Source: Burkholderiales bacterium (GTDB lineage Bacteria > Pseudomonadota > Gammaproteobacteria > Burkholderiales > Usitatibacteraceae). Taken from it: a DNA stretch of 64,000 nt. The position numbers and the translations under genes were made by a program. Location of the stretch: contig JANYBL010000044.1 of NCBI GenBank assembly GCA_025360815.1, forward strand, positions 1 through 64,000, given 5' to 3'. The notes under the pieces were generated by a model that was not told the origin of the DNA, did no database searches, and worked only from the letters and a program-made list of their open reading frames with translations. Positions 1 to 64,000 of this stretch are shown here, in pieces; the first letter of the stretch is position 1, and the number at the start of each line of letters is the position of its first letter.

Positions 1-1222
1 CGGCAATCAAATAGCACTTCACCCCGTTGGGCATTGTCACCGGCATCGCTTGACGCTTTACGCCACGATCTAGTTTTTTATTTAGCTTACTAGTGGTACC
101 AATCAAATTATCGCCACTCGCGCGAGCCACGAAGTCCCCCACATTTCCATGACGCAGGTCTTGAATCCCCGCGCTGCGTACTTTGCTGAGCCTGGTGAAC
201 GGTGCTGAAAACGGCGTCATGCCGAGCAAAATATCGACCCAATGCCCTGCCCGCTCAAGGGGTGCGCCGTGATGCGGCGTGCCAAGGAAAATCATTTTTT
301 TTAAGTGGCGCACCCATGTGTGTTTGGCTTGCCGAGCAGCCTCGCTCGCGCTGCGGGCCACCAAACCGCCCATGCTGTGGCCGATGATGACAAGTTCCGT
401 AATTGGCGCCGGCCATTGTTTGACGAGCTGTTCTAAAAGTAGCGCTAATTCCTCCCCGTTGGCGGCAATATGTCGGCCCGAGTTATAGCGCACATAAAGC
501 GATGTGTAGCCAACATCTCGTGCCAGCGATGCACCATGATCATGACCATCACGCTGCCATTGCTGATCATTCATGCACAGTCCGTGCACAAGAATGAGGA
601 GCTTACCGTCGATGACCGGCTTTGCGCTCGCTTTACCATCAGTATTTGCGAAAAGATTTTTGATAGCGCGTTTATCTAGGGCAATAGCCTGGCCTGCATA
701 GCGAAGACTCATGTTGATCGCCAACGGGTTCTGTGTGGCCTCCAGATAATCGCCGAATACACCATTTATAGCTGCCAGCGCAGCTTCGAATCCATACGAC
801 GGAAGAGCACCATTTGCGGCCTCCGGTTTGATGGCTGATTTTGGAGCCGGATTTGTAGTCGATGGCGCTAACATCAGAGAGCCCTCCAGGTACTGCTGAT
901 AAGTTGCGAATGCAGAATCGAGCCCTGAACCCACCAAGTTGGTTACACCACGGACCCGGCGGTAGACAAAACCGGGGATACCGCTGGCTCGTCGGGTGGA
1001 AACATCGGAGGTTGAAGAAGCCCCGCCAATGCCAACGCCTTTGCCTTTCCCTTTCCCTTTCCCTTTCCCTTTGCCCTCCCCTTCCCCTTTTCCATTCCCT
1101 GCGCCGACTGGCGAGCCTGCCACAGGTCCAAGTACAGGTCCAAGTACAGGCCCTACTGCCAAGCCAGCGACTGAAGCAATCTGCCGATGTAGTTCCTCGA
1201 CAATATCGGTAACGCCCACCAC
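1..1222 (-). CDS. alpha/beta-hydrolase lipase/esterase, 3' end beyond the window
   Basis: The minus-strand frame reads a typical serine-hydrolase core: an oxyanion strand LLILVHGLCMND, then the nucleophile elbow VIIGHSMGGLVA (Ser codon at about 374-376), then FLGTPHHGAPLER, as in PGAP1/DUF676-like lipases. The frame is still open at position 1, so the C-terminus is missing. The N-terminal part carries [20 protein letters not shown] and GFVYRRVRGVTNLVG, which I recall as conserved in a betaproteobacterial hydrolase family. Between them lie VLGP and Gly-Lys repeats. The start is uncertain: the given end is the first GTG, but the conserved segment begins upstream of it, and no ATG, GTG or TTG occurs in frame between it and the TAG that ends the M48 gene (1307-1309). 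It probably acts on lipid or ester substrates in the envelope; the substrate is unknown. It is likely cotranscribed with the upstream M48 gene. Confidence 0.8.
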   Translation of the reverse strand, partial: MVGVTDIVEELHRQIASVAGLAVGPVLGPVLGPVAGSPVGAGNGKGEGEGKGKGKGKGKGKGVGIGGASSTSDVSTRRASGIPGFVYRRVRGVTNLVGSGLDSAFATYQQYLEGSLMLAPSTTNPAPKSAIKPEAANGALPSYGFEAALAAINGVFGDYLEATQNPLAINMSLRYAGQAIALDKRAIKNLFANTDGKASAKPVIDGKLLILVHGLCMNDQQWQRDGHDHGASLARDVGYTSLYVRYNSGRHIAANGEELALLLEQLVKQWPAPITELVIIGHSMGGLVARSASEAARQAKHTWVRHLKKMIFLGTPHHGAPLERAGHWVDILLGMTPFSAPFTRLSKVRSAGIQDLRHGNVGDFVARASGDNLIGTTSKLNKKLDRGVKRQAMPVTMPNGVKCYLIA

Positions 1223-1306
1223 CGCATCAACCGCTGCCCGGGATGCGCCGCGAAGTGTGTCTGCATCGATGTCGGCTGGCCTTTTCGTGTTGATGGGATG
1301 CCCAAT

Positions 1307-2569
1307 CTATCGCGGTTGGAAATCAGGAGGCGCAGCAGCCGTAGCTGAAGCCGCGGCTTCCGCTGCGCGAATGCGTTCGGCAGTAGCGGGATGGGTAGAA
1401 AGATAGCCGAAGCTACTTTTCTGTGACTTGTTTCCCGGTCTAGGTTCAGATGATTTTTCTGGCTCAGGAATTTTTTTGTTGGAGGCCACATCGTTCATAT
1501 CCGCCGATTTCTCGTCCTTCCGCGTGCCCTCATTTTCGTCGGTAACAGCGGCCGGATCCTTCGAATTTGCCACAGTAGGCTTGGGATCAGGAAAGCCAAG
1601 CCGCTTACGGAGTTTGCTGGCTTTGCTGTTTTTGCCAACCTCTTCTGTTGCCATCTCCAGTGCTCGCATAGCCGATGCGAATGCCAACGGCGAGCGACCG
1701 GTTTTTTTCAATAGGACGAAGGCGAAATCATCCGCCTCGCGCTCAAAATCGCGCGAATACCCGGTATGTGCCAGCACCGTGGGCCCGGCAATCGTCATTG
1801 TCGTCAGTGCCCCAACATCGCCGTAAATTGCTGTCGCGGCAAGCGCTGTGATTGAGCTTTGCAGCAGCGTGCGCAGGCTGTGACGGTTCTCGACATGCCC
1901 CAGCTCGTGGGCCAATACAGCCGCGGTCTCATCCACACTTTGCATCGCAGCAATAAGCTGATCCGTAACCACCACCACGCCGCCGGGTAATGCCAGCGCA
2001 TTAGGGCCGATCCAGCCGCCGTCACGGAATTCTAAGCGAACAGTTTTGGGCAGGTTGGAGGCGGCACGTAGTTGCTCAAACGCTTTTAACGTCTCATCAC
2101 GTCTTTTTTCAGCAATCTTACTAGGCTCAAAAATGGCGCTATCAAGCGAGCCCATGCTCGCCTCAGCCAGTTGCGATTCAATACCGTCCGGCAAGCGCTG
2201 GGCAATTTCCCGCGCCGCGAATGGGACGCCGTAAACATAGCCCAACGCAATTGCGACGACGACCCCTGCCATTGCCATAAACACAAACCCCAAATGTGAT
2301 TCCAAACGATGCGCAATCGTTCGTATTGAACCCGTCCCGAACGCCGCCGTGACAGCATCATGATCGTTGGTAACTGCCGCACTGCCATCGGGAAAATCAA
2401 GCCGACAAGGCACCCCCTTCAGCTGCGATTGAACCTTCACCGTCGATACCGGAAATTCTGACGAGCCCCCGTCATAGGCGATCACCGCCACATCACCCAC
2501 GACGGTGACGGTGGCAGCAATACGGTTGGCGGATTTGCCGTCGTAATAATCGGTGTCAATAGCGGTCAT
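1307..2569 (-). CDS. M48-family membrane metallopeptidase (HELGH)
   Basis: This 420-residue protein has the zinc-protease motif HELGH in AAVLAHELGHVENRHSLR, followed by FEREADDFA, which supplies the third zinc ligand, as in M48 peptidases of the BepA/Oma1 type. About 90 N-terminal residues form a small beta-rich domain typical of M48 proteins found next to YjgN-like genes. One membrane helix follows (about residues 94-115, MAMAGVVVAIALGYVYG), so the protease domain should be periplasmic. The C-terminal region has a charged low-complexity linker (about 330-385) and then the YLSTHPATAERI motif common to this family. It probably degrades misfolded or damaged envelope proteins. No clear Shine-Dalgarno is visible; the start region holds a duplicated decamer. 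The downstream lipase is in the same frame after a single TAG. Confidence 0.9.
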   Translation of the reverse strand: MTAIDTDYYDGKSANRIAATVTVVGDVAVIAYDGGSSEFPVSTVKVQSQLKGVPCRLDFPDGSAAVTNDHDAVTAAFGTGSIRTIAHRLESHLGFVFMAMAGVVVAIALGYVYGVPFAAREIAQRLPDGIESQLAEASMGSLDSAIFEPSKIAEKRRDETLKAFEQLRAASNLPKTVRLEFRDGGWIGPNALALPGGVVVVTDQLIAAMQSVDETAAVLAHELGHVENRHSLRTLLQSSITALAATAIYGDVGALTTMTIAGPTVLAHTGYSRDFEREADDFAFVLLKKTGRSPLAFASAMRALEMATEEVGKNSKASKLRKRLGFPDPKPTVANSKDPAAVTDENEGTRKDEKSADMNDVASNKKIPEPEKSSEPRPGNKSQKSSFGYLSTHPATAERIRAAEAAASATAAAPPDFQPR

Positions 2570-2647
2570 TGGCGGTCATTAGCGTCATAGATTTGCGGAC
2601 AAAATTAGCTGCGTCAATAAAAATCGATTTAAATTAATGAGAATCCG

Positions 2648-3994
2648 TTAAAGCGAGAGGTCAATCGCAAAGAATTCGCCTAGCTCTTCACCCGCAGCAC
2701 CTACCTGCGCGGTCACCCCACCGATAAGCGAGTCGAGTGATGACGTCGATTGCAACGACACGCAATCGGTGCGATAACGCGTAACGCGGATCACTGCCCA
2801 AGGGATTGCCAAGCCGAACGTAAACAAAATTGCGAGCATGTTAACAAAATAGAGCTTCATCAATCTGCGTGCCTTCAACGCGCTCGTGAACGAAACCTGT
2901 CTATCAAGCTGTGTATGGTTGAACACCAAATTGCCGATGCGTGATTTTGTATATGCAATTGAGAATGAGCCCATCACAAAATAAAATACGACCGCAAGAA
3001 ACGGCGCAATGATGGTGGCCAATCCGGGCAATTCAGCATACACATTGTTGCCCGATACGCCGATAGCCACCGCGATCAATATTGCAATAATGATCGAGAA
3101 GATGAACAGCAAAACGACAAAAATAAGAATCGTCAGAAAATATATTTTATAAAAAGAACCGATACCAACATCAATGGAAAATGGCGCAGCCCCATATTGA
3201 GACTGATTGATATGCAACTTTTTAAGAGCGCCAATGGCATAGGGGTAAGCAGCGATCATCGCTACAAATTGCAAACCAAGTACTACCCAAAGCATTGTTG
3301 GCGGCGCAACTTTGCCGGTTTGGTCAATCTCTGGCATCAGCAACGGAAAAATCAACACGATTGCAATCGGCCAAATCGCTTTCAACACCTCTATATAAGT
3401 TGCATGGAAACGAAACCGAATGTTGCGATAGCTTGAATTGAACGCATTAAAGGCCATCGAGCGCGAGATGAACCAAGGTGCAGCCGCAAATAGAATAAGC
3501 GCCAACAACGCCGCAACTTTCGGCATAAAGTGGGCCACACCTGAATAGGTGGCAAACGCTGCCGCTGCAATCAGCCGCCCTTTAAGAATCGCAATCGGAT
3601 TGCCGTGATATTCAAAATTCGCATCTGCAACCCAAGTGTGGCCATAAAAGTAGCGCTTCTTGCGTACCTTCGCCCATGCAGAGTAAATGCCCAACGTGAT
3701 GATCGTCAAAAATAAGTTAACAATCCAAATTCCAAAAAATTCGCCGGCGGTCCCCGTAAACCGAAACGGGTGCGTTTCGGGGGCAACTGACTCGGTCATG
3801 TTTGCCATCTCGGAAGGCGGGGCTGGGGTTGAGCCCTCTTCCTGCTCTGATGTTGTTTCTGATGTTGTTTCTGTTTTCGCTCCGGACGGCGGTGAAAGCG
3901 ATTGCGGGCCGCTTATGGCCTCTTTACCGTTCGCCAAGTTGCTATCGATTGGATTGTCAGCGCTAGTGCTCGCTGGCGAGGTTACGTCTTGCAT
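2648..3994 (-). CDS. YjgN/DUF898-family multi-span membrane protein
   Basis: The start is set at the ATG giving MQDVTSPAS because GGGAG lies eight bases upstream; an in-frame ATG 57 bases earlier would add an atypical N-terminus. A hydrophilic, Ser/Thr/Glu-rich stretch of about 75 residues precedes the domain. The DUF898 hallmark follows: FTGTAGEFFGIW, then TLGIYSAWAKVRKKRYFYGH, then FEYHGNP. Several membrane helices alternate with repeats of the same pattern, ending in SFTSALKARRLMKLYFVN and FGLAIPWAVIRVTRYR. The family is an inner-membrane protein of unknown biochemical function. It sits 78 bp upstream of the M48 peptidase on the same strand, a pairing I recall from other betaproteobacteria, which suggests a shared envelope role. 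Confidence 0.9.
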   Translation of the reverse strand: MQDVTSPASTSADNPIDSNLANGKEAISGPQSLSPPSGAKTETTSETTSEQEEGSTPAPPSEMANMTESVAPETHPFRFTGTAGEFFGIWIVNLFLTIITLGIYSAWAKVRKKRYFYGHTWVADANFEYHGNPIAILKGRLIAAAAFATYSGVAHFMPKVAALLALILFAAAPWFISRSMAFNAFNSSYRNIRFRFHATYIEVLKAIWPIAIVLIFPLLMPEIDQTGKVAPPTMLWVVLGLQFVAMIAAYPYAIGALKKLHINQSQYGAAPFSIDVGIGSFYKIYFLTILIFVVLLFIFSIIIAILIAVAIGVSGNNVYAELPGLATIIAPFLAVVFYFVMGSFSIAYTKSRIGNLVFNHTQLDRQVSFTSALKARRLMKLYFVNMLAILFTFGLAIPWAVIRVTRYRTDCVSLQSTSSLDSLIGGVTAQVGAAGEELGEFFAIDLSL

Positions 3995-4213
3995 CAATCG
4001 TCTCCCAAGTTGCTTAGTTGTAAATTTATTACCGCAGCGCAACGAACCCAAAACATGGACGTTGAACGAATTCGCCGTAGCCAGTGGATTATTTGATTTT
4101 TACCAAGCGAAGATCATGCCTTGTCACCCATTTTGACAACGCATGTACCATCCACATTTTACCCACCCCGTTTTGCGACGGAAAAAAATTGAAATGAAAT
4201 CGGTGAAAAATAA

Positions 4214-4240
4214 CAAAAAAGCCCGCGCAACGGCGGGCTT
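4214..4240 (-). terminator. Rho-independent terminator of tRNA-Val
   Basis: On the minus strand GCCCGC and GCGGGC pair around a six-base loop and are followed by TTTTTT. The hairpin begins 13 bases after the encoded CCA of the tRNA, so it most likely ends that transcript. Confidence 0.85.
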
Positions 4241-4252
4241 GATTCATCAATT

Positions 4253-4327
4253 TGGTGGGCAGTACAAGATTCGAACTTGTGACCACTTGGATGTCGACCA
4301 AGGACTCTACCACTGAGCTAACTGCCC
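4253..4327 (-). tRNA. tRNA-Val (anticodon GAC)
   Basis: The minus strand folds into a full cloverleaf. The acceptor stem is GGGCAGT/ACTGCCC with discriminator A and an encoded CCA. The D-arm has GCTC...GAGT, the anticodon stem is CTTGG/CCAAG around the loop TCGACAT, which places GAC at positions 34-36, and the T-arm is ACAAG TTCGAAT CTTGT. It has its own promoter and terminator. Confidence 0.95.
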
Positions 4328-4336
4328 CACATTGAC

Positions 4337-4370
4337 ATTATATTATAGCTTTTACACGTCGCAAGCACAA
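4337..4370 (-). promoter_or_regulatory. sigma70-type promoter of tRNA-Val
   Basis: On the minus strand TTGTGC (4365-4370) and TATAAT (4342-4347) are separated by exactly 17 bases. An overlapping alternative pairs TTGCGA (4359-4364) with a second TATAAT (4337-4342) over 16 bases. Either places the start of transcription a few bases before the mature tRNA 5' end. Confidence 0.75.
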
Positions 4371-4587
4371 TAAAAATGCAACGAAAATACGGGATTGTTG
4401 ATGCGTTTAACTTCAGTACTCATTTTTTTGCGGATTGCAGTATAAAAGCCATTCAATCGGCCAAAAATCGAATCGTTAGGCCTATGGTTGCATATCCTCT
4501 ATAGCGTAGCTAGCGTCCGTATAGCCGGTGTCATGCGCATGGTCCCGATGGTCCTTACGATCTCAACTTGGGCCACACTATTCATGA

Positions 4588-4610
4588 TGTCATTTAAAGT
4601 ATAAATGACA
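4588..4610. promoter_or_regulatory. perfect 9-bp inverted repeat, operator-like
   Basis: TGTCATTTA and TAAATGACA are perfect inverted repeats around AAGTA. The element lies between the 3' end of the glycine-zipper gene and the tRNA promoter. It is AT-rich without a T-run, so it resembles a protein-binding site more than a terminator, but no gene start is close. Function unknown. Confidence 0.4.
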
Positions 4611-4673
4611 GTGTCGATCTTAATGTCAATCACAGTACTGCTCAGGGCATCTCCACCACCGCCGCGCGATTCG

Positions 4674-5540
4674 CTAATCACGCAAAATGCGTCCGTTTTC
4701 GAGGCGCACCTTATCGCCCACCCGGACGCCGGGCATAACATCGTAGCGCACTGTTTGGAAGGTGTTGTCGTCCATCCGCACGCGGACTTCATAGTTGCTG
4801 ACTGTTTTGGCATTTCTCTCGACCGTGTTACCAAGAACAGCGCCGCCGACCGCACCAGCGACCGTGGCGACATCTTTGCCATGGCCTTTGCCGACTTGGT
4901 GGCCGAGTAGACCACCCAATAAACCGCCCAGCACTGCGCCCGCGCCGCTACCCTCGCCTTGTTTGGCAATCGCATTCACGCTGCTCACGATGCCACAGGA
5001 TTGGCAGATAGCTGGCTCCGCAGCTTTGGCGGATGCCACTTCAAAAGCGGGAACACTATTTTGTGCATACACAGGGTTAGGCTGACGATTGCTTGCCGCA
5101 GATGATGCCTCGCCGGCGCTGCGGGGCGCGGCGCCAGATACGCTGATTGAAGTTGATTTGGCTGGGGTTGAATGTTGTAACGCATTATTCGCGGCAGGCG
5201 CTGACTTTGCCAATGGCTGGCCGATCGCTTTGTTGTCAATCGGATTGAGGGTGGTGCCAGCGCTCGCAGCTGGACCCGCAGCGACCGGCGCGGTAGTCGA
5301 TGACGACAATGCTGCGGATGCGGCGGCGAACGGTTCGGATTTTGCCGCTGCCGGTTGAGACGAACTGGAATAAGCACTTGGGATGATACCGGTCATGACG
5401 CCCACGCCAACACCACAAAACAGTGTGACCGCGCCAGCGGCCACAATCAGCATTGGATGGGTTCTACGAAAGCTAGGCCCGGCAGGCGTATTGTTTACAG
5501 ACTGTACAACTTCACGCGGGGCATCGTTTAAATTTGGCAT
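4674..5540 (-). CDS. glycine-zipper (2TM) membrane protein
   Basis: The protein has 288 residues. A cytoplasmic N-terminus is followed by one membrane helix (about 30-52, HPMLIVAAGAVTLFCGVGVG), then a long Ala/Ser/Pro-rich linker (about 55-165). A C-terminal domain starts at CQSCGIVSSVNAI and contains the glycine zipper GAGAVLGGLLGGLLGHQVGKG and a second zipper GAVGGAVLGNTVE. It ends with a small strand-rich region (VRVRMDDNTFQTVRYDV) of the type found in Rick_17kDa/SlyB-like envelope proteins. It probably sits in the inner membrane with the zipper domain in the periplasm. The role is likely envelope integrity, with no enzyme activity expected. A second zipper protein with a related C-terminal layout is at 22.1-22.9 kb. 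Confidence 0.85.
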   Translation of the reverse strand: MPNLNDAPREVVQSVNNTPAGPSFRRTHPMLIVAAGAVTLFCGVGVGVMTGIIPSAYSSSSQPAAAKSEPFAAASAALSSSTTAPVAAGPAASAGTTLNPIDNKAIGQPLAKSAPAANNALQHSTPAKSTSISVSGAAPRSAGEASSAASNRQPNPVYAQNSVPAFEVASAKAAEPAICQSCGIVSSVNAIAKQGEGSGAGAVLGGLLGGLLGHQVGKGHGKDVATVAGAVGGAVLGNTVERNAKTVSNYEVRVRMDDNTFQTVRYDVMPGVRVGDKVRLENGRILRD

Positions 5541-5916
5541 TGCAGACTCCTAAAATAATAAAGAACAGTCTGGCACGCACCGTTCTTTGCGATTAACGCC
5601 TTGCCTGCGCAGCCGTTGACGACTCGACGTTGACGGTTTAATTGTGGCAGCACAGCGATTGCGCTAATGATTGTCATTAGGGGTTGTCATTAGGGGTTGA
5701 CATTAGGGAGCGACAAATTCGCAATCCACCAAATTCCCCTTTGCGAACGAGGTCGCCCAACACCGTTCACGCGCCATGAACGTGGCACTAGCGCGCACCA
5801 ACTTGCTTGCCTGAAGAACTCGACCATGAGCCCAAACGCCGCACCAGTGCTAGCGTTTGGCTGAATTCCTGTTAACGGTAAATATACTGAGAAAACATCA
5901 ATTTGGGTTTTGAGGG
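5541..5916. other. intergenic region without a gene
   Basis: No coding frame is supported here. The stretch holds the upstream region of the glycine-zipper gene, a short tandem repeat at 5671-5708, and the 3' flank of the PH-domain gene. Confidence 0.6.
5671..5708. repeat. three tandem copies of a 13-bp unit
   Basis: TTGTCATTAGGGG occurs twice in a row (5671-5683, 5684-5696), followed by TTGACATTAGGG with one change and one base fewer. It lies about 130-170 bases upstream of the glycine-zipper start. Confidence 0.85.
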
Positions 5917-6543
5917 TTATCGCTTATCCTGCATCATCGTCGCAATTTCATCAAGCCGTACCTGAATCGCTTTCAAAATTGCGGTTTGTTCATCGCGCGA
6001 TTGTTTCGCCGATGCAGCTTGCTCACTCTCGACTGCGCTTTGCATAACCGATGCTCCCGGTGCGGCGTGCGTCGGATATTTCAACGCTTCACGACGCCTT
6101 AAAATTTGTTGCCGGAATGCATTCGCGTCGATGATGCCGGTGAGCTGCATGTCGTTCGCTTGGCCTTGGCTCTGGCCTGCAGTTTCAAACTTTAGTGTAC
6201 TCAGGTGAAAGCGTTTTAAAATCGGCCCCTCCAAAAACGTCACATCTTGAATATTCTCCAGCGGAATCGTTTTCTCAACCTGCACTAAAATACCTTTGCG
6301 AAACCGCAATGAGCGCTCGCCCAACTCACATTCCAGCTTGTCAAAATAATGCTTTGCCCACCACTGCCCAACGCCTAGAAACCAAATAATCGCCAGTGGA
6401 ATACCAATGATCGTGAGCGCGAGTGTGCAGCCAATCTTGATCACCAAATATGGACGAATCAGCGGGTTAAACTCGGCTTTAACTAACGTTTTATTGGCTA
6501 ATTCTGCTGCCGGTTCGATTGCCGGGAGTTGGGATGCGTTCAT
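5917..6543 (-). CDS. bacterial PH-domain (bPH2, YdbS-like) membrane protein
   Basis: The protein has 208 residues. After a short N-terminus two hydrophobic segments (about 32-60, YLVIKIGCTLALTIIGIPLA then IIWFLGVGQWW) form a membrane hairpin. A bPH2 domain follows with the typical strand pattern LRFRKGILVQVEKTIPLENI, QDVTFLEGPILKRFHLSTLK and FETAGQ. The C-terminal part is a charged helix (about 145-208). Proteins of this type are membrane-bound with a cytoplasmic PH-like domain of unknown ligand. It is divergent from the amidotransferase operon, with 177 bp between the two starts. Confidence 0.8.
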   Translation of the reverse strand: MNASQLPAIEPAAELANKTLVKAEFNPLIRPYLVIKIGCTLALTIIGIPLAIIWFLGVGQWWAKHYFDKLECELGERSLRFRKGILVQVEKTIPLENIQDVTFLEGPILKRFHLSTLKFETAGQSQGQANDMQLTGIIDANAFRQQILRRREALKYPTHAAPGASVMQSAVESEQAASAKQSRDEQTAILKAIQVRLDEIATMMQDKR

Positions 6544-6720
6544 GATTTCCTGCCTTATGTCGTGTTGAGTGGCGTGTTGAGTGTCGGATTTAGTGTTGCA
6601 TCAAGTAAACTTCTACTTTAACGCTAAAAATAGAGCTTGAAAATCTCTCCACCCAAAGCCAACACGCATGCCATTTCGCAAACGATCAATCGCCAACAAT
6701 AAAGCCCCCGAAAGCGCATC

Positions 6721-8631
6721 ATGTGCGGCATAAGCGGCTTTGTTTTCAACTCGTCCAACTCGTCATCTGCGCTCACCACTTCATACGATAAATCGGCTAC
6801 CTTGCGCCGTATGAATCGTAAGCTCGCGCATCGCGGCCCCGACGCGGAAGGCTATGCCGAACTCGGTGGGGCTTTTTTAGGGCATCGCCGGCTGTCGGTC
6901 ATCGATATTGAGTCGAGCTCACAACCAATGCCAACGGCGGATGGCCGCCACACCATTGTTTTCAACGGTGAGATGTATAACTACAAAGCGTTGCGAGCCG
7001 AATTGCAAATGCTAGGACGCAGCTTCCGCACAGCAGGCGACACTGAAGTCACACTGCAAGCAGTTGCGCAATACGGCGAGTCTGCGCTCGACAAACTCCA
7101 AGGCGAGTTCGCGTTCGCCTGCTGGGACACCCAAACCCAGACATTGTTTTGCGCACGCGATCGTTTAGGGGTGAAGCCACTCCACTACTTTTTCGACGGC
7201 GCGGTGTTTGCGTTCGCGTCTGAAATTAAAGCGCTACTAGAGCATCCTGCCGTTTCGCGCGAATTAGACTTGGATGCCTTGGGCATATTTTTGGAATGCC
7301 AATATATTCCAGCACCGCTCACTATTTACAAGAACATTCGCAAGCTGCCCGCAGGGCATGCGTTGAAATTGGAGAATGGCCAACTGCGCGAATGGTCTTA
7401 CTGGCAGCCAAGTTATGCGTTGAAGCCAGATTGGGATGAAGCTGAATCACTGGCACGATTAGATGCTCAGTTGCGTCGGTCGGTAGAATCAATGTTGGTG
7501 GCCGACGTGCCACTGGGTGCATTTGTGAGCGGCGGCATTGATTCGAGCCTAATCGCCGCGATCATGACCGACATTACCGGCAAGCCTATCGAAACCTTTA
7601 ATTTGGGTTTTCAAAGCAACGATAACGTAAGCGACACCACCCAAAGCGAACATATTTACGCCGAGCGTGCAGCCAAGCATATTGGTGCAAACCACCATGC
7701 GCTGATGGTTACGCCTGACGACGTGCTCGGCGCTTTCGACAGCTGGGTCGATGTATTCGACGAACCCTTCGGCGACCAAGCCGCATTGCCGACCATGCTG
7801 CTATCCAAGCTCACCCGCCAGCATGTTACCGTCGCCCTCACCGGCGAAGGCGCTGATGAATTATTTTCCGGCTACAGCAATTACCGTAAACGAGTTTCCG
7901 AAGAGAAATTCACCGGCTTGCTCGGCGCTCGCTATTCGCCGTTACGCGCAGCGATCCCGCTAATGCCCGCCAGCATTCAAAAAGATCGCGTCATAAAAGC
8001 GATTGGCCTGCCTCTTGGGAAGCGCTATGCGACGATCCCTAATGTGTTTGATCGCGCCACGCATCCGAGCTTGTTTTCGGACGCTTTGCAGCGTCATCAA
8101 AAAACCCACATTGCTGACTACGCAGCAAAGTTTTTCGATGAATGCAATGCCAAGGATTACCTTGAAAAACTCATGCACGTCGATATGCGGCTTTGGCTGC
8201 CCGATGATTTACTTACCAAGGTGGATCGCGCCACGATGGCGTATTCGCTGGAAGCGCGGGTACCGTACCTTGATCACGAGTTCGTTGAATTTGTTGCGAA
8301 GCTCAATCCGGCCCTCAAGCAAAACGGTAAAATCACCAAATACTTGTTGAAAAAATTAGCTGAGAAATATCTACCTTATTCCATTGTCCATCGCGGTAAG
8401 CAGGGCTTTGTGATGCCGTTATCGCCTTGGCTGGAAGGCGGATTGAAAAAACATATGGAAGCCTCGCTTGGGCCGGATGGGTTGCAAAAGCGCGGACTCT
8501 TTCGCGACGGTGCACTGGCAAACTTACTGCGCCAACACCGTCGCGGCGCCAGCAATCATGCAGGACGGCTGTGGGCCCTGACAGTGTTGGAGCTGTGGTT
8601 GCAACGACATCAACCTGATTTCAAATTATGA
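6721..8631 (+). CDS. asnB: asparagine-synthase-type amidotransferase (exosortase-system-associated type)
   Basis: The start is fixed by the catalytic Cys-2 of class II glutamine amidotransferases (MCGISGFVF). The N-terminal glutaminase domain carries RGPDAEGY, GHRRLSVID, VFNGEMYNY and GDTEV. The C-terminal synthetase domain has the ATP PP-loop SGGIDSSLIAAI (about residue 265) and LTGEGADELFSGYSNY. The product has 636 residues and would transfer amide nitrogen from glutamine to an ATP-activated carboxylate. The length, together with the following glycosyltransferases, fits the subfamily encoded in exosortase/PEP-CTERM exopolysaccharide loci, where the acceptor is thought to be a sugar or surface polymer rather than free aspartate. 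No exosortase is in this window. The GT4 gene starts four bases after the stop, so the two are translationally coupled. Confidence 0.85.
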   Translation: MCGISGFVFNSSNSSSALTTSYDKSATLRRMNRKLAHRGPDAEGYAELGGAFLGHRRLSVIDIESSSQPMPTADGRHTIVFNGEMYNYKALRAELQMLGRSFRTAGDTEVTLQAVAQYGESALDKLQGEFAFACWDTQTQTLFCARDRLGVKPLHYFFDGAVFAFASEIKALLEHPAVSRELDLDALGIFLECQYIPAPLTIYKNIRKLPAGHALKLENGQLREWSYWQPSYALKPDWDEAESLARLDAQLRRSVESMLVADVPLGAFVSGGIDSSLIAAIMTDITGKPIETFNLGFQSNDNVSDTTQSEHIYAERAAKHIGANHHALMVTPDDVLGAFDSWVDVFDEPFGDQAALPTMLLSKLTRQHVTVALTGEGADELFSGYSNYRKRVSEEKFTGLLGARYSPLRAAIPLMPASIQKDRVIKAIGLPLGKRYATIPNVFDRATHPSLFSDALQRHQKTHIADYAAKFFDECNAKDYLEKLMHVDMRLWLPDDLLTKVDRATMAYSLEARVPYLDHEFVEFVAKLNPALKQNGKITKYLLKKLAEKYLPYSIVHRGKQGFVMPLSPWLEGGLKKHMEASLGPDGLQKRGLFRDGALANLLRQHRRGASNHAGRLWALTVLELWLQRHQPDFKL

Positions 8632-8634
8632 AAA

Positions 8635-9795
8635 ATGTCTGATAACAAACCACCTCGACCACTCTCCATTCTCCACACCGAAAACTCTACCGGCTGGGGC
8701 GGACAGGAAATTCGTATCCTCACCGAAGCACGCGGCATGTTGGGTCGCGGCCACAAGGTCATGCTGCTGACACCTGCTAACGCCGAGATTTTGCCCGCTG
8801 CAAAAAAGCTGGGCATCCCGACCACCGCGATTGATATTGGAAAAAAGCGCATCTTTCCACTGCTGCGTTTGCATCGTTGGCTTGCCCGACATCGCGCGGA
8901 ATATGACGTCATCAATACCCACAGTTCGACCGATAGTTGGCTCAGCGCGGTCGCTTGCGCCACGCTCAGGAACATGCCGCCGATAGTCCGGACGCGCCAT
9001 GTCTCGACACCGATCAACAACCATCGCTCAACACGATGGCTTTATACCAGCGCGACGAAACATATTGTCACGGCCGGAGAAGCGCTGCGCCAACAATTAC
9101 ATCGCGAGAATGGATATGCATTGGCGAACATGACTTCCGTTCGCACTGGTATTGATTTACAGCGTTACCAGCCGCTTTGTGCGCCGACTGATAAGACCGC
9201 TTTGCGTATGAAGCTGGGGCTGTCAGACGTGCCTGCGCTCGGCGTGCTCGCCACCCTGCGCGACTGGAAAGGACACCGTGATTTACTCGATGCAATGGTG
9301 ATCGTGCGCGAAAAACATCCACCATTGCGCCATTGGCGTTTGGTAATGATTGGCGACGGACCCGAGCGCGAACGGTTAGCCGCCCGAATTGCCGAGCTCA
9401 ATTTGCAATCCGTTGTGCGAATGGTCGGCAATCAAGAAAACGTACCGGAATGGTTGTCGGCACTTGATTTTCTGACGCTACCGTCCTACGGCGCGGAAGG
9501 CGTGCCGCAGAGCATCATGCAGGGCATGGCGTGTGGGCTGGCAGTCGTCTCGACAACCGTCGGCGCAATCAATGAGGCGGTACAAGAAGGCGTAACAGGC
9601 TATATGGTCAAGCCGCGAGACCCCGCGATCTTGGCCGACGCCCTCGCCAAGCTCATGAACGATAACGCCCTTCGCGCACGAATGGGCAACGCCAGTCAGG
9701 CCTACGCCCAAGAACATTTTGGCATTGATGTGATGCTCGATAAAATGGAGGCTATTTTTCGTGCGGCGGCCGTTGCTCAACATGCGGGCTACTGA
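8635..9795 (+). CDS. GT4-family glycosyltransferase
   Basis: This 386-residue GT-B enzyme has an N-terminal acceptor domain beginning ILHTENSTGWGGQEIRILTE and a C-terminal nucleotide-sugar domain. The latter has GVLATLRDWKGHRDLLDAM, MIGDGPERERL and the retaining-GT4 signature PSYGAEGVPQSIMQGMACGL, with the E-x7-E pair in modified form. The closing motif is GYMVKPRDPAILADAL. It presumably adds a sugar to lipopolysaccharide or a surface polysaccharide at the cytoplasmic face of the inner membrane. It lies in an operon with the amidotransferase upstream and the GT9 gene 13 bp downstream. The exact sugar cannot be told from sequence. Confidence 0.88.
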   Translation: MSDNKPPRPLSILHTENSTGWGGQEIRILTEARGMLGRGHKVMLLTPANAEILPAAKKLGIPTTAIDIGKKRIFPLLRLHRWLARHRAEYDVINTHSSTDSWLSAVACATLRNMPPIVRTRHVSTPINNHRSTRWLYTSATKHIVTAGEALRQQLHRENGYALANMTSVRTGIDLQRYQPLCAPTDKTALRMKLGLSDVPALGVLATLRDWKGHRDLLDAMVIVREKHPPLRHWRLVMIGDGPERERLAARIAELNLQSVVRMVGNQENVPEWLSALDFLTLPSYGAEGVPQSIMQGMACGLAVVSTTVGAINEAVQEGVTGYMVKPRDPAILADALAKLMNDNALRARMGNASQAYAQEHFGIDVMLDKMEAIFRAAAVAQHAGY

Positions 9796-9808
9796 ACAGG
9801 AGTGAAAA

Positions 9809-10903
9809 ATGAATAAGGCTCCGTTATTCGGCAGTGCCGAAGCCCTCGCTGTTAAACGCATTCTTATCATCAACGTCACACGGATTGGCGACACCCTTCT
9901 CAACACGCCCGCCATCCGCGCCATCGCCCATCATTTCCCGAATGCCGCTATTACTTGTTTGGGACACGCCAAACGGGTCGAGGTGCTGCAGCATTTGCCG
10001 TATTTGGCAAAAGTCGGCGGCATTGATAAAAAATCAGCGCGATTTCGTGGCCGCCTCGGGCCACTCACCGGAGAACGCTACGATTGGGCGTTTGTGTGGG
10101 GAAATGACGACGCACTGCATCACTATGCCTTGCGTAAATCGGATCGCGTTGTTGGCTACGTACAACGCAATTCATCGTTAAACCAGCGGCTTTTTCACGC
10201 AGCCGTTGAGCCAGCTCTCTATTCAATGCACGGGGTGGCTATGCAATTAGCGCTACCGCTATCCGTTGGCATTGGAGCCAATGCTTACACCCTGGATTAC
10301 GTCGTAACGGTTGATGAAACAGTGATCGCTCGCGCGAAACTGCAAGCGGATTTACCCGCAAACAAAAAGCCCATTATTGGCCTGCAGGTTGCAAGCTTTC
10401 CCACCAAAGCCTATCGCGATTGGCCGATTGAGCAATTCATCGCCTTGGCGGTACGCATTCTGAAATCGCATCCCAACGCACACTTTTTATTGTTCGGTGG
10501 CACCGACGATCAGCCGCGCACCAAAATTTTTGCCGATATTTTGCCCGACACCACAACCGACTATGCGGGTAACTTAGGCCTGCGCAAAACGGTTGCCGTC
10601 ATGAAGGAAATTGATTTGTACATCGGCGTGGATACCGGCCCTACGCATATGTACGGCTCGCTGGGCCAATGGAATAAGCCAATGGTTTCGATGTATCACC
10701 CAACGCTGCCGAGCGCCCTTTACAAGCCTTTGCAGCACCCAGCACTCTATGTTGTTGACCACCCGCTAGCCGGAACCACAAAAGACGAATCCGTTCCGAT
10801 GGCTGACATTAGCGTAGAGACGGTTTGGGAACGGGTTGCAGATGCGCTCGATGGCGTGCCGTCAAGGTTTCCGGGGATGTCGCCGATTGGTGTAGTTGTG
10901 TAG
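9809..10903 (+). CDS. GT9-family glycosyltransferase (heptosyltransferase-like)
   Basis: The protein has 364 residues. AGGAG lies eight bases before the ATG. The start of the fold is RILIINVTRIGDTLLNTPAI, the hallmark of ADP-heptose:LPS heptosyltransferases. The C-terminal domain has GLQVASFPTKAYRDWP, HFLLFGGTDDQPR and the donor-binding DLYIGVDTGPTHMYGSLG. GT9 enzymes add heptose, or related sugars, to the LPS core from the cytoplasm. It is the last gene of the amidotransferase-GT4-GT9 operon. I cannot distinguish heptosyltransferase I, II or a non-heptose variant. Confidence 0.87.
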   Translation: MNKAPLFGSAEALAVKRILIINVTRIGDTLLNTPAIRAIAHHFPNAAITCLGHAKRVEVLQHLPYLAKVGGIDKKSARFRGRLGPLTGERYDWAFVWGNDDALHHYALRKSDRVVGYVQRNSSLNQRLFHAAVEPALYSMHGVAMQLALPLSVGIGANAYTLDYVVTVDETVIARAKLQADLPANKKPIIGLQVASFPTKAYRDWPIEQFIALAVRILKSHPNAHFLLFGGTDDQPRTKIFADILPDTTTDYAGNLGLRKTVAVMKEIDLYIGVDTGPTHMYGSLGQWNKPMVSMYHPTLPSALYKPLQHPALYVVDHPLAGTTKDESVPMADISVETVWERVADALDGVPSRFPGMSPIGVVV

Positions 10904-10997
10904 CGTATGTAGTGTATGTGGCGTATGTGGCGTATGCAGCGTGTATCGCGCGTATAGCGTGTACCGCGCGCATAGCGCGTATAGCGGGAATCCGCTA
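10903..10997. repeat. degenerate GCGTATGTG tandem repeat with terminal hairpin
   Basis: Directly after the GT9 stop about nine imperfect copies of a 7-11-base unit (GCGTATGTG, GCGTATGCA, GCGTGTATC, GCGTATA and similar) run to about 10987. TAGCGG and CCGCTA (10982-10997) close as a six-base stem around GAAT. It does not encode a continuation of the protein. Confidence 0.6.
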
Positions 10998-11601
10998 AAC
11001 TCCGCTACTGGCTTGCTTTTCCAAGCATTTTTGCTTGGATCGCGTCTCTAATGCTGGTGTTTAACACGTGAGATCGTAATGCGTAGCCGAAGCCACCGCA
11101 AGGCATCTCTCTCTTGTCAAAAGGGAGATTGAGAGAGATTTTCTTTAATGGCCCAATGTTTCGGCAAACTTATTTCGCCCACACGAAGATATTCGCAACG
11201 TAAAAATTACTGACGAGATATCCCCTCTGTCCGTCTTCGCTAACGAGAGAATACAAAATGTTGCAATGCAATTAACGCGGCTATTACCATGGGTAAAAAG
11301 CCCAACCTCAAGCACTGGCGCGTGGCTTCAACGCAGATCTGCCTTTCGATGATGAAATTTGTTCCCAATTTTTAAATTGCAAACGGCCCTTGAGGGCCTC
11401 CGACGCATCGGCAAATACGGCAGAAGCGACTTGGGATTAACGCGCGGACTGCTAGAGGTTCACGCGACGAACTTCGCTCAGATTACAAAAACACTTCGTA
11501 CGACGCATTCTGCCCAGGCCTGCTGCTTCGAGTAGCGCAGGGGATTTTCGCCACCGCTAAATCGTGCCGAACACGACGGGCCCGAGGCTACTTCTCCTAC
11601 C
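10998..11601. other. intergenic region between convergent glycosyltransferase genes
   Basis: No convincing coding frame is found on either strand. It holds a terminator-like hairpin at 11105-11146 and a six-base inverted repeat GGCCCT/AGGGCC near 11385-11398 without a T-run. Confidence 0.55.
11105..11146 (+). terminator. terminator-like hairpin after the GT9 operon
   Basis: ATCTCTCTC and GAGAGAGAT pair over nine bases around a 17-base loop and are followed by TTTTCTTT. The stem is AT-rich and the loop long, so it is a weak candidate; it lies about 200 bases after the GT9 stop. Confidence 0.4.
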
Positions 11602-14600
11602 CTACCCCATATCCAAAACCCCGGCCAAAGCCTCTCTCGCCCTTCGCGTCGAAAAATACGTATCAATATTCACCAGCGACGCCTTAGAAAGCGCATTCCA
11701 AAGCACCTCATCTGCATGCCCGCGAATAACCGCATCGGCGAACGCTTCCGGCGTATCAGCAACGAGTGCTTCAATCCCATCCCGCAAAAACATGCCTTCA
11801 ACGGATACGGTCGTGGCAACTACCGGCACACCATATTGCATCGAAATATTGATCTTACCTTTCACGCCCGCGCCGTAGCGCAGCGGCGAAATCGAGAGCC
11901 GCGCCGATTGATAATATGGCGACACATCATGCACAAAACCGGCAATGACGAAATCAGGCGCGGCGAATTTTTGCAGCGATGGCGGCGCGTTGCTACCAAT
12001 CAGCGTGGTGACCAATCCCGGCGCTTTTTGGCGGATGATGGGCAACACGTTTTCGCAATACCACGTCACCGCATCAAGATTCGGCGGGTGGCGGAACCCG
12101 CCGATAAACAGGATGCCGTCGCGCTCGGAAAATGTTTTGGGCCCCGGCGTGGTGTCGTGAATAGTCGCAACAATATTGACGCGCACTTGCGGGACCAAAG
12201 TGTCGAGCAAGGCTTGTTCAACCGGGCTCACCACGAGTGTGATGTCGGACTTCGCCATGATGTCCAACTCTTGTTTTTTCATCGCTTCCGCTGCGGCAAT
12301 GAGGCTCGGCTGTGGGTCCAACTCGGCTAAGCGCTGCTGACGTAAGAAGTGCAAATCGACGGTATCGAACACCAGCTTTGCGCACGGCGCAACGCGTTTG
12401 ACGAGATCGACATATTTCACCGCGACCGTCGCACGAGACAACATGATCACGTCGTATTGCGCGGCGGTGCGCTCTAGGAGTGCGGTGATGGACGAATAAA
12501 ACGGATGCCATAGTACCTCAACACCGAGTACCTGAATGTCCTGTACATATGGCAATCGATATTCCAAATTGTCGGCCACAAACGTCACCTTGCAACCCAT
12601 GCTCGCCATGATTTTCAGCATCGCAAACATGCGCAGCGAGCCGGCATCTTGGTCGGGCGTGAGCATGCAGGCATCCAGCACCAGCACGCGCCGCTTCGCA
12701 TAGCGATCCCGCTCCAACTGGGGCGATAAGCCGTTGATGCGGTGCTTGGCAAGAACGGTGCGCCAGCGATTCACAAAGGTTTCTTGATTGATCACTTGAT
12801 GCTTTTTAACGCCCTGCGTGAGGTCGGTACCGGAACTCTTGCCCTCAAAATGCACGACAAGTGCACGCGGCTGGTAGAAAACTCTTTTCCCAGCCGCCCG
12901 AACGCGGAATGCCAAATCGCCGTCTTCGTAGTAGGCAGGCGCATAAGCCTCATCAAAGCCGCCGAGTTCATGCCAAAAGTCACGCCGGATCAGCAAGCAC
13001 GCGCCGGAGCAATAATCAGCCTCGCGCAAATAGTTGTATTCCGGTTTATCCGCTCGATCATTGCGCCCATAATTCCAGCCAGAGCCGTCGCGCCAAATAA
13101 TGCCTCCCGCCTCCTGCAAGCTGCCGTCGGGGTAAATCAGTTTGCAACCAACCATGCCGGTGTTTTCTTTTTCATCGAACACACGTGCCATTTCTTGCAA
13201 CCAACGACCAGTGACAATGGTGTCGTTATTCAAAATCATCAGGTATTCGCCTCGCGCGAGCCGGGCTGCTTTATTGCAATTACGCAAAAACCCGAGGTTC
13301 TTTTCATTGCGAACAATCGTCACGCCGGTAACGACCGCGAGCGCATCCGCCGCAGGCTCGGGCGAGCAATCATCAATCACGATCACTTCAATATCCAAAT
13401 CAGCACACGTCGCGGCAATGCTCTTTAGGCAGGTGAAGGTCAATAAATGCTGTGCATAGACAGGAATGATGATCGAAAACTTCGGCTTTACATCGGGCGG
13501 AACGCTGCGGACGGTAAGCGGCGTGATGGCTGTTTCCAGCGCATAAATTTGCTTTAAGGCAGTCGGCGATTCGGTGCGGCGGATGAGCTTTTCATGCACG
13601 CGTTTACTCAGCGCGATTGCGCCCTCCTCTTTCAAGATTTGCGTCGCTACCGAAATGCGATGAGGCAATTGTCGGGTGCTCAGTTGGGTGTCATTTGCGC
13701 GGTGTTTAAGCGATTTAAGAAAGTGCGCGATTGTTCGTAGGGGAGATGTTAAGCGCCAAAATCGGCTTGCGCTAATTTCGTTAAATGCGGCGCGAGCCTC
13801 ATCGCGTTCCTGCTCCAGCGTGGCCCGGGTATCTTCAAGCGCTATTGCCAATTCTTCCTGATGACGCTGCAATACGCCGTAATCAGCGTTGCGTTGTTGT
13901 AGCGCCAAATTTAAATCATCCACATCTTGATCGCGCCGACCAAGAGCAGCATGTGACGCGTCGGCCGACGCTCTTGCGGCAACCAGCTCTTGGTCGGATA
14001 CATCAATTCGGCGCACCAATTCACGCCTTGCCTCCACCTGTCCGCAAACTACGCCAAGAAGGTATAAATCGGCCAATGCGTATTCAGTGGCCGACTGAAT
14101 CTTCTTGGGCGGATAAAAAAATGCTGCTTTCAATGCTGTTGGCTTGACGGTGACGGACATTGATCGGTTCGCGCCGAATCCGGCAAGATAGTTGGCGAGA
14201 TAATTGGCTGGATCATGGGTGATAGATCGCGCGGAAGCTGACTGTTCAGCAGAATACGCTCGAAGCGCGGTGGAATGGACGCTTGTATTGCTTTCCGCAC
14301 GGATGCTGGTATTGGTCCGGGGATTAACCGCAGCTAGTAACGCATCATTCCAAACGCTCGCGGCACTATTCCAATCCAGCATCGTCGCCTGTGGCGCAGC
14401 CTCGAGACGCTCCACAAAGGCACCGAGCCTAGAGGCCACGATGGGCAAGCCTGCCGCCAACGCCACTGTCAAGGTGTAGGAAAAACTCTCCGGAACTTGC
14501 GAGGGAAATAAAAACGCATCGGCACGTTCTAGGGCAACTAATTCGGGCAAATTTTGTTCTTCGTAGCTGCCGGTATTCGTTAGCGGTACATCCGGAAAAA

Positions 14601-15441
14601 CCAGCACTGGCGCGGTGATTGGGCCGATGACAACAAATTTTAGCGGCAGTTTTCGCGCCTTCGCATCTTGCGCGCAAGCCGCCGCGATGTGCAGCCCTTT
14701 GCTGGGTGTCATCCGCCCCAAAATCAACACCTTTACGGTTTGTAGGCTTGGCGATGGAGCGGCAGATATCACTGGCGCTACACTGCTTTCCGGATGCGGC
14801 CAAGTCAATGTTTGAACATCGGGGAAATAATCGGCAATCGAGTCTGCAATATAGCGCGACGGACAAATGACACGCGCGGCTGATCGCAACAGCAGATGCA
14901 TCTCAACGCGCCAACTCTCGTTCGATAACCCCCAAGCATGCGCAATTTCATGTGTCGGCACAATGCCACCGTCATCCAAAAAATATTGCGGCGTGATGGG
15001 GAAATGATCGTGCAAGGTAATATCAAGCGGCACGCAGAGTGCAGCAGCCAAGCCGAGAATGGCTTTGGGCTGACCATCGACATGGTGCAAGTGAACGCGC
15101 GAAACAGGGAGGTATTTCAAAAACTCGACGAGTTGCGGGTATTCAGCCGCACCCGAAAAATAAGCAACGAACGATTCATTCGGTTTCGCCCATATGATCG
15201 ATAAAACATCGCCACCCGCCGGCTTCAAGATCAGCACTTCAGCTTTTCCTGCCAGCAGTGATGCCAAATCCTGAATATGTCGTTCCGTTCCACCGCCCAG
15301 CGCATGGGAAATCAACACAATTTTCGGCAGCGACGATGCCGCCAGCCGCGCGAGCGAAGCGTGGCGTTCATTTAAAAATAGATCGGATTGCGGTAAAGCT
15401 TGAAAATCAGCAGTCGTTTCTGATGTGGCGGTCACAGGCAA
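11602..15441 (-). CDS. 1279-residue multidomain glycosyltransferase (GT4-GT2-GT4)
   Basis: Three catalytic modules can be read. Module 1 (about 35-400) is GT4-like, with KIVLISHALGGGTERHIQDL, VLILGRMTPSKGLHIAAACA and FLFPSQVPESFSYTLTVALA. A heptad-rich coiled coil follows (about 470-555, with EELAIALEDTRATLEQERDE). Module 2 (about 650-900) is a GT2 family enzyme: KFSIIIPVYAQ, EVIVIDDCSPEP, LNNDTIVTG as the DxD-type metal site, and YYEDGDLAFRVRAAG. Module 3 (about 917-1279) is another GT4-type domain with GILFIGGFRHPPNLDAVTWY and SPLRYGAGVKGKINISMQYG. Such chained transferases build O-antigen or cell-surface glycan repeats in the cytoplasm. It converges on the amidotransferase operon. The coiled coil may set the spacing between modules. 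All frames are intact. Confidence 0.88.
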   Translation of the reverse strand: MPVTATSETTADFQALPQSDLFLNERHASLARLAASSLPKIVLISHALGGGTERHIQDLASLLAGKAEVLILKPAGGDVLSIIWAKPNESFVAYFSGAAEYPQLVEFLKYLPVSRVHLHHVDGQPKAILGLAAALCVPLDITLHDHFPITPQYFLDDGGIVPTHEIAHAWGLSNESWRVEMHLLLRSAARVICPSRYIADSIADYFPDVQTLTWPHPESSVAPVISAAPSPSLQTVKVLILGRMTPSKGLHIAAACAQDAKARKLPLKFVVIGPITAPVLVFPDVPLTNTGSYEEQNLPELVALERADAFLFPSQVPESFSYTLTVALAAGLPIVASRLGAFVERLEAAPQATMLDWNSAASVWNDALLAAVNPRTNTSIRAESNTSVHSTALRAYSAEQSASARSITHDPANYLANYLAGFGANRSMSVTVKPTALKAAFFYPPKKIQSATEYALADLYLLGVVCGQVEARRELVRRIDVSDQELVAARASADASHAALGRRDQDVDDLNLALQQRNADYGVLQRHQEELAIALEDTRATLEQERDEARAAFNEISASRFWRLTSPLRTIAHFLKSLKHRANDTQLSTRQLPHRISVATQILKEEGAIALSKRVHEKLIRRTESPTALKQIYALETAITPLTVRSVPPDVKPKFSIIIPVYAQHLLTFTCLKSIAATCADLDIEVIVIDDCSPEPAADALAVVTGVTIVRNEKNLGFLRNCNKAARLARGEYLMILNNDTIVTGRWLQEMARVFDEKENTGMVGCKLIYPDGSLQEAGGIIWRDGSGWNYGRNDRADKPEYNYLREADYCSGACLLIRRDFWHELGGFDEAYAPAYYEDGDLAFRVRAAGKRVFYQPRALVVHFEGKSSGTDLTQGVKKHQVINQETFVNRWRTVLAKHRINGLSPQLERDRYAKRRVLVLDACMLTPDQDAGSLRMFAMLKIMASMGCKVTFVADNLEYRLPYVQDIQVLGVEVLWHPFYSSITALLERTAAQYDVIMLSRATVAVKYVDLVKRVAPCAKLVFDTVDLHFLRQQRLAELDPQPSLIAAAEAMKKQELDIMAKSDITLVVSPVEQALLDTLVPQVRVNIVATIHDTTPGPKTFSERDGILFIGGFRHPPNLDAVTWYCENVLPIIRQKAPGLVTTLIGSNAPPSLQKFAAPDFVIAGFVHDVSPYYQSARLSISPLRYGAGVKGKINISMQYGVPVVATTVSVEGMFLRDGIEALVADTPEAFADAVIRGHADEVLWNALSKASLVNIDTYFSTRRAREALAGVLDMG

Positions 15442-15527
15442 AGGGCAATCAAAAATGCGACGTTATGGGAATTGAAATCGATTAGCGATTATAAGCGAGA
15501 CAGTGCGCTTTCAACCTAGGCCTATGC

Positions 15528-15553
15528 GGGGTTGGGTGGGGGTTGGGTGGGGG
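15528..15553 (+). other. G-quadruplex-capable G-tract cluster
   Basis: Five G-runs of 3-5 bases (GGGG, GGG, GGGGG, GGG, GGGGG) are separated by one- or two-base spacers (TT or T). It lies 87 bases upstream of the large glycosyltransferase start, on the template strand of that gene. Only the potential is seen. Confidence 0.6.
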
Positions 15554-15661
15554 TTGATGCTGAGTTGATGCCGCGTCGGCGTCGTTTGACCGCCCCAATG
15601 TTGCGCTTTTGTCGCCAACATTTTCCCGTGGCAGCATTTTCGTCAATGCAATTTTCATTCG

Positions 15662-17386
15662 CTACTTTTTCATTTTCCGCTTATGCAGCGGCCGCGCCGC
15701 TCGGTGCGTATCAGTTCGCACGAGCCAATCAACCAATGCGTCGAGCACGGGTCGGCTCAAGGTTTCGTCAGCGCGAGGGTCGTTGAGAATCGCCACCACG
15801 GCACACATCTGCCCGGTTGCATCCGGCACGTATCCAGCCAACGCAGAAACATCGCGCAGCGTCCCGGTCTTCAGTCTTGCTCGCCCGGCCGCAGGGCTGC
15901 TTTTGAGTCGGTTGCGCATGGTGCCGTCCAATCCTGCGATCGGCAAACTGGCCATAAATTCTGGTGCCCACTGGCTGCGGTTTGCGGCCGTTAGCAACCC
16001 GGCCAGCTGTGCCGGACGAATACGTTCCAATCGGGATAGGCCCGAGCCATTTTCGAGCACCAAGCCGGTAGTATCGATGCCTTGCCCCGCAAACCAATCA
16101 CGCACCACTTGTTCGGCGAACACGAGTGTTGGCGTGGCGTTTCGTTGGCGCTCGCCCTGCAGTGGTGGCAAGTTTTCTGCCGCTGATGACGGCGCTTCGT
16201 TTGGATTTCTATCTGCCGCACCGCTCGCAGCAGCACTCACACCCAAATCCAAATACAACATCCTCGCGAAGGTATTGTCTGACTGCTTGTTGATGTCGCG
16301 CACAAGTTCGCCTAGCGGCCGTGATCGATGTTGCGCTAGCAGCTGGCCGCGCGGTATCGGGGCACTGCTTTCGATCACGGCACCGTTAAACGAGCCGCCC
16401 AATTTCGCCCACAGAGACTTGAATAATCGCGCGGCGTATTCCGCTCGGTCCAATACGTTAATGCTAGTATTTGCCACACAGTTTCTCGGGAATGCGCCCT
16501 GCAACTGGATCTCTATGCCGCCGAGATTAGACTGTGTTTGAGTTGGTATTGCCCAGCTATCTTCCCAATCTTTGCAATCGGCGTCGACAAAACGCATGTT
16601 CGAAACAACCCTCACGCGATCAAGCTCGGGCGTGACACGAATACGCATGCCAGCGGTATCAGATACCAGCTCCAGTTGCAGCAAATTGAGATTGAGGTTT
16701 AGCGCATCTGGGATCACGTTATAGCGAAATTCTGGCGATTCATCGAATGGCGGCACGCCAATATCAAGGCGTGACGGCTGATAAGAGTGGCGATCCACAA
16801 TCAGATTGCCGTCAATGGTTTGAATTCCCTGATTGCGAAGTGTTTGCAGCATACGCTGCAACGATTCCCAATCAAAATCCATATCCGCCAACCCGCGCAG
16901 AACCACATCTCCTTTGAGCACATCACCCAGCCGCGCCGCGGTGGTGTGCAGCTCCACCCCGCCGCGATGAATCGGCCCTAACCGATCCAAGCCGATAAAG
17001 GTCGGCACCAGCTTCATCGTTGAAGCGGGCGCAAAACTGGTGTTGGCGTTATGCGCGACGATCATTGCATTGTCCGATAGCCGCATTACCACCACACCCA
17101 AGGCAGCATCGGGGAAATTGGCCTTATGCATAGCATCAATAACCACGGCCGGCAGCGCAAGACGCTTGGCATGTGCGCGGCCGGCGGAATATGCGTGTAC
17201 GCTCGGCTTCGGCTTCGGCGTCAGCTTCAGGGTCGGCATCTGCTTTATCTTCGCCTGATCAGCGGTTTCCCGCGCGACAGCCGCGTTAAAAAATAGCGGC
17301 ATGCAACCCAATATCGCCAAGATCATCGTTGCTAAAAAACAGCGATGGCGATTAGGACAAACCGGTGGATGAGCGGGGCGTTCCAT
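15662..17386 (-). CDS. dacB: D-alanyl-D-alanine carboxypeptidase/endopeptidase (PBP4, S13)
   Basis: The 574-residue protein carries the three penicillin-binding motifs: SxxK as STMK near residue 122 in SFAPASTMKLVPTF, SxN as SDN in KQSDNTFARMLYLD, and KTG near 506 in RLKTGTLRDVSALAGYV. The N-terminus has a hydrophobic export segment (about 17-38) and then a Lys/Pro-rich linker. Length and the inserted domain between the first two motifs fit the S13 family. It would trim pentapeptides and cut cross-links of peptidoglycan in the periplasm. GAGGA six bases before the ATG supports the start. It is followed on the same strand, 220 bp on, by the large glycosyltransferase, and is divergent from the TonB receptor. 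Confidence 0.93.
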   Translation of the reverse strand: MERPAHPPVCPNRHRCFLATMILAILGCMPLFFNAAVARETADQAKIKQMPTLKLTPKPKPSVHAYSAGRAHAKRLALPAVVIDAMHKANFPDAALGVVVMRLSDNAMIVAHNANTSFAPASTMKLVPTFIGLDRLGPIHRGGVELHTTAARLGDVLKGDVVLRGLADMDFDWESLQRMLQTLRNQGIQTIDGNLIVDRHSYQPSRLDIGVPPFDESPEFRYNVIPDALNLNLNLLQLELVSDTAGMRIRVTPELDRVRVVSNMRFVDADCKDWEDSWAIPTQTQSNLGGIEIQLQGAFPRNCVANTSINVLDRAEYAARLFKSLWAKLGGSFNGAVIESSAPIPRGQLLAQHRSRPLGELVRDINKQSDNTFARMLYLDLGVSAAASGAADRNPNEAPSSAAENLPPLQGERQRNATPTLVFAEQVVRDWFAGQGIDTTGLVLENGSGLSRLERIRPAQLAGLLTAANRSQWAPEFMASLPIAGLDGTMRNRLKSSPAAGRARLKTGTLRDVSALAGYVPDATGQMCAVVAILNDPRADETLSRPVLDALVDWLVRTDTHRAARPLHKRKMKK

Positions 17387-17656
17387 AAAAATTCCTCAAA
17401 TTGGTATGTGTTGCGTCAATAAACTGAAAAAGAAACTGTGCGGGATCGTACTGTTCGGTTTTATTGTCATGCGGCGCGAAAATGTTAGTTGAATTTTGAT
17501 TTAAATTAACGGCTATTTTTGACGATACGAAACAGGGTGTTGTAAAAAAGCAACATTGAAGTTTTGATCGTACAGAGTGGCAATGCGCTTTCCTTTCTCA
17601 GCGCGACACACTTTCGTGACAATACCATTGCAAATCTCGCGAAGTGGTAGCAAAGT

Positions 17657-17670
17657 TACCAATATTGGTA
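17657..17670. promoter_or_regulatory. 14-bp perfect palindrome, operator candidate
   Basis: TACCAATATTGGTA is perfectly self-complementary and lies 173 bases before the TonB receptor start. A related half-site TATTGGTA recurs a few bases on (TTTATTGGTATTG). The position suits a repressor or activator site; no regulator is known. Confidence 0.4.
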
Positions 17671-17826
17671 GTTTATTGGTATTGCGCACACAGATTCAAA
17701 AAATTTCCTGTGCAGCAACATTGCCTTCAATCACATTCGTGCGACACCTCACCCCAACCCTGCCGCCCGCCAGTGACCAAAAGATTTAGGTTTAAATTTT
17801 TGCACGGAATGTTATTTGTACTACTT

Positions 17827-17834
17827 AAAAGGAG
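17827..17834 (+). promoter_or_regulatory. ribosome binding site that sets a GTG start
   Basis: AAAAGGAG is eight bases before GTG at 17843. The in-frame ATG at 17816 lies upstream of this site and would have the Shine-Dalgarno inside the coding region, so GTG is preferred. Confidence 0.8.
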
Positions 17835-17842
17835 AACGTACT

Positions 17843-20704
17843 GTGAAACTGAAGAAAATTGCACAAGTTATTTCACTACTCTGCATTGCTGGAACTGCGG
17901 CAGCACAACAAGCCCCGACAACACCACCTGCCGATACCCCGCCGCCAGCGCCTGCCAAAGCGCCAGAGAAGAAGCCGCAAACGATTGAAAAAATTACCGT
18001 TACCGGCAGTAGCATTAAACGCGTGGTGGACGAGGCCAACGTACCTCTGCAAATCATCACCGCCGCTGACATTCAAAAGCTGGGCATTACCAGTGCCGAA
18101 CAATTGCTGGCAACGATCAGCGCGAGTGGCAACGGCATCGACAATATGACGACCAACCAAGGTAGCGATTTCTTAAACAGCACAAGCTCACGTTCGCTAC
18201 CAAACAACGGCGCTTCTGGTGCCAACCTGCGTGGTTTTGGTGCCCAATATACATTGGTATTGCTGAACGGTCGCCGCACGACCTCGCATGCGCTCAACGG
18301 CAAATCAGTTGATTTGAACTCGATCCCACTCGCGGCGATTGATCGTGTGGAAATTTTGAAAGACGGCGCATCAGCGATTTACGGTACTGATGCGATTGGC
18401 GGCGTGGTCAACTTTATTTTGAAAAGGGACTATACGGGGCTTGAAGTCACCGCATTTGGTGACGTAACACAACACCGCGATGGCAACATATATCGTGCTT
18501 CCATTCTAGGCGGCATGGGTGATTTGTCAAAAGACAAATACAATTTAATGGCTAGCCTGACCTTTGACACCAATAACCGCTTACGCGGCGGGCAGCGTGA
18601 TTTTCATAATGGCTATCAGCCAGACCGTGGTTTAGCGCCCGATACGACCGGCACCCCGTTCGCCAATATTGGTACTGCTTCCGGCACTGCGATTCGCAGC
18701 GCCATTACCAATTTGCCAGGGTTCCCAACAGTCGCTAACGGTTACAGCCGCGTGAGTTTGCTCGCCATACAGGGCAAGTGCAATACCATTGCTGACACCT
18801 ATATTTATCGCGGTGATATTACGGGCTTTCCGCGTAACAACGCCGCTTGCGCTTACGATTACGGCAAGCAATGGAGCTTGATGCAGCCGGTGGATCGAAC
18901 CAACCTCGTTACCCGCGGCACATTCGCGATTTCAAACGAGGCCACCGCGTATGCCGAACTTGTAGGCTCGCGCGTCAAGTCAGCGGTTGAATACACCCCT
19001 ATTCAAATAACCAACCGGAACTACCCCGCGTTCATTGTCAATGCTGCCGGACAAACTGTTCGTTCACCTTACTATCTAGATTTAACAGGCTTGGTGCCAG
19101 GCTTTAATAACCAATTGCCAGAGCGGATTCGTTGGCGTTGTTTGGAATGCGGCCCGCGTCAACAGGACACCACCACTGATACCTATCGCGCCTTAGTTGG
19201 TGTCGACGGTATTGTTGCCGGTTGGGACTACAAAGTTGGACTCTCCAGTTCCGATAGCAAGGCAACCACGCTGCTCGGTGATGGCAACATGATTACCGAT
19301 AAAATCACTACCGCCCTGAGTAGCGGGGTGATCAATCCCTTTTTGTTACCCGGCCAAACCCAAACACAACAGGCGCTCGATCTTATCAATTCGGCCAAGG
19401 CTAAAGGGCTTTCCTTGTACGGAGGCCGCGGCAGCACCAAGCAGTTTGATGGCAACTTCAGCCGTGAAATCATGACCTTGCCGGCTGGCAATATGGCGGC
19501 CGCACTGGGCTTTGAGCTGCGTAAAGAGAGCTATCGGTTCACCGACGACACGGGCGGCACCCAGCCTGCCATAAACGGCGTAACAGCGCCTGCATCGCTG
19601 AGCTCGGTGAGCCGCGATATCAAGGCAGTGTATGGTGAGTTGCAAATTCCCGTGATTAAAAATTTGGATGTTCAGCTTGCGGTACGCTACGACAAATACA
19701 ACGACTTCGGCTCGACGACGAATCCGAAAGTTGCCGCCCGCTGGGCGCCAATGCCTGAACTAGCATTCCGTAGTTCATACAGCACCGGCTTCCATGCGCC
19801 AGATTTTGATGCGCTTTATGGTGGCGATTCCACAGGTCAATTCAACAGTGATATCAACGACCCGATTACCTGCCCGAACGGCACGCCTGCCCCCGGTTTC
19901 AACACGGATGGTTGCGGTATTCGTCCCACCATCGTCGGCAAAAGCAACCCAAAACTGAAAGCAGAAAAATCCAAGCAATTCTCCCTTGGATTTGTCCTGC
20001 AACCAGCGCCATGGTTTTCGGCAAGTGTGGATTTTTGGCAAATTGAATTAACAGACCGGGTTGGTGCGTTATCAGGCCAAGCCCTCATCGCCAATTACGA
20101 CCAATACAAGCAATATGTAACCCGTGTTGACGGCCAAATTGACAGCGTCAGCTCACCGACATTCAATCTGGGCGGTGATAAAGCACGTGGCTCCGATGTC
20201 AACTTGACTGGAAACTGGACGAGCGATATCGGCAAGTTTGTCGCCACCCTGGACGGCACATATACACAAAGCTTCAAGAGCCGCTTCAGCTCAGCCGACC
20301 CATGGACTGAACTGGTTGGTAAATTTGGTGACACCACCAATGGCTTTGATTTGCACGTAAGCTGGAAGCATACCGCCAGCCTCACATGGTCACAAGGCCC
20401 CTGGAGCAGCACGCTTTCACAAAGTTATACGGCAGGCTATCAATCCGAGCGTGATGGCTTTGGTGCAGGCTTTACCTCACCGTTGGCACCAACCCGTGTT
20501 GACAGCTATACCATCTACAATTTAACCGGAACCTATACCGGCTTTAAAAACCTGACGATTACCGCTGGTGTCAAAAACCTGCTCGATACCAAGCCTTCAT
20601 TCTCGGCGCATAACGTCGATAATGTGGCGGGTGCCGGTTGGGATGCCCGCGTCGGCGATCCACGTCTGCGCTCGTTTATTTTGCGCATGAACTATAAGTT
20701 TTAA
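17843..20704 (+). CDS. TonB-dependent outer-membrane receptor
   Basis: With the GTG start the product has 953 residues and a clean signal peptide (KLKKIAQVISLLCIAGTAAA). A Pro/Ala-rich segment (about 22-48) follows, then a TonB-box-like EKITVTGSSIKR. The plug domain has NVPLQIITAADIQKLGI, GANLRGFGAQYTLVLLNGRR and IDRVEILKDGASAIYGTDAI, ending VNFILKRDYTG. The remainder is a 22-strand barrel, closing with SFILRMNYKF, whose terminal Phe is the outer-membrane assembly signal. Paired cysteines in large extracellular loops (CPNG...GCG, CLECG) suggest disulfides. The substrate is not a clear siderophore; this subgroup often imports peptides or carbohydrates. A strong terminator follows, then an S66 peptidase. 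Confidence 0.93.
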   Translation: MKLKKIAQVISLLCIAGTAAAQQAPTTPPADTPPPAPAKAPEKKPQTIEKITVTGSSIKRVVDEANVPLQIITAADIQKLGITSAEQLLATISASGNGIDNMTTNQGSDFLNSTSSRSLPNNGASGANLRGFGAQYTLVLLNGRRTTSHALNGKSVDLNSIPLAAIDRVEILKDGASAIYGTDAIGGVVNFILKRDYTGLEVTAFGDVTQHRDGNIYRASILGGMGDLSKDKYNLMASLTFDTNNRLRGGQRDFHNGYQPDRGLAPDTTGTPFANIGTASGTAIRSAITNLPGFPTVANGYSRVSLLAIQGKCNTIADTYIYRGDITGFPRNNAACAYDYGKQWSLMQPVDRTNLVTRGTFAISNEATAYAELVGSRVKSAVEYTPIQITNRNYPAFIVNAAGQTVRSPYYLDLTGLVPGFNNQLPERIRWRCLECGPRQQDTTTDTYRALVGVDGIVAGWDYKVGLSSSDSKATTLLGDGNMITDKITTALSSGVINPFLLPGQTQTQQALDLINSAKAKGLSLYGGRGSTKQFDGNFSREIMTLPAGNMAAALGFELRKESYRFTDDTGGTQPAINGVTAPASLSSVSRDIKAVYGELQIPVIKNLDVQLAVRYDKYNDFGSTTNPKVAARWAPMPELAFRSSYSTGFHAPDFDALYGGDSTGQFNSDINDPITCPNGTPAPGFNTDGCGIRPTIVGKSNPKLKAEKSKQFSLGFVLQPAPWFSASVDFWQIELTDRVGALSGQALIANYDQYKQYVTRVDGQIDSVSSPTFNLGGDKARGSDVNLTGNWTSDIGKFVATLDGTYTQSFKSRFSSADPWTELVGKFGDTTNGFDLHVSWKHTASLTWSQGPWSSTLSQSYTAGYQSERDGFGAGFTSPLAPTRVDSYTIYNLTGTYTGFKNLTITAGVKNLLDTKPSFSAHNVDNVAGAGWDARVGDPRLRSFILRMNYKF

Positions 20705-20741
20705 TTTGACTTGTTCAATCGTCAGATCATGACGACAAATG

Positions 20742-20779
20742 AAACGGGGCGTTTCGAGTATGAAGCGCCCCGTTTTTTT
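20742..20779 (+). terminator. Rho-independent terminator after the TonB receptor
   Basis: ACGGGGCG and CGCCCCGT pair around a loop of about 14 bases and are followed by seven T. It overlaps the upstream in-frame start of the S66 gene, which argues for the later ATG of that gene. Confidence 0.85.
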
Positions 20780-20795
20780 GTGCCGAAACGAAACA

Positions 20796-21872
20796 ATGAA
20801 TCGAAGAAATTTTAGCCGGAAATTGGCGTTGGCTGGGCTGGCTACGCTGGGATTTGCGTTGCCCGCGGCAGCGGAACAGCCGCGCAAACAACCTAGGTGC
20901 AGGACGACTGCCGGGCCATCGCTGATCAAACCCCGCGCCCTAAAACGCGGTGATCTCGTTGGCCTGATCGCACCAAGCGGGGCAACCGATGCTGCCTTTG
21001 TCGAGCAGCGCGTTAAAAATTTAGAGGCGTTTGGTTTTATCGTAAAAGTCAGCAAAAATATTCTCGCGACGCGCGGCAACACCGCGGGTACGGTGTCGGA
21101 ACGGGTTGCCGATATTCACGACATGTTCAACGATCGCAACATCAAAGGTATCTGGGCAGTGCGCGGCGGCTCGGGGGCATCGCAACTATTGCCGGCAATC
21201 GACTATGGCCTGATCCGCCGTAATCCGAAAATATTGGTAGGTTATTCGGACGTCACGGCGCTCCATTTAGCGTTGCTGCGCTACGCGGGCTTGATTACAT
21301 TTCATGGTCCAGTTGCCTCGGCAGGTTTCACCGACTATGCTGCGACACAACTTGAGGCAGTGTTGATGCGCCCTCGCGCTCAAACGACTATTTACATGTC
21401 GGCAGCCAATGAAATCCGTGCCGCAACTTCACCTGAATTTCAGTTACGGACGATCAAGCAAGGCATTGCCGAAGGTCGTCTCATCGGCGGAAACTTATCG
21501 GTGCTGGCCGCATTGATCGGCACGCCTTATGCGGCAGACATACGCGACGCGATTTTGTTTTTGGAGGATGTCGGCGAAGCACCTTACAGGATTGATCGGA
21601 TGTTGACGCAGCTAGAACAAAGTGCCCCGCTATCAACAACTCGCGGTGTGATGCTCGGCGTATTTAGCAAAATCGCCGCCGCCGCGAATGAGGCCTCGCT
21701 TACGCTGCAACAAACGTTGGACGATCATTTTGCAGCGCTTGATATCCCATCCATCGTCGGATTTTCGTTTGGCCACATCGCCGACCAATTTACGATTCCG
21801 GTCGGTGTGAGGGCCAGGCTGGATACCGACAATCAGACGTTGACGTTGCTGGAACCGGCTGTGCTCGGGTAA
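20796..21872 (+). CDS. S66-family LD-carboxypeptidase (LdcA/MccF-like), probably exported
   Basis: The start is set at the ATG giving MNRRNFSRKLALAGLA, because the longer frame runs through the preceding terminator. The N-terminus looks like a twin-arginine signal (RRNFSRK, hydrophobic stretch, ALPAAA). S66 motifs are complete: nucleophile Ser in VGYSDVTALHLAL, Glu in FLEDVGEAPYRIDRML and His in FGHIADQFTIPVG. The family releases the terminal D-Ala from murein tetrapeptides; MccF members cleave microcin C instead. Known LdcA enzymes are cytoplasmic, so a Tat-like signal is unusual and would put it in the periplasm. The TonB receptor directly upstream suggests a link to peptide or muropeptide uptake. 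358 residues. Confidence 0.88.
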   Translation: MNRRNFSRKLALAGLATLGFALPAAAEQPRKQPRCRTTAGPSLIKPRALKRGDLVGLIAPSGATDAAFVEQRVKNLEAFGFIVKVSKNILATRGNTAGTVSERVADIHDMFNDRNIKGIWAVRGGSGASQLLPAIDYGLIRRNPKILVGYSDVTALHLALLRYAGLITFHGPVASAGFTDYAATQLEAVLMRPRAQTTIYMSAANEIRAATSPEFQLRTIKQGIAEGRLIGGNLSVLAALIGTPYAADIRDAILFLEDVGEAPYRIDRMLTQLEQSAPLSTTRGVMLGVFSKIAAAANEASLTLQQTLDDHFAALDIPSIVGFSFGHIADQFTIPVGVRARLDTDNQTLTLLEPAVLG

Positions 21873-21966
21873 ACAACTTTTCGCCCTGCAAAATCAAACA
21901 ACGGACAGTTTTGCCGATATGGGCGCGGACAGATTTTTGTTTGGAATAAATCTGGCTAAAGTTAAA

Positions 21967-22002
21967 CAAAAAAACGGCTGCGCATTGCTGCGCAGCCGTT
22001 TT
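21967..22002. terminator. bidirectional terminator between convergent genes
   Basis: AAACGGCTGCGC and GCGCAGCCGTTT form a 12-base perfect stem around ATTGCT, flanked by an A-run and a T-run. It can stop both the S66 gene (plus) and the glycine-zipper gene (minus). Confidence 0.88.
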
Positions 22003-22066
22003 AGTTTGAAACCCGATAGTTCGCGTTGAATCGTTAAATTCAGCGAGCCGGTCTATCGGATCACAA

Positions 22067-22852
22067 TCAGTAAGAACGCAAATAAGTCGGTCTTGGTGTT
22101 CTAGATTCATAACGTGATTCATAGCGTGCGTCAGGGCGCGCCTCATAGCGTTCGCCACCACCAACCGCACGCGAGACAGGACGTACCTCTACGTTGACCT
22201 GCATCGTTGAGCCCGGGTCGTAGGGCAAACGGGTGTTGTATTCGCGGCCTTGATATTTATAACGGACATCGTAGCCGCGCACCTCGTCCCGGGTATCCGA
22301 TATGGTTTGACAACGTTGTACGTCTCGGGTGACGGGTACACGGTCTACATCAACAACTCGCCGCGATGAATTATTGCGATAGCTTGCATCGCGATAGTTG
22401 CGATTATCGTTTTCGGCGCTGTTGCCAACGATTCCGCCTAAAATTGCGCCGACTGCAGTGCCGCGGTCGCGTCCGCCGCTGGAGTTGCCGAATTGATGCC
22501 CGATAGCCCCGCCAATCACTGCACCAAGCACGGTACCCGCACCGATACCGCGACTGCCGTTATTATCGTTGTAATTGCGCGAATCATCACGGCGATCCTC
22601 ATCGTAAACTGCCCGATTGACGCGACGCTCTTCATAGCTTGCAACTTGTTCGGTATAGCACTGCTGGCGCGGCACCGATACGCGCTCAAAAATTGGGGTC
22701 GATGAAATCACGGTGGCGACATCACCAAATTCATGAGCCTGCGCTGTGTTGGCAAACATTCCCGCTACGGATAGCGCTGATATTGCGGTCGCTGCAGCAA
22801 TAACGCTGACGCGTGCATTGACGCTTTTCATCATACGAACAACTGGTTTCAT
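22067..22852 (-). CDS. exported glycine-zipper 2TM protein
   Basis: The protein has 261 residues, with AGGAG six bases before the ATG. A signal peptide (to about residue 40, ALSVAGMFANTAQAHE) is followed by a region with a conserved Cys (VPRQQCYTEQV). The glycine zipper is GIGAGTVLGAVIGGAIGHQF and GTAVGAILGGIVGNSAE. Asn/Arg/Asp-rich linkers surround it (about 75-100 and 145-165). The C-terminal part has a second Cys (VQRCQTISDT) and strands RGYDVRYKYQGREY with LPYDPG. Such proteins sit at the outer membrane or periplasm with no catalytic role known. The far C-terminus repeats RYE(A/S)R units (ERYEARPDARYESRYESR). It is paralogous in layout to the 4.7-kb protein. Confidence 0.85.
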   Translation of the reverse strand: MKPVVRMMKSVNARVSVIAAATAISALSVAGMFANTAQAHEFGDVATVISSTPIFERVSVPRQQCYTEQVASYEERRVNRAVYDEDRRDDSRNYNDNNGSRGIGAGTVLGAVIGGAIGHQFGNSSGGRDRGTAVGAILGGIVGNSAENDNRNYRDASYRNNSSRRVVDVDRVPVTRDVQRCQTISDTRDEVRGYDVRYKYQGREYNTRLPYDPGSTMQVNVEVRPVSRAVGGGERYEARPDARYESRYESRTPRPTYLRSY

Positions 22853-23134
22853 GTGAACTCCTCGATTGTTGGCCTACGATTCAATAACGCGGGAGTTTTG
22901 GCGCGGTTGACTTGGCTGGCAACGCACGATTTACATGCTATCGGCATGGCGTGAACGGATTGGCTTTGGTGAGCGCTGTTATGAGTGCCGTACCGGGCGA
23001 ATTGTTGCGCCATGTTCAGCGCGCCCTCAAAAAAACTACGAAGCCTTCATAGACCGAGCAATGCGCACCAGCCGTTGAAACAGCCTAAAATTAAGTATTC
23101 TTTAATTAACCAAACCGCACCCGAGGAGATTTCC

Positions 23135-24691
23135 ATGTCTGCAGTGTTAAATTCGCCCGCAAATACTTCCGCTTCGCTACTGGCCACCATCGCCACAAAC
23201 GCCACGGTGAAGTTACTCATCAACGGTAGGCTTGTTGACTCGAAAACCGAAGTTTGGAAAGATGTAGTAAATCCGGCTACCCAAGAAGTATTAGCGCGGG
23301 TCCCGTTTGCCACCACGGAAGAAATTAGCGCTGCGATTGAGTCTGCTGCGGTCGCATTTAAAACATGGAAAAATGTGCCGATTGGAGCACGTGCCCGCAT
23401 TATGTTGAAGCTGCAAGAGCTGATCCGCCGCGACATGAAAAAACTGGCCGCTTGTTTGACTGCTGAACAGGGCAAAACCCTGCCGGACGCCGAAGGTGAT
23501 GTGTTCCGTGGCCTCGAGGTCGTTGAGCATGCCTGCGGTATTGGCACCTTGCTATTGGGTGAGTTTGCCGAAAACGTCGCGGGCGGCATCGATACCTATT
23601 TCCTTCGCCAGCCGATCGGTGTTTGCGCCGGCATTACGCCGTTTAATTTCCCGGCCATGATTCCGCTCTGGATGTTCCCGATGGCGATTGTTACCGGCAA
23701 CACTTTTGTGTTGAAGCCCTCTGAGCAAGACCCGATGACAACCATGATGCTCGCTGAACTGGCGATGGAAGCTGGCGTTCCAGCGGGTGTCCTGAACGTG
23801 ATTCACGGCGGCAAGGAAGTAGTGGATGCGCTCTGCACGAACCCAACGATTCAAGCGGTTTCGTTCGTCGGCTCCTGCCATGTGGGCGAGCATGTCTACA
23901 AGCTCGCGAGCAACCACGGCAAGCGTGCACAGTGCATGATGGGCGCCAAAAACCACGCGGTGGTGATGCCCGATGCCAGCAAGGATCAATCGTTGAACGC
24001 CTTGGTGGGTGCGGGGTTTGGTGCAGCGGGGCAACGCTGTATGGCGACTTCGGTAGCGGTTTTGGTGGGTGACGCTAACCGTTGGATTCCCGATATTGTA
24101 TCCAAAGCAAAATCGTTAAAGGTGAACGCAGGAACCGTCGCCGGAACCGATGTCGGTCCGGTGATCTCCAAACAAGCCAAAATGCGCATTGAAGGCTTGA
24201 TTGCGCAAGGTGTGCATGAAGGTGCAAAATTAGAGTTGGATGGCCGCAACCCTGTTGTTGCAGGCTTTGAACAGGGTAATTTTATTGCACCGACCGTTTT
24301 CTCTGGTGTAAAGCCTGGCATGAAGGTGTATGACGAAGAAATTTTTGGCCCCGTGTTAATCATCGTCAGCGTTGATACGCTCGATGAGGCGATTGCAATC
24401 GTGAACGCCAACCCATACGGAAACGGCACCGGTATCTTTACGCAGTCAGGTTCCGTCGCCCGCAAGTTCCAAAACGAAATCGATGTCGGCCAAGTCGGCA
24501 TTAACGTGCCCGTCCCGGTACCTGTTCCCTACTTCAGCTTCACCGGTTCGCGCGGCTCTAAGCTCGGCGATTTGGGTCCGTATGGCAAACAAGCGATCCA
24601 GTTTTATACGCAAACCAAAACCGTAACGATGCGTTGGTTTGATGATTCGCTGACCAATACGGGCGTGAACACGACCATCAGTTTGAAATAA
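23135..24691 (+). CDS. mmsA: CoA-acylating methylmalonate-semialdehyde dehydrogenase
   Basis: The start is the ATG with GAGGAG seven bases upstream; a frame open for 50 more codons upstream looks non-coding. The 518-residue product has the aldehyde-dehydrogenase fold: [30 protein letters not shown], the nucleotide-binding [32 protein letters not shown] and the catalytic Cys in [18 protein letters not shown] and GAKNH are typical of MmsA. It converts (methyl)malonate semialdehyde plus CoA and NAD to propionyl-CoA or acetyl-CoA in valine breakdown, in the cytoplasm. It is the first gene of a catabolic operon that runs to 28.8 kb. Confidence 0.94.
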
Positions 24692-24700
24692 TGGTCGCGT

Positions 24701-25051
24701 ATGAAAGCCACGCCGTCTCGGCTTAAAGCCGTCGTTACGCTATTTATGGTCGGCACTTTTTTAGGATTGGGCTTGTGTATTTTTAATTTGACCCAAGCAA
24801 AATTTGCCGGCGCACTGCTTGCGCTAGGGTTCGCATTTTCAATGATGGCGGCGGCCGTAAATCCCAGATTGATCTTCACAAATAATGAAAAAATAGGCGG
24901 CGATGTGAGCCAAAAGGTGAAACAAACGCTGGGCCCAAACAGTGGCGTTACTGATAACGCAAGCAAAAAAGCCCACCAACTCAATTTGCTCATGGCCGTT
25001 TGCTATATTGCTTCACTCAGTATTTTTCTAGTCGGAAAATTTATCGCCTAA
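24701..25051 (+). CDS. small three-span membrane protein, function unknown
   Basis: The 116-residue protein has three hydrophobic segments: about 10-28 (VVTLFMVGTFLGLGLCIF), 34-53 (FAGALLALGFAFSMMAAAV) and 95-114. A hydrophilic loop of some 40 residues lies between the second and third (IFTNNEKIGGDVSQKVKQTL). I recognise no family. It begins nine bases after the mmsA stop and is followed 61 bp later by mmsB, so it is part of the operon by position. The start codon has no good Shine-Dalgarno. It might assist a transporter or be a passenger gene. Confidence 0.65.
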   Translation: MKATPSRLKAVVTLFMVGTFLGLGLCIFNLTQAKFAGALLALGFAFSMMAAAVNPRLIFTNNEKIGGDVSQKVKQTLGPNSGVTDNASKKAHQLNLLMAVCYIASLSIFLVGKFIA

Positions 25052-25112
25052 ATCCCGCATATGAGATGGGCCATGGGTGAAGGCACAATGAGCAAGGGAT
25101 ATCGGAGAAAAA

Positions 25113-25994
25113 ATGAATATAGGATTCATCGGCTTGGGCCACATGGGCAACCCTATGGCGCGCAATTTATTGAAGCATAGGCACACCTTGAAAGTATTCG
25201 ATGTGATGCCCGATTTGATGAAAGCGCTCACGGATTTGGGGGCGAGCCATACCACCTCAGCGAGCAAATGCGCAGAAGACGTTGATGTCGTCATCACCAT
25301 GCTGCCCTCTTCGCCGCATGTGCGGTCGGTGTACTTGCGAGACGGCGTATTGTCTGGGGCGGCGGCGGGGACGCTATTGATTGATTGCTCGACTATTGAC
25401 CCGCACACTGCGCGGGACGTGGCCTTTGAAGCATTGGCCAAAAAATTTAACATGGTAGATGCGCCTGTTTCCGGCGGCACCGGTGGTGCCGAAGCGGGCA
25501 CGCTGACGTTCATGGTAGGCGGCGATATGGCCGATTTTGAAAAGGCAAAGCCGATCCTTGAGTGCATGGGTAAAAATATTGTGCATTGCGGTGGCGCCGG
25601 CAATGGGCAAGTCGCGAAAATCTGCAACAACATGATGTTGGCCATTGAAATGATTGCCACCGCTGAGGGCATGGCGCTGGCCGCCAAACTAGGGATGGAT
25701 CCAAAGGTGTTCGCGGGCATCGCCAATACATCGAGTGGCCGCTGCTGGAGTTCGGATACCTACAACCCTTTTCCCGGCGTGATTGATTCCGCGCCCGCAT
25801 CTCGCGGCTACAGCGGCGGATTTGGCTCGGATTTAATGTTGAAAGACTTAACGTTAGTCACGGAGGCCGCCAAATCCGCGAAACAGCCAGTGATGCTGGG
25901 TGCAGCAGCGCAACAGCTGTATCAACTGCATTCGAGTAACGGCCACGGTGGTTTGGATTTTTCGAGCATTATTAAGTTGTATAAAAAAGACTAA
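25113..25994 (+). CDS. mmsB: 3-hydroxyisobutyrate dehydrogenase
   Basis: The 293-residue protein starts with the NAD-binding GFIGLGHMGNPMARNLL. It has the substrate-site DAPVSGGTGGAEAGTLTFMV and the catalytic Lys region GNGQVAKICNNMMLAIEM, as in beta-hydroxyacid dehydrogenases. The C-terminal half is helical, with FGSDLMLKDLTLV. It oxidises 3-hydroxyisobutyrate to methylmalonate semialdehyde, the substrate of the upstream mmsA product. The following gene starts two bases after the stop. Confidence 0.93.
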   Translation: MNIGFIGLGHMGNPMARNLLKHRHTLKVFDVMPDLMKALTDLGASHTTSASKCAEDVDVVITMLPSSPHVRSVYLRDGVLSGAAAGTLLIDCSTIDPHTARDVAFEALAKKFNMVDAPVSGGTGGAEAGTLTFMVGGDMADFEKAKPILECMGKNIVHCGGAGNGQVAKICNNMMLAIEMIATAEGMALAAKLGMDPKVFAGIANTSSGRCWSSDTYNPFPGVIDSAPASRGYSGGFGSDLMLKDLTLVTEAAKSAKQPVMLGAAAQQLYQLHSSNGHGGLDFSSIIKLYKKD

Positions 25995-25996
25995 AC

Positions 25997-26764
25997 ATGA
26001 TCTCCCACATAATCGAAAACCACACCTGCATCATCACCATCAGCAACCCGCCGGCAAATACCTGGACACCAGAATCGTTGTTGGCACTCAAAAACTTAGT
26101 GCCTGAATTAGAAGCCAATAAAAATATCTACGCCGCCATCATCACTGGCCAAGGCGAAAAATTTTTCTCTGCCGGCGCGGATTTGAAGCGATTCAATGAA
26201 GGCAAAGAGGCCGCGCGTCATTTCATCACCGTCTTTGGCGAGGCATTTGAAGCGTGGTCAAATGCACGCTTTGTCACCATCGCTGCCATTAACGGTTATG
26301 CGATGGGCGGCGGCATGGAGGCTGTGTTGGCCTGTGACACGCGCATTGCCGAAACCCATGCGGTAATGGCACTGCCCGAGCCGAAGGTAGGTTTGTTGCC
26401 CGGCGGTTGCGGCACCCAAAATTTGCCGTGGTTGGTGGGTGAAGGTTGGGCGAAAAGGATTTTATTGACGGGTGAGCAGCTCAACGCCGAAACCGCGTTA
26501 CGCATTGGTTTGGTACAAGAAGTTGTTGCAAAAGGAGAGTCGCTAAATGCCGCAAAAGGGCTTGCAGAGCGGGTTTCGGGCCTATCACCGAAGTCGGTTG
26601 CGTATTGCAAATCGCTCATTCACAACGCACGCAACGGTGTTTCGGCAAGCGATGGAATTAAATTGGAGCGCGAGCGGTTTATGGATTTGTTTGAGTTTGC
26701 AGACCAAGCCGAAGGCGTAAATGCATTCTTAGAAAAGCGCAAACCCAACTGGAAAAACACATAG
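25997..26764 (+). CDS. enoyl-CoA hydratase/isomerase
   Basis: A 255-residue crotonase-fold protein. The oxyanion hole is formed by FFSAGADLKRF and INGYAMGGGMEAVLACDTR. The two catalytic Glu positions are present in GGGMEAV and ALPEPKVGLLPGGCGTQNLP. In this operon it most likely hydrates methacrylyl-CoA to 3-hydroxyisobutyryl-CoA, which the next gene product hydrolyses. A broader enoyl-CoA role cannot be excluded. Its stop overlaps the GTG or abuts the ATG of the next gene. Confidence 0.88.
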   Translation: MISHIIENHTCIITISNPPANTWTPESLLALKNLVPELEANKNIYAAIITGQGEKFFSAGADLKRFNEGKEAARHFITVFGEAFEAWSNARFVTIAAINGYAMGGGMEAVLACDTRIAETHAVMALPEPKVGLLPGGCGTQNLPWLVGEGWAKRILLTGEQLNAETALRIGLVQEVVAKGESLNAAKGLAERVSGLSPKSVAYCKSLIHNARNGVSASDGIKLERERFMDLFEFADQAEGVNAFLEKRKPNWKNT

Positions 26765-26766
26765 TG

Positions 26767-27870
26767 ATGAATGCATCAACCGAACCGGAAATCATTGTTG
26801 ATATTCGTAACCACATTGCGCACCTTACGTTAAATCGCCCAAAGGCACTAAATGCCATCTCGCACGACATGATCGATGCAATGTCGTCATGGCTGGGCCA
26901 ATGGGAAACAGACCACAATATCAAAGCGATTATCGTGCGCGGGGCTGGTGAAAAATCGTTTTGCGCGGGCGGTGACGTTCGCGCACTCTACGAATCCGGT
27001 AAACGCGGTGATGGCAGCGAGCTCGAATTTTTCTTGCGCGAGTATTCACTCAATTACAAAATCCATCGCTACCTCGTCAACACCGGCAAGCCCTGTATCG
27101 CTTGGATCGATGGCATTGTCATGGGCGGTGGCATGGGCATTGCACAAGGTGCGCCAATCCGCATCGTTGGCACGCGTACGAAAATGGCTATGCCGGAAAC
27201 GGTGATTGGTTTATTTCCCGATGTGGGCGGCAGTTATTTTTTATCGCGATGCCCGGGCGCAACCGGTTTGTATCTCGGCCTCCTCGGCAGCACCATCAAA
27301 GCCGCCGATGCGCTCTATGCAGGGTTGGCCACACATCACATCGCGACAGAATCCGCGTTTGAATTTGATTACGCGCTAGATTCGATGGTTAACTGGCAGC
27401 TCGGTGCGGTACCAGCGCTTCAAAAGATTGTGCACGAATTTGCTGGTGCACCCATTGAATCGGCCACCCTGCCCCCGTTGCAGGCAGCCATTGATCAACA
27501 TTTTGCGGGCAAAGAAAACGTTAGTGCCATTATTCGGTCCCTTGAAACTGAAACGGTACATAGCGATTGGGCGGCGAGCACGATTGGGCTGCTCGGCAAG
27601 CGTTCACCGACGATGCTCGAGGTGACCAAGCGGCAAATTGAGCGCGCAGCAACAATGTCGCTTCCCGACTGCTTTCGCATGGAAATGGATTTGATGACGC
27701 GTACTTTTGAGCATGGCGATGTGGTCGAGGGTATTCGCGCCTTGTTGATCGATAAGGATCATGCGCCGAGGTGGAAGCCCCCATCGCTAGCGGAAGTGCG
27801 CACCGAAAGTATTGATCCGTTTTTTAAGAGTCCTTGGTCTGCGGAAAATCATCCGTTGAAAAATTTATAA
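26767..27870 (+). CDS. 3-hydroxyisobutyryl-CoA hydrolase
   Basis: This 367-residue crotonase-family hydrolase is recognised by FCAGGDVRALYESGK, DGIVMGGGMGIAQGA and PETVIGLFPDVGGSYFLSR, all typical of HIBCH enzymes. The extended C-terminal helical region (about 290-365, with RMEMDLMTRTFEHGDVVEGI) is also characteristic. It releases CoA from 3-hydroxyisobutyryl-CoA in valine degradation and feeds mmsB. The ATG is chosen; a GTG one codon earlier overlaps the preceding stop. Confidence 0.92.
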   Translation: MNASTEPEIIVDIRNHIAHLTLNRPKALNAISHDMIDAMSSWLGQWETDHNIKAIIVRGAGEKSFCAGGDVRALYESGKRGDGSELEFFLREYSLNYKIHRYLVNTGKPCIAWIDGIVMGGGMGIAQGAPIRIVGTRTKMAMPETVIGLFPDVGGSYFLSRCPGATGLYLGLLGSTIKAADALYAGLATHHIATESAFEFDYALDSMVNWQLGAVPALQKIVHEFAGAPIESATLPPLQAAIDQHFAGKENVSAIIRSLETETVHSDWAASTIGLLGKRSPTMLEVTKRQIERAATMSLPDCFRMEMDLMTRTFEHGDVVEGIRALLIDKDHAPRWKPPSLAEVRTESIDPFFKSPWSAENHPLKNL

Positions 27871-27887
27871 CCCAACTCATAACCAAC

Positions 27888-28793
27888 ATGCGCCTCGTCA
27901 CCTACCAACTCCTCAATACCACGGCACTGCGCACTGGCATTCAAATCAGCCGCGATGAAGTGCTGGACATTGTGAACGAAGCCTTGGAGATCGGCTCCAG
28001 CTATCGTGTTTCAACCATGCTCGACATCATCGCGGGTGGTGAAGTCACGATGAATCTGTTGCGCGAAATCGAGGCGCATCCAAAAACCGCACCGGTGATG
28101 CTCAACAAAGCGCTACTCAAAGCGCCCATCCCACGCCCCACCAAGAACATATTTTGTGTCGGCTGGAATTATTTGGATCACTTCAACGAAGGCGGCGAGG
28201 TGGCCAAGGACAACCGCGAATTGCCGGCATACCCGGTGTTTTTTACCAAAGCACCCACTGCTGTGAATGGCCCCTACGATGTGATTCCGTTTGATGAAAA
28301 CATTTCCACGCAGCTCGATTGGGAGGTGGAACTAGGCGTGATTGTCGGTGAGGGCGGCAAGAACATTTCGGAAGCTGATGCGATGCGCCATGTTTTTGGC
28401 TACACCATTATCAACGATGTGACATGGCGCGATCTGCAACGCCGTCACGGCGGGCAATGGCACAAGGGTAAGAGCTTAGATGGAACCTGTCCGATGGGAC
28501 CGTGCATTGTTACAGCCGATGCGATTGACCCAACGAATTTAGATCTGGAATGCCGTGTCTCGGGCGTAGTGAAGCAACAATCCAACACCAAGCACCTGTA
28601 CTTTAAAATCCCGCGATTGATCCACGATTTATCAGAGGGGATGACGTTGGAGGCAGGCGATATTATCTCTACGGGCACGCCCGAAGGTGTTGGGTTTGCT
28701 CGCAAGCCGCCAGAGTGGATGCAGCCGGGTGATTTACTGGAAACAACAATCGAAGGAATTGGTATTATGCGAAATGTAATTGGTTTTTATTGA
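27888..28793 (+). CDS. fumarylacetoacetate-hydrolase family protein
   Basis: The ATG giving MRLVTYQLL is chosen; the frame is open 18 codons upstream but overlaps the HIBCH gene. The 301-residue protein has the FAH domain signature: KNIFCVGWNYLDHFNE, LDWEVELGVIVGEGG with metal-ligand Glu residues, YTIINDVTWRDLQRRH, KSLDGTCPMGP and IISTGTPEGVG. Family members hydrolyse or decarboxylate beta-dicarbonyl or oxalo-type acids using Mg. It closes the valine operon by position, but no FAH step belongs to the standard valine pathway, so its substrate is open. Confidence 0.88.
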   Translation: MRLVTYQLLNTTALRTGIQISRDEVLDIVNEALEIGSSYRVSTMLDIIAGGEVTMNLLREIEAHPKTAPVMLNKALLKAPIPRPTKNIFCVGWNYLDHFNEGGEVAKDNRELPAYPVFFTKAPTAVNGPYDVIPFDENISTQLDWEVELGVIVGEGGKNISEADAMRHVFGYTIINDVTWRDLQRRHGGQWHKGKSLDGTCPMGPCIVTADAIDPTNLDLECRVSGVVKQQSNTKHLYFKIPRLIHDLSEGMTLEAGDIISTGTPEGVGFARKPPEWMQPGDLLETTIEGIGIMRNVIGFY

Positions 28794-28847
28794 CGCCAGC
28801 TAGCGAATGCAGCTGTCTGCTGCAACGATTGACCACAGAGAATCGTA

Positions 28848-28869
28848 GCGAATCGCAGCTGCGATTCGC
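28848..28869. promoter_or_regulatory. 22-bp perfect palindrome
   Basis: The two 11-base halves GCGAATCGCAG and CTGCGATTCGC are exact inverse complements with no spacer. A GAATCGTAGC copy sits just before it. It lies 39 bases upstream of the CHASE2-like gene and 55 bases after the FAH stop; it may be an operator or a cruciform/terminator stem, but no T-run follows. Confidence 0.5.
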
Positions 28870-28908
28870 CTTCGCATCAAGGACCATCAATACAAGGGAT
28901 TAAGAGCA

Positions 28909-29793
28909 ATGCTAGGCATGAACGTAAAGCACTGTCGCATATTTTTATCCGCGCTGGCAGTCATCGTTTGCGGGATGGTTTCCCTAACCATTTTTGCACA
29001 GACAACTGCAACGACCTCGACAGCATCATCCCCATTTGAATTGGTCCTGATTGACGCCGCGAGCGAGAAGCAGCTTGGCGGATTTCCAGTGGATCGCGCG
29101 CTGGTCGCCAAGGCAATTATGCAATTGAAGGATGCTGGGGCTCGCGGTGTAGTGTTGAAATTTTTCTATGACCAGCCGAGTCAATCGGCAGAATCTGACA
29201 AAGCCCTGGCCAACGCAATCGGCAGCATCAAAACGTTGTTACAAGCGCGCATTGATGAGGCAGAGCTGGCTGGCAACCCGCTCCCTGCGCGGTTCTTCCA
29301 GGATGTTGTCGTGGGAAATTTTAAAACCTCGTTAACTGGAACTAGTGGCTGGATTCCGCTCGCACCGTTTGCGGCTGCGGCACACGATATCGGCTTTGTC
29401 GATATTGCTTCGCCCGATAGCGTGCCAATGATCGAGAGCTATCAGGGGAAGCCAGTCAAATCGCTCACCTTGGCTGCGCTGGAATTGGCGACCGGTGAGC
29501 GCGCAAAAGTTGAAAGTGGTGTGCGGCTAACATTGGGCAGCCAATCGCTCGCGCTCACGGAGGACAATCTAGTTGCGCTTAAACTCACCACCGTAAATCT
29601 GCCAGATGCCCTGCCCTTCACGGCATTGCTCGGCGGTAAGTTCGATAAATCGCTGTTTCGCAATAAGGTGGTGGTGATCGCCTATGACGGCGCGAAAATG
29701 CATTTCCTCACGACCAAAGCCGGCATGGTCAAAGCCCATCGTCTGTTTTATTTGGGGCTGTTGGATACGTACCGGCAACTGATTGGTAAGTAG
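28909..29793 (+). CDS. exported CHASE2-like protein without output domain
   Basis: The 294-residue product has an N-terminal membrane or signal segment (about 10-30, IFLSALAVIVCGMVSLTIFA). The rest matches the start of a CHASE2 fold: ELVLIDAASEKQLGGFPVDR, LKDAGARGVVLKFFYDQPSQ, then ALANAIGSIKTL, followed by DIGFVDIASPDSV and the late motif FRNKVVVIAYDGAKM. In true CHASE2 receptors these are PRIVIIDIDEKSL, GVVGFDVFFAEPD and GKIALVGTSA. No kinase, cyclase or further membrane segments follow. It could sense a ligand for a partner or be a decayed receptor. Start may be either of two ATGs nine bases apart. Confidence 0.65.
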   Translation: MLGMNVKHCRIFLSALAVIVCGMVSLTIFAQTTATTSTASSPFELVLIDAASEKQLGGFPVDRALVAKAIMQLKDAGARGVVLKFFYDQPSQSAESDKALANAIGSIKTLLQARIDEAELAGNPLPARFFQDVVVGNFKTSLTGTSGWIPLAPFAAAAHDIGFVDIASPDSVPMIESYQGKPVKSLTLAALELATGERAKVESGVRLTLGSQSLALTEDNLVALKLTTVNLPDALPFTALLGGKFDKSLFRNKVVVIAYDGAKMHFLTTKAGMVKAHRLFYLGLLDTYRQLIGK

Positions 29794-29832
29794 AGTCGTA
29801 AGCGGATTCGCCAGTAAATTTGCATCACAATG

Positions 29833-31404
29833 CTAAGCCAACACGCCTTGCGCACGAGATGATTTTCCTAGAAAAAATGCCGTGATTGGGCCAACCGGCA
29901 TAAAAACCAGCGCGAGCAACGCAAACCACGGTGCCGCTAATAAAGCATATGCCATTCCCGCCCAGCCGAATGCGGTGATCACCTCTGAAATGTTAATCAA
30001 AAAGTTACCTTGGCCGCGTTTTTTCATATTTTTTCGATCTCCTTTTCGTGGGCACAGCACATTTGTCAGTCCCGCAGAAAGCGTGCCACCCGCAACGCAA
30101 ACCGCAAACACGAGACCATAAATCGGATGGGTAAGCAGTAAATAAAACAGAATCGGCGACACTATTAACCAAACCGGAATCACCGCCGCCAGCGCTTTAT
30201 ACCAGCGAATGCGCGACATCGGCACTGGTGCCAAACCAACCAATTCAGGCGCATCTTCGGCCGCAATCGTGAGCCACGCCAAGCTGCCCGCCAAGGTTGT
30301 GCTGAGCATCACTGCGGATGGGACGACCAGCATCACCATCTCGCCACGCCTAAAAATCAGAAAAATCAGTGGCAGCAAATACAGCATTTGCAAAAAAGTC
30401 TGCGCAATCAGATTCGGATCACGAATAATGAGTCGCCATTCTTTAACGAGCACATTGGCCAGCAGACCCGCGCGGAATTTCACGGTACCACTAACAATAT
30501 CGCCTGCATTGGCTGCTGACCCTGCGGCCAGCGGTTTTTTCTTAGCCTTGGTTGCAACTGATTCTTGCGTGCCTGCGAGGAACCGTCTGTAGGTCAGGTT
30601 CACCACCAACCAAAACCCGCCAAACCCAACCAACAGCACCATCATTAACGGCAACCATTCGCCCAGCAGCGCGCGAAACGGAAACCACACCGCGCTGTCG
30701 GGCGCTAATGGGCCGCCAACGTCAATCCAATGTTTGAAATGATCCGCAATAATTTGGCGCGATTCACGACCCAGCAAATTTTGAGTTTGGCTCAGCAGAA
30801 ATAACGCTGCACCCACCAATGCCCCGACCAACTGTGCAACGACCCGCGCACGCCTTGCCCCCAACATGCGCACCAGCGTTAGCGTGAGTAACATGCCAAG
30901 CGAGGCGACCGTAAAGCCAATCGCAATCAGCGCCGGATAAATCGCCAATAAATTCGCGTGCCCCATAAACAAACCGACATGGGCAAACGGCGTGAAGAGA
31001 AGGACATAGAGCAACACTGAATTAATTGCGATGCCCAGACCGCGCACAATAAAAACCGTTCGCGCCGAGATGGGCGAGGAAAGCAATAGGTCAAAATCGC
31101 CGCGATCAAAGAGCGCCGTGACCGACAGCATAATCGCCTGTGAAAGCATCATCGTCATCGCAAGCCAAGTAGCGCCACCAAAAAAAAGGATTGCGATGGG
31201 TGGAAACTGAACACCATTTTCAGCTGCAACATGAAAACCTTTCATCAAACCCCACGCCGCCAGATGCATGCACACCCAGATGAAGCCGCCGCCAATCAGG
31301 ATCACCCACAAACGCTTGATCCCCATATTGCGCCATGCCAAGCGCAGCTCGTGTTGGAGCAGCCATGGCCAGGTTGCCGGGGTGAGGGTTGGCATCAGAT
31401 TCAT
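29833..31404 (-). CDS. ABC exporter permease (ABC-2 type, large)
   Basis: A 523-residue protein with about 10-12 hydrophobic segments, starting near residue 32 (LWVILIGGGFIWVCMHLAAW). It has DRGDFDLLLSSPISARTVF, a coupling-type motif seen in bacterial ABC-2 exporters, and a long soluble loop near 270-320 (with ATKAKKKPLAAGSAANAGDI). Its ATG overlaps the stop of the ATPase gene in ATGA, so the two are coupled. It forms the membrane part of an efflux pump in the inner membrane. The substrate is unknown. Confidence 0.88.
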   Translation of the reverse strand: MNLMPTLTPATWPWLLQHELRLAWRNMGIKRLWVILIGGGFIWVCMHLAAWGLMKGFHVAAENGVQFPPIAILFFGGATWLAMTMMLSQAIMLSVTALFDRGDFDLLLSSPISARTVFIVRGLGIAINSVLLYVLLFTPFAHVGLFMGHANLLAIYPALIAIGFTVASLGMLLTLTLVRMLGARRARVVAQLVGALVGAALFLLSQTQNLLGRESRQIIADHFKHWIDVGGPLAPDSAVWFPFRALLGEWLPLMMVLLVGFGGFWLVVNLTYRRFLAGTQESVATKAKKKPLAAGSAANAGDIVSGTVKFRAGLLANVLVKEWRLIIRDPNLIAQTFLQMLYLLPLIFLIFRRGEMVMLVVPSAVMLSTTLAGSLAWLTIAAEDAPELVGLAPVPMSRIRWYKALAAVIPVWLIVSPILFYLLLTHPIYGLVFAVCVAGGTLSAGLTNVLCPRKGDRKNMKKRGQGNFLINISEVITAFGWAGMAYALLAAPWFALLALVFMPVGPITAFFLGKSSRAQGVLA

Positions 31405-32225
31405 ACTGATGCAGCTTGAGTGGCAGCTTGAGTGCCAGTTTGCGCGTCGTGGGCAGTCAGCTCAAGGAACACATCTTCAAGCGTTGCCGATTGCCCCGGT
31501 GCCGCCTTAGCAGCCGCGCGTTCACGCAATTCATCAAGCGAGCCCTGCGCAATAATTTTGCCCTTTTGGATAATGCTGATACGTTCCGCCAGCCGCTCGG
31601 CCATTTCCAAAATATGCGTGGTGAGCACAATGGTGTTGCCACTTTTAACGCGTTCAATTAATAGATCTTTAACCTGCCGCGCAGCAGCCGCATCCAAACC
31701 AGTGAGCGGCTCATCCAAAATCAGCACTTGTGGATCGTGAATCAACGCACCCGCTAGCGCGAGCTTTTGCCGCATCCCGCGAGAAAACCCCTCAATCATT
31801 TCACCGGTGTTGTTCCATAAATCCAACCAACGTAGCAGCTCTTCCGCACGCGACGCCGCAATCGCCGGATCAACGCTCCACAGCCCGGCGACAAATTCCA
31901 AATATTCGAGCGGCCTTAATTTGCCGTAGAGCAGAGGATCGTCCGGCAAGAAAGCCAGCAAGCGTTTGGCTTCGGTTGGATGCGTGGCAACGTCATAACC
32001 TAAGATTTTCGCATTACCCAAATCGGCCTTCAACAACCCCGCAACAATCCGCAACGTCGTCGTTTTCCCAGCACCATTAGGCCCTAGCAGCGCATGAAAT
32101 TCGCCCCGAGGGATGGTGAGGTCAAGATTGTTAACGGCGTTCTTGCCCTCGAAATTTTTGACGAGGCCGGTGATGGCTAGCGCGGGTTGAATTGTTTGTG
32201 ATATTGCGGTTGATTCAGTTTGCAT
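31401..32225 (-). CDS. ABC exporter ATP-binding protein
   Basis: A 274-residue nucleotide-binding domain with Walker A GPNGAGKTTTL, Q-loop region LLAFLPDDPLLYG, signature FSRGMRQKLALAGAL, Walker B VLILDEPLTGLD and switch His in VLTTHILEMAE. The spacing fits CcmA/NatA-type exporters. An Ala-rich tail (about 240-274) is not conserved. It partners the overlapping permease. Confidence 0.94.
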   Translation of the reverse strand: MQTESTAISQTIQPALAITGLVKNFEGKNAVNNLDLTIPRGEFHALLGPNGAGKTTTLRIVAGLLKADLGNAKILGYDVATHPTEAKRLLAFLPDDPLLYGKLRPLEYLEFVAGLWSVDPAIAASRAEELLRWLDLWNNTGEMIEGFSRGMRQKLALAGALIHDPQVLILDEPLTGLDAAAARQVKDLLIERVKSGNTIVLTTHILEMAERLAERISIIQKGKIIAQGSLDELRERAAAKAAPGQSATLEDVFLELTAHDAQTGTQAATQAASV

Positions 32226-32271
32226 GATGGCCCTCTAGAATTTTTAAGATTTTTTCCGACAGACATTATCC

Positions 32272-32302
32272 AAAAAAAAGCCGCCTCAACCAGAGACGGC
32301 TT
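32272..32302 (-). terminator. terminator after the acyl-CoA dehydrogenase gene
   Basis: On the minus strand AAGCCGTCTC pairs with GAGGCGGCTT (one G-T pair) around TGGTT and is followed by a T-run of eight. It lies 100 bases after the acyl-CoA dehydrogenase stop and before the ABC ATPase start. Confidence 0.82.
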
Positions 32303-32402
32303 TTCAAATTTTCGTTGCGGAAATGAATGTGAATCGAGTTCTGACGCGGATTGCCCGCCAATTTCATGCCAAAAGCCGCACCAGTGCCTGATTTTAATCC
32401 GA

Positions 32403-34229
32403 TTAGAAATACGCCTCCTCCATCTGCAACACACTTTCCGCGCCAGTAACCAACGCATCTGCGAAGCCTGTCGCCAGCGTAAGAATGTGATCACCGTAGA
32501 AACGAGTCGTCATAATTTTGGCTTTCAGGAAATCTGCATCACCGTCGTTACAGGCGAGCTGTTTGGCTGCGACCAAAGCCGCACGCGCCATCATCCAGCC
32601 ACCACAGACCGTTCCAGCTAGCTTCAAATAATGCACTGCACCAGCGTTGACTGCACCTTGGTTGGCGGGGAATGTAAGCGCGGTCCATTCGGTGGCACGT
32701 TTGAATTCTTTCAATCCTGCTGTTAGCGCCCTGCCGAATGCTTTTAGGTTTACGTCGTTAGCGCTATCCAACAACGGCAATACGTTTTCCATTTCCTTGA
32801 TGAGTGCGAATGCCGTTGCGCCGCCTTCGCGCCCGACTTTGCGGCCAACCAAATCAATCGCTTGAATGCCGGTCGTACCTTCGTAAATGGTCGAAATGCG
32901 CGCATCGCGATAATATTGCGCCGCTCCGGTTTCTTCCACAAAGCCCATACCGCCGTGAACTTGAATGCCGAGCGAGGCGACATCAATGCCCACCTCGGTG
33001 CTCCAGCCTTTGACAATCGGGATCATGAGATCAACCAGCGCTTGATGGGTTTGCTTTTCATGTGCATCGTTGGACTTTTCGGCAATGTCCAAGCAGCTGG
33101 CCGTCCAATAAATCAAGGCACGCGTTGCTTCGGTGTAAGCGCGCATGGTAAGTAGCATGCGTTTAACATCCGGGTGAAAAATGATCGGTACTGATTTTGG
33201 TTTGTCTCCCAAGTACGCGGGAACCGGCGTGGTCGGGCGGCCCTGCACGCGTTCACGCGCCCACACCAATGCATGTTGGTACGAGCGCTCGGCGATTGAC
33301 ACACCTTCCAAGCCAACACCCAAGCGAGCGGCGTTCATCATGACAAACATGTATTCCAAACCGCGATTGGGCTCACCCACCACATAGCCCGTTGCTCCGC
33401 CGGTAGTGACACTATCTTCGCCGTACATCATCACGCATGTCGGGCTGGCATGGATGCCGAGTTTGTGTTCAATCGAGACACATTTGACATCGTTACGTGC
33501 GCCGAGCGTGCCGTCTTTGTTGACCATATTTTTGGGCACAACAAACAGTGAAATGCCTTTCACGCCTTCGGGTGCGCCTTCGATACGCGCTAACACGAGG
33601 TGAATAATATTGTCGGTGAAATCGTGTTCGCCGTAGGTAATGAAAATTTTAGTGCCAGAAATTTTGTAGGTACCATCACTTTGCGGGATCGCTTTAGAGC
33701 GAACCAACGCGAGGTCGGAGCCCGCTTGCGGTTCAGTTAAATTCATTGTGCCCGTCCATTGGCCTGAGACCATCTTGGGCAAAAAGGTTTCCTTCACATA
33801 TTGGGAGCCATGTTGCGCGAGCGCTTCGACCGCGCCGTTGGTGAGTAGTGGACAAAGTTTGAACGCCATGTTGGCGCTACCGATGATTTCGCTAACAGGA
33901 ATTGACACCGAATGCGGCAGCCCTTGTCCACCGAAGTCTGTCGGCCCCGCCAACGCGCTCCAGCCGCCTTCGCTGTATTGTTTGTAGGCTTCTCTGAAAC
34001 CCGCGGGTGTGGTGACGTTGCCGGCACTCCATTTAGCGCCTTCAGTGTCGCCGGAGCGGTTGATCGGTGCGAGCACATTGGTCGCGAGCTTGGCGGCTTC
34101 TTCCAAAATCGGCGTGACGAGATCATCGGTAACCTCTTCGCAGCCAGGCAGCTTGGTGATCTGATCAAGTCCAATCACGTCACGTAACAAAAAAGAAATA
34201 TCTTTAAGGGGGGCGGCGTAGTCGCTCAT
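32403..34229 (-). CDS. acyl-CoA dehydrogenase, long (about 600-residue, DmdC-like) type
   Basis: The ATG giving MSDYAAPLKDISFLL is chosen because GAGGAA precedes it; upstream frame is unlike a protein. The 608-residue product has the flavin and substrate regions WTGTMNLTEPQAGSDLALV and FITYGEHDFTDNIIHLVLAR, HKLGIHASPTCVM, the Arg/Gly-rich VQVHGGMGFVEE-type C-terminal domain and the catalytic Glu in STIYEGTTGIQAIDL. A C-terminal extension (about 470-608) distinguishes it from the 380-residue dehydrogenases and is typical of the MMPA-CoA dehydrogenase-like group. It inserts an alpha,beta double bond into acyl-CoA and passes electrons to ETF. Its neighbours are etfA, etfB and a Liv importer. Confidence 0.9.
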   Translation of the reverse strand: MSDYAAPLKDISFLLRDVIGLDQITKLPGCEEVTDDLVTPILEEAAKLATNVLAPINRSGDTEGAKWSAGNVTTPAGFREAYKQYSEGGWSALAGPTDFGGQGLPHSVSIPVSEIIGSANMAFKLCPLLTNGAVEALAQHGSQYVKETFLPKMVSGQWTGTMNLTEPQAGSDLALVRSKAIPQSDGTYKISGTKIFITYGEHDFTDNIIHLVLARIEGAPEGVKGISLFVVPKNMVNKDGTLGARNDVKCVSIEHKLGIHASPTCVMMYGEDSVTTGGATGYVVGEPNRGLEYMFVMMNAARLGVGLEGVSIAERSYQHALVWARERVQGRPTTPVPAYLGDKPKSVPIIFHPDVKRMLLTMRAYTEATRALIYWTASCLDIAEKSNDAHEKQTHQALVDLMIPIVKGWSTEVGIDVASLGIQVHGGMGFVEETGAAQYYRDARISTIYEGTTGIQAIDLVGRKVGREGGATAFALIKEMENVLPLLDSANDVNLKAFGRALTAGLKEFKRATEWTALTFPANQGAVNAGAVHYLKLAGTVCGGWMMARAALVAAKQLACNDGDADFLKAKIMTTRFYGDHILTLATGFADALVTGAESVLQMEEAYF

Positions 34230-34391
34230 GGTGGTTTCCTCGCGTTGCGGTTGCGGAGTGTTGAATTTAACGAATGCACATGACATTTTGGCGTTGGGCA
34301 ATCTGATTTTGCGCAAAGTGATTGCATTCAAAGCAGCTTTCTCACCCGCGTTCCAACCCATAGCAGCAGAGTTCGGAATCAGAATGACTTT

Positions 34392-35324
34392 TTAGATGGC
34401 GGCAGTTAGCTCTGGTACCAACGTAAACAAATCGCCGACCAAGCCATAATCGGCCACCTGGAAAATCGGCGCGTCTGGGTCTTTGTTGATGGCGACGATT
34501 ACTTTACTTTCTTTCATGCCAGCCAAATGCTGAATCGCACCGGAAATTCCGACCGCGATGTAGAGCTCGGGCGCGACAATCTTGCCCGTCTGACCGACTT
34601 GATAATCGTTAGGAACAAAGCCTGCATCGACAGCTGCACGCGAAGCGCCAAGCGCCGCACCCAGCTTGTCTGCCAAAGGTTCCAACACCGCCCGGTATTT
34701 ATCGCCATCGCCCAAGCCACGCCCACCGGACACGATGCGTTTGGCCGCTGCCAATTCTGGACGATCCGATTTGGAGAGTTCTTGCTTCACTACACGCGAT
34801 ACGCCGGCGTCGGCACTAGCGGCGATGTTCTCAATCACCGCGTTGCCGCCGGTCGCGGCAACCGCGTCAAAGCCGGTGGAACGCACCGTGATGATTTTGA
34901 TGGCATCCGATGATTGCACGGTGGCAAATGCGTTACCCGCATAAATCGGCCTGACAAATGTATCGGCGGAATCAACAGACACGATGTCGGAAATCTGCAT
35001 CACATCAAGCAGCGCCGCGACGCGCGGCATGAGATTTTTACCAAAGGCGGTAGCGCCCGCCATGATGTGCGAATAATCCTTTGCAATACCGACAACGAGC
35101 GGCGCTAAATTTTCCGCAACACTGCCAGCATAGTGGGCGGCATCGGCCACCAATACTTTGCTGACACCAGCCACCGCCGCCGCCGCGGTTGCCGCGCCAG
35201 CACAGCCGCTGCCCGCAACGAGCACATGAATATCACCGCCTAACTTGTGAGCGGCAGCAACCGTGTTCGTCACACCAGCTTTGAGAGATGAATTGTCGTG
35301 TTCTGCAATTACAAGTGTTGCCAT
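34392..35324 (-). CDS. etfA: electron transfer flavoprotein subunit alpha
   Basis: The 310-residue protein begins [15 protein letters not shown]. It carries the FAD-binding C-terminal domain: [74 protein letters not shown]. It forms a heterodimer with EtfB and takes electrons from acyl-CoA dehydrogenases for the respiratory chain. It lies 121 bp downstream of etfB. Confidence 0.96.
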
Positions 35325-35445
35325 GATTATCCTTGGGAATACTGATGATGTTTCGTCGCTTTTTCATTCAAAAAATCGTCGGGCGCCGCCTGGGATTTTT
35401 ACTAACTAGGCTGGGGAAAAATAGGTTTTAACTTTTTTCCGAACC

Positions 35446-36195
35446 TCATATTACCTTCGCTTCATTGCGGAGTTTTTCGACCAGCGTTGCCACATCCGGC
35501 ACCATGATGCCGCCTTTGCGTTTCGCGGGCTCAACAACTTTTAGCGTTTTCAAACGCGGTGTGACATCCACACCCATGCTCTCGGGCGTGATTATGTCGA
35601 GCTGCTTCTTCTTCGCCTTCATGATGTTTGGCAAAGTTGCATATCGCGGCGTGTTCAATCGTAAATCAGTGGTGATAATCGCGGGTAATTTGATGGCGAC
35701 TGTTTCCATGCCACCGTCAATTTCACGCATGACTTCGGCCTCACCATTGGCAATCGTGACTTTGGATGCGAACGTAGCCTGCGGCCAATTTAAGAGTGCG
35801 GCCAGCATTTGGCCGGTCTGATTTGAATCATCGTCGATGGCTTGCTTGCCCAAAATGACAAGCTGTGGCGTTTCGTTGGCAACAATCGCTTTCAGCAACT
35901 TTGCAACGGCGAGCGGTTGAATCTCAGCGGTGGTCTCAACCAAAATTGCGCGATCAGCCCCCATGGCGAGCGCGGTGCGCAGTGTCTCTTGGCATTGCGT
36001 CACGCCAATCGAAACCGCAATAATTTCGGTCACAACACCGGCTTCTTTGAGCTTGACCGCTTCTTCGATGGCGATTTCATCAAACGGATTCATGGACATT
36101 TTGACGTTGGCTATTTCAACCCCGGTTTGATCGGCTTTGACGCGGACTTTGACGTTGTAATCAACCACACGTTTGACGGGAACGAGAATTTTCAT
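35446..36195 (-). CDS. etfB: electron transfer flavoprotein subunit beta
   Basis: The 249-residue protein begins [20 protein letters not shown] and has [44 protein letters not shown] and [20 protein letters not shown], the recognition and AMP-binding signatures of EtfB. It precedes etfA in the same direction. Confidence 0.96.
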
Positions 36196-36387
36196 GGGAA
36201 TAAGTGCCTGCGAATAGTTGCTAGGAGATCAAATACGTTATTAAAACGACCGTTTGAATTATAGACGAGAACCACCCAAATCATCCATAAATACGTAGAT
36301 TTTTATTTGATACAGAGGGGAACTTTTGGCACGTAACATGACAATATTGGGCGCTTGTCGGCCTAGCCTTGGGAGGCGGCCTCGACT

Positions 36388-37311
36388 TTACTTGGCTTTC
36401 AAACGGTAGGCGATCTCGCCCACAATTCCGCGACGGAACGCCAGCACGCACACCACAAAGGTAATGCCCATGATGACCGTTACCCACGAGCCAAAACCAG
36501 AGAGGTAGTTTTGCATCGTAATGATGGTTGCCGCGCCTAAGAATGGCCCCAAAATTGTGCCCATGCCGCCCAAGAGCGTCATCAACACCACTTCCCCCGA
36601 CATTTGCCAGCTCACATCGGTCAAGCTTGCCAAGCCCAGCGAAAGCGCCTTCAATGCGCCTGCCATACCCGCCAAACCTGCTGAGATCACGAATGCGAGC
36701 AATTTATATTTGTCGACATCGTAGCCAAGCGAAAGCGCACGCGGCTCGTTCTCGCGGATGGATTTCAGTACTTGGCCGAATGGGGAATGGATGGTGCGAT
36801 AAATGACATAGAAACCAAATAAAAATACCGCAAGCACAAAGTAATACATCGCGGTATCGTCACGCAAACTGATCAAGCCTAACAACTTGCCGCGCGGCAC
36901 ACTTTGCAAACCGTCTTCCGCGCCGGTGAACGGTGCTTGCACGCAAATAAAATACACCATTTGCGAGAGTGCCAGAGTGACCATCGCAAAATAAATTCCT
37001 TGGCGGCGCACCGCAAGCCAGCCGACGAAATAGCCCATGATTGCCGCACCAAGTGTGCCAAGCACCACGGCCAGCTCCGGTGTCAGCCCCCATGCCTTGG
37101 CGGCGTGGCCGCAAAAATACGCCGCCGAACCAAAGAACATCGCGTGGCCAAACGACAACAATCCCGTGAAGCCAATCAATAAATTAAAGGCGCAGGCAAA
37201 AAGCGCAAAGCACAGTACCTTCATTAAGAAAATTGGATAGCCGCCGACAAAGGGCGCTGCCAATGCTACAAGCAGCAATGCGCCATATAGAATTTTAGTG
37301 CGCTTATCCAT
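36388..37311 (-). CDS. livM: branched-chain amino acid ABC transporter permease LivM
   Basis: A 307-residue permease with about eight hydrophobic segments. Typical motifs are NLLIGFTGLLSFGHAMFFG, GIYFAMVTLALSQMVYF, RSIRENEPRALSLGYDVD (as SIRENEPRA) and GMGTILGPFLGA. It overlaps the livH stop by one base (TAATG). It forms the translocation pore with LivH. Confidence 0.93.
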   Translation of the reverse strand: MDKRTKILYGALLLVALAAPFVGGYPIFLMKVLCFALFACAFNLLIGFTGLLSFGHAMFFGSAAYFCGHAAKAWGLTPELAVVLGTLGAAIMGYFVGWLAVRRQGIYFAMVTLALSQMVYFICVQAPFTGAEDGLQSVPRGKLLGLISLRDDTAMYYFVLAVFLFGFYVIYRTIHSPFGQVLKSIRENEPRALSLGYDVDKYKLLAFVISAGLAGMAGALKALSLGLASLTDVSWQMSGEVVLMTLLGGMGTILGPFLGAATIITMQNYLSGFGSWVTVIMGITFVVCVLAFRRGIVGEIAYRLKAK

Positions 37312-38198
37312 TATTTTTCACGCCCAAACAAGCCCGCCGGGCGAATCAGCAGCACGATGGCCATAATAATAAACACAACGGTCGCTGACGCCTCTGGATA
37401 AAAAACCTTGGTCAACCCTTCGATCAAGCCGAGCGCCAAACCGGTAACAACTGCACCCAAAATTGAGCCCATGCCACCAATCACCACCACCGCAAAAACC
37501 ACGATAATAATGTTGGAACCCATCAGTGGATTCACCTGATAAACAGGAGCTGCCAACACGCCCGCCAGCCCTGCCAAGCCCACGCCGAAGGCATACGTGA
37601 GCGTCACCATCAGCGGCACATTGATACCGAACGCCTGGACCAATTTTGGATTCTCAGTTCCCGCCCGCAAATACGATCCCAAGCGCGTTCGCTCGATCAC
37701 AAACCAAGTTGCCAAACAAACCGACAAGCAGGCCACAATCACCCAGGCGCGGTATTTAGGCAGCATCATAAAGCCCAGATCAAATGCCCCTTTAAAGATA
37801 TCTGGCAGATCATAAGGTTGGCCGGAAACGCCGTATTGATCGCGAAAAAAGCCTTCTATAATCAGCGCCAAACCAAAGGTCAGAAGCAAGCCGTAAAGGT
37901 GATCAAGTTGGTACAGCCAGCGCAACATGGTTTTCTCAACCACCACCCCCACCGTTGCCACGCCGAGCGGCGCTAACAACAACGACCACCAGTAGTTCAC
38001 CTCGAAATGCTTTAGCAACAGCCAGGAGAAAAATGCGCCCATCATGTAGAACGCGCCGTGCGCGAAATTCACTACATTCAACATACCAAAAATAACCGCG
38101 AGCCCCAGCGAAAGCATCGCGTAAAACGAGCCATTGACTAGCCCGATCATGAGCTGTCCCATCAGTGACTGGATTGGTACGCCGAAAATTTCTGTCAT
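37311..38198 (-). CDS. livH: branched-chain amino acid ABC transporter permease LivH
   Basis: A 295-residue permease with about eight membrane segments and the LivH motifs GLVNGSFYAMLSLGLAVIFG, MLNVVNFAHGAFYMMGA, RAGTENPKLVQAFGIN and VVVIGGMGSILGAVVTG. It is downstream of the substrate-binding protein gene (about 140 bp, with a stem-loop between). Confidence 0.94.
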   Translation of the reverse strand: MTEIFGVPIQSLMGQLMIGLVNGSFYAMLSLGLAVIFGMLNVVNFAHGAFYMMGAFFSWLLLKHFEVNYWWSLLLAPLGVATVGVVVEKTMLRWLYQLDHLYGLLLTFGLALIIEGFFRDQYGVSGQPYDLPDIFKGAFDLGFMMLPKYRAWVIVACLSVCLATWFVIERTRLGSYLRAGTENPKLVQAFGINVPLMVTLTYAFGVGLAGLAGVLAAPVYQVNPLMGSNIIIVVFAVVVIGGMGSILGAVVTGLALGLIEGLTKVFYPEASATVVFIIMAIVLLIRPAGLFGREK

Positions 38199-38283
38199 GG
38201 TTTGCGTAAGTTTTTGAGGGAGCGGCAGTTATAAACGCAATGAGAAATCTGCTCAGATTGCTGAATCCTGTAAATCTACTGAG

Positions 38284-38313
38284 CCTGCTTTCGGCCGCAA
38301 GACTGAAAGCAGG
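38284..38313 (-). other. intercistronic stem-loop between binding-protein and livH genes
   Basis: CCTGCTTTC and GAAAGCAGG form a nine-base perfect stem around a 12-base loop, 25 bases after the binding-protein stop. No T-run follows on the minus strand. Such stem-loops often protect the abundant binding-protein mRNA while lowering downstream expression. Confidence 0.6.
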
Positions 38314-38337
38314 TTCTTTCGTGGGAAGACTAACGGA

Positions 38338-39567
38338 TTACTTCTTCAAAGCTGCACAGCGTGACATTGCCAACGACTGAAACGCATCATCGCCTTTGAC
38401 CGTACCTTTTAGTTTGTAGTAATCCCACGGCGCTTTGGATTCAGCAGGCGTTTTCACTTGGAATAAATACATATCGTGCACCATCCGGCCATCTTCACGA
38501 ATCTTGCCGCCTTTAGCAAACATATCGTTGATCGGCGTTTCTTTCATTTTTTTCAATACCGCTGCGGTATCGTCAGTGCCGGCCGCTTTGACGGCGTTCA
38601 GATAATGCATGACCGAAGAATAAACCGCCGCATGGTTGGAGTTTGGCTTTTTCTTCATGCGTTCTTCATACCGTTTCGCCCAAGCGCGGGTTTCGGGATT
38701 CATGTCCCAGTACCAGCCTTCAGTGAGATACAAACCTTGTGCGGTGTTGAGACCAACCGAATGAACATCGGTAATCAACATCAGCAACGCGGCCAGATTT
38801 TGGTTTTTGGTAATACCAAATTCAGATGCGGCCTTGATGCTGTTCACCGTATCGAGCCCAGCATTGGCCAAGCCCACAATTTTCGCTTTGGATGATTGCG
38901 CTTGAAGCAAGAACGACGAAAAATCACTGGTTGACAATGGATGACGCACTGCCCCGAGAACCTTACCGCCTGCGGCCTTCACCACGTCGCCGGTATCTTT
39001 TTCCAGTGAGTGACCGAAGGCGTAATCGGCGGTCAGGAAAAACCACGTATCGCCGCCGTCCTTCACAATCGCTTTACCCACAACGTTGCCCAATGCAATC
39101 GTATCCATCAGGTAATGAATACCGGAATTTGGCGAGCACTCCTCATTGGTGAGCTTCGATGACGCTGCGCCGGTAACAACGGTAATTTTATTCTTCTCTT
39201 TGCCCAGACCTTGCACCGCAATGGCGACGGCTGAGTTCAAGTTCTCAAATGTCGCATCAACCTTATCGCGATCAAACCATTGTTGTGTGACGTTCTTGGC
39301 AACGTCAGCCTTGTTCTGATGGTCCGCACTGACAATTTCAATGGTTTTCCCGAACATTTTGCCACCGAAATCTTCAATCGCCATCTTGGCGGCTGTCACG
39401 GCACCGGGTCCGCCGTAATCGGCGTAGACACCCGACATATCCGTCAGTACACCAATTTTGACAACATCATCCGATGCCTTGCCTGGTGCCGGTGCTTGCG
39501 AAAGCGCCGCGCCCGCACCCAAGCCTAGTGTTGCCGCAACCAAACCTGCCAAAAGTTTTTGCTTCAT
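38338..39567 (-). CDS. periplasmic substrate-binding protein of the Liv importer
   Basis: The 409-residue protein has a clean signal peptide (KLLAGLVAATLGLGAGAALSQA) and a GAGGAGG Shine-Dalgarno. The mature part is a type I periplasmic binding fold: VVKIGVLTDMSGVYADYGGP, KTIEIVSADHQNKADVA, WFFLTADYAFGHSLEKD and KIVGLANAGLDTVNSIK. It lacks a lipobox. Members of this subgroup bind amino acids, short acids or aromatic compounds, so the ligand is not certain. It is encoded between the ATPase and permease genes. Confidence 0.92.
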   Translation of the reverse strand: MKQKLLAGLVAATLGLGAGAALSQAPAPGKASDDVVKIGVLTDMSGVYADYGGPGAVTAAKMAIEDFGGKMFGKTIEIVSADHQNKADVAKNVTQQWFDRDKVDATFENLNSAVAIAVQGLGKEKNKITVVTGAASSKLTNEECSPNSGIHYLMDTIALGNVVGKAIVKDGGDTWFFLTADYAFGHSLEKDTGDVVKAAGGKVLGAVRHPLSTSDFSSFLLQAQSSKAKIVGLANAGLDTVNSIKAASEFGITKNQNLAALLMLITDVHSVGLNTAQGLYLTEGWYWDMNPETRAWAKRYEERMKKKPNSNHAAVYSSVMHYLNAVKAAGTDDTAAVLKKMKETPINDMFAKGGKIREDGRMVHDMYLFQVKTPAESKAPWDYYKLKGTVKGDDAFQSLAMSRCAALKK

Positions 39568-39741
39568 GATGAAACCTCCTCGTTATTGAATTAGATACTT
39601 CAACTACATTTTTTATGTTTTTACAGCACATACCAGCCGATCTTATTGCTATTTAGTAACCCTAATCGTTATTTTCAAATCACTATTATTTTACGGCGAT
39701 TTTTTAACACCATTCATCCGCAGCCGATCCTCACTTAAACC

Positions 39742-40500
39742 CTACACGCCCAAAAACTCATGCAACATCTCAGTTTTCGCCGCCAGTTCATGCTTTTCCA
39801 CAACCGCCGCAATTTCTCCGTGCTCCATCACGTAATGTCGATCTGCCAAGGGTGCTGCAAACCGGAAGTTTTGCTCCACCATGATGATGGTAAATCCTTT
39901 TACTTTCAATTCGCGAATCACCCGCCCCAAGGTCTGTACAATCACCGGGGCCAAACCTTCGGTGATTTCGTCAAGCAATAAAATATCCGCACCAGTTCTG
40001 AGGATCCGCGCCATTGCCAGCATTTGCTGCTCGCCTCCGGAAAGTCTCGTGCCTTGGCTCGTCCGGCGCTCCTTTAGGTTGGGGAACATGGCATAAAGTT
40101 CATCGACACTCAACCCTTTATTGGCTGCGAGTCCGGCGCCGACCTTTGGGAGTAACAATAAATTTTCTTCGCAACTCAAGCTCGAAAAAATACCGCGCTC
40201 TTCGGGGCAATAACCGATACCGAGCCGCGCAATTTTATGCGATGCCAAACCGATAGCTTCAGTACCGTTGATCTTAATCGAGCCCGTGCGCTTGCCGGTC
40301 AAGCCTAGAATCGCCTTTAAGGTCGTCGTGCGGCCGGCACCGTTTCGGCCGAGCAACGTGATCAATTCCCCCTTTGCCACCTCAAGCGACACGCCATGCA
40401 AAATATGCGATTCGCCATAGTAGGCGTGCAGGTTTGAGATCGATAGCGCTGCATCAGTTGCAGGCGTTGGCATTGACACAGCATTCCACCCGGCACTCAC
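39742..40500 (-). CDS. livF: branched-chain amino acid ABC transporter ATPase LivF with altered Walker A
   Basis: The 252-residue protein has the LivF pattern LHAYYGESHILHGVSLEV, signature RLSGGEQQMLAMAR, Walker B ILLLDEITEGLAP and a switch region IIMVEQNFRFA. The Walker A reads GRNGAGRTTTL: the invariant Lys is Arg (codon CGC). ATPases with this Lys changed usually lose most hydrolysis. The GTG start overlaps the livG stop (GTGA); an ATG ten codons in is the alternative. It works with LivG as a heterodimer. Confidence 0.92.
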   Translation of the reverse strand: MSAGWNAVSMPTPATDAALSISNLHAYYGESHILHGVSLEVAKGELITLLGRNGAGRTTTLKAILGLTGKRTGSIKINGTEAIGLASHKIARLGIGYCPEERGIFSSLSCEENLLLLPKVGAGLAANKGLSVDELYAMFPNLKERRTSQGTRLSGGEQQMLAMARILRTGADILLLDEITEGLAPVIVQTLGRVIRELKVKGFTIIMVEQNFRFAAPLADRHYVMEHGEIAAVVEKHELAAKTEMLHEFLGV

Positions 40501-41261
40501 AACGCCTCCATTTCTGAACTGCCAACGTACGCTTCCAACACCTGCGCGTTTTTTGAGACTTCCGCATAAGGCCCCTCAGCCAACACCGAGCCACGCGCCA
40601 ACACGGTGATGGTGTTGCATAAATTCGCCACCACGCTCATATTGTGTTCAACCATCAGCACCGTACGGTTCGCAGACACCTTGCGAATCAGCTCTACCAC
40701 CCGGCCAACGTCTTCATGCCCCATGCCCTGCGTGGGTTCATCAAGCAACATCAGTTCAGGATCAACCGCCAAGGTTGTCGCAATCTCCAACGCACGCTTG
40801 CGACCGTATGGGAGCGAAACAGTTTCTGTATCGGCAAATGATTCAAGATCCACTTCACCCAACAACTGCATTGCGCGGTCATTCAAATGCGCCAGCGATG
40901 CGTCGGACTTCCAAAAATGAAAGCTCGTGCCAAGCTTACGCTGCAAGGCCACCCGGACGTTTTCCATCACCGTTAGATGGGGAAAAACGGCGGAAATCTG
41001 GAACGAGCGAATGACACCACGGCGCGCAATCTGTGCGGGCGCCTCGCTGGTGATATCGTGCCCGTTATAAACGATCCGGCCAGAAGTGACCGGCAAAAAT
41101 TTAGTGAGCAGGTTAAAAACGGTGGTCTTGCCCGCACCGTTCGGGCCGATCAGCGCGTGAATGCTGCCACGTACGATCTGCAAGTTCACGCCATCAACCG
41201 CCGTGAACCCGCGAAACGCTTTGGTGAGATGTTGGGTCTCGAGGATGTAATCAGCACTCAT
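40497..41261 (-). CDS. livG: branched-chain amino acid ABC transporter ATPase LivG
   Basis: The start is set at MSADYILETQHLTKAF, the family-typical N-terminus, although the frame is open 19 codons further with no better ribosome site. The 254-residue protein has an intact Walker A GPNGAGKTTVFNLL, LivG-specific VIRSFQISAVFPHLTVMENV, signature-like SLPYGRKRALEIATTLA, Walker B LMLLDEPTQGMG and MVEHNMSVV. It is the first gene of the transporter set and overlaps livF. Confidence 0.93.
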   Translation of the reverse strand: MSADYILETQHLTKAFRGFTAVDGVNLQIVRGSIHALIGPNGAGKTTVFNLLTKFLPVTSGRIVYNGHDITSEAPAQIARRGVIRSFQISAVFPHLTVMENVRVALQRKLGTSFHFWKSDASLAHLNDRAMQLLGEVDLESFADTETVSLPYGRKRALEIATTLAVDPELMLLDEPTQGMGHEDVGRVVELIRKVSANRTVLMVEHNMSVVANLCNTITVLARGSVLAEGPYAEVSKNAQVLEAYVGSSEMEAL

Positions 41262-41429
41262 CGCTTTGCGTCGCCGGATTGAAAAGACTTGCATGGGAAC
41301 AACACCACAACCATTCAAATAACAACACCCATGATCGCAGATTTTTAGTTGGCACAGTACAGAGAGTTGGTTGTTTTAGGTCAAAAATATCGATGTTGTT
41401 GCCCACCCTTGGTGCTGACAAAAAACAGG

Positions 41430-42890
41430 CTATGCCGTCCCACCCACGGTCAAACCCTCAATTCGAAGGGTGGGCTGCCCCACGCCTACCGGTACACTCT
41501 GCCCTTCTTTGCCACAAACACCCAAGCCACCGTCCAGTTGCATGTCGTTGCCGATCATCGTGATTTGCTTGAGTGATTCAATGCCGTTGCCGATCAGGGT
41601 TGCGCCGACCACTGGGTACAAAATTTTACCGTTCTCCACCATGTAAGCCTCAGAAGCTGAGAACACAAACTTGCCGCTGGTGGTATCAACTTGCCCGCCG
41701 CCGAAATTGACTGCGTACAAGCCCCGCTCAATCGACGCAACAATTTCTTCATTCGTTTTATCGCCGCCGAGCATGTAGGTGTTGGTCATGCGCGGCATGG
41801 GGATATGCGCGTAGGATTCGCGCCGCGCGTTGCCGGTGACAGGGACATTCATCAAACGGGCATTCATCGAATCTTGCATGTATCCCTTTAGGATACCGTT
41901 TTCAATGAGCACGTTTCGCTGCGTGATATTGCCTTCATCATCCATATTGAGCGAACCGCGCCGGTCCTGGATAGTGCCGTCATCAATCACGGTTACGCCT
42001 TTTGCGGCGATTTGCTGACCGATGCGGCCTGAAAAAACAGAGCTGCCCTTGCGATTGAAATCGCCTTCCAAGCTGTGGCCAACGGCCTCGTGCAGCAATA
42101 TACCAGGCCAGCCGGGGCCGAGTACCACCGTCATTTGGCCACCCGGCGCGGGCCGCGCATCGAGATTAATCAAGGCCTCGCGTACCCCGGCCTCGGCATA
42201 GGCTTTCAAAATTTCATCGGTGAAGTAACGATAATCAAACCGCCCGCCACCACCGGTGGAACCCTGCTCTCGGCGGCCATTTTGTTCAGCAATCACTGTG
42301 AGGCCAATATGTACCAGCGGCCGCACATCTGCCGCCATCACGCCGTCATGACGTGCCACCATCACAACCTCGTATTCGCCAGACAGCCGCCCCATCACTT
42401 CTTTGACGCGCGGGTCAATCGCTCTCGCAAATTGTTCGAGCCGCTCTAAAATTTTGACCTTCTCCGCGTCTGAAAATGCCGACACAGGATCGTTGGGCAT
42501 ATAGAGCGATCGGCCCAGTTTAACGACCGATGTTGCAATCCTCCCAGCCGATCCATCGGATCCCGCCCGCGCAATGCTCCGCGTGGCAATCGCCGCATCC
42601 CGAATGGCGGGCAGCGTGATGTCGTCTGAATAAGCAAACGCCGTTTTTTCACCGGCGACAACCCGCACGCCGACGCCTTGGTCGATATTAAAACTACCTG
42701 ATTTCACGCGCCCTTCTTCCAAGCTCCAGCTTTCCGAGCGTGAGTATTGAAAATACAAATCGGCATAATCTGCATCGTGGGTCATGATGTCGCCAAAAAC
42801 GCTGTCGATCGATGATTCGGTCAAGCCGTATGGCGTTAATAGAGTCTGTTGCGCGATTTGAATGGATGTTTTCAGTTGCTGGTTTTGCAT
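41430..42890 (-). CDS. tldD: metalloprotease TldD
   Basis: The 486-residue protein has the TldD zinc motif GILLHEAVGHSLEGDFNRKG and the family features ADYADLYFQYSRSESWSLEE, GVGVRVVAGEKTAFAYSDD, DDEGNITQRNVLIENGILKG and MPRMTNTYMLGG. TldD pairs with TldE/PmbA to degrade unfolded peptides and to process small peptides such as microcins in the cytoplasm. It lies 35 bp downstream of the nitrilase gene. Confidence 0.95.
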   Translation of the reverse strand: MQNQQLKTSIQIAQQTLLTPYGLTESSIDSVFGDIMTHDADYADLYFQYSRSESWSLEEGRVKSGSFNIDQGVGVRVVAGEKTAFAYSDDITLPAIRDAAIATRSIARAGSDGSAGRIATSVVKLGRSLYMPNDPVSAFSDAEKVKILERLEQFARAIDPRVKEVMGRLSGEYEVVMVARHDGVMAADVRPLVHIGLTVIAEQNGRREQGSTGGGGRFDYRYFTDEILKAYAEAGVREALINLDARPAPGGQMTVVLGPGWPGILLHEAVGHSLEGDFNRKGSSVFSGRIGQQIAAKGVTVIDDGTIQDRRGSLNMDDEGNITQRNVLIENGILKGYMQDSMNARLMNVPVTGNARRESYAHIPMPRMTNTYMLGGDKTNEEIVASIERGLYAVNFGGGQVDTTSGKFVFSASEAYMVENGKILYPVVGATLIGNGIESLKQITMIGNDMQLDGGLGVCGKEGQSVPVGVGQPTLRIEGLTVGGTA

Positions 42891-42925
42891 AAATTCCTTG
42901 ATGATTATTTCTCGGGCGAAAAAAA

Positions 42926-43822
42926 TTATTTAACAGCCGGACTCGCTTTGGGAACACCAATTGTGCGATTCGATAGCGCGGGTAAACTCTTTCGCGCCGT
43001 TTGTTGAAACTGCGGGATTACCCCCGCCACCACGACGCCGGAGCCGCGCGGCAAGCGGTCCTCTATCACGCCCCAAGGGTCAACAATCATCGTATCACCG
43101 TGCGTTTCGCGACCGTTCACGTGATAGCCGCCTTGCGCTGGCGCGATCACATAAGCGAGGTTTTCGATAGCGCGCGCCCGCACCAGCGTTTCCCAGTGCG
43201 CCTTGCCTGTTGTTGCTGTGAACGCAGACGGCACGACGATAATATTCACGTCACCCATCGCGCGATAAAGTTCGGGAAAGCGAAGGTCATAGCAAATGGA
43301 AAGCCCAATCCGACCGTATGGCGAGTCGAAAGTGACGACCCTATCGCCGGGCTCAATGGTGCGTTCCTCGGAAAAATTCTCAGAGCCCATGGTGAAGTTA
43401 AACAAATGAATTTTGTCGTAACGGGCAACTTGCTTACCGGTTTTATCGTAAACAAAACAAGTGTTGCGCACTTTATTTGGCACACTTGACTCAACCGGGA
43501 TCGAGCCGCCGATTAGCCAAACATTGTGTTTAACTGCCATGGATGACATCCACGTTTGAATCGGCCCGTCACCATCACGCTCACGAATCAAAACCTTGTC
43601 GGTTTCTTTCATGCCCATGATCGCAAAATACTCTGGCAGCGCAATAATGCGTGCGCCCGTTGAAGCTGCCAGCGCAATCAAACGTGTTGCCTCTTCTAGA
43701 TTCGCCTGCACATTGGGCCCGCTCGCCATCTGGATCGCGGCAATGCGAAAGAAGCTTTGGGTTGATTGCTGCGCGCGCAACAATTCATCGGGCAGTGGCG
43801 GAGAATTTTTGGTCAGAATCAA
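42926..43822 (-). CDS. carbon-nitrogen hydrolase (nitrilase superfamily, Nit-like)
   Basis: The protein needs a start after the yhdP stop (43830-43832) and before the first strand FRIAAIQMASGPNVQANLEE. The best candidate is TTG at 43822, with AGGGTGA seven bases upstream; the ATG in IQMAS would remove the first strand. The product is about 298 residues. Catalytic triad: Glu in IIALPEYFAIMG, Lys in RYDKIHLFNFTM, Cys in GLSICYDLRFPELYR. It resembles omega-amidase/deaminated-glutathione amidase type enzymes that repair metabolites in the cytoplasm. Coupled to yhdP by seven-base spacing. Confidence 0.9.
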   Translation of the reverse strand: MILTKNSPPLPDELLRAQQSTQSFFRIAAIQMASGPNVQANLEEATRLIALAASTGARIIALPEYFAIMGMKETDKVLIRERDGDGPIQTWMSSMAVKHNVWLIGGSIPVESSVPNKVRNTCFVYDKTGKQVARYDKIHLFNFTMGSENFSEERTIEPGDRVVTFDSPYGRIGLSICYDLRFPELYRAMGDVNIIVVPSAFTATTGKAHWETLVRARAIENLAYVIAPAQGGYHVNGRETHGDTMIVDPWGVIEDRLPRGSGVVVAGVIPQFQQTARKSLPALSNRTIGVPKASPAVK

Positions 43823-43829
43823 GAGGCGT

Positions 43830-46800
43830 TCACCCTGTTTTTTTCGGTGTTGTTTTCGATGGCGTTGGTGTTGGTGGCGCAGATTGCTCAAGTGATAATG
43901 GAATCGGTACGTTGGCGGGTGCGGTGACAAAAGACGGCGTCTCAATGGACCCCGGCAGAGCCGATGGCCCCACAACAGTTGCAGGTGGTTTTTCTGCAAC
44001 GCCGTTCCGGTCCAACTTACTCACCTGCGGATTATCCCATGTTCCTGAAACGGCGTATCGGTAGGAAAAAATTTTCTCAACCGGATTTTGCAGTACTTTC
44101 TGCCCTAAATAAACCGCCAAGCCCACAATCGGATTCAGTGTTGCAAGCCCCGCACCAACGGCAATGCTCTCATCGAGTCTAGGCAACACGGTCACCGCTA
44201 AGTTCACGCGCTCGGTCGGTAACGAGACATCGCCCGCCATTCGGACTTCCGCAGCAGGGCCAATAACCTCAAAATTCTCGGTTGCCATGATGCCGTCTTT
44301 GACTTTCAGATCGCCACCAATCGTGTTGAACGCAAAACCCTGCGAAAAAATATCGCGGAAATCCAGCGTGATGCGTCGGGGCAGCGACTGCAAGCTGATG
44401 AGTCCTAGTAATTTACCCGCGCCGGGTTCAATTTTGGCGAATTGGCCATTGCGAGCGGACACTTTGAAGTCACCCGATAAATTTGATAGTTGCATTTGAT
44501 ACGCATGCCCGGGCCAAGCTAGTTTCCCCTCAAGCTGGCCGGTACCACCGCGCAGTAGATCGCCAAACCCGAACTGCGCAAACAACGCATTCAGATTCGA
44601 TGAATCAAGCTTGATATTCATTTTGGTCATTGAGCGCTCATTCAGGCCGTTTAACGATTTGTTCGAAACCGCTGAATTCCCGCCATTGCGTAGCCACATA
44701 CCATCCATGTCGAGCTTTACATGCCCGTTCGAGATGGTGAGTTGATCGATTTTCCAGTTCGAGCCAAGCGGCGTAGCGCGTAACTCAAGCCGCCCCATCC
44801 AACGATCTTTTAGCGTGAACTTCTCGGCAATAATATCGAGCGCCGGGAAATCAGCTTCGTGCGGCGTGCTGGGCTCGTTGATAATCGGCACAACAACGGT
44901 TGCCTCATCGACCAATACGAAGTTTTTCAATCTTGCGCGGACCAAACCTTGATCGTTGTAGGCGCCGGGTCGCCAAGTGAAGTCACCAGACGCTTCAGTG
45001 CTTTCAACCACAAAACGCCAGTCTTCACCGCCATGCCGTCCCTTGAGCGCCATCGCGCCAAACTGGCGGCCATAGGCCAATAACCCGCCTAGCTTCAAAT
45101 CAAACCCCGTTATGGAATCGCCTTTTGCATCCGGTTTGGCTTCGCCTTGTTGTTCTGGCTTATTCTCTTGTGTAACGTCAGTTTTTAAACCCGCCGCTCG
45201 GTGGGCAACGATTGGCGAGACGACAGTACGTGGGTTGTCAAAACCCTGAATCGCTGCCCGCCAAGCATCCAAATCAAGCTGCTTCAGTCGCCCTGCAAAC
45301 CAGACGCCGTCTGGAATGGGCACATCGGCTACTCCCTCGCCGATAGTGGCAACGCCGCCCAGCAAAGAACCCGGTATTCCTGCCGCGTTGAACCTACGCT
45401 GGAAGCGAGCATCGACGCGGGTTTCAGGGTCGTCAGCCGTTGGCATGGCCGCGCCGACGTTGGCGCCTCCACTAGCGCCGCCCGCCGCACTCTCTGCAAC
45501 CGATGCTGCGGTCGCAGCGGCCTGTACCACCCCGGGATTGGCAAGCGCATTGCCTGCCAGCTGCACTTTAATACGCTCAGTTGACTGCGCTGCATTCACA
45601 AACTGCACGCGCAATGGGCGAACCTCGGCGACGCGCTTCGCCATCGGATAGGGCAGGCTGGACGACACACCGTCCAAGTTGGAAAAAATCGTTACCTCGG
45701 TGCCAGTCGCCTTTGCCAAAATTTTGCCTTTGAAATCAGTCGCACCCGATACCTGTTGGGGCAACCGAAACGGCAGAACATCCGACAATTGCGATAACTC
45801 TGCACGTGCAGAAAATTCGGCCAACACGCCTGCTTCGCCGCCGCCTGTGACCGAAATTGTCACCGGGTTCCCGTAAGCTAGGCCTTGGAGAACACCGCTG
45901 GTACCACTAGCTATCCCCGTACCACCCACGATGGAGGCGGTCTGGACGTTACGTTCCGTAAATGCAATCACGCCCGATAAATTGCTAATCGCTGTACCGA
46001 TGCTGGGCTTTGCAGTTGCCCGCAACAGCGTGTATCTGCCGTTGACCTTAATGCCGTCTTTGACAGCCACCAGCGGAATCGTCAACCCCAAACTGAGCTT
46101 GCCTAGGCCCTCCACTTCAACAACTTTGGTAAAGCCGCCCACCGACATTGCCAGCGGGCTATCGCGAAGAAATTTTGTCACCTCTTCCGCTCGCGCATCT
46201 GCCGCCAGGTTCACTTGAATCGCGCCGGCACGATCATTCAGATCGGCGATATCAATGGTGGCACTTTTGATATTGGTGTTGAGAATTTTTACCGAATTGA
46301 TGACGAGGCCAACTTTGGTATTCTCGAACCGCATTTCGCCGTTGATTCCAGCGGCGATTGGCCAATCATCGTTATAGCGGAAATCAACATTTTTGAGTTG
46401 CGCTTGCGCTGAAAAATTGCCGCCTTTACCGTTGTGAAAGGGGAATTCAAATACCTCGCCTTTAACTTGAAAACTGGCAGCGCTCATTTCACCGGTCACA
46501 CTGTCCTTGAGTGCGTGTTCCAAATAGCCACGTGTTTGCCCGATGCCATTTGGCAAATAATCGCCAACCGTGACGGCCTTAACGCGCGAAAATTTCCCTT
46601 TAATGTCGATTGACCCGGGGCCTTTTTCTTCAGCCGCGCGGGCGCCACCCGCACGAAAACGCGAATAAAATCCGGCGAATTCCGCCGCCAAATCGGAATT
46701 GGCAAAATTAACGTTGGTAAGGTCGACCTCAATTGCATCGGGCGTTACTCTCCACTTGCCATCGCTATCAAAGGTGTCAAATTTGAGAGGCGCGCGAAAA

Positions 46801-48419
46801 ACAGACGGATCGTCAATCGCCAGCATTTTCGAGCCGATGTGATATTTTCCGCCTTTATCGTCGCCCTCAACCGTGCCAGAAAAATTGCTTATGCCCGGAT
46901 TTTTCCCGTCTGTATTAAGGCCAAAATTTTCGAATGAACCTTTGAGGCGATAACCGGCGAGTTTTTCGCTTTCACTGTCAAGCTTCCCGTTCCATGAGAT
47001 GGTCGTGTTTTTAAGTTCGCCGCGCGGCTGATACTTCGACACAAAATTGCGCAATTCCTTACCTACCGGGAAATACTCCATCAATGCAAACATCACTTTG
47101 AGGTCGATGTTGTTGCCAGTCAATTCGCCTTTTGCCAAGCGGGCATCGTGTTGGTTTTGTAAGGTCAATGAAAAATCAGCGGGTGGCAATACGACGCCTT
47201 CGCGCGTGCGAATTTCCAGCGATTTGCCGCCGCCGGTGAAGCCGCCCTCTTGCGCTCTGTACTCGATTCGACCGGCTAGCTTGGCGATGTTAAGCGGCGC
47301 TAAATCCGCGTCGAACTGGGCCCGGGCGTTAGTCAGATAGACATCAGCGGTAATCGCGCGAAAGGGATTGTATGGGCCAGGCGTTGGTATCGCTTCGGTC
47401 GTTACCAGTTGCGCCGCCGTTGAGGTTGAGGTTGGGGTTGGGGCAGCTACAGTCAGCGCAGGGTATTGCGCAGCGGTGTTATCAATCTCAATCCAAGCCC
47501 GCAGATTACCCGACCCTGCCTGCAACGCTTCCGGAACAGTTGCGTGCTGGCGAAGCTCAGTAAGGCTCGCATCGGCTGCCGACGCATAAAGCGTGCCTTT
47601 GATGTTCCAGCGACCGTCAACTAAGTCTAATTCAAGATCGGCACGCGCCTCGATTTTTCGCGCCAGTGCTGCAGGCGGATTCGCCACAAAGCCGATTTGA
47701 TGTTTGCCACTATTTTTTTTGATACTCAATCCAACATCGGTAAAGCGCAATGCCGCCCCCGGCGCCAGCGCGTCCTCCCACGTCAAGCTGGCGTGGGTAA
47801 TCGACAAGCCCGGTTGCTCGACGAGGAACGCCAAAAGTTGCCCGTCGTCGTCGGCAGATTTCGGCTGATTCAAAGGACGTCCGGCGAAATAAATAAAACC
47901 ATCCTGGTTACGATTAAGTGCCAATTCGGGACCGTCCAGCACAACATCGTCAAAGCGAATTTGGCCGACTAACAACGCCCACCAAGAAAGTCCCGCCGTC
48001 AACTTTGGTAGCCTTAACGCGGCAGTGCCAGCTGGACGCAGCGCGGAGGTGCTGCTGGCGGGTTCCAAAAAGACAACATCTTCCATTTCGACATATGGAC
48101 GCAAACCCGCCCACCCGCCACGGATCGTCCCCGCCGCTACATCCATGCCGGACAGCAGTGAAACGCGGCTGATAATATCCGCCTGATAGTGCTGAATATT
48201 GGGCAGGACGGCAAACCGAACCGTCGCTACGATGATGGAGCATAAAATTACTAAAACCACGAATAGCCAAAATAAGCTTCGTGTGCAAAAACGGCCGATA
48301 CGGAACCTTAATGTTGCTGCTTTGATAATGACCGAACTCCGAAATAAGAAAAATGTGAAGCAAACGTGAAGTAACTGCGGTTGTGGGCGATGTGATGCTG
48401 CATTCGCGCCCAATAGCAC
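43830..48419 (-). CDS. yhdP: YhdP-family envelope protein (AsmA-like, DUF3971)
   Basis: Up to 1529 residues. One N-terminal membrane helix (about 48-72, SLFWLFVVLVILCSIIVATV) is followed by a long periplasmic beta-rich body. The YhdP features include SLLSGMDVAAGTIRGGWAGL, PVGKELRNFVSKYQPRG-type blocks and a C-terminal AsmA-like region (GDVSLPTERVNLAVTVLPRL). It ends in a Pro/Thr-rich tail. YhdP-type proteins bridge the envelope and move phospholipid to the outer membrane. The start is uncertain: the in-frame ATG at 48419 adds 30 unusual residues, while GGAG sits seven bases before ATT at 48329, just ahead of the expected basic N-terminus. Divergent from glnE. Confidence 0.9.
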   Translation of the reverse strand: MLLGANAASHRPQPQLLHVCFTFFLFRSSVIIKAATLRFRIGRFCTRSLFWLFVVLVILCSIIVATVRFAVLPNIQHYQADIISRVSLLSGMDVAAGTIRGGWAGLRPYVEMEDVVFLEPASSTSALRPAGTAALRLPKLTAGLSWWALLVGQIRFDDVVLDGPELALNRNQDGFIYFAGRPLNQPKSADDDGQLLAFLVEQPGLSITHASLTWEDALAPGAALRFTDVGLSIKKNSGKHQIGFVANPPAALARKIEARADLELDLVDGRWNIKGTLYASAADASLTELRQHATVPEALQAGSGNLRAWIEIDNTAAQYPALTVAAPTPTSTSTAAQLVTTEAIPTPGPYNPFRAITADVYLTNARAQFDADLAPLNIAKLAGRIEYRAQEGGFTGGGKSLEIRTREGVVLPPADFSLTLQNQHDARLAKGELTGNNIDLKVMFALMEYFPVGKELRNFVSKYQPRGELKNTTISWNGKLDSESEKLAGYRLKGSFENFGLNTDGKNPGISNFSGTVEGDDKGGKYHIGSKMLAIDDPSVFRAPLKFDTFDSDGKWRVTPDAIEVDLTNVNFANSDLAAEFAGFYSRFRAGGARAAEEKGPGSIDIKGKFSRVKAVTVGDYLPNGIGQTRGYLEHALKDSVTGEMSAASFQVKGEVFEFPFHNGKGGNFSAQAQLKNVDFRYNDDWPIAAGINGEMRFENTKVGLVINSVKILNTNIKSATIDIADLNDRAGAIQVNLAADARAEEVTKFLRDSPLAMSVGGFTKVVEVEGLGKLSLGLTIPLVAVKDGIKVNGRYTLLRATAKPSIGTAISNLSGVIAFTERNVQTASIVGGTGIASGTSGVLQGLAYGNPVTISVTGGGEAGVLAEFSARAELSQLSDVLPFRLPQQVSGATDFKGKILAKATGTEVTIFSNLDGVSSSLPYPMAKRVAEVRPLRVQFVNAAQSTERIKVQLAGNALANPGVVQAAATAASVAESAAGGASGGANVGAAMPTADDPETRVDARFQRRFNAAGIPGSLLGGVATIGEGVADVPIPDGVWFAGRLKQLDLDAWRAAIQGFDNPRTVVSPIVAHRAAGLKTDVTQENKPEQQGEAKPDAKGDSITGFDLKLGGLLAYGRQFGAMALKGRHGGEDWRFVVESTEASGDFTWRPGAYNDQGLVRARLKNFVLVDEATVVVPIINEPSTPHEADFPALDIIAEKFTLKDRWMGRLELRATPLGSNWKIDQLTISNGHVKLDMDGMWLRNGGNSAVSNKSLNGLNERSMTKMNIKLDSSNLNALFAQFGFGDLLRGGTGQLEGKLAWPGHAYQMQLSNLSGDFKVSARNGQFAKIEPGAGKLLGLISLQSLPRRITLDFRDIFSQGFAFNTIGGDLKVKDGIMATENFEVIGPAAEVRMAGDVSLPTERVNLAVTVLPRLDESIAVGAGLATLNPIVGLAVYLGQKVLQNPVEKIFSYRYAVSGTWDNPQVSKLDRNGVAEKPPATVVGPSALPGSIETPSFVTAPANVPIPLSLEQSAPPTPTPSKTTPKKTG

Positions 48420-48563
48420 CTAGTGAAGAAGCCGAATGGTGCCAATGGCGTTTGATCACACCAAATTATCCGAGCCATGCTATTTTAGCGGGCGAAACTC
48501 CTTATTGGGAGACAACGCCATTTTATTTACGCCCGACTCCGTCTATATCCCCGAAATCGCCAA

Positions 48564-51461
48564 ATGAGCATCGTCAATACCGAAAGCCAAAATGGCGCGT
48601 CTCTTTCATTTGACCGGCAAGTCAGCCGAATGTTTCATGCCTCGCGTTATGCAGAACGGATAAGCCGAGCGGAGCCGGCATTGCTGGACGATTTAGCGGC
48701 ATATTTTCAGGAGGCGTTATCGACAACATCGCTAAACTCTAGGCTGGGCGCGGCTCTTGAGCGTGTTGATGGAACTGATGAGATCAACTTTCATGCCGCG
48801 CTGCGACGTTTACGCCGTCAAACGATGTTGCGGATTATTTTTCGCGATATCAATGGTTTGGCCGATTTCGCCGAGGTCGCGGCCACTGTCTCAGCGCTGG
48901 CTGACGTTACCGTCAATGCGGCTGTGCGGTTCCATGCTCGTGGCGTGGCGCGGCTGTTCGGCCTGCCCGAATCGGTACTCAACGACGCCAATGCACAGAT
49001 GCTGGTCGTTGGCATGGGCAAATTGGGTGCATATGAATTGAATGTTTCCTCTGACATTGATTTAATTTTCATCTATGACCAGGACGGGGAAGCCGTAATG
49101 GCTGGGTCGGCGGGGTCGGCAGGGTCGAACGGCGCGACGGGGGAAATGGCGCTGCAAGAGCGATCATGGCATGAGTTTCATGCCGAGACTGGTAAACGCG
49201 TCATTCGCGCGTTGGATCAGATTGATGAAAATGGATTTGTCTTTCGCGTCGATATGCGCTTGCGACCATTTGGCACGAGCGGGCCGTTGGTCAGCAGCCT
49301 TGCGACACTGGCGCAATATTTCCGGACCCAAGGTAGGCCTTGGGAACGCTATGCATGGCTAAAGGCGCGGGCACTCACCGGGACAGCCGCGACCAAGCAT
49401 GCGCTCGAAAAAATGGTCACGTCGTTCGTCTACCGACGTTATAACGACTATGGCGCGATTGATGAAATGCGCGACTTGCACGGACAAATCCGCGCCGAGG
49501 CCACGAAGAAAAATCGCCTCAATGACATCAAGGTGGGACGTGGCGGCATTCGTGAGGTGGAATTTATAGCGCAGCTTTTCCAACTCGTGCGTGGCGGGCG
49601 CGACCCCGCGCTGCAAGTTGCCTCGACGCGAGAAGCATTGAAGTTGATCGCCGAACGCGGGCTCGTCAGCCCCGATAAAATTACCCGCTTACAAACTGCC
49701 TATCTTTTTTTACGCAATTTGGAACATCGGCTGCAATATCTCGACGACGCACAAACCCAGGCATTGCCGACCAATGCCATGGATCAGGAACGTATTGCCG
49801 CCGCGATGAATGTTGAAAGCTGGGCTGAGTTTGAGGCAGCGCTGAATCTAGAGCGAAATTTTGTAAATGCCGAATTTGAATCGCTTTTTGCAGCAGTTAA
49901 TAGTGCCAAAACGCTGGGGACCACCAATAGTTTGCCAGCGGCTAAGGTGCCATCAATTGGCTTGGAAGCCAGTATTCATGCGGTGTTTCAGCTTGCCTGC
50001 TCGGAAACGTCAATTGACCCGGCCATCGAAAATCGGATGGTAACGCGCATCAAAACTTGGCAAAAATCATCCCGTACGCAAACACTTTCGCCGAAAATTG
50101 TTGCCCGCATGGAGGCCCTGATTCCGGCAGCGTTAAAGGCATCGCTTGCTTTCGAAAAGCCAGCTGAGACTTTTTTTCGTCTCCTCGATTTGCTTGATGC
50201 TATCGATAAACGCGAGACCTATTTGGCGTTGCTGATGGAATACCCGGCGGTGCTGCCCAGGGTTGCGCGCATCGCGGCCAGCAGCGGGTGGGCGGCAGAT
50301 TTTTTGAAGCGCCATCCGATTTTACTCGATGAATTGATCACGGTTGAAACCGGCTCGCCTCAATTCAACTGGCCGGCGGAACGGGCTAAGTTGCAACGAG
50401 CTTGCGACCAAGCTGCCGGCGATGTGGAAAAACTATATGAGTTGCTGCGCCATACCAAACAAAGTATCACCATAAAATTAAACATTGCCGATATTGAGGG
50501 CAGAATTGGCGTGATGGCATTGTCGGACGCGCTCTCTGCGTTGGCAGATATGCTACTCGACACCACGTTGGTATTGGTGCAGCGCACACTCACCAAAACC
50601 GACAATGGCTGGCAAGCTCCGCCAGGCTTTGCGATCATCGGCTATGGCAAATTGGGCAGCAAGGAATTAGGCTATGCGTCGGATCTTGATTTAGTATTTA
50701 TTTTCGATGAAAACATCGAACGCCGGCGCGGAGACGCAGTTGGAAGTGGAAACGGCGAAAGCCATATTATAGGTGGCGAGCAGTATTCCAAGCTCGCACA
50801 GCGCTTACGAAGCTGGCTGAATACAGCAACCGTCGGCGGCGACCTCTATGAAACCGATTTACGCTTGCGCCCTGACGGCGATTCGGGCATGTTGGTTTCC
50901 GACTTGTCGGCGTTCCGGGATTATCAACTTAGCCGGGCGTGGACGTGGGAACACCAAGCGCTCACGCGGGCCCGCTGGTGCGCTGGGGATGCGTCCCTCG
51001 CCGTGCCATTCGATGCCATTCGCCATGAGGTCCTGAGCGCGCCGCGTAATGAACCGGCAACCCGACAGAAATTGCGAACTGAAATTCTCGAAATGCGCGA
51101 CAAAATGCGTGCTGAAAAAAAGGATCGCACCGATACTGAAAGTCCGGCGCTAGATCTGAAGCACACCCGCGGTGGAATTGTTGATGTCGAATTTATTGTG
51201 CAATATTTGATTCTCGCCTATAGCCATGAGCATGCCGAGTTCTTGGGCAATCTCGGCAATTTTGCGCTGCTGATGCGGTCGGGCGCGCTGGGTATTTTGG
51301 ATGAGGATATCGCGGCCAAAGTGGCAAAAGCATATTTGGCATATCGCGAGCGACAGCACCGCGCTCGCAACAATAATCAACTCAAAACATGGGTGGGGCT
51401 TGATGAATTTGTGGAGGAGCGGCGCGCCGTCGTAGCGGCTTGGGGGGCGTTGTTTGGTTGA
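48564..51461 (+). CDS. glnE: glutamine synthetase adenylyltransferase/adenylyl-removing enzyme
   Basis: The 965-residue protein has the two duplicated nucleotidyltransferase domains: GMGKLGAYELNVSSDIDLIF in the N-terminal half (about residue 150) and GYGKLGSKELGYASDLDLVF in the C-terminal half (about 690). Each is followed by DMRLRPFG or DLRLRPDGDSG blocks. Helical GlnE linkers with VGRGGIREVEFIAQL and HTRGGIVDVEFIVQY are present. It adds or removes AMP on glutamine synthetase in response to PII and glutamine, in the cytoplasm. Length is usual for the family. An insert rich in Gly/Ser/Ala sits near 173-190 (AGSAGSAGSNGATGEM). Confidence 0.96.
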   Translation: MSIVNTESQNGASLSFDRQVSRMFHASRYAERISRAEPALLDDLAAYFQEALSTTSLNSRLGAALERVDGTDEINFHAALRRLRRQTMLRIIFRDINGLADFAEVAATVSALADVTVNAAVRFHARGVARLFGLPESVLNDANAQMLVVGMGKLGAYELNVSSDIDLIFIYDQDGEAVMAGSAGSAGSNGATGEMALQERSWHEFHAETGKRVIRALDQIDENGFVFRVDMRLRPFGTSGPLVSSLATLAQYFRTQGRPWERYAWLKARALTGTAATKHALEKMVTSFVYRRYNDYGAIDEMRDLHGQIRAEATKKNRLNDIKVGRGGIREVEFIAQLFQLVRGGRDPALQVASTREALKLIAERGLVSPDKITRLQTAYLFLRNLEHRLQYLDDAQTQALPTNAMDQERIAAAMNVESWAEFEAALNLERNFVNAEFESLFAAVNSAKTLGTTNSLPAAKVPSIGLEASIHAVFQLACSETSIDPAIENRMVTRIKTWQKSSRTQTLSPKIVARMEALIPAALKASLAFEKPAETFFRLLDLLDAIDKRETYLALLMEYPAVLPRVARIAASSGWAADFLKRHPILLDELITVETGSPQFNWPAERAKLQRACDQAAGDVEKLYELLRHTKQSITIKLNIADIEGRIGVMALSDALSALADMLLDTTLVLVQRTLTKTDNGWQAPPGFAIIGYGKLGSKELGYASDLDLVFIFDENIERRRGDAVGSGNGESHIIGGEQYSKLAQRLRSWLNTATVGGDLYETDLRLRPDGDSGMLVSDLSAFRDYQLSRAWTWEHQALTRARWCAGDASLAVPFDAIRHEVLSAPRNEPATRQKLRTEILEMRDKMRAEKKDRTDTESPALDLKHTRGGIVDVEFIVQYLILAYSHEHAEFLGNLGNFALLMRSGALGILDEDIAAKVAKAYLAYRERQHRARNNNQLKTWVGLDEFVEERRAVVAAWGALFG

Positions 51462-51714
51462 CCATAACAATTGCCCGCCAAATCAGTCGCAACGGCTGCA
51501 ACTTTTTTCTAACCACATCCTGAAAATAACCCTTCGTCAAATAGCGATATAAGTATTTCCGCGAACAAGCAGTTTGCTCCGAAACATCTCTGTGACCGAC
51601 GATTTTGCCCTGTGAAACATGATGCTTCATCGCGATCAGCGTCATCACCTTTGCAACCCCATTGAGCGCGCTTGGTTCGGCTCAATTCATGAATCCACTT
51701 ACGCGCTGCGACGA

Positions 51715-53106
51715 CTATTGTCGCTGCCGTGACTCGGCAGCGATCACATCTGGCATCACATCCGCGAGTGAAACGCCAAGCGGGCGATCATCTAATTCGA
51801 CGACAACTAAATAACCCTTATCGATACCACTTGCGGTAAATGCTTTGGCAAGCGAGAGCTGATCACTGCGTTGTAACGAGCCATCAGATTTCGACCAATA
51901 TTCCATCGCCACCAAGCAGCCAGCCGACGGTGTGCCGGGGTAAAACGAGGCACCGCGATAGTATTCAGAATTAATCGTTGTGCCGTGAATGAGCATATCG
52001 TCACGACCGGCCAAGCCTGCCAGAAAGGCTTCTTTAAACGGTTGATAGCCGCGCCATGAGGCGGGCAAAAAACTCTCATATCGCTCTTCAGTCCATGCTT
52101 CCGGCGCTACAATCAAATTCGTCAGCTCGGTATGCTCATATTCAGCAACCGCAGCCTCAATCGGCACTTTGGAATGCAGGTACGGTGTCGGACCAATCCA
52201 TTTATTGGTTGCCGTGCCCGCACCGATAATCGTGAACAACCCTTGCGGCGTATTGCCGTTGGTAATAGTGCCCGGAAGATTGGTGAGCGCGTTTGCTAAA
52301 TGCGGGATGTTGAAATAGCTGCCATCTGCGTTGCGCACAAATTGCCCACCCGGACTACGGACCATTGCCAATCCAAAGCGCTGCCGATCCTTGCGTTGGA
52401 AGCTGTAAATCACTGGCAAGCCGCCGCCAATTTTGCGAATGGGTGCAGCCAACAAGTCGGCCAGCGGCGGACGCTGTGCAAGCTCTGCGGCGGCATCTGT
52501 CGTGAGTACACGTTCCAACGCACGCAGACGCGGCTCACGGGGTTCACTAGCCCAATCGGGAAATCGCCGAGCCAGCGTCGCTTTTAGTTCTGCTTTGGCA
52601 TTTTTATCCGCTTTCAGCACAGCATATGACGCCATCGCGAACTCTCGCGGCGTGGAAAGTTTTTCGAGCAAGCGCTTCAGCGCTGAGACACTTTCTGACG
52701 CATAGTAAGTGTAGGCGGCAGCGATCACAGTGCGTTGATATTCGATGGATGCCTGCGATAAATTGCGCTCAAATTCTGCCAACGCATTCAGCACGAGGCG
52801 TCGGCCTGCATCCTGCTCCGTGTTGAATAACGCAATTGCGCTCAAAGCATCCGGCGCATCGAGGTTTAAGTTATTTTCAGCGTTCGACGCCGCCATCGCC
52901 GTGCGAATTTTCTCAATCGCGCTATTCCGTTCCGCGAGTTCCCCCTCGGTGGAGGTGATTGGCGCTGCAAAGTTTTCAACTCGGTAAGCCGCAATTTCAG
53001 CGGGTGTATGCCGCTTCTCGGGCGCTACGCTGGCGCAACCCGCTACCAACGCAACTAAAAATATGCTCAAAACAAAATAAACTGAATTGAAATAGATTTT
53101 ATTCAT
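51715..53106 (-). CDS. lipoprotein with L,D-transpeptidase-like catalytic motif
   Basis: The 463-residue protein has a signal with a lipobox (FLVALVAGCASV, Cys near residue 24), so it is probably a lipid-anchored envelope protein. The first half is helical and Ala/Glu-rich (about 40-220). The second half holds FGLAMVRSPGG, NTPQGLFTIIGAGTATNKWI and the motif MLIHGTTINSEYYRG followed by TPSAGCLVAMEYW. His, Gly and Cys are spaced like the HG-x(about 15)-S-x-G-C signature of YkuD L,D-transpeptidases. I therefore infer a cell-wall or peptide transpeptidase-like activity, but no full YkuD match can be claimed from reading. Same strand as, and downstream of, the RluA gene. Confidence 0.6.
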   Translation of the reverse strand: MNKIYFNSVYFVLSIFLVALVAGCASVAPEKRHTPAEIAAYRVENFAAPITSTEGELAERNSAIEKIRTAMAASNAENNLNLDAPDALSAIALFNTEQDAGRRLVLNALAEFERNLSQASIEYQRTVIAAAYTYYASESVSALKRLLEKLSTPREFAMASYAVLKADKNAKAELKATLARRFPDWASEPREPRLRALERVLTTDAAAELAQRPPLADLLAAPIRKIGGGLPVIYSFQRKDRQRFGLAMVRSPGGQFVRNADGSYFNIPHLANALTNLPGTITNGNTPQGLFTIIGAGTATNKWIGPTPYLHSKVPIEAAVAEYEHTELTNLIVAPEAWTEERYESFLPASWRGYQPFKEAFLAGLAGRDDMLIHGTTINSEYYRGASFYPGTPSAGCLVAMEYWSKSDGSLQRSDQLSLAKAFTASGIDKGYLVVVELDDRPLGVSLADVMPDVIAAESRQRQ

Positions 53107-53121
53107 CTTTGCTTTCAGGTC

Positions 53122-53148
53122 GTTCGGGCCGTTCGGGCCGTTCGGGTC
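53122..53148. repeat. three tandem copies of GTTCGGGCC
   Basis: Two exact nine-base copies and a third with one change (GTTCGGGTC) lie just upstream of the lipoprotein start on its 5' side, 16-42 bases before the ATG. They may affect its leader. Confidence 0.8.
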
Positions 53149-53189
53149 GCTAGGCCCTCGCCAACGAGGGTATTAAGTTTTCACTTCAG

Positions 53190-54074
53190 CTATATTGCCA
53201 TCAATTGCCGTTGGCTCTCAAAGCAGCGTTCCAATCCGCTGATCGGATCCCGAAACTGTATCGACTCGGCCAACAATTGTAGCGGCTTGGTGTAGTCACG
53301 TTCATCGTATTCAACCTGCGTGGGATAAATTTGGTCATTTAAAATCGGCACACCCAGCGCGGCCATGTGGATGCGTAGCTGATGTTTTTTGCCGGTCAAC
53401 GGTATCAATCGATAACGCGCCAACTGGTTGCCGACTTCCAACAATTCAATCCGCGTTTCAGAATTCGGTTCACCGGCCAGCTCACGCATTTGCATAAAAT
53501 GATCGGCCACAACCATCCGGCTTTGATGTACCCGCGGCAGCTGCAGATCGGCTCGCCAAGGCGCAACGGCTTGGTACTGCTTTGCCACCGCCCGTTCGCG
53601 AAACAGCAGTGCGTATTGATCACGGTGTTGCGGCTGCACCGTGAACAACACCACGCCTGCTGTTTCACGATCCAGCCGATGCATTGGGGCTAAGGTATCG
53701 ATGCCCAGCTTTCGCTTTAGCCGGACCAGCAGGGTCTCCTGTACGTAGCGCCCGGCAGGAGACATTGGCAAAAAATGCGGTTTATCAACAGCAACAATAA
53801 AATCATCTTGGAACAACACCACTTCATCGAACGGGATGCGCGGCTCGTTTTCAATGTTCCGATAATAATAAAGTTTTTGATAGGCTTGATATGCACGCTC
53901 TGGTAGCGCCGCAACACCGGCTTCGTCCACCACCTCCCCACGCTGCATGCGGGCAATAATTTCGGTTCGCGCAATATGCGGAAAACGATCCGCCAAAAAA
54001 TCAAGTAGCGTCGACCATGCACCGTTGGGTAGCGAGATACAGCTTGGGCCTACGCCATTTTTAGTCGGCAACAT
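53190..54074 (-). CDS. RluA-family pseudouridine synthase
   Basis: The 294-residue protein has an S4-like N-terminal part (about 22-60, TLLDFLADRFPHIARTEIIA) and the catalytic-domain motif PMHRLDRETAGVVLFT with the active Asp. Other RluA elements are IVAVDKPHFLPMSPAGRYVQ, EKRVAKQYQAV-type (RERAVAKQYQAV) and LTGKKHQLRIHMAALG. It isomerises uridine to pseudouridine in rRNA or tRNA; the exact site (RluA, RluC, TruC class) cannot be told. It follows trhO, 47 bp away, so two RNA-modification genes are likely cotranscribed. Confidence 0.9.
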   Translation of the reverse strand: MLPTKNGVGPSCISLPNGAWSTLLDFLADRFPHIARTEIIARMQRGEVVDEAGVAALPERAYQAYQKLYYYRNIENEPRIPFDEVVLFQDDFIVAVDKPHFLPMSPAGRYVQETLLVRLKRKLGIDTLAPMHRLDRETAGVVLFTVQPQHRDQYALLFRERAVAKQYQAVAPWRADLQLPRVHQSRMVVADHFMQMRELAGEPNSETRIELLEVGNQLARYRLIPLTGKKHQLRIHMAALGVPILNDQIYPTQVEYDERDYTKPLQLLAESIQFRDPISGLERCFESQRQLMAI

Positions 54075-54121
54075 CAGCAGCAGCGCTCATTGCGATATTC
54101 AACAAAAACTGCAAAGAGGCG

Positions 54122-54937
54122 TTATTTCGACCCATCCAACTCTTTCGCCCGCTTCAAACGCCACTCACCGTCAGGCTCGCCCCCGTAAACATCCTCTAAG
54201 GTGGTTTTTGTTTCCTGTAATTTAGTATCGAGCGCGATGCGGTTATCAAACACAAAGCATTCGCCGTCCCAATCTTTTTCAGCATCGGGCATTTCTTTAA
54301 AATAGTTCAAAATGCCGCCTTGCAATTGAAAAACCTCCATGTCTAAATCACGCATCCACGCACTGGTTTTTTCACAGCGAATGCCGCCGGTGCAATACAT
54401 CGCGACCCGCTTACCTTGGGCTTTCCATTCGTCGATATGCGCTTCAACGTATCGGGGAAAGTCCCGAAAATTTGTGACATTCGGATCCACCGCATTTTTA
54501 AAGCGTCCCAATTTAAACTCGAAGCTATTGCGATTATCGAGCAGCACCACATCATCTTCCGCAATCAATTTGCGCCAATCAGCGGGGCTCACATCGATGC
54601 CGGTGTTGCGGGCGTCCACCCCCGAAATGCCAAGCGGCACAATTTCCGGCTTCCGATAAACCTTCATGCGGCCAAATGGAGGGGTTTTGCATTCGGTGCG
54701 TTTAAACAAGATGTCGCCAAAGCTGGCATGCGCCAACAGTGCCGCTTGAAATACGTCGATCTGCGCCGTTGTTCCCGCCACCATGCCATTTATGCCCTCC
54801 GTTGCAACCAAAATCGAGCCCAGCAAATCGGTTGTGATGCTGCGCAAGTGTTCAATGACCTGCTCAGGATCGCCGAGGGGAACAAATTTGTAAAACGCGG
54901 TGTGGTGAATGGCGGCGGAATTAAGCGGCGTGTTCAT
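54122..54937 (-). CDS. trhO: tRNA uridine(34) hydroxylase TrhO (rhodanese-like)
   Basis: The 271-residue protein has an N-terminal ferredoxin-like domain (FYKFVPLGDPEQVIEHLRSI, GSILVATEGINGMVAG) and a rhodanese domain with VLLDNRNSFEFKLGRFKNA and the active Cys in AMYCTGGIRCEKTSAWM. LQGGILNYFKEMP is also family-typical. TrhO uses oxygen to form 5-hydroxyuridine at tRNA position 34. The protein is shorter than the enterobacterial form and lacks most of the C-terminal extension. Confidence 0.93.
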   Translation of the reverse strand: MNTPLNSAAIHHTAFYKFVPLGDPEQVIEHLRSITTDLLGSILVATEGINGMVAGTTAQIDVFQAALLAHASFGDILFKRTECKTPPFGRMKVYRKPEIVPLGISGVDARNTGIDVSPADWRKLIAEDDVVLLDNRNSFEFKLGRFKNAVDPNVTNFRDFPRYVEAHIDEWKAQGKRVAMYCTGGIRCEKTSAWMRDLDMEVFQLQGGILNYFKEMPDAEKDWDGECFVFDNRIALDTKLQETKTTLEDVYGGEPDGEWRLKRAKELDGSK

Positions 54938-55346
54938 ATTTTTTTGCGATGCAAAAGCGGGAATTGATTATTTTCTCATGAAGCATCGCTGAGTTGATAG
55001 TCGATGAGGCGCTTAGTTTGGGTAACACTGCTTGATCGAAGAATGAATATTAAAAGAACCAAACTTGGCTCCTAGACTGCCTTTCGGGGCCAAACTGCCC
55101 CAAACTGCAGTTCTGGCGGGGGTTTTACCAGTGTTCAGGGTATTGTAAGTGTTAATCATCCAGCCCTCTCGGCCATGGTGACGCAGTCAGCGGATTCCCA
55201 TGTGCCCATCCAAATATGCAACAATCTCCAAAGGGGGAAAAACCGTTGGACCAAGATGCAGACCATAAATTTTGCGAGCCCAGCGCATCATCAGGAAACG
55301 CCGCAGAAATTCGCACAAAACAGAAGACCATCAGCGGAGACGCAAT
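54938..55346. other. divergent intergenic region trhO / CHASE2 cyclase
   Basis: No gene is supported. It must carry both promoters. A short direct repeat (CCAAACTGC twice, 10 bases apart, near 55090-55108) with GGGGC/GCCCC pairing lies in the middle. Confidence 0.5.
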
Positions 55347-57620
55347 ATGAACGCTAAGTTTGACATTAAGAAGATATGGACGAAGTATTTTTCGTCGATT
55401 AACGTCTTTATCCGCGCAGGGTTGGGCATCGGAATTGTGGGGTTGTTCGTATTGAATTATATGTTTGGCGAACCGCTCACCTTCTTTCAGCGGCTTGAAT
55501 TGCAGACTTACGACACAAGGCTCCGCGCCACCATGCCGGAAAAAATTGACCCGCGTATCGTCATCATTGATATTGACGAAAAAAGCTTATCTGCTGAGGG
55601 CCGTTGGCCGTGGGGGCGCGATAAAATTGCAGCCCTGACCCGACAATTATTCGATCCCTATAAAACAAAGGTAGTCGGCTTCGACGTTTTTTTCGCCGAG
55701 CCCGATACAAGCTCTGGCTTGGCAAAATTAGAAGCGCTGAGCAAAGACGCGCTCAAGTCGAACACCGATTTTCAAGAAAAACTCGCCGAAATTCGTCCAT
55801 CTCTTGATTACGATAAACAGTTCGCCGAGGAAATCGGCAGGCACTCCGTTGTTTTATCGTTCGCGCCCAGCAATGATCGGAATAGCGAACTGACGAAGCT
55901 TGAGATTGGCGTTTTGCCGACACCAACGTTTTCAACAGCTACGTTCAGCGGCAAACCGTTCTCGACGCCAAGATTCACTGGTTTTAGCGCCAATCTCAAA
56001 GAATTCCAAGCAGCGGCTTCCGCCACTGGACATATTTTGCCGCTGATTGATTTTGACGGTGTACTTCGACGAGTACCAACGTTTGTGCAGTATAAAGACG
56101 CATATTACGAATCGTTATCTATTGCGACATACAGAGCTTTCCTTGATAACGAGCCCATCATCGTCAATATGCGAAAGGATGACGAAGGCGATGGCCGCCT
56201 GCGCTTAGATAACGTGAGCTTCGGCAAAAAAACGGTTATTTCTCTGGATGACGACGGCACGGCATTGATTCCGTATCGAGGCAAGAATCCGATGTATCGT
56301 TATATTTCAGCGACGGATGTCATTCAAGGAAAACTAACGCCCGGTGAACTCGACGGAAAAATTGCGTTGGTTGGAACATCCGCTGCTGGCTTGTTCGATT
56401 TGCGAAATACCCCCGTCGGCGAGATTTATCCGGGCGTTGAGGCGCATGCCAACTTGTTATCTGGTTATTTGGATAACAACATCAAACGCCGTCCCCACTT
56501 TGAATTCGCGATCAAAATCTGGATCGTCTTGGCGATAGGTATCGCGCTGGCTTTGGCCTTGGTTAAACTCAATCCGCTCTGGTCAACCGTGACTGTCGCC
56601 CTAACCGCTGCGGCGGTGATCGGGTTTAATATGTATTGGTGGAGCACCAATCTTGTTCTGCCTCTTGCCATGCCACTTTTGTTGATAGGCGCATTGTATT
56701 TATTCAATATGGCCTACGGCTTCTTCATCGAGGCGCGCTCTAAGCGCCAAATCACCGGCATCTTCGGGACTTATGTGCCCAAAGAGTTGGTGGAAGAAAT
56801 GGCGAAAAATCCGACCAACTATTCGACCAAAGGTGAAAGCCGCGATATGACGGTGTTGTTTTCGGATATTCGTAGCTTCACCTCGATCTCTGAAGGGCTA
56901 TCGCCGACGGAATTGACGGCAATGATGAACGATTATCTGACCGACATGACACAGACGATTCAGACACAACGCGGCACAATTGACAAATACATCGGTGACG
57001 CGATCATGGCGTTTTGGGGTGCGCCAGTCACCGATGAAAAGCACGCCGAACATGCGCTGCTGTCGGCATTGGCGATGCAAAAACGCATCAAAGAAATTGG
57101 CCCTGCGTATATCAAGCGCGGCTGGCCAAAGTTAGAAATTGGCGTAGGCTTGAATTGCGGTGTGATGAACGTCGGCGACATGGGCTCGACATTTCGACGC
57201 GCCTACACCGTGATGGGCGATGCCGTAAATTTGGCAGCGCGTTTGGAAGGTCAAACTAAGGAATATGGTGTCGGCATTTTGGTGTCGGAAAACATCGTGA
57301 ACGCCGTGCCAAGCGTGGTCTATCGCGAGCTGGATCGGATTCGTGTGAAGGGCAAACTGGAGCCGATTAGCATTTATGAACCCGTGGGCATGAAGGGCGA
57401 GATCGTCGAGCAGGTGTTGAACGAGATTGATCGCTTCCACCGGGCGCTGGATCGTTATAAAGAGCAACGCTGGGACGATGCTGAACAAATATTGACCGCC
57501 CTCTCACACGCCGACCCATCGCGCAAAGCGTACAAGGTTTATTTGCAGCGTATCGCCAATTTCAAACTCAACCCTCCAGGCAAGAATTGGGACGGCGTGT
57601 TTGTCGCGACGACGAAATAA
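55347..57620 (+). CDS. CHASE2-domain adenylate cyclase
   Basis: The ATG giving MNAKFDIKKIW is chosen because GGAG precedes it by eight bases. The product is 757 residues. One membrane helix (about 22-40) precedes a periplasmic CHASE2 domain (about 45-390) with RIVIIDIDEKSLSAEGRWPW, VVGFDVFFAEPD and KIALVGTSAAGLFDLR. Three membrane helices follow (about 395-470), then a class III cyclase domain (about 500-690): VLFSDIRSFTSISEG, KYIGDAIMAFWGAP with the metal Asp residues, and YTVMGDAVNLAARLEG. The Lys in DKYIGD fits ATP use. It would turn a periplasmic signal into cAMP. About 65 C-terminal residues form a helical tail (VEQVLNEIDRFHRALDRYKE). Confidence 0.94.
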   Translation: MNAKFDIKKIWTKYFSSINVFIRAGLGIGIVGLFVLNYMFGEPLTFFQRLELQTYDTRLRATMPEKIDPRIVIIDIDEKSLSAEGRWPWGRDKIAALTRQLFDPYKTKVVGFDVFFAEPDTSSGLAKLEALSKDALKSNTDFQEKLAEIRPSLDYDKQFAEEIGRHSVVLSFAPSNDRNSELTKLEIGVLPTPTFSTATFSGKPFSTPRFTGFSANLKEFQAAASATGHILPLIDFDGVLRRVPTFVQYKDAYYESLSIATYRAFLDNEPIIVNMRKDDEGDGRLRLDNVSFGKKTVISLDDDGTALIPYRGKNPMYRYISATDVIQGKLTPGELDGKIALVGTSAAGLFDLRNTPVGEIYPGVEAHANLLSGYLDNNIKRRPHFEFAIKIWIVLAIGIALALALVKLNPLWSTVTVALTAAAVIGFNMYWWSTNLVLPLAMPLLLIGALYLFNMAYGFFIEARSKRQITGIFGTYVPKELVEEMAKNPTNYSTKGESRDMTVLFSDIRSFTSISEGLSPTELTAMMNDYLTDMTQTIQTQRGTIDKYIGDAIMAFWGAPVTDEKHAEHALLSALAMQKRIKEIGPAYIKRGWPKLEIGVGLNCGVMNVGDMGSTFRRAYTVMGDAVNLAARLEGQTKEYGVGILVSENIVNAVPSVVYRELDRIRVKGKLEPISIYEPVGMKGEIVEQVLNEIDRFHRALDRYKEQRWDDAEQILTALSHADPSRKAYKVYLQRIANFKLNPPGKNWDGVFVATTK

Positions 57621-57827
57621 TTATATGAGCACAGCAAAGTGATTTTTGAAACCCTAGTGGCGTGGTTAGGGTGAGGGAAGTGCCGAACGAAGCCTCGCGC
57701 GCAGTCGAGTGCGTAGAACAAGCGCTGCAGTATTTTTCTCATGCCTAAAGCCTCACCTTCTGAGCCCCACACCGCTCATCGTTCATCCCTCATCCCTCAT
57801 CCCGCCCCCTCATTCTTGCCCCCGCCG

Positions 57828-58880
57828 ATGATCACTTACCCACACCTCACCCCACCAGCACCCGGCGAATCGATTCTGGTTGCGCCCGGCATTTACTGGA
57901 TACGGATGCCGTTACCGTTTAAGTTGGATCATATTAATTTATGGCTGCTTGAAGATAACGACGCAGAGACCGGCGAGGGATGGACCATCGTCGATACCGG
58001 CTATGGCATCGCCACCACCCATGCGATTTGGGAAGGGCATTTTGATGAGACCATGCGCGGCCTGCCAGTGAAGCGGATTATTGTGACGCACTATCATCCC
58101 GATCATGTCGGCTGTGCAGCTTGGCTGCATGAGCGCACCGGTGCTGCCTTGTGGATGACCGCAACAGAATATTTGTCGGCACACGCAGCCGTTGAGGATA
58201 CAGCGGGCTTTGATAACGCCAATTCAGCACAGCTTTTTTTAGCACACGGGCTGGCGAAGATTCGCCCAGATTTTGCAGCAGCACAGAATGAGCGTAGTGG
58301 CGGCTACAAACGCGGCGTGCCGAGCGTTCCCAAGCAATTTAATCGCATAATGGCCGGCGATTCCCTTCGTATCGGCCACCGCGAGTGGCGCATCATCACA
58401 GCATTTGGCCATGCGCCTGAACATGCGACGCTATTTTCAGCGGACGACAACGTGCTGATTTCCGGCGATCAAGTGTTACCGCGCATCACCACCAATGTCG
58501 GGGTGTGGGGAAATCAGCCCGAGGCAAATCCCCTTAAACAGTTTCTGGACAGTAATCAACAATTCTTGTCGTTGCCTGATGCGACGCTGGTATTGCCATC
58601 CCATGATCGGGTGTTCAACGGATTGCGCGAGCGCGTCAACGAATTGGCTGCCCATCACGCGGCGCGGCTGATTGAGTTGATGTCCGCCATTCATGAACCG
58701 AAATCAGCCGCCGAGATTTTGCCGGTGCTATTTAAACGCGAGCTCGACAATCACCAACTTGTATTTGCAATCGGGGAGGCGATCGCGCATTTACATTTTC
58801 TTTGGTTTGCGGGGCGTGCCAAACGTAGCAAAGGCGCGGACGGTGTTTTCCTATTTCAGGCGGTTCCAGGGTCGTACTAA
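57828..58880 (+). CDS. MBL-fold metallo-hydrolase
   Basis: The start is the ATG giving MITYPHLTPPAPGES; an ATG 29 codons upstream would add a low-complexity leader encoded by CATCCCT repeats. The 350-residue protein has the metallo-beta-lactamase metal motif IIVTHYHPDHVGCAAWL, GHAPEHATLFSADDNVLISG with Asp ligand in GDQVLP, and LPSHDRVFNGL. The N-terminal strand includes PFKLDHINLWLLED. It resembles the glyoxalase II/ hydroxyacylglutathione-hydrolase-like clade with an added C-terminal helical part. The substrate is unknown. It lies 207 bp after the cyclase gene. Confidence 0.85.
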   Translation: MITYPHLTPPAPGESILVAPGIYWIRMPLPFKLDHINLWLLEDNDAETGEGWTIVDTGYGIATTHAIWEGHFDETMRGLPVKRIIVTHYHPDHVGCAAWLHERTGAALWMTATEYLSAHAAVEDTAGFDNANSAQLFLAHGLAKIRPDFAAAQNERSGGYKRGVPSVPKQFNRIMAGDSLRIGHREWRIITAFGHAPEHATLFSADDNVLISGDQVLPRITTNVGVWGNQPEANPLKQFLDSNQQFLSLPDATLVLPSHDRVFNGLRERVNELAAHHAARLIELMSAIHEPKSAAEILPVLFKRELDNHQLVFAIGEAIAHLHFLWFAGRAKRSKGADGVFLFQAVPGSY

Positions 58881-58954
58881 CCTCACCAGAACACCCGGGG
58901 ACATCCTAAAATGGAAGCATCGACCAAGCACTAATCCACTAGTCCAATAGTCCG

Positions 58955-61462
58955 TTAGTCCTCAGGCGCTTCGATCATCGGCAATTTCACCGTGAACGTT
59001 GTCCCACGCTTATCGCCTTGAAATGCGGCCACTTTGCTCGACACCGCGATTGTGCCGCCATGACGCAATACCACCGTTTTGACAAAAACCAGTCCTAAAC
59101 CAATACCATCTTCCTCCGGCTGACCTTCTTGCCGAATCCGCGCGAAGCGGGTGAACAACTTGTTCGCATCGACGTCGGCGATACCGTAGCCTTGGTCGAT
59201 GATGTCAACAAACCACATGGGTGGTATGGCGCGATTCAAGCTCAAACGACAGGTTACGGAGGTCTGAGGCGGGCTGTATTTGGTTGCGTTTGAGAGCAGA
59301 TTCATCAAGACGCGGGTGAGCAGATCGCGATCTCCATTCACCCATGCTTCGGCAGCGGGCATATCGTTAGTGATCTTGATACTTTTAGCCGTGGCCAACG
59401 TCCTTGCTTCCTCAGTAGCATCAAGCAGGAGCTCGCTCAAATCTAGCGGCTCGAAATCTTGCGGCTTGGATCGCTCGGCTTTGGCGAGACGCAAAAAATC
59501 ATCCGCTAACGTGAGTGTGCGGCGCGCGTAGCGGCCAATACGGTCATTGAGCTTTGCGCTGGGCATGCTGCTGGGATCTTCGCGCTGCATTTCGAGCAGC
59601 GTCAAAATAGAGGCTTGCGGGGAGCGCATATCATGCGACAAAAACCGAAGCGCTTCATCGCGACGACGCTCCGATTCCCGCAGCGGCGAAATATCAGTAA
59701 TCGTCACAATCGTCGCTGTATGCAAACCAATATCGGAAAACGATGGCGCGATTTGCACCAGATATTCAAGATCATCGACGCCAATTGCTTCCACCGTAAT
59801 GGCCCGGGTATCATCAGCGACATTGGCCCAAAGTCCTCGCCAGTCGTGGCTTTCGTGATGTTGGATCGTGGACATTAGTTCAAAAACGTCGCGGCCTTCG
59901 AGTGGTTGTTGCTTGGGTTCGCCGGGTGTCGATTCAATCACGGTTCCGAACAATTTATCCGCACTGGTGTTGGCCAGTAGCACATTGCCATTAAAATCTG
60001 TGACGAGAGCCGCCTCAGGCAGGCTCTCCAATGAATTCACGACAAAGCGGTTCAGACTGCGCAAGCGCTGTGTCGCCGCACGCAACGCAACGATACGCTG
60101 CTCGACGACATCAGGAACGAACACGTTTGATGAATGTGTTGGCTGCGTCACGCGCTGCGGCATCAATACCGACCCGCCTTTGGGTGCAATCACGCGCGCC
60201 GCCTCGGGTGTAAACACGCTCGGCTCCTGTTCAAGTGTCAAGAGTTCTTCGTTCAAATAATTTTGGGTGGCCTCCAATTTTCGCCAACTCCAAAGCGGGT
60301 AAGCCAAGACGATACACAGCAGCAACGGAACGGGCGGTATCCAGACCGAGGCATAGCGAAATAACAACAAAACAGTAAAGAATACCGCCGCGATAAGCAA
60401 GGCTGTCAGCGCAATCGCTTGTTGTGGCGTGAGCCACAAATAGGCGAGCAGCATCATTAAGACGGCGGTCACTGTCAACAATGCTGCAGCCCACATCGGC
60501 ATGATTCGAAGATCAATCCCTTCGCGCAAGCCTTGCAGCACATTGGCGTGAATCTCGATCCCCGACATGGCACGGTCGAATCCTGAAACCGGCGTCGGAA
60601 ATTCATCACCCGAACCGCTGACGGTCATACCGATCAACACAATCTTGTCTTTGAACGCCGCCGCCGGATAGTCGCCGCTCAATACTGAAAAATACGGCAG
60701 CGGCATAAAATGCCCCGGCGGCCCCGCATAAGGAATGAGATAAGCATGATCGGTCGCCCATACGGCACCGCGCCGTACGGACTGCTTGCCTGCCACGCCC
60801 GCACTTGTCGATTGAGCCGTTTCACCGGGTAACCCGGTTCGCGCCGACCAAATCGCGGGGTCAGCGACCGACAAGGCCGCCAGCGCCAACAAATCGTAGC
60901 GGGGCTTGGTCATCCCGGCACGTAAAAATACCTGGCGCACCACGCCATCTTTGTCGAGCTGTGACGCGATATGCCCTAGCCTTGCAGCACCGTTGGCAAA
61001 AGCCGGGATAGGTTCGGATTCGCCAGACAACCCATCAATACTGATGCGCGCGGTTAAGGGCAACACGACGCGCTGATTGCGCAAAATAGACGCTGCGAGG
61101 ACATCGTCACTCGTCGGATCGCGCTGGTCAGGTTCCGACAAAATCACGTCGAGCGCAACGGCTTTAGCGCCCGCTTCGGTAAGGCGATCAATCAACGTTG
61201 CATGGATATTGCGCCGCCACGGCCAACGTCCAATCTGACGAAGGCTTTCCTCGTCGATACCGATAATCACAATTTCGGGTAGTACTGGCCGCTGCCAAAG
61301 GGCAATCGCTTGGTCGTAAAGTGTTTGGTCAAGCCTTGAAAACCATTCACCACGCATCGCGACCAGCGCTGTTGTGGTGAGAAAAAATGCGATGATCAGC
61401 CACTCGCGAATGACTGGATGCCGCATCGTGTTCAGCAAATTGGTCTTATCGAGGCGCATCAA
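58955..61462 (-). CDS. CHASE2-domain sensor histidine kinase
   Basis: The 835-residue protein has one N-terminal membrane helix (about 18-36), a periplasmic CHASE2 domain (about 45-320) with EIVIIGIDEESLRQIGRWPW, AVALDVILSEPDQRD and KDKIVLIGMTVSG, and three membrane helices (about 325-395). A PAS-like segment (about 475-590, AALVTDFNGNVLLANTSADK) leads to the HisKA box FLSHDMRSPQASILTLLEM (His near 609). The ATPase domain has LMNLLSNATKYSP (N box, about 724), IDQGYGIAD (G1) and EDGIGLGLVFVKTVVLRHGG (G2). It autophosphorylates and most likely drives the response regulator at the right edge of the window. Confidence 0.94.
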   Translation of the reverse strand: MMRLDKTNLLNTMRHPVIREWLIIAFFLTTTALVAMRGEWFSRLDQTLYDQAIALWQRPVLPEIVIIGIDEESLRQIGRWPWRRNIHATLIDRLTEAGAKAVALDVILSEPDQRDPTSDDVLAASILRNQRVVLPLTARISIDGLSGESEPIPAFANGAARLGHIASQLDKDGVVRQVFLRAGMTKPRYDLLALAALSVADPAIWSARTGLPGETAQSTSAGVAGKQSVRRGAVWATDHAYLIPYAGPPGHFMPLPYFSVLSGDYPAAAFKDKIVLIGMTVSGSGDEFPTPVSGFDRAMSGIEIHANVLQGLREGIDLRIMPMWAAALLTVTAVLMMLLAYLWLTPQQAIALTALLIAAVFFTVLLLFRYASVWIPPVPLLLCIVLAYPLWSWRKLEATQNYLNEELLTLEQEPSVFTPEAARVIAPKGGSVLMPQRVTQPTHSSNVFVPDVVEQRIVALRAATQRLRSLNRFVVNSLESLPEAALVTDFNGNVLLANTSADKLFGTVIESTPGEPKQQPLEGRDVFELMSTIQHHESHDWRGLWANVADDTRAITVEAIGVDDLEYLVQIAPSFSDIGLHTATIVTITDISPLRESERRRDEALRFLSHDMRSPQASILTLLEMQREDPSSMPSAKLNDRIGRYARRTLTLADDFLRLAKAERSKPQDFEPLDLSELLLDATEEARTLATAKSIKITNDMPAAEAWVNGDRDLLTRVLMNLLSNATKYSPPQTSVTCRLSLNRAIPPMWFVDIIDQGYGIADVDANKLFTRFARIRQEGQPEEDGIGLGLVFVKTVVLRHGGTIAVSSKVAAFQGDKRGTTFTVKLPMIEAPED

Positions 61463-61575
61463 TCAGGCGGAATCCGACTGCTCTCACGGCCACAACCATC
61501 TGCATCGATAGCGCGGTGACGACAGGGGTGGCACGCGGAGAACCCCAATTTAAGATCATACTTGGCGGGGTACCG

Positions 61576-63411
61576 CTACAGGCCTAGTATCGGTAAACCA
61601 AACATCAGCAACCACCATTGCGAAGCATAGATTTCTACCTGCTGTGTTTCGCTCCAGGGTCCTTTGAATCCCTCAAACCGCGCGGGTTGAGTAGCCAGAA
61701 CCGCTTCGCTGGACGATTTATCGACGTTGGTATTCATGCTTATATTCGCGCTGCCCCCGACGTTCGGCGGAACATCAACCGCCCGTACCCGGATGTAATA
61801 AACATTTTTGCTCAGGCGATCCGCGACGACCTCTGGCTTATCGACAATACGATCAATCACGATGTCGGTAAAACGATCGTTACGCGAAAGTTGGAACTGG
61901 TAAAACTGACCACCGGATTGACCAGACTCCTTCACGCCGCCCCATGAAAAACGCGCTTCATTGCCCTTGACGCGCGGGACCGCAAGTATTGCTTTCGCAT
62001 CACGCGCGGCAAAAGCTTGTGCATCGCTAAACGGACCCACATCGCCATTACCGCGAACACTCGCAACTCGCCATTGATATTGGCCTGGCGTTAACCCAGC
62101 ATCTAGCGAAAAGGCCGTGCCCGTGATGACACGTTTATCGACCAGCGGCGCAGCAAATTGAGATTTTCCATCACGATCAAGTTGACGATCGATCTGAATC
62201 TGATAGGCCACAGCCTCTTTGGTTTCGGCCCATTCAAATCGGCCCGGCCCGGCCGGAACCTGCGCGTTCGGCGCAGGGGTTGCTAAAAACGGTGGCACCG
62301 GGGTTGCACGCACTTCAACCGTTTTAACGGCATCATTGCCCTCCAAGTCATTCTCATCGATACCGCGAATGCGTAAGTACAATTTTCCATCGGGCAGCGC
62401 AGCCAGTTCAATCATCGGCACCGCTGCTTGTGCATCTGCAATTAAATTATTGAAGTTAGCATCAGTCGCGACTTGACCGCGATAGCGCTTTGCCATTGCA
62501 AGCGCGGGAAATTGGAAACGCGTTTTGGCTGTCGGCGTTAACGCGGCAATGCCACTTAAATCTGGCGCTGGCAACAGGGCGATTGGCGCAGATGGCGGTT
62601 TACCGGCCTCCACCACAGACCCAAAGCCCGCTGGTAACGATAGCAGCTTCGGCTGCCCGCTGGATGACACGGCAACTGAACCCTCGACCACCTCACTTAA
62701 TGCGCGTGTGCCAGCTTCGTTGCCAGCGACTCGGAACACCGTTCCGCGCACACCCATGTTCGAGGTTGGCGTGCGAATTTCGTAGCGGCTGCTCGGTCCT
62801 TTTTGTTTCGCAACGGAGGTCTCGACGCGGCCCGATTCAAGCCTCACGACCGTATCCGCCACACCGCCGGTATTGGCTAACTGGCGGGCGTTCTCAAGCT
62901 GAATCGACGATTTTGATTGCACTTTTAAGATCGATCCGTCTGCCAAGCGAATACTGACAAAACCCGTATCACCAGTTTTTAATTTGTCGCCCTCTTTGAC
63001 CGCGCTGCCAACGGCCAGGGTACCGCTGCTCGCGGTGACGCTACCCTGCAACGCAATCACTTCCGCGTTCGCGAGCTCGGTACGCATTTGTGAAACGGGC
63101 ATCCGAATACGCGTGCCCACTGGAATGAGATTCGGATTGTCCACCTGATTGATTTTTTGCAACGCTTGCCAGTTATGCGTTTTGATTAGAAAGCGTTTGG
63201 CAATTTTGATTAGCGAATCGCCCCGCTCCGCAACATGCGTATAGAAACTTTCTTCGGCATGGCTGGCAGTGGTGAAGAACAATATGCTGAGTAACAGCAT
63301 GCCGAACGATAATCCGCAGCCGCGCGAGAACGAGCCCGCAAAAAAATTAGCGGCAACAATACGGCCCCCGGGTTTCGGCAACGGCACTGAGGCAGGCGTA
63401 AATTCGGGCAT
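61576..63411 (-). CDS. periplasmic FecR/LysM-domain protein
   Basis: The 611-residue protein has an export or anchor segment (about 33-52, GLSFGMLLLSILFFTTASHA), one LysM domain (about 57-107, YTHVAERGDSLIKIAKRFLI then NPNLIPVGTRIRMP) and a FecR-type domain (about 115-265) with ALQGSVTASSGTLAVGSAVK, TGDTGFVSIRLADGS and SNMGVRGTVFRV. Three or more beta-sandwich repeats follow (about 290-580). The C-terminus is strongly hydrophobic (QWWLLMFGLPILGL). LysM suggests peptidoglycan binding. It lies directly upstream of the CHASE2 kinase gene (113 bp), which implies a shared signalling role. Confidence 0.88.
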   Translation of the reverse strand: MPEFTPASVPLPKPGGRIVAANFFAGSFSRGCGLSFGMLLLSILFFTTASHAEESFYTHVAERGDSLIKIAKRFLIKTHNWQALQKINQVDNPNLIPVGTRIRMPVSQMRTELANAEVIALQGSVTASSGTLAVGSAVKEGDKLKTGDTGFVSIRLADGSILKVQSKSSIQLENARQLANTGGVADTVVRLESGRVETSVAKQKGPSSRYEIRTPTSNMGVRGTVFRVAGNEAGTRALSEVVEGSVAVSSSGQPKLLSLPAGFGSVVEAGKPPSAPIALLPAPDLSGIAALTPTAKTRFQFPALAMAKRYRGQVATDANFNNLIADAQAAVPMIELAALPDGKLYLRIRGIDENDLEGNDAVKTVEVRATPVPPFLATPAPNAQVPAGPGRFEWAETKEAVAYQIQIDRQLDRDGKSQFAAPLVDKRVITGTAFSLDAGLTPGQYQWRVASVRGNGDVGPFSDAQAFAARDAKAILAVPRVKGNEARFSWGGVKESGQSGGQFYQFQLSRNDRFTDIVIDRIVDKPEVVADRLSKNVYYIRVRAVDVPPNVGGSANISMNTNVDKSSSEAVLATQPARFEGFKGPWSETQQVEIYASQWWLLMFGLPILGL

Positions 63412-63823
63412 TGCGGTCTCTTTGAAAAGTATCGTTGGGCAATCGATTGGCGCCTCGGACGCGCTGGCCGACCGCGCGAGGGCGAATCAGGGATGTCGCA
63501 CACGCAACTGATGAATTAAGGCATAAAATCGAGGCGCATAGTCGTTTTTTACAAAAAATCACATTGGCAGCATTTTGGATGGCTTGTCGCTAATCACGCC
63601 AATCACGCCAATCGCGAGAATATCGGGAAAGGTGGCAATAGTGGCAGATGCAACAAGCCGTGACTAGGTCTGCGCATTTACGCGCTCGACCTCCCCAATA
63701 CTCACTGCCCCTTACACCTTACACCTTACCTCTTACCGACTACCCATTACCCATTACACATCGCGAGCGGAGCCGCAAAGCGAACTCATAAAGCGAGCCT
63801 CGAGAAAAGACTTCAAAGGAAGG
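63412..63823. other. intergenic region between FecR gene and response regulator
   Basis: No gene is supported. It contains short tandem repeats: AATCACGCC (63592-63609 and a partial third copy), CTTACAC (63711-63729) and TACCCAT (63741-63754). No terminator or promoter is clear. Confidence 0.5.
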
Positions 63824-64000
63824 TCAAGCCGATGGCTTTTCAGGCGTGGTGACACGCTCCAAGCGATAACCGAAATTATAAATGGGCATGAGTTTCACGC
63901 CGTTCTCGGTACCCAATTCCAATTTCTTGCGAACCCGGCTGACGTGGGTATCAACGGTTCGTGATTGGACTTCGCTGCTGCGTCCCCAAACGCTTTCAGA
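63824..64000 (-). CDS. OmpR/PhoB-family response regulator, C-terminal part only
   Basis: The last 58 codons are present; the gene continues past the right edge. They encode the winged-helix C-terminus: VWGRSSEVQSRTVDTHVSRV, RKKLELGTENGVKLMPIYNF and GYRLERV, ending TTPEKPSA. The recognition helix RTVDTHVSRVRKKL is typical of PhoB-like DNA-binding domains. It is the likely partner of the CHASE2 kinase and the first gene of the regulator-FecR-kinase set on the minus strand. Confidence 0.9.
   Translation of the reverse strand, partial: SESVWGRSSEVQSRTVDTHVSRVRKKLELGTENGVKLMPIYNFGYRLERVTTPEKPSA

Follow-up and report, generated by a model that had tools for sequence, protein, structure and literature searches.

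Genetic organization of the locus

The window (the whole analyzed stretch of 64,000 nt of contig JANYBL010000044.1 from a Burkholderiales bacterium) ends with three genes located on the minus strand. In the direction of transcription they encode a response regulator, a LysM-FecR protein and a CHASE2 histidine kinase. The earlier note had read this region as three genes of the same direction, for a PhoB-type regulator, a LysM/FecR protein and a CHASE2 kinase, and this was borne out by the open reading frames (ORFs) and by Pfam. The distinguished features are as follows:

63824..64000, minus strand: OmpR/PhoB-type response regulator, C-terminal 58 residues and stop codon (Pfam)
63412..63823, minus strand: intergenic stretch of 412 nt between the regulator and LysM-FecR genes (genome comparison)
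61576..63411, minus strand: LysM-FecR protein, 611 aa, with a signal-like N-terminal helix (ORF, Pfam, predicted model)
63097..63228, minus strand: LysM domain, aa 62-105 (Pfam 4e-7)
62674..62988, minus strand: FecR domain, aa 142-246 (Pfam 2.5e-15)
61777..62523, minus strand: three FNIII-like beta-sandwich domains, approximately aa 297-545 (predicted model and fold comparison)
58955..61462, minus strand: CHASE2 histidine kinase, 835 aa, listed with a TTG start (second codon also M) (ORF, Pfam)
60449..61375, minus strand: CHASE2 domain, aa 30-338, predicted to be periplasmic (Pfam 1.8e-55, predicted model)
59474..59662, minus strand: HisKA domain, aa 601-663, H-box FLSHDMRSPQ (Pfam 1.8e-5)
58976..59335, minus strand: HATPase_c domain, aa 710-829 (Pfam 1.5e-20)
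57741..58880, plus strand: metallo-beta-lactamase-fold protein, between the cyclase and the cassette (Pfam)
55272..57620, plus strand: CHASE2 adenylate/guanylate cyclase, tail-to-tail with the cassette (Pfam)
28909-29793, plus strand: CHASE2 protein without any other Pfam domain (Pfam)

The whole response regulator gene occupies contig positions 63824-64531, so that 58 of its 235 codons for amino acids lie within the window, and the product contains Response_reg (6e-21) and Trans_reg_C (5e-18) domains. The LysM-FecR and kinase genes are separated by 113 nt, and the cassette is not tight here. In the relatives in which the distance between the regulator and LysM-FecR genes was measured, it is shorter than 412 nt or replaced by an overlap; because of the 412-nt gap, co-transcription is less certain in this genome. 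The intergenic stretch contains short heptamer arrays and is present in a single copy in the genome, which rules out a dispersed element. A promoter and terminator scan gave a result no better than that obtained with shuffled sequences, and an Rfam scan of positions 53000-64000 revealed nothing at gathering scores. Plasmid copies were represented by 16 records, in all of which identity was below 60%.

The predicted model of the LysM-FecR protein (pLDDT 87) places the signal-like helix at the N-terminus, followed by LysM and then FecR. Both domains named in the earlier note are real: each is matched by Pfam, and the FecR part of the model (aa 139-280) aligns with PupR (6ovk_R) over 130 residues with Z 17.5 and rmsd 2.1 Å. 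The FecR/PupR anti-sigma regulators carry a FecR beta domain of the same fold. Regulators of that type typically have an N-terminal cytoplasmic anti-sigma region and an internal membrane helix, and the genes of an ECF sigma factor and a TonB receptor lie next to theirs. No anti-sigma domain was found in the LysM-FecR protein, for which Pfam gives LysM and FecR only, with no further FecR-type subdomain, and neither a sigma factor nor a TonB receptor was present among 15 scanned proteins of the region (a subset of its ORFs).

The kinase has the composition of a CHASE2 receptor histidine kinase, with CHASE2 placed by the model between membrane helices and followed by HisKA and HATPase_c. In the model, one long helix precedes the CHASE2 domain and three follow it (pLDDT 92 with the flanking helices). 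The matches to HisKA (25.1 bits against a cut-off of 26.9) and PAS (0.003) are slightly below the respective Pfam cut-offs; the H-box with its phospho-acceptor His is present. The invariant charged residues in 40 aligned CHASE2 sequences include D70, R84, E110, D119, D172 and R176. A Foldseek search of the CHASE2 model against the PDB gave no match at E <= 0.001, and the best VIA-align hit had Z 4.8; because the model was searched together with its helices, over 400 residues, these searches cannot establish the fold as new. Comparison of a CHASE2 profile with the sequences of solved PDB structures revealed no relative.

Five CHASE2 genes were identified in this genome, two of them, besides the kinase gene, within the window. 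The cyclase and metallo-beta-lactamase-fold genes are kept in all six inspected loci with room for them (the genus and one sister genus), and the cyclase neighbour is absent from G314, which represents another sister genus. Genome G301 (a genus member, one contig) carries a single CHASE2 gene of approximately the cyclase length, and has neither a kinase match nor a strong LysM-FecR match; a possible sharing of one LysM-FecR protein between the kinase and the adjacent CHASE2 cyclase would therefore not be obligatory. A 344-aa protein encoded at 76.6-77.6 kb of the contig was considered as an MtxA-like candidate, following the description of Magnetospirillum MtxA (PMC4439547). It has no match in Pfam or among the sequences of solved structures, and profile comparison matched its FNIII-like part only (Prob 67) and did not show a FecR domain.

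Conservation of the FecR-CHASE2 adjacency

Among named Burkholderiales (the best 80 of 522 kinase relatives), the regulator, LysM-FecR and kinase genes occur in the same order in 74 of 80 loci, while one locus is without the regulator, three are without FecR and two are interrupted by a contig end; these counts include L148, which was below threshold in the class assignment and was counted from the locus listing. Across the order (200 genomes), 34 of 43 LysM-FecR genes (merged from 47 listed pieces) are located within 5 kb of a CHASE2 gene of the subfamily, 31 of them directly adjacent, and 34 of 39 subfamily CHASE2 places are accompanied by LysM-FecR (five are without FecR), as judged with profiles A4 and A5, built largely from loci with adjacent genes. 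When the alignment-seed genomes were left out, the values were 24/32 for LysM-FecR and 25/30 for CHASE2 places, although named seed species may still be included. The adjacency, for which the earlier note had recommended a genome survey, is thus strongly conserved.

For nine of the 43 LysM-FecR genes, a CHASE2 gene of the subfamily is missing from the vicinity, and in one of these cases (G439/L270) a more distant CHASE2 gene is located two genes upstream. Within the genus, additional solo copies of LysM-FecR were found at L216 and L219 (L217 and L218, which run into contig edges, do not allow a decision).

In a sample of the phylum, CHASE2 was detected in 186 of 299 genomes. FecR is present in 34 of 80 CHASE2 regions, compared with 0.74 expected from the genome-wide density; the regions were hand-chosen among at least about 150 CHASE2 places so as to cover diverse genera and frame lengths, and the observed FecR comes from our own profile while the expected density comes from Pfam counts. 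Locus classes were likewise assigned with our own profiles and checked with Pfam on subsets, and all nine FecR matches of the phylum regions that were put to Pfam proved to be FecR. FecR is found beside CHASE2 cyclases in 21 of 57 regions (none in the remaining 36) and beside CHASE2 Ser/Thr kinases in 0 of 6. In six of the cyclase regions, the FecR gene is positioned tail-to-tail with the CHASE2 gene, on the opposite strand and at a distance of <200 nt. A candidate natural FecR-CHASE2 fusion in G167 was rejected: CHASE2 is contained in a 3295-aa frame, and FecR sits in a separate frame on the other strand.

Exchange of the cytoplasmic output

The output was read in 24 of 34 joined loci. Seventeen are of the kinase type and seven of the c-di-GMP type, with GGDEF or GGDEF-EAL in place of the kinase, although some of the 24 were chosen for unusual lengths and 7/24 is not an unbiased share. 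According to Pfam, L263, L265 and L266 encode CHASE2-GGDEF proteins, and L229, L256, L257 and L259 encode CHASE2-PAS-GGDEF-EAL proteins. A LysM-bearing FecR protein is encoded directly upstream of CHASE2 in all six complete swapped loci (LysM of L229 and L259, missed by our own profiles, is detected by Pfam). An adjoining regulator is absent from all six swapped loci with readable upstream DNA and present in 20 of 21 kinase-type loci, a set that excludes L234, cut by a contig end. In the FecR and CHASE2 trees (51 loci) the swapped members are placed among the kinase-type ones, with four output changes in each tree (the minimum possible being two) and with forks near the swapped members that are partly weak; four long-branch rows of the CHASE2 tree (L266, L232, L228 and L264) are probably shortened domains.

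LysM-FecR and CHASE2 are the part that these relatives hold constant, while GGDEF or GGDEF-EAL takes the place of the kinase and regulator, which assigns FecR to the input (CHASE2) side. It tracks CHASE2 and not the output, because the swaps keep LysM-FecR, and a part of the cyclases are flanked by FecR while the CHASE2 Ser/Thr kinases of six regions are not. The persistence of the pairing after replacement of the kinase suggests that LysM-FecR and CHASE2 work together. The view of the three genes as one sensory cassette, put forward in the earlier note, is supported by the strong conservation of the adjacency and by its survival of this exchange. What the sequences show directly is which domains are present, in which order they occur, and that LysM-FecR is coupled to CHASE2 in a conserved manner.

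Co-evolution of the FecR and CHASE2 domains, a further check named in that note, did not single out the pair. In a mirror-tree analysis of 89 loci, the distance-matrix correlation was 0.906 for FecR-CHASE2, 0.940 for FecR-kinase core and 0.903 for FecR-regulator, and no FecR-CHASE2-specific covariation was found. In the same loci, the partial correlation of FecR was higher with the kinase core (0.54) than with CHASE2 (0.35). The distance trees indicate that the whole cassette is co-inherited as a block.

Relationship to known systems

The same arrangement was published by Voronina et al. in 2016 as the BiofilmReg operon of Burkholderiales (Burkholderia contaminans, orthologue of the BCAL1443 region), which is needed for biofilm formation: an insertion in its regulator gene abolished biofilm. 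In the text of that report, the signal of CHASE2 was unknown to the authors (PMC5192318). Gene order and location on one strand are shared with our locus, and the LysM-FecR protein is represented there by COG4254 (PMC5192318). Our locus adds a member to the BiofilmReg-type operons, and the cassette itself was already published. Compared with Burkholderia lata R-18110 (L133), identity is 47% for the regulator (E 3e-75), 34% over 396 aa for LysM-FecR (E 4e-53) and 36% over 826 columns for the kinase (E 8e-143).

Several features differ from the BiofilmReg operon. The gaps are 412 and 113 nt, against an overlap and 10 nt there; this is compatible with membership, because one transcript is still possible and two adjacent components sufficed for an orthologous operon to be scored positive (PMC5192318). 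A fourth, DUF4136 gene is missing, and the next downstream gene lies on the opposite strand; this does not exclude membership either, since the three-gene version is described as ancestral (PMC5192318). The LysM-FecR protein has 611 aa, whereas the aligned Burkholderiaceae proteins have approximately 450-500 aa and a shorter C-terminal part, which suggests that the extra length corresponds to about one additional putative FNIII-like domain. The CHASE2 cyclase and metallo-beta-lactamase-fold genes positioned tail-to-tail with the cassette are a further difference.

FecR also accompanies CHASE2 in systems with cAMP output. A Campylobacterota cluster comprises genes for a CHASE2 adenylate cyclase, FecR, a phosphodiesterase and a TPR protein (PMC9239204). 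As in our locus, a FecR-domain protein adjoins the CHASE2 receptor, but the output is cAMP, a kinase is lacking, and LysM is not mentioned in the available text of that report (PMC9239204). The pairing of a FecR-type domain with CHASE2, to which the earlier note had drawn attention, is therefore real but not new (PMC5192318; for CHASE2 cyclases, PMC9239204). In Sinorhizobium meliloti (cyaD1-smc02177-smc02178), the FecR gene smc02177 adjoins, by locus tag, the CHASE2 cyclase gene cyaD1. Its expression in culture is increased by the CHASE2 cyclases and Clr, and the smc02177 mutant still perceives the plant signal but has lost control of secondary infection (PMC5498481). Unlike the role proposed below for LysM-FecR, the smc02177 product is thus described as a Clr target dispensable for perception (PMC5498481).

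Proposed role of the LysM-FecR protein

We propose that LysM-FecR acts as a peptidoglycan-tethered regulator of CHASE2 in a three-gene BiofilmReg-type envelope-sensing two-component cassette; this is the likeliest of the explanations considered, and we give it an even chance. The protein would be secreted and held to peptidoglycan by LysM, and within the periplasm its FecR/FNIII part may regulate the CHASE2 ectodomain of the kinase, which is placed in the inner membrane. A change in the binding state of LysM-FecR would alter kinase activity, and the kinase would phosphorylate the adjacent regulator, leading to changes in transcription. A comparable logic operates in the YfiBNR system, in which the inner-membrane signalling enzyme is under the control of an envelope protein that binds the wall; the proteins of that system are not known to be related to those described here. 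Several results weigh against the proposed role: the lack of FecR-CHASE2-specific covariation, the solo LysM-FecR genes, the subfamily CHASE2 places and the cyclase and Ser/Thr kinase regions without FecR, the partly weak tree forks, the 412-nt gap, and the dispensability of the neighbouring FecR gene for perception in S. meliloti, the one CHASE2-cyclase system for which such a test was found (PMC5498481).

It is possible, if rather doubtful, that CHASE2 binds its own ligand directly and that LysM-FecR, instead of being a sensor partner, is an effector or envelope protein that is co-transcribed and whose level the pathway sets. The behaviour of S. meliloti smc02177 and the existence of solo LysM-FecR genes fit such a role, and the invariant charged residues of CHASE2 are what a ligand pocket might require. 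However, in the GGDEF and GGDEF-EAL loci LysM-FecR stays directly upstream of CHASE2 with no local regulator to control it, and the adjacency extends to cyclases, including the six tail-to-tail regions on opposite strands. We regard as improbable a relay in which LysM-FecR would pass a signal from an outer-membrane protein to CHASE2 in the way that FecR/PupR connects a TonB receptor with a sigma factor, and in which the wall would be no more than a scaffold: the 15 scanned proteins of the region include no outer-membrane receptor, and LysM-FecR lacks a further FecR-type subdomain in Pfam. Such a relay would agree with the shared fold of the PupR signalling domain, with TPR genes with a barrel-like C-terminal part that adjoin FecR in CHASE2 loci L105, L124 and L083, and with the finding that, in S. 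meliloti, a plant protein elicits a response of the CHASE2 cyclases via NsrA, an outer-membrane barrel (PMC13001267). Lineage inheritance of an old operon kept without functional contact would account for the co-inheritance of the three genes as a block (distance correlations 0.90-0.94), but the block is not kept whole, FecR-CHASE2 being retained when the kinase and regulator are exchanged, and elsewhere in the phylum FecR and CHASE2 adjoin each other in other architectures; we consider this explanation very unlikely.

The regulator role proposed for LysM-FecR may have a wider form, which we advance only tentatively. CHASE2 receptors in general could have a FecR-domain protein as their periplasmic co-receptor, which would be a portable, often peptidoglycan-tied input module that has been connected to outputs of the phosphorelay, cAMP and c-di-GMP kinds. 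If so, the FecR domain would have, in addition to sigma factors and TonB receptors, a second family of partners in signalling, and CHASE2 would sense by binding a protein and not a small molecule. CHASE2 is a widespread receptor domain, and a conserved periplasmic partner that outlasts output swaps offers a testable route to its signal; under the partner model, kinase, cAMP and c-di-GMP pathways would all be connected with wall binding. The peptidoglycan tie of FecR in this module would take the form of either a fused LysM domain or an OmpA-family gene adjoining FecR.

Cassette genes and protein models

The contig carrying the window (its positions 1-64000) is 105,550 bases long, in a genome of 3.74 Mb. 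Its order is Burkholderiales, since genome G249, assigned to the same order, encodes a kinase identical to the one in Caballeronia sp. dw_276. The three-gene cassette described in the earlier note is present as claimed, with all genes on the same strand and the domains verified. Its genes, in contig coordinates, are:

63824-64531, minus strand, OmpR/PhoB-type response regulator (235 aa, 58 residues within the window)
61576-63411, minus strand, LysM-FecR protein (611 aa)
58955-61462, minus strand, CHASE2 histidine kinase (835 aa)

As modelled (pLDDT 87), the LysM-FecR protein comprises a signal-like helix, a LysM domain, a FecR beta domain and a triplet of FNIII-like domains. In structure comparison, the best matches of its FecR part (aa 139-280) were the signalling domain of PupR, an anti-sigma regulator (Z 17.5, 2.1 Å, 130 residues), and a Parabacteroides anti-sigma factor (two entries, Z 15.7-15.9), followed, for the model, by FNIII structures (Z ~11). 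Because the predicted fold matches both anti-sigma proteins, the domain, as modelled, is a true FecR domain. No anti-sigma part was detected in the protein, and no sigma factor or TonB receptor genes were identified among the 15 neighbouring proteins scanned. The CHASE2 model (pLDDT 92) has one long helix before the domain and three helices after it; no relatives of CHASE2 were found among PDB sequences. A short hydrophobic C-terminal tail (often WWLLLL-like) occurs in seven of 44 aligned LysM-FecR proteins, i.e. that of the window (61576-63411) and those of the compared loci L216, L217, L219, L228, L229 and L230, and is missing from the other 37.

Conservation of the gene pair

Among 41 relatives, 16 genomes have matches to both the LysM-FecR protein (strong, E < 1e-29) and the kinase (E <= 1e-60), one to the kinase only, three to LysM-FecR only and 21 to neither (Fisher 1e-7, kinship ignored); in G102, one of the 16, the kinase match is confined to the CHASE2 half. 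Two separate searches of 200 genomes of the order, for LysM-FecR and for CHASE2, placed a subfamily CHASE2 gene within 5 kb of 34 of the 43 LysM-FecR genes (31 directly adjacent) and a FecR partner with 34 of the 39 subfamily CHASE2s. When the genomes that had supplied alignment sequences for the search profiles were excluded, 24/32 LysM-FecR genes and 25/30 CHASE2s were joined. LysM-FecR genes without CHASE2 also occur: in L272 such a gene adjoins that of serine hydroxymethyltransferase, while L275 (3195-6078) contains a solo LysM-FecR followed, 25 nt downstream, by a GGDEF protein without recognisable CHASE2.

The arrangement is an already known system. According to Voronina et al. 2016 (PMC5192318), the regulator/LysM-FecR/CHASE2 kinase operon, named BiofilmReg, was discovered in Burkholderia contaminans, where insertion into the regulator gene abolished biofilm, and its three-gene form is argued to be ancestral. 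The window proteins share 47% (regulator), 34% (LysM-FecR) and 36% (kinase) identity with those of Burkholderia lata. Named genomes yielded 522 kinase relatives, and the best 80 comprise 74 with the full gene order, one without the regulator, three without FecR and two that are cut.

Exchange of the output domain

The output following CHASE2 was read in 24 of the 34 joined loci, and in 17 of these it is a kinase. Pfam analysis revealed CHASE2-GGDEF proteins after LysM-FecR in L263 (539 aa), L265 (540 aa) and L266 (528 aa), and CHASE2-PAS-GGDEF-EAL proteins in L229, L256, L257 and L259. The FecR partner of these swapped outputs carries LysM in all six complete cases (L257 is cut), and the two genes are separated by -4 to 21 nt in six loci, the listed frames of L259 overlapping further. 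No regulator gene lies beside any of the six swapped loci with readable upstream DNA; the same script identified one in 20 of 21 kinase-type loci, the exception being L258.

On trees of FecR and of CHASE2 (51 loci), the seven swapped members sit among kinase-type members. Each tree contains four output changes (minimum possible, two), with fewer forced by well-supported branches alone (two for the kinase label), several forks being weak. The simplest reading ties FecR to CHASE2 and the regulator to the kinase. The new point is the retention of LysM-FecR with CHASE2 across output changes, of which we found no prior report in open-access literature text.

Proposed signal transfer

The earlier note interpreted the cassette as sensory, with FecR/LysM presenting a cell-wall signal to CHASE2. 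This is plausible and its genomic part is supported; the rest gained no support. Covariation of FecR and CHASE2 across 89 loci reflects co-inheritance, with nothing specific to the pair, because the distance-matrix correlations (FecR-CHASE2 0.906, FecR-kinase core 0.940, FecR-regulator 0.903) show a single block.

In Sinorhizobium meliloti, by locus tag, the FecR gene smc02177 adjoins cyaD1, encoding a CHASE2 cyclase. As reported (PMC5498481), smc02177 is induced by the CHASE2 cyclase pathway in culture, and is required to control secondary infection and dispensable for perception of the shoot signal, other signals being left possible by the authors. The response of the CHASE2 cyclases of this species to a plant protein goes via the outer-membrane protein NsrA, as stated in another report (PMC13001267). 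A figure legend (PMC5498481) describes constitutive cAMP production by CyaD1 that lacks CHASE2 and is expressed from a plasmid, so CHASE2 can restrain its own output.

Neighbours of CHASE2 genes in the phylum

A FecR gene was present in 34 of 80 CHASE2 regions, versus 0.74 expected from density in the same 61 genomes, the regions being non-independent and the two values derived from different FecR profiles. By output, FecR accompanies 9/11 kinases, 21/57 cyclases, 4/6 others and 0/6 Ser/Thr kinases. Fourteen cyclase-type loci have FecR within 200 nt, six of them tail-to-tail (L058, L059, L060, L061, L119 and L120; spacing -4 to 83 nt). The FecR-less Ser/Thr kinase loci (L070, L078, L081, L087, L109 and L112) have PP2C-like and FHA-like genes instead, with a Pfam assignment for L078. 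A Pfam-assigned OmpA-family gene directly adjoins FecR in seven loci of the cyclase type or others (L066, L085, L092, L093, L095, L096 and L110), and may be the equivalent of LysM in the window protein.

Surroundings of the cassette and other CHASE2 genes

The regulator/LysM-FecR gap of 412 nt (59 nt in the nearest relative) is single copy and contains heptamer arrays. Features around the cassette are:

63708-63761, short 7-8-base tandem arrays between regulator and LysM-FecR
58929-58961, short 7-8-base tandem arrays where the kinase gene ends
57775-57803, short 7-8-base tandem arrays where the metallo-beta-lactamase-fold gene starts
55272-58880, plus strand, CHASE2 cyclase and metallo-beta-lactamase-fold genes, tail-to-tail with the kinase

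The cyclase/metallo-beta-lactamase-fold/cassette arrangement is kept in all six inspected loci with enough contig (L006 and L223-L227; the genus and one sister genus) and was not seen in G314, a genome of another sister genus. One locus thus encodes two CHASE2 receptors with different outputs.

Elsewhere in the window, a plus-strand gene (28909-29793) encodes a 294-aa protein with CHASE2 as its sole Pfam domain (7e-16), no output domain and, by eye, a signal-like N-terminus; CHASE2-matching frames of comparable length (286-320 aa) occur in five genus members. The stretch L007 6560-9639 (contig 76.6-79.6 kb) holds the gene of a CHASE2 adenylate cyclase and, after it, that of a 344-aa protein without Pfam match, in a position reminiscent of Magnetospirillum mtxA; a caspase-MORN protein gene comes next (L007 4045-6414). 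A CHASE2 was listed near the match to the 344-aa protein in at least 16 of 19 genomes.
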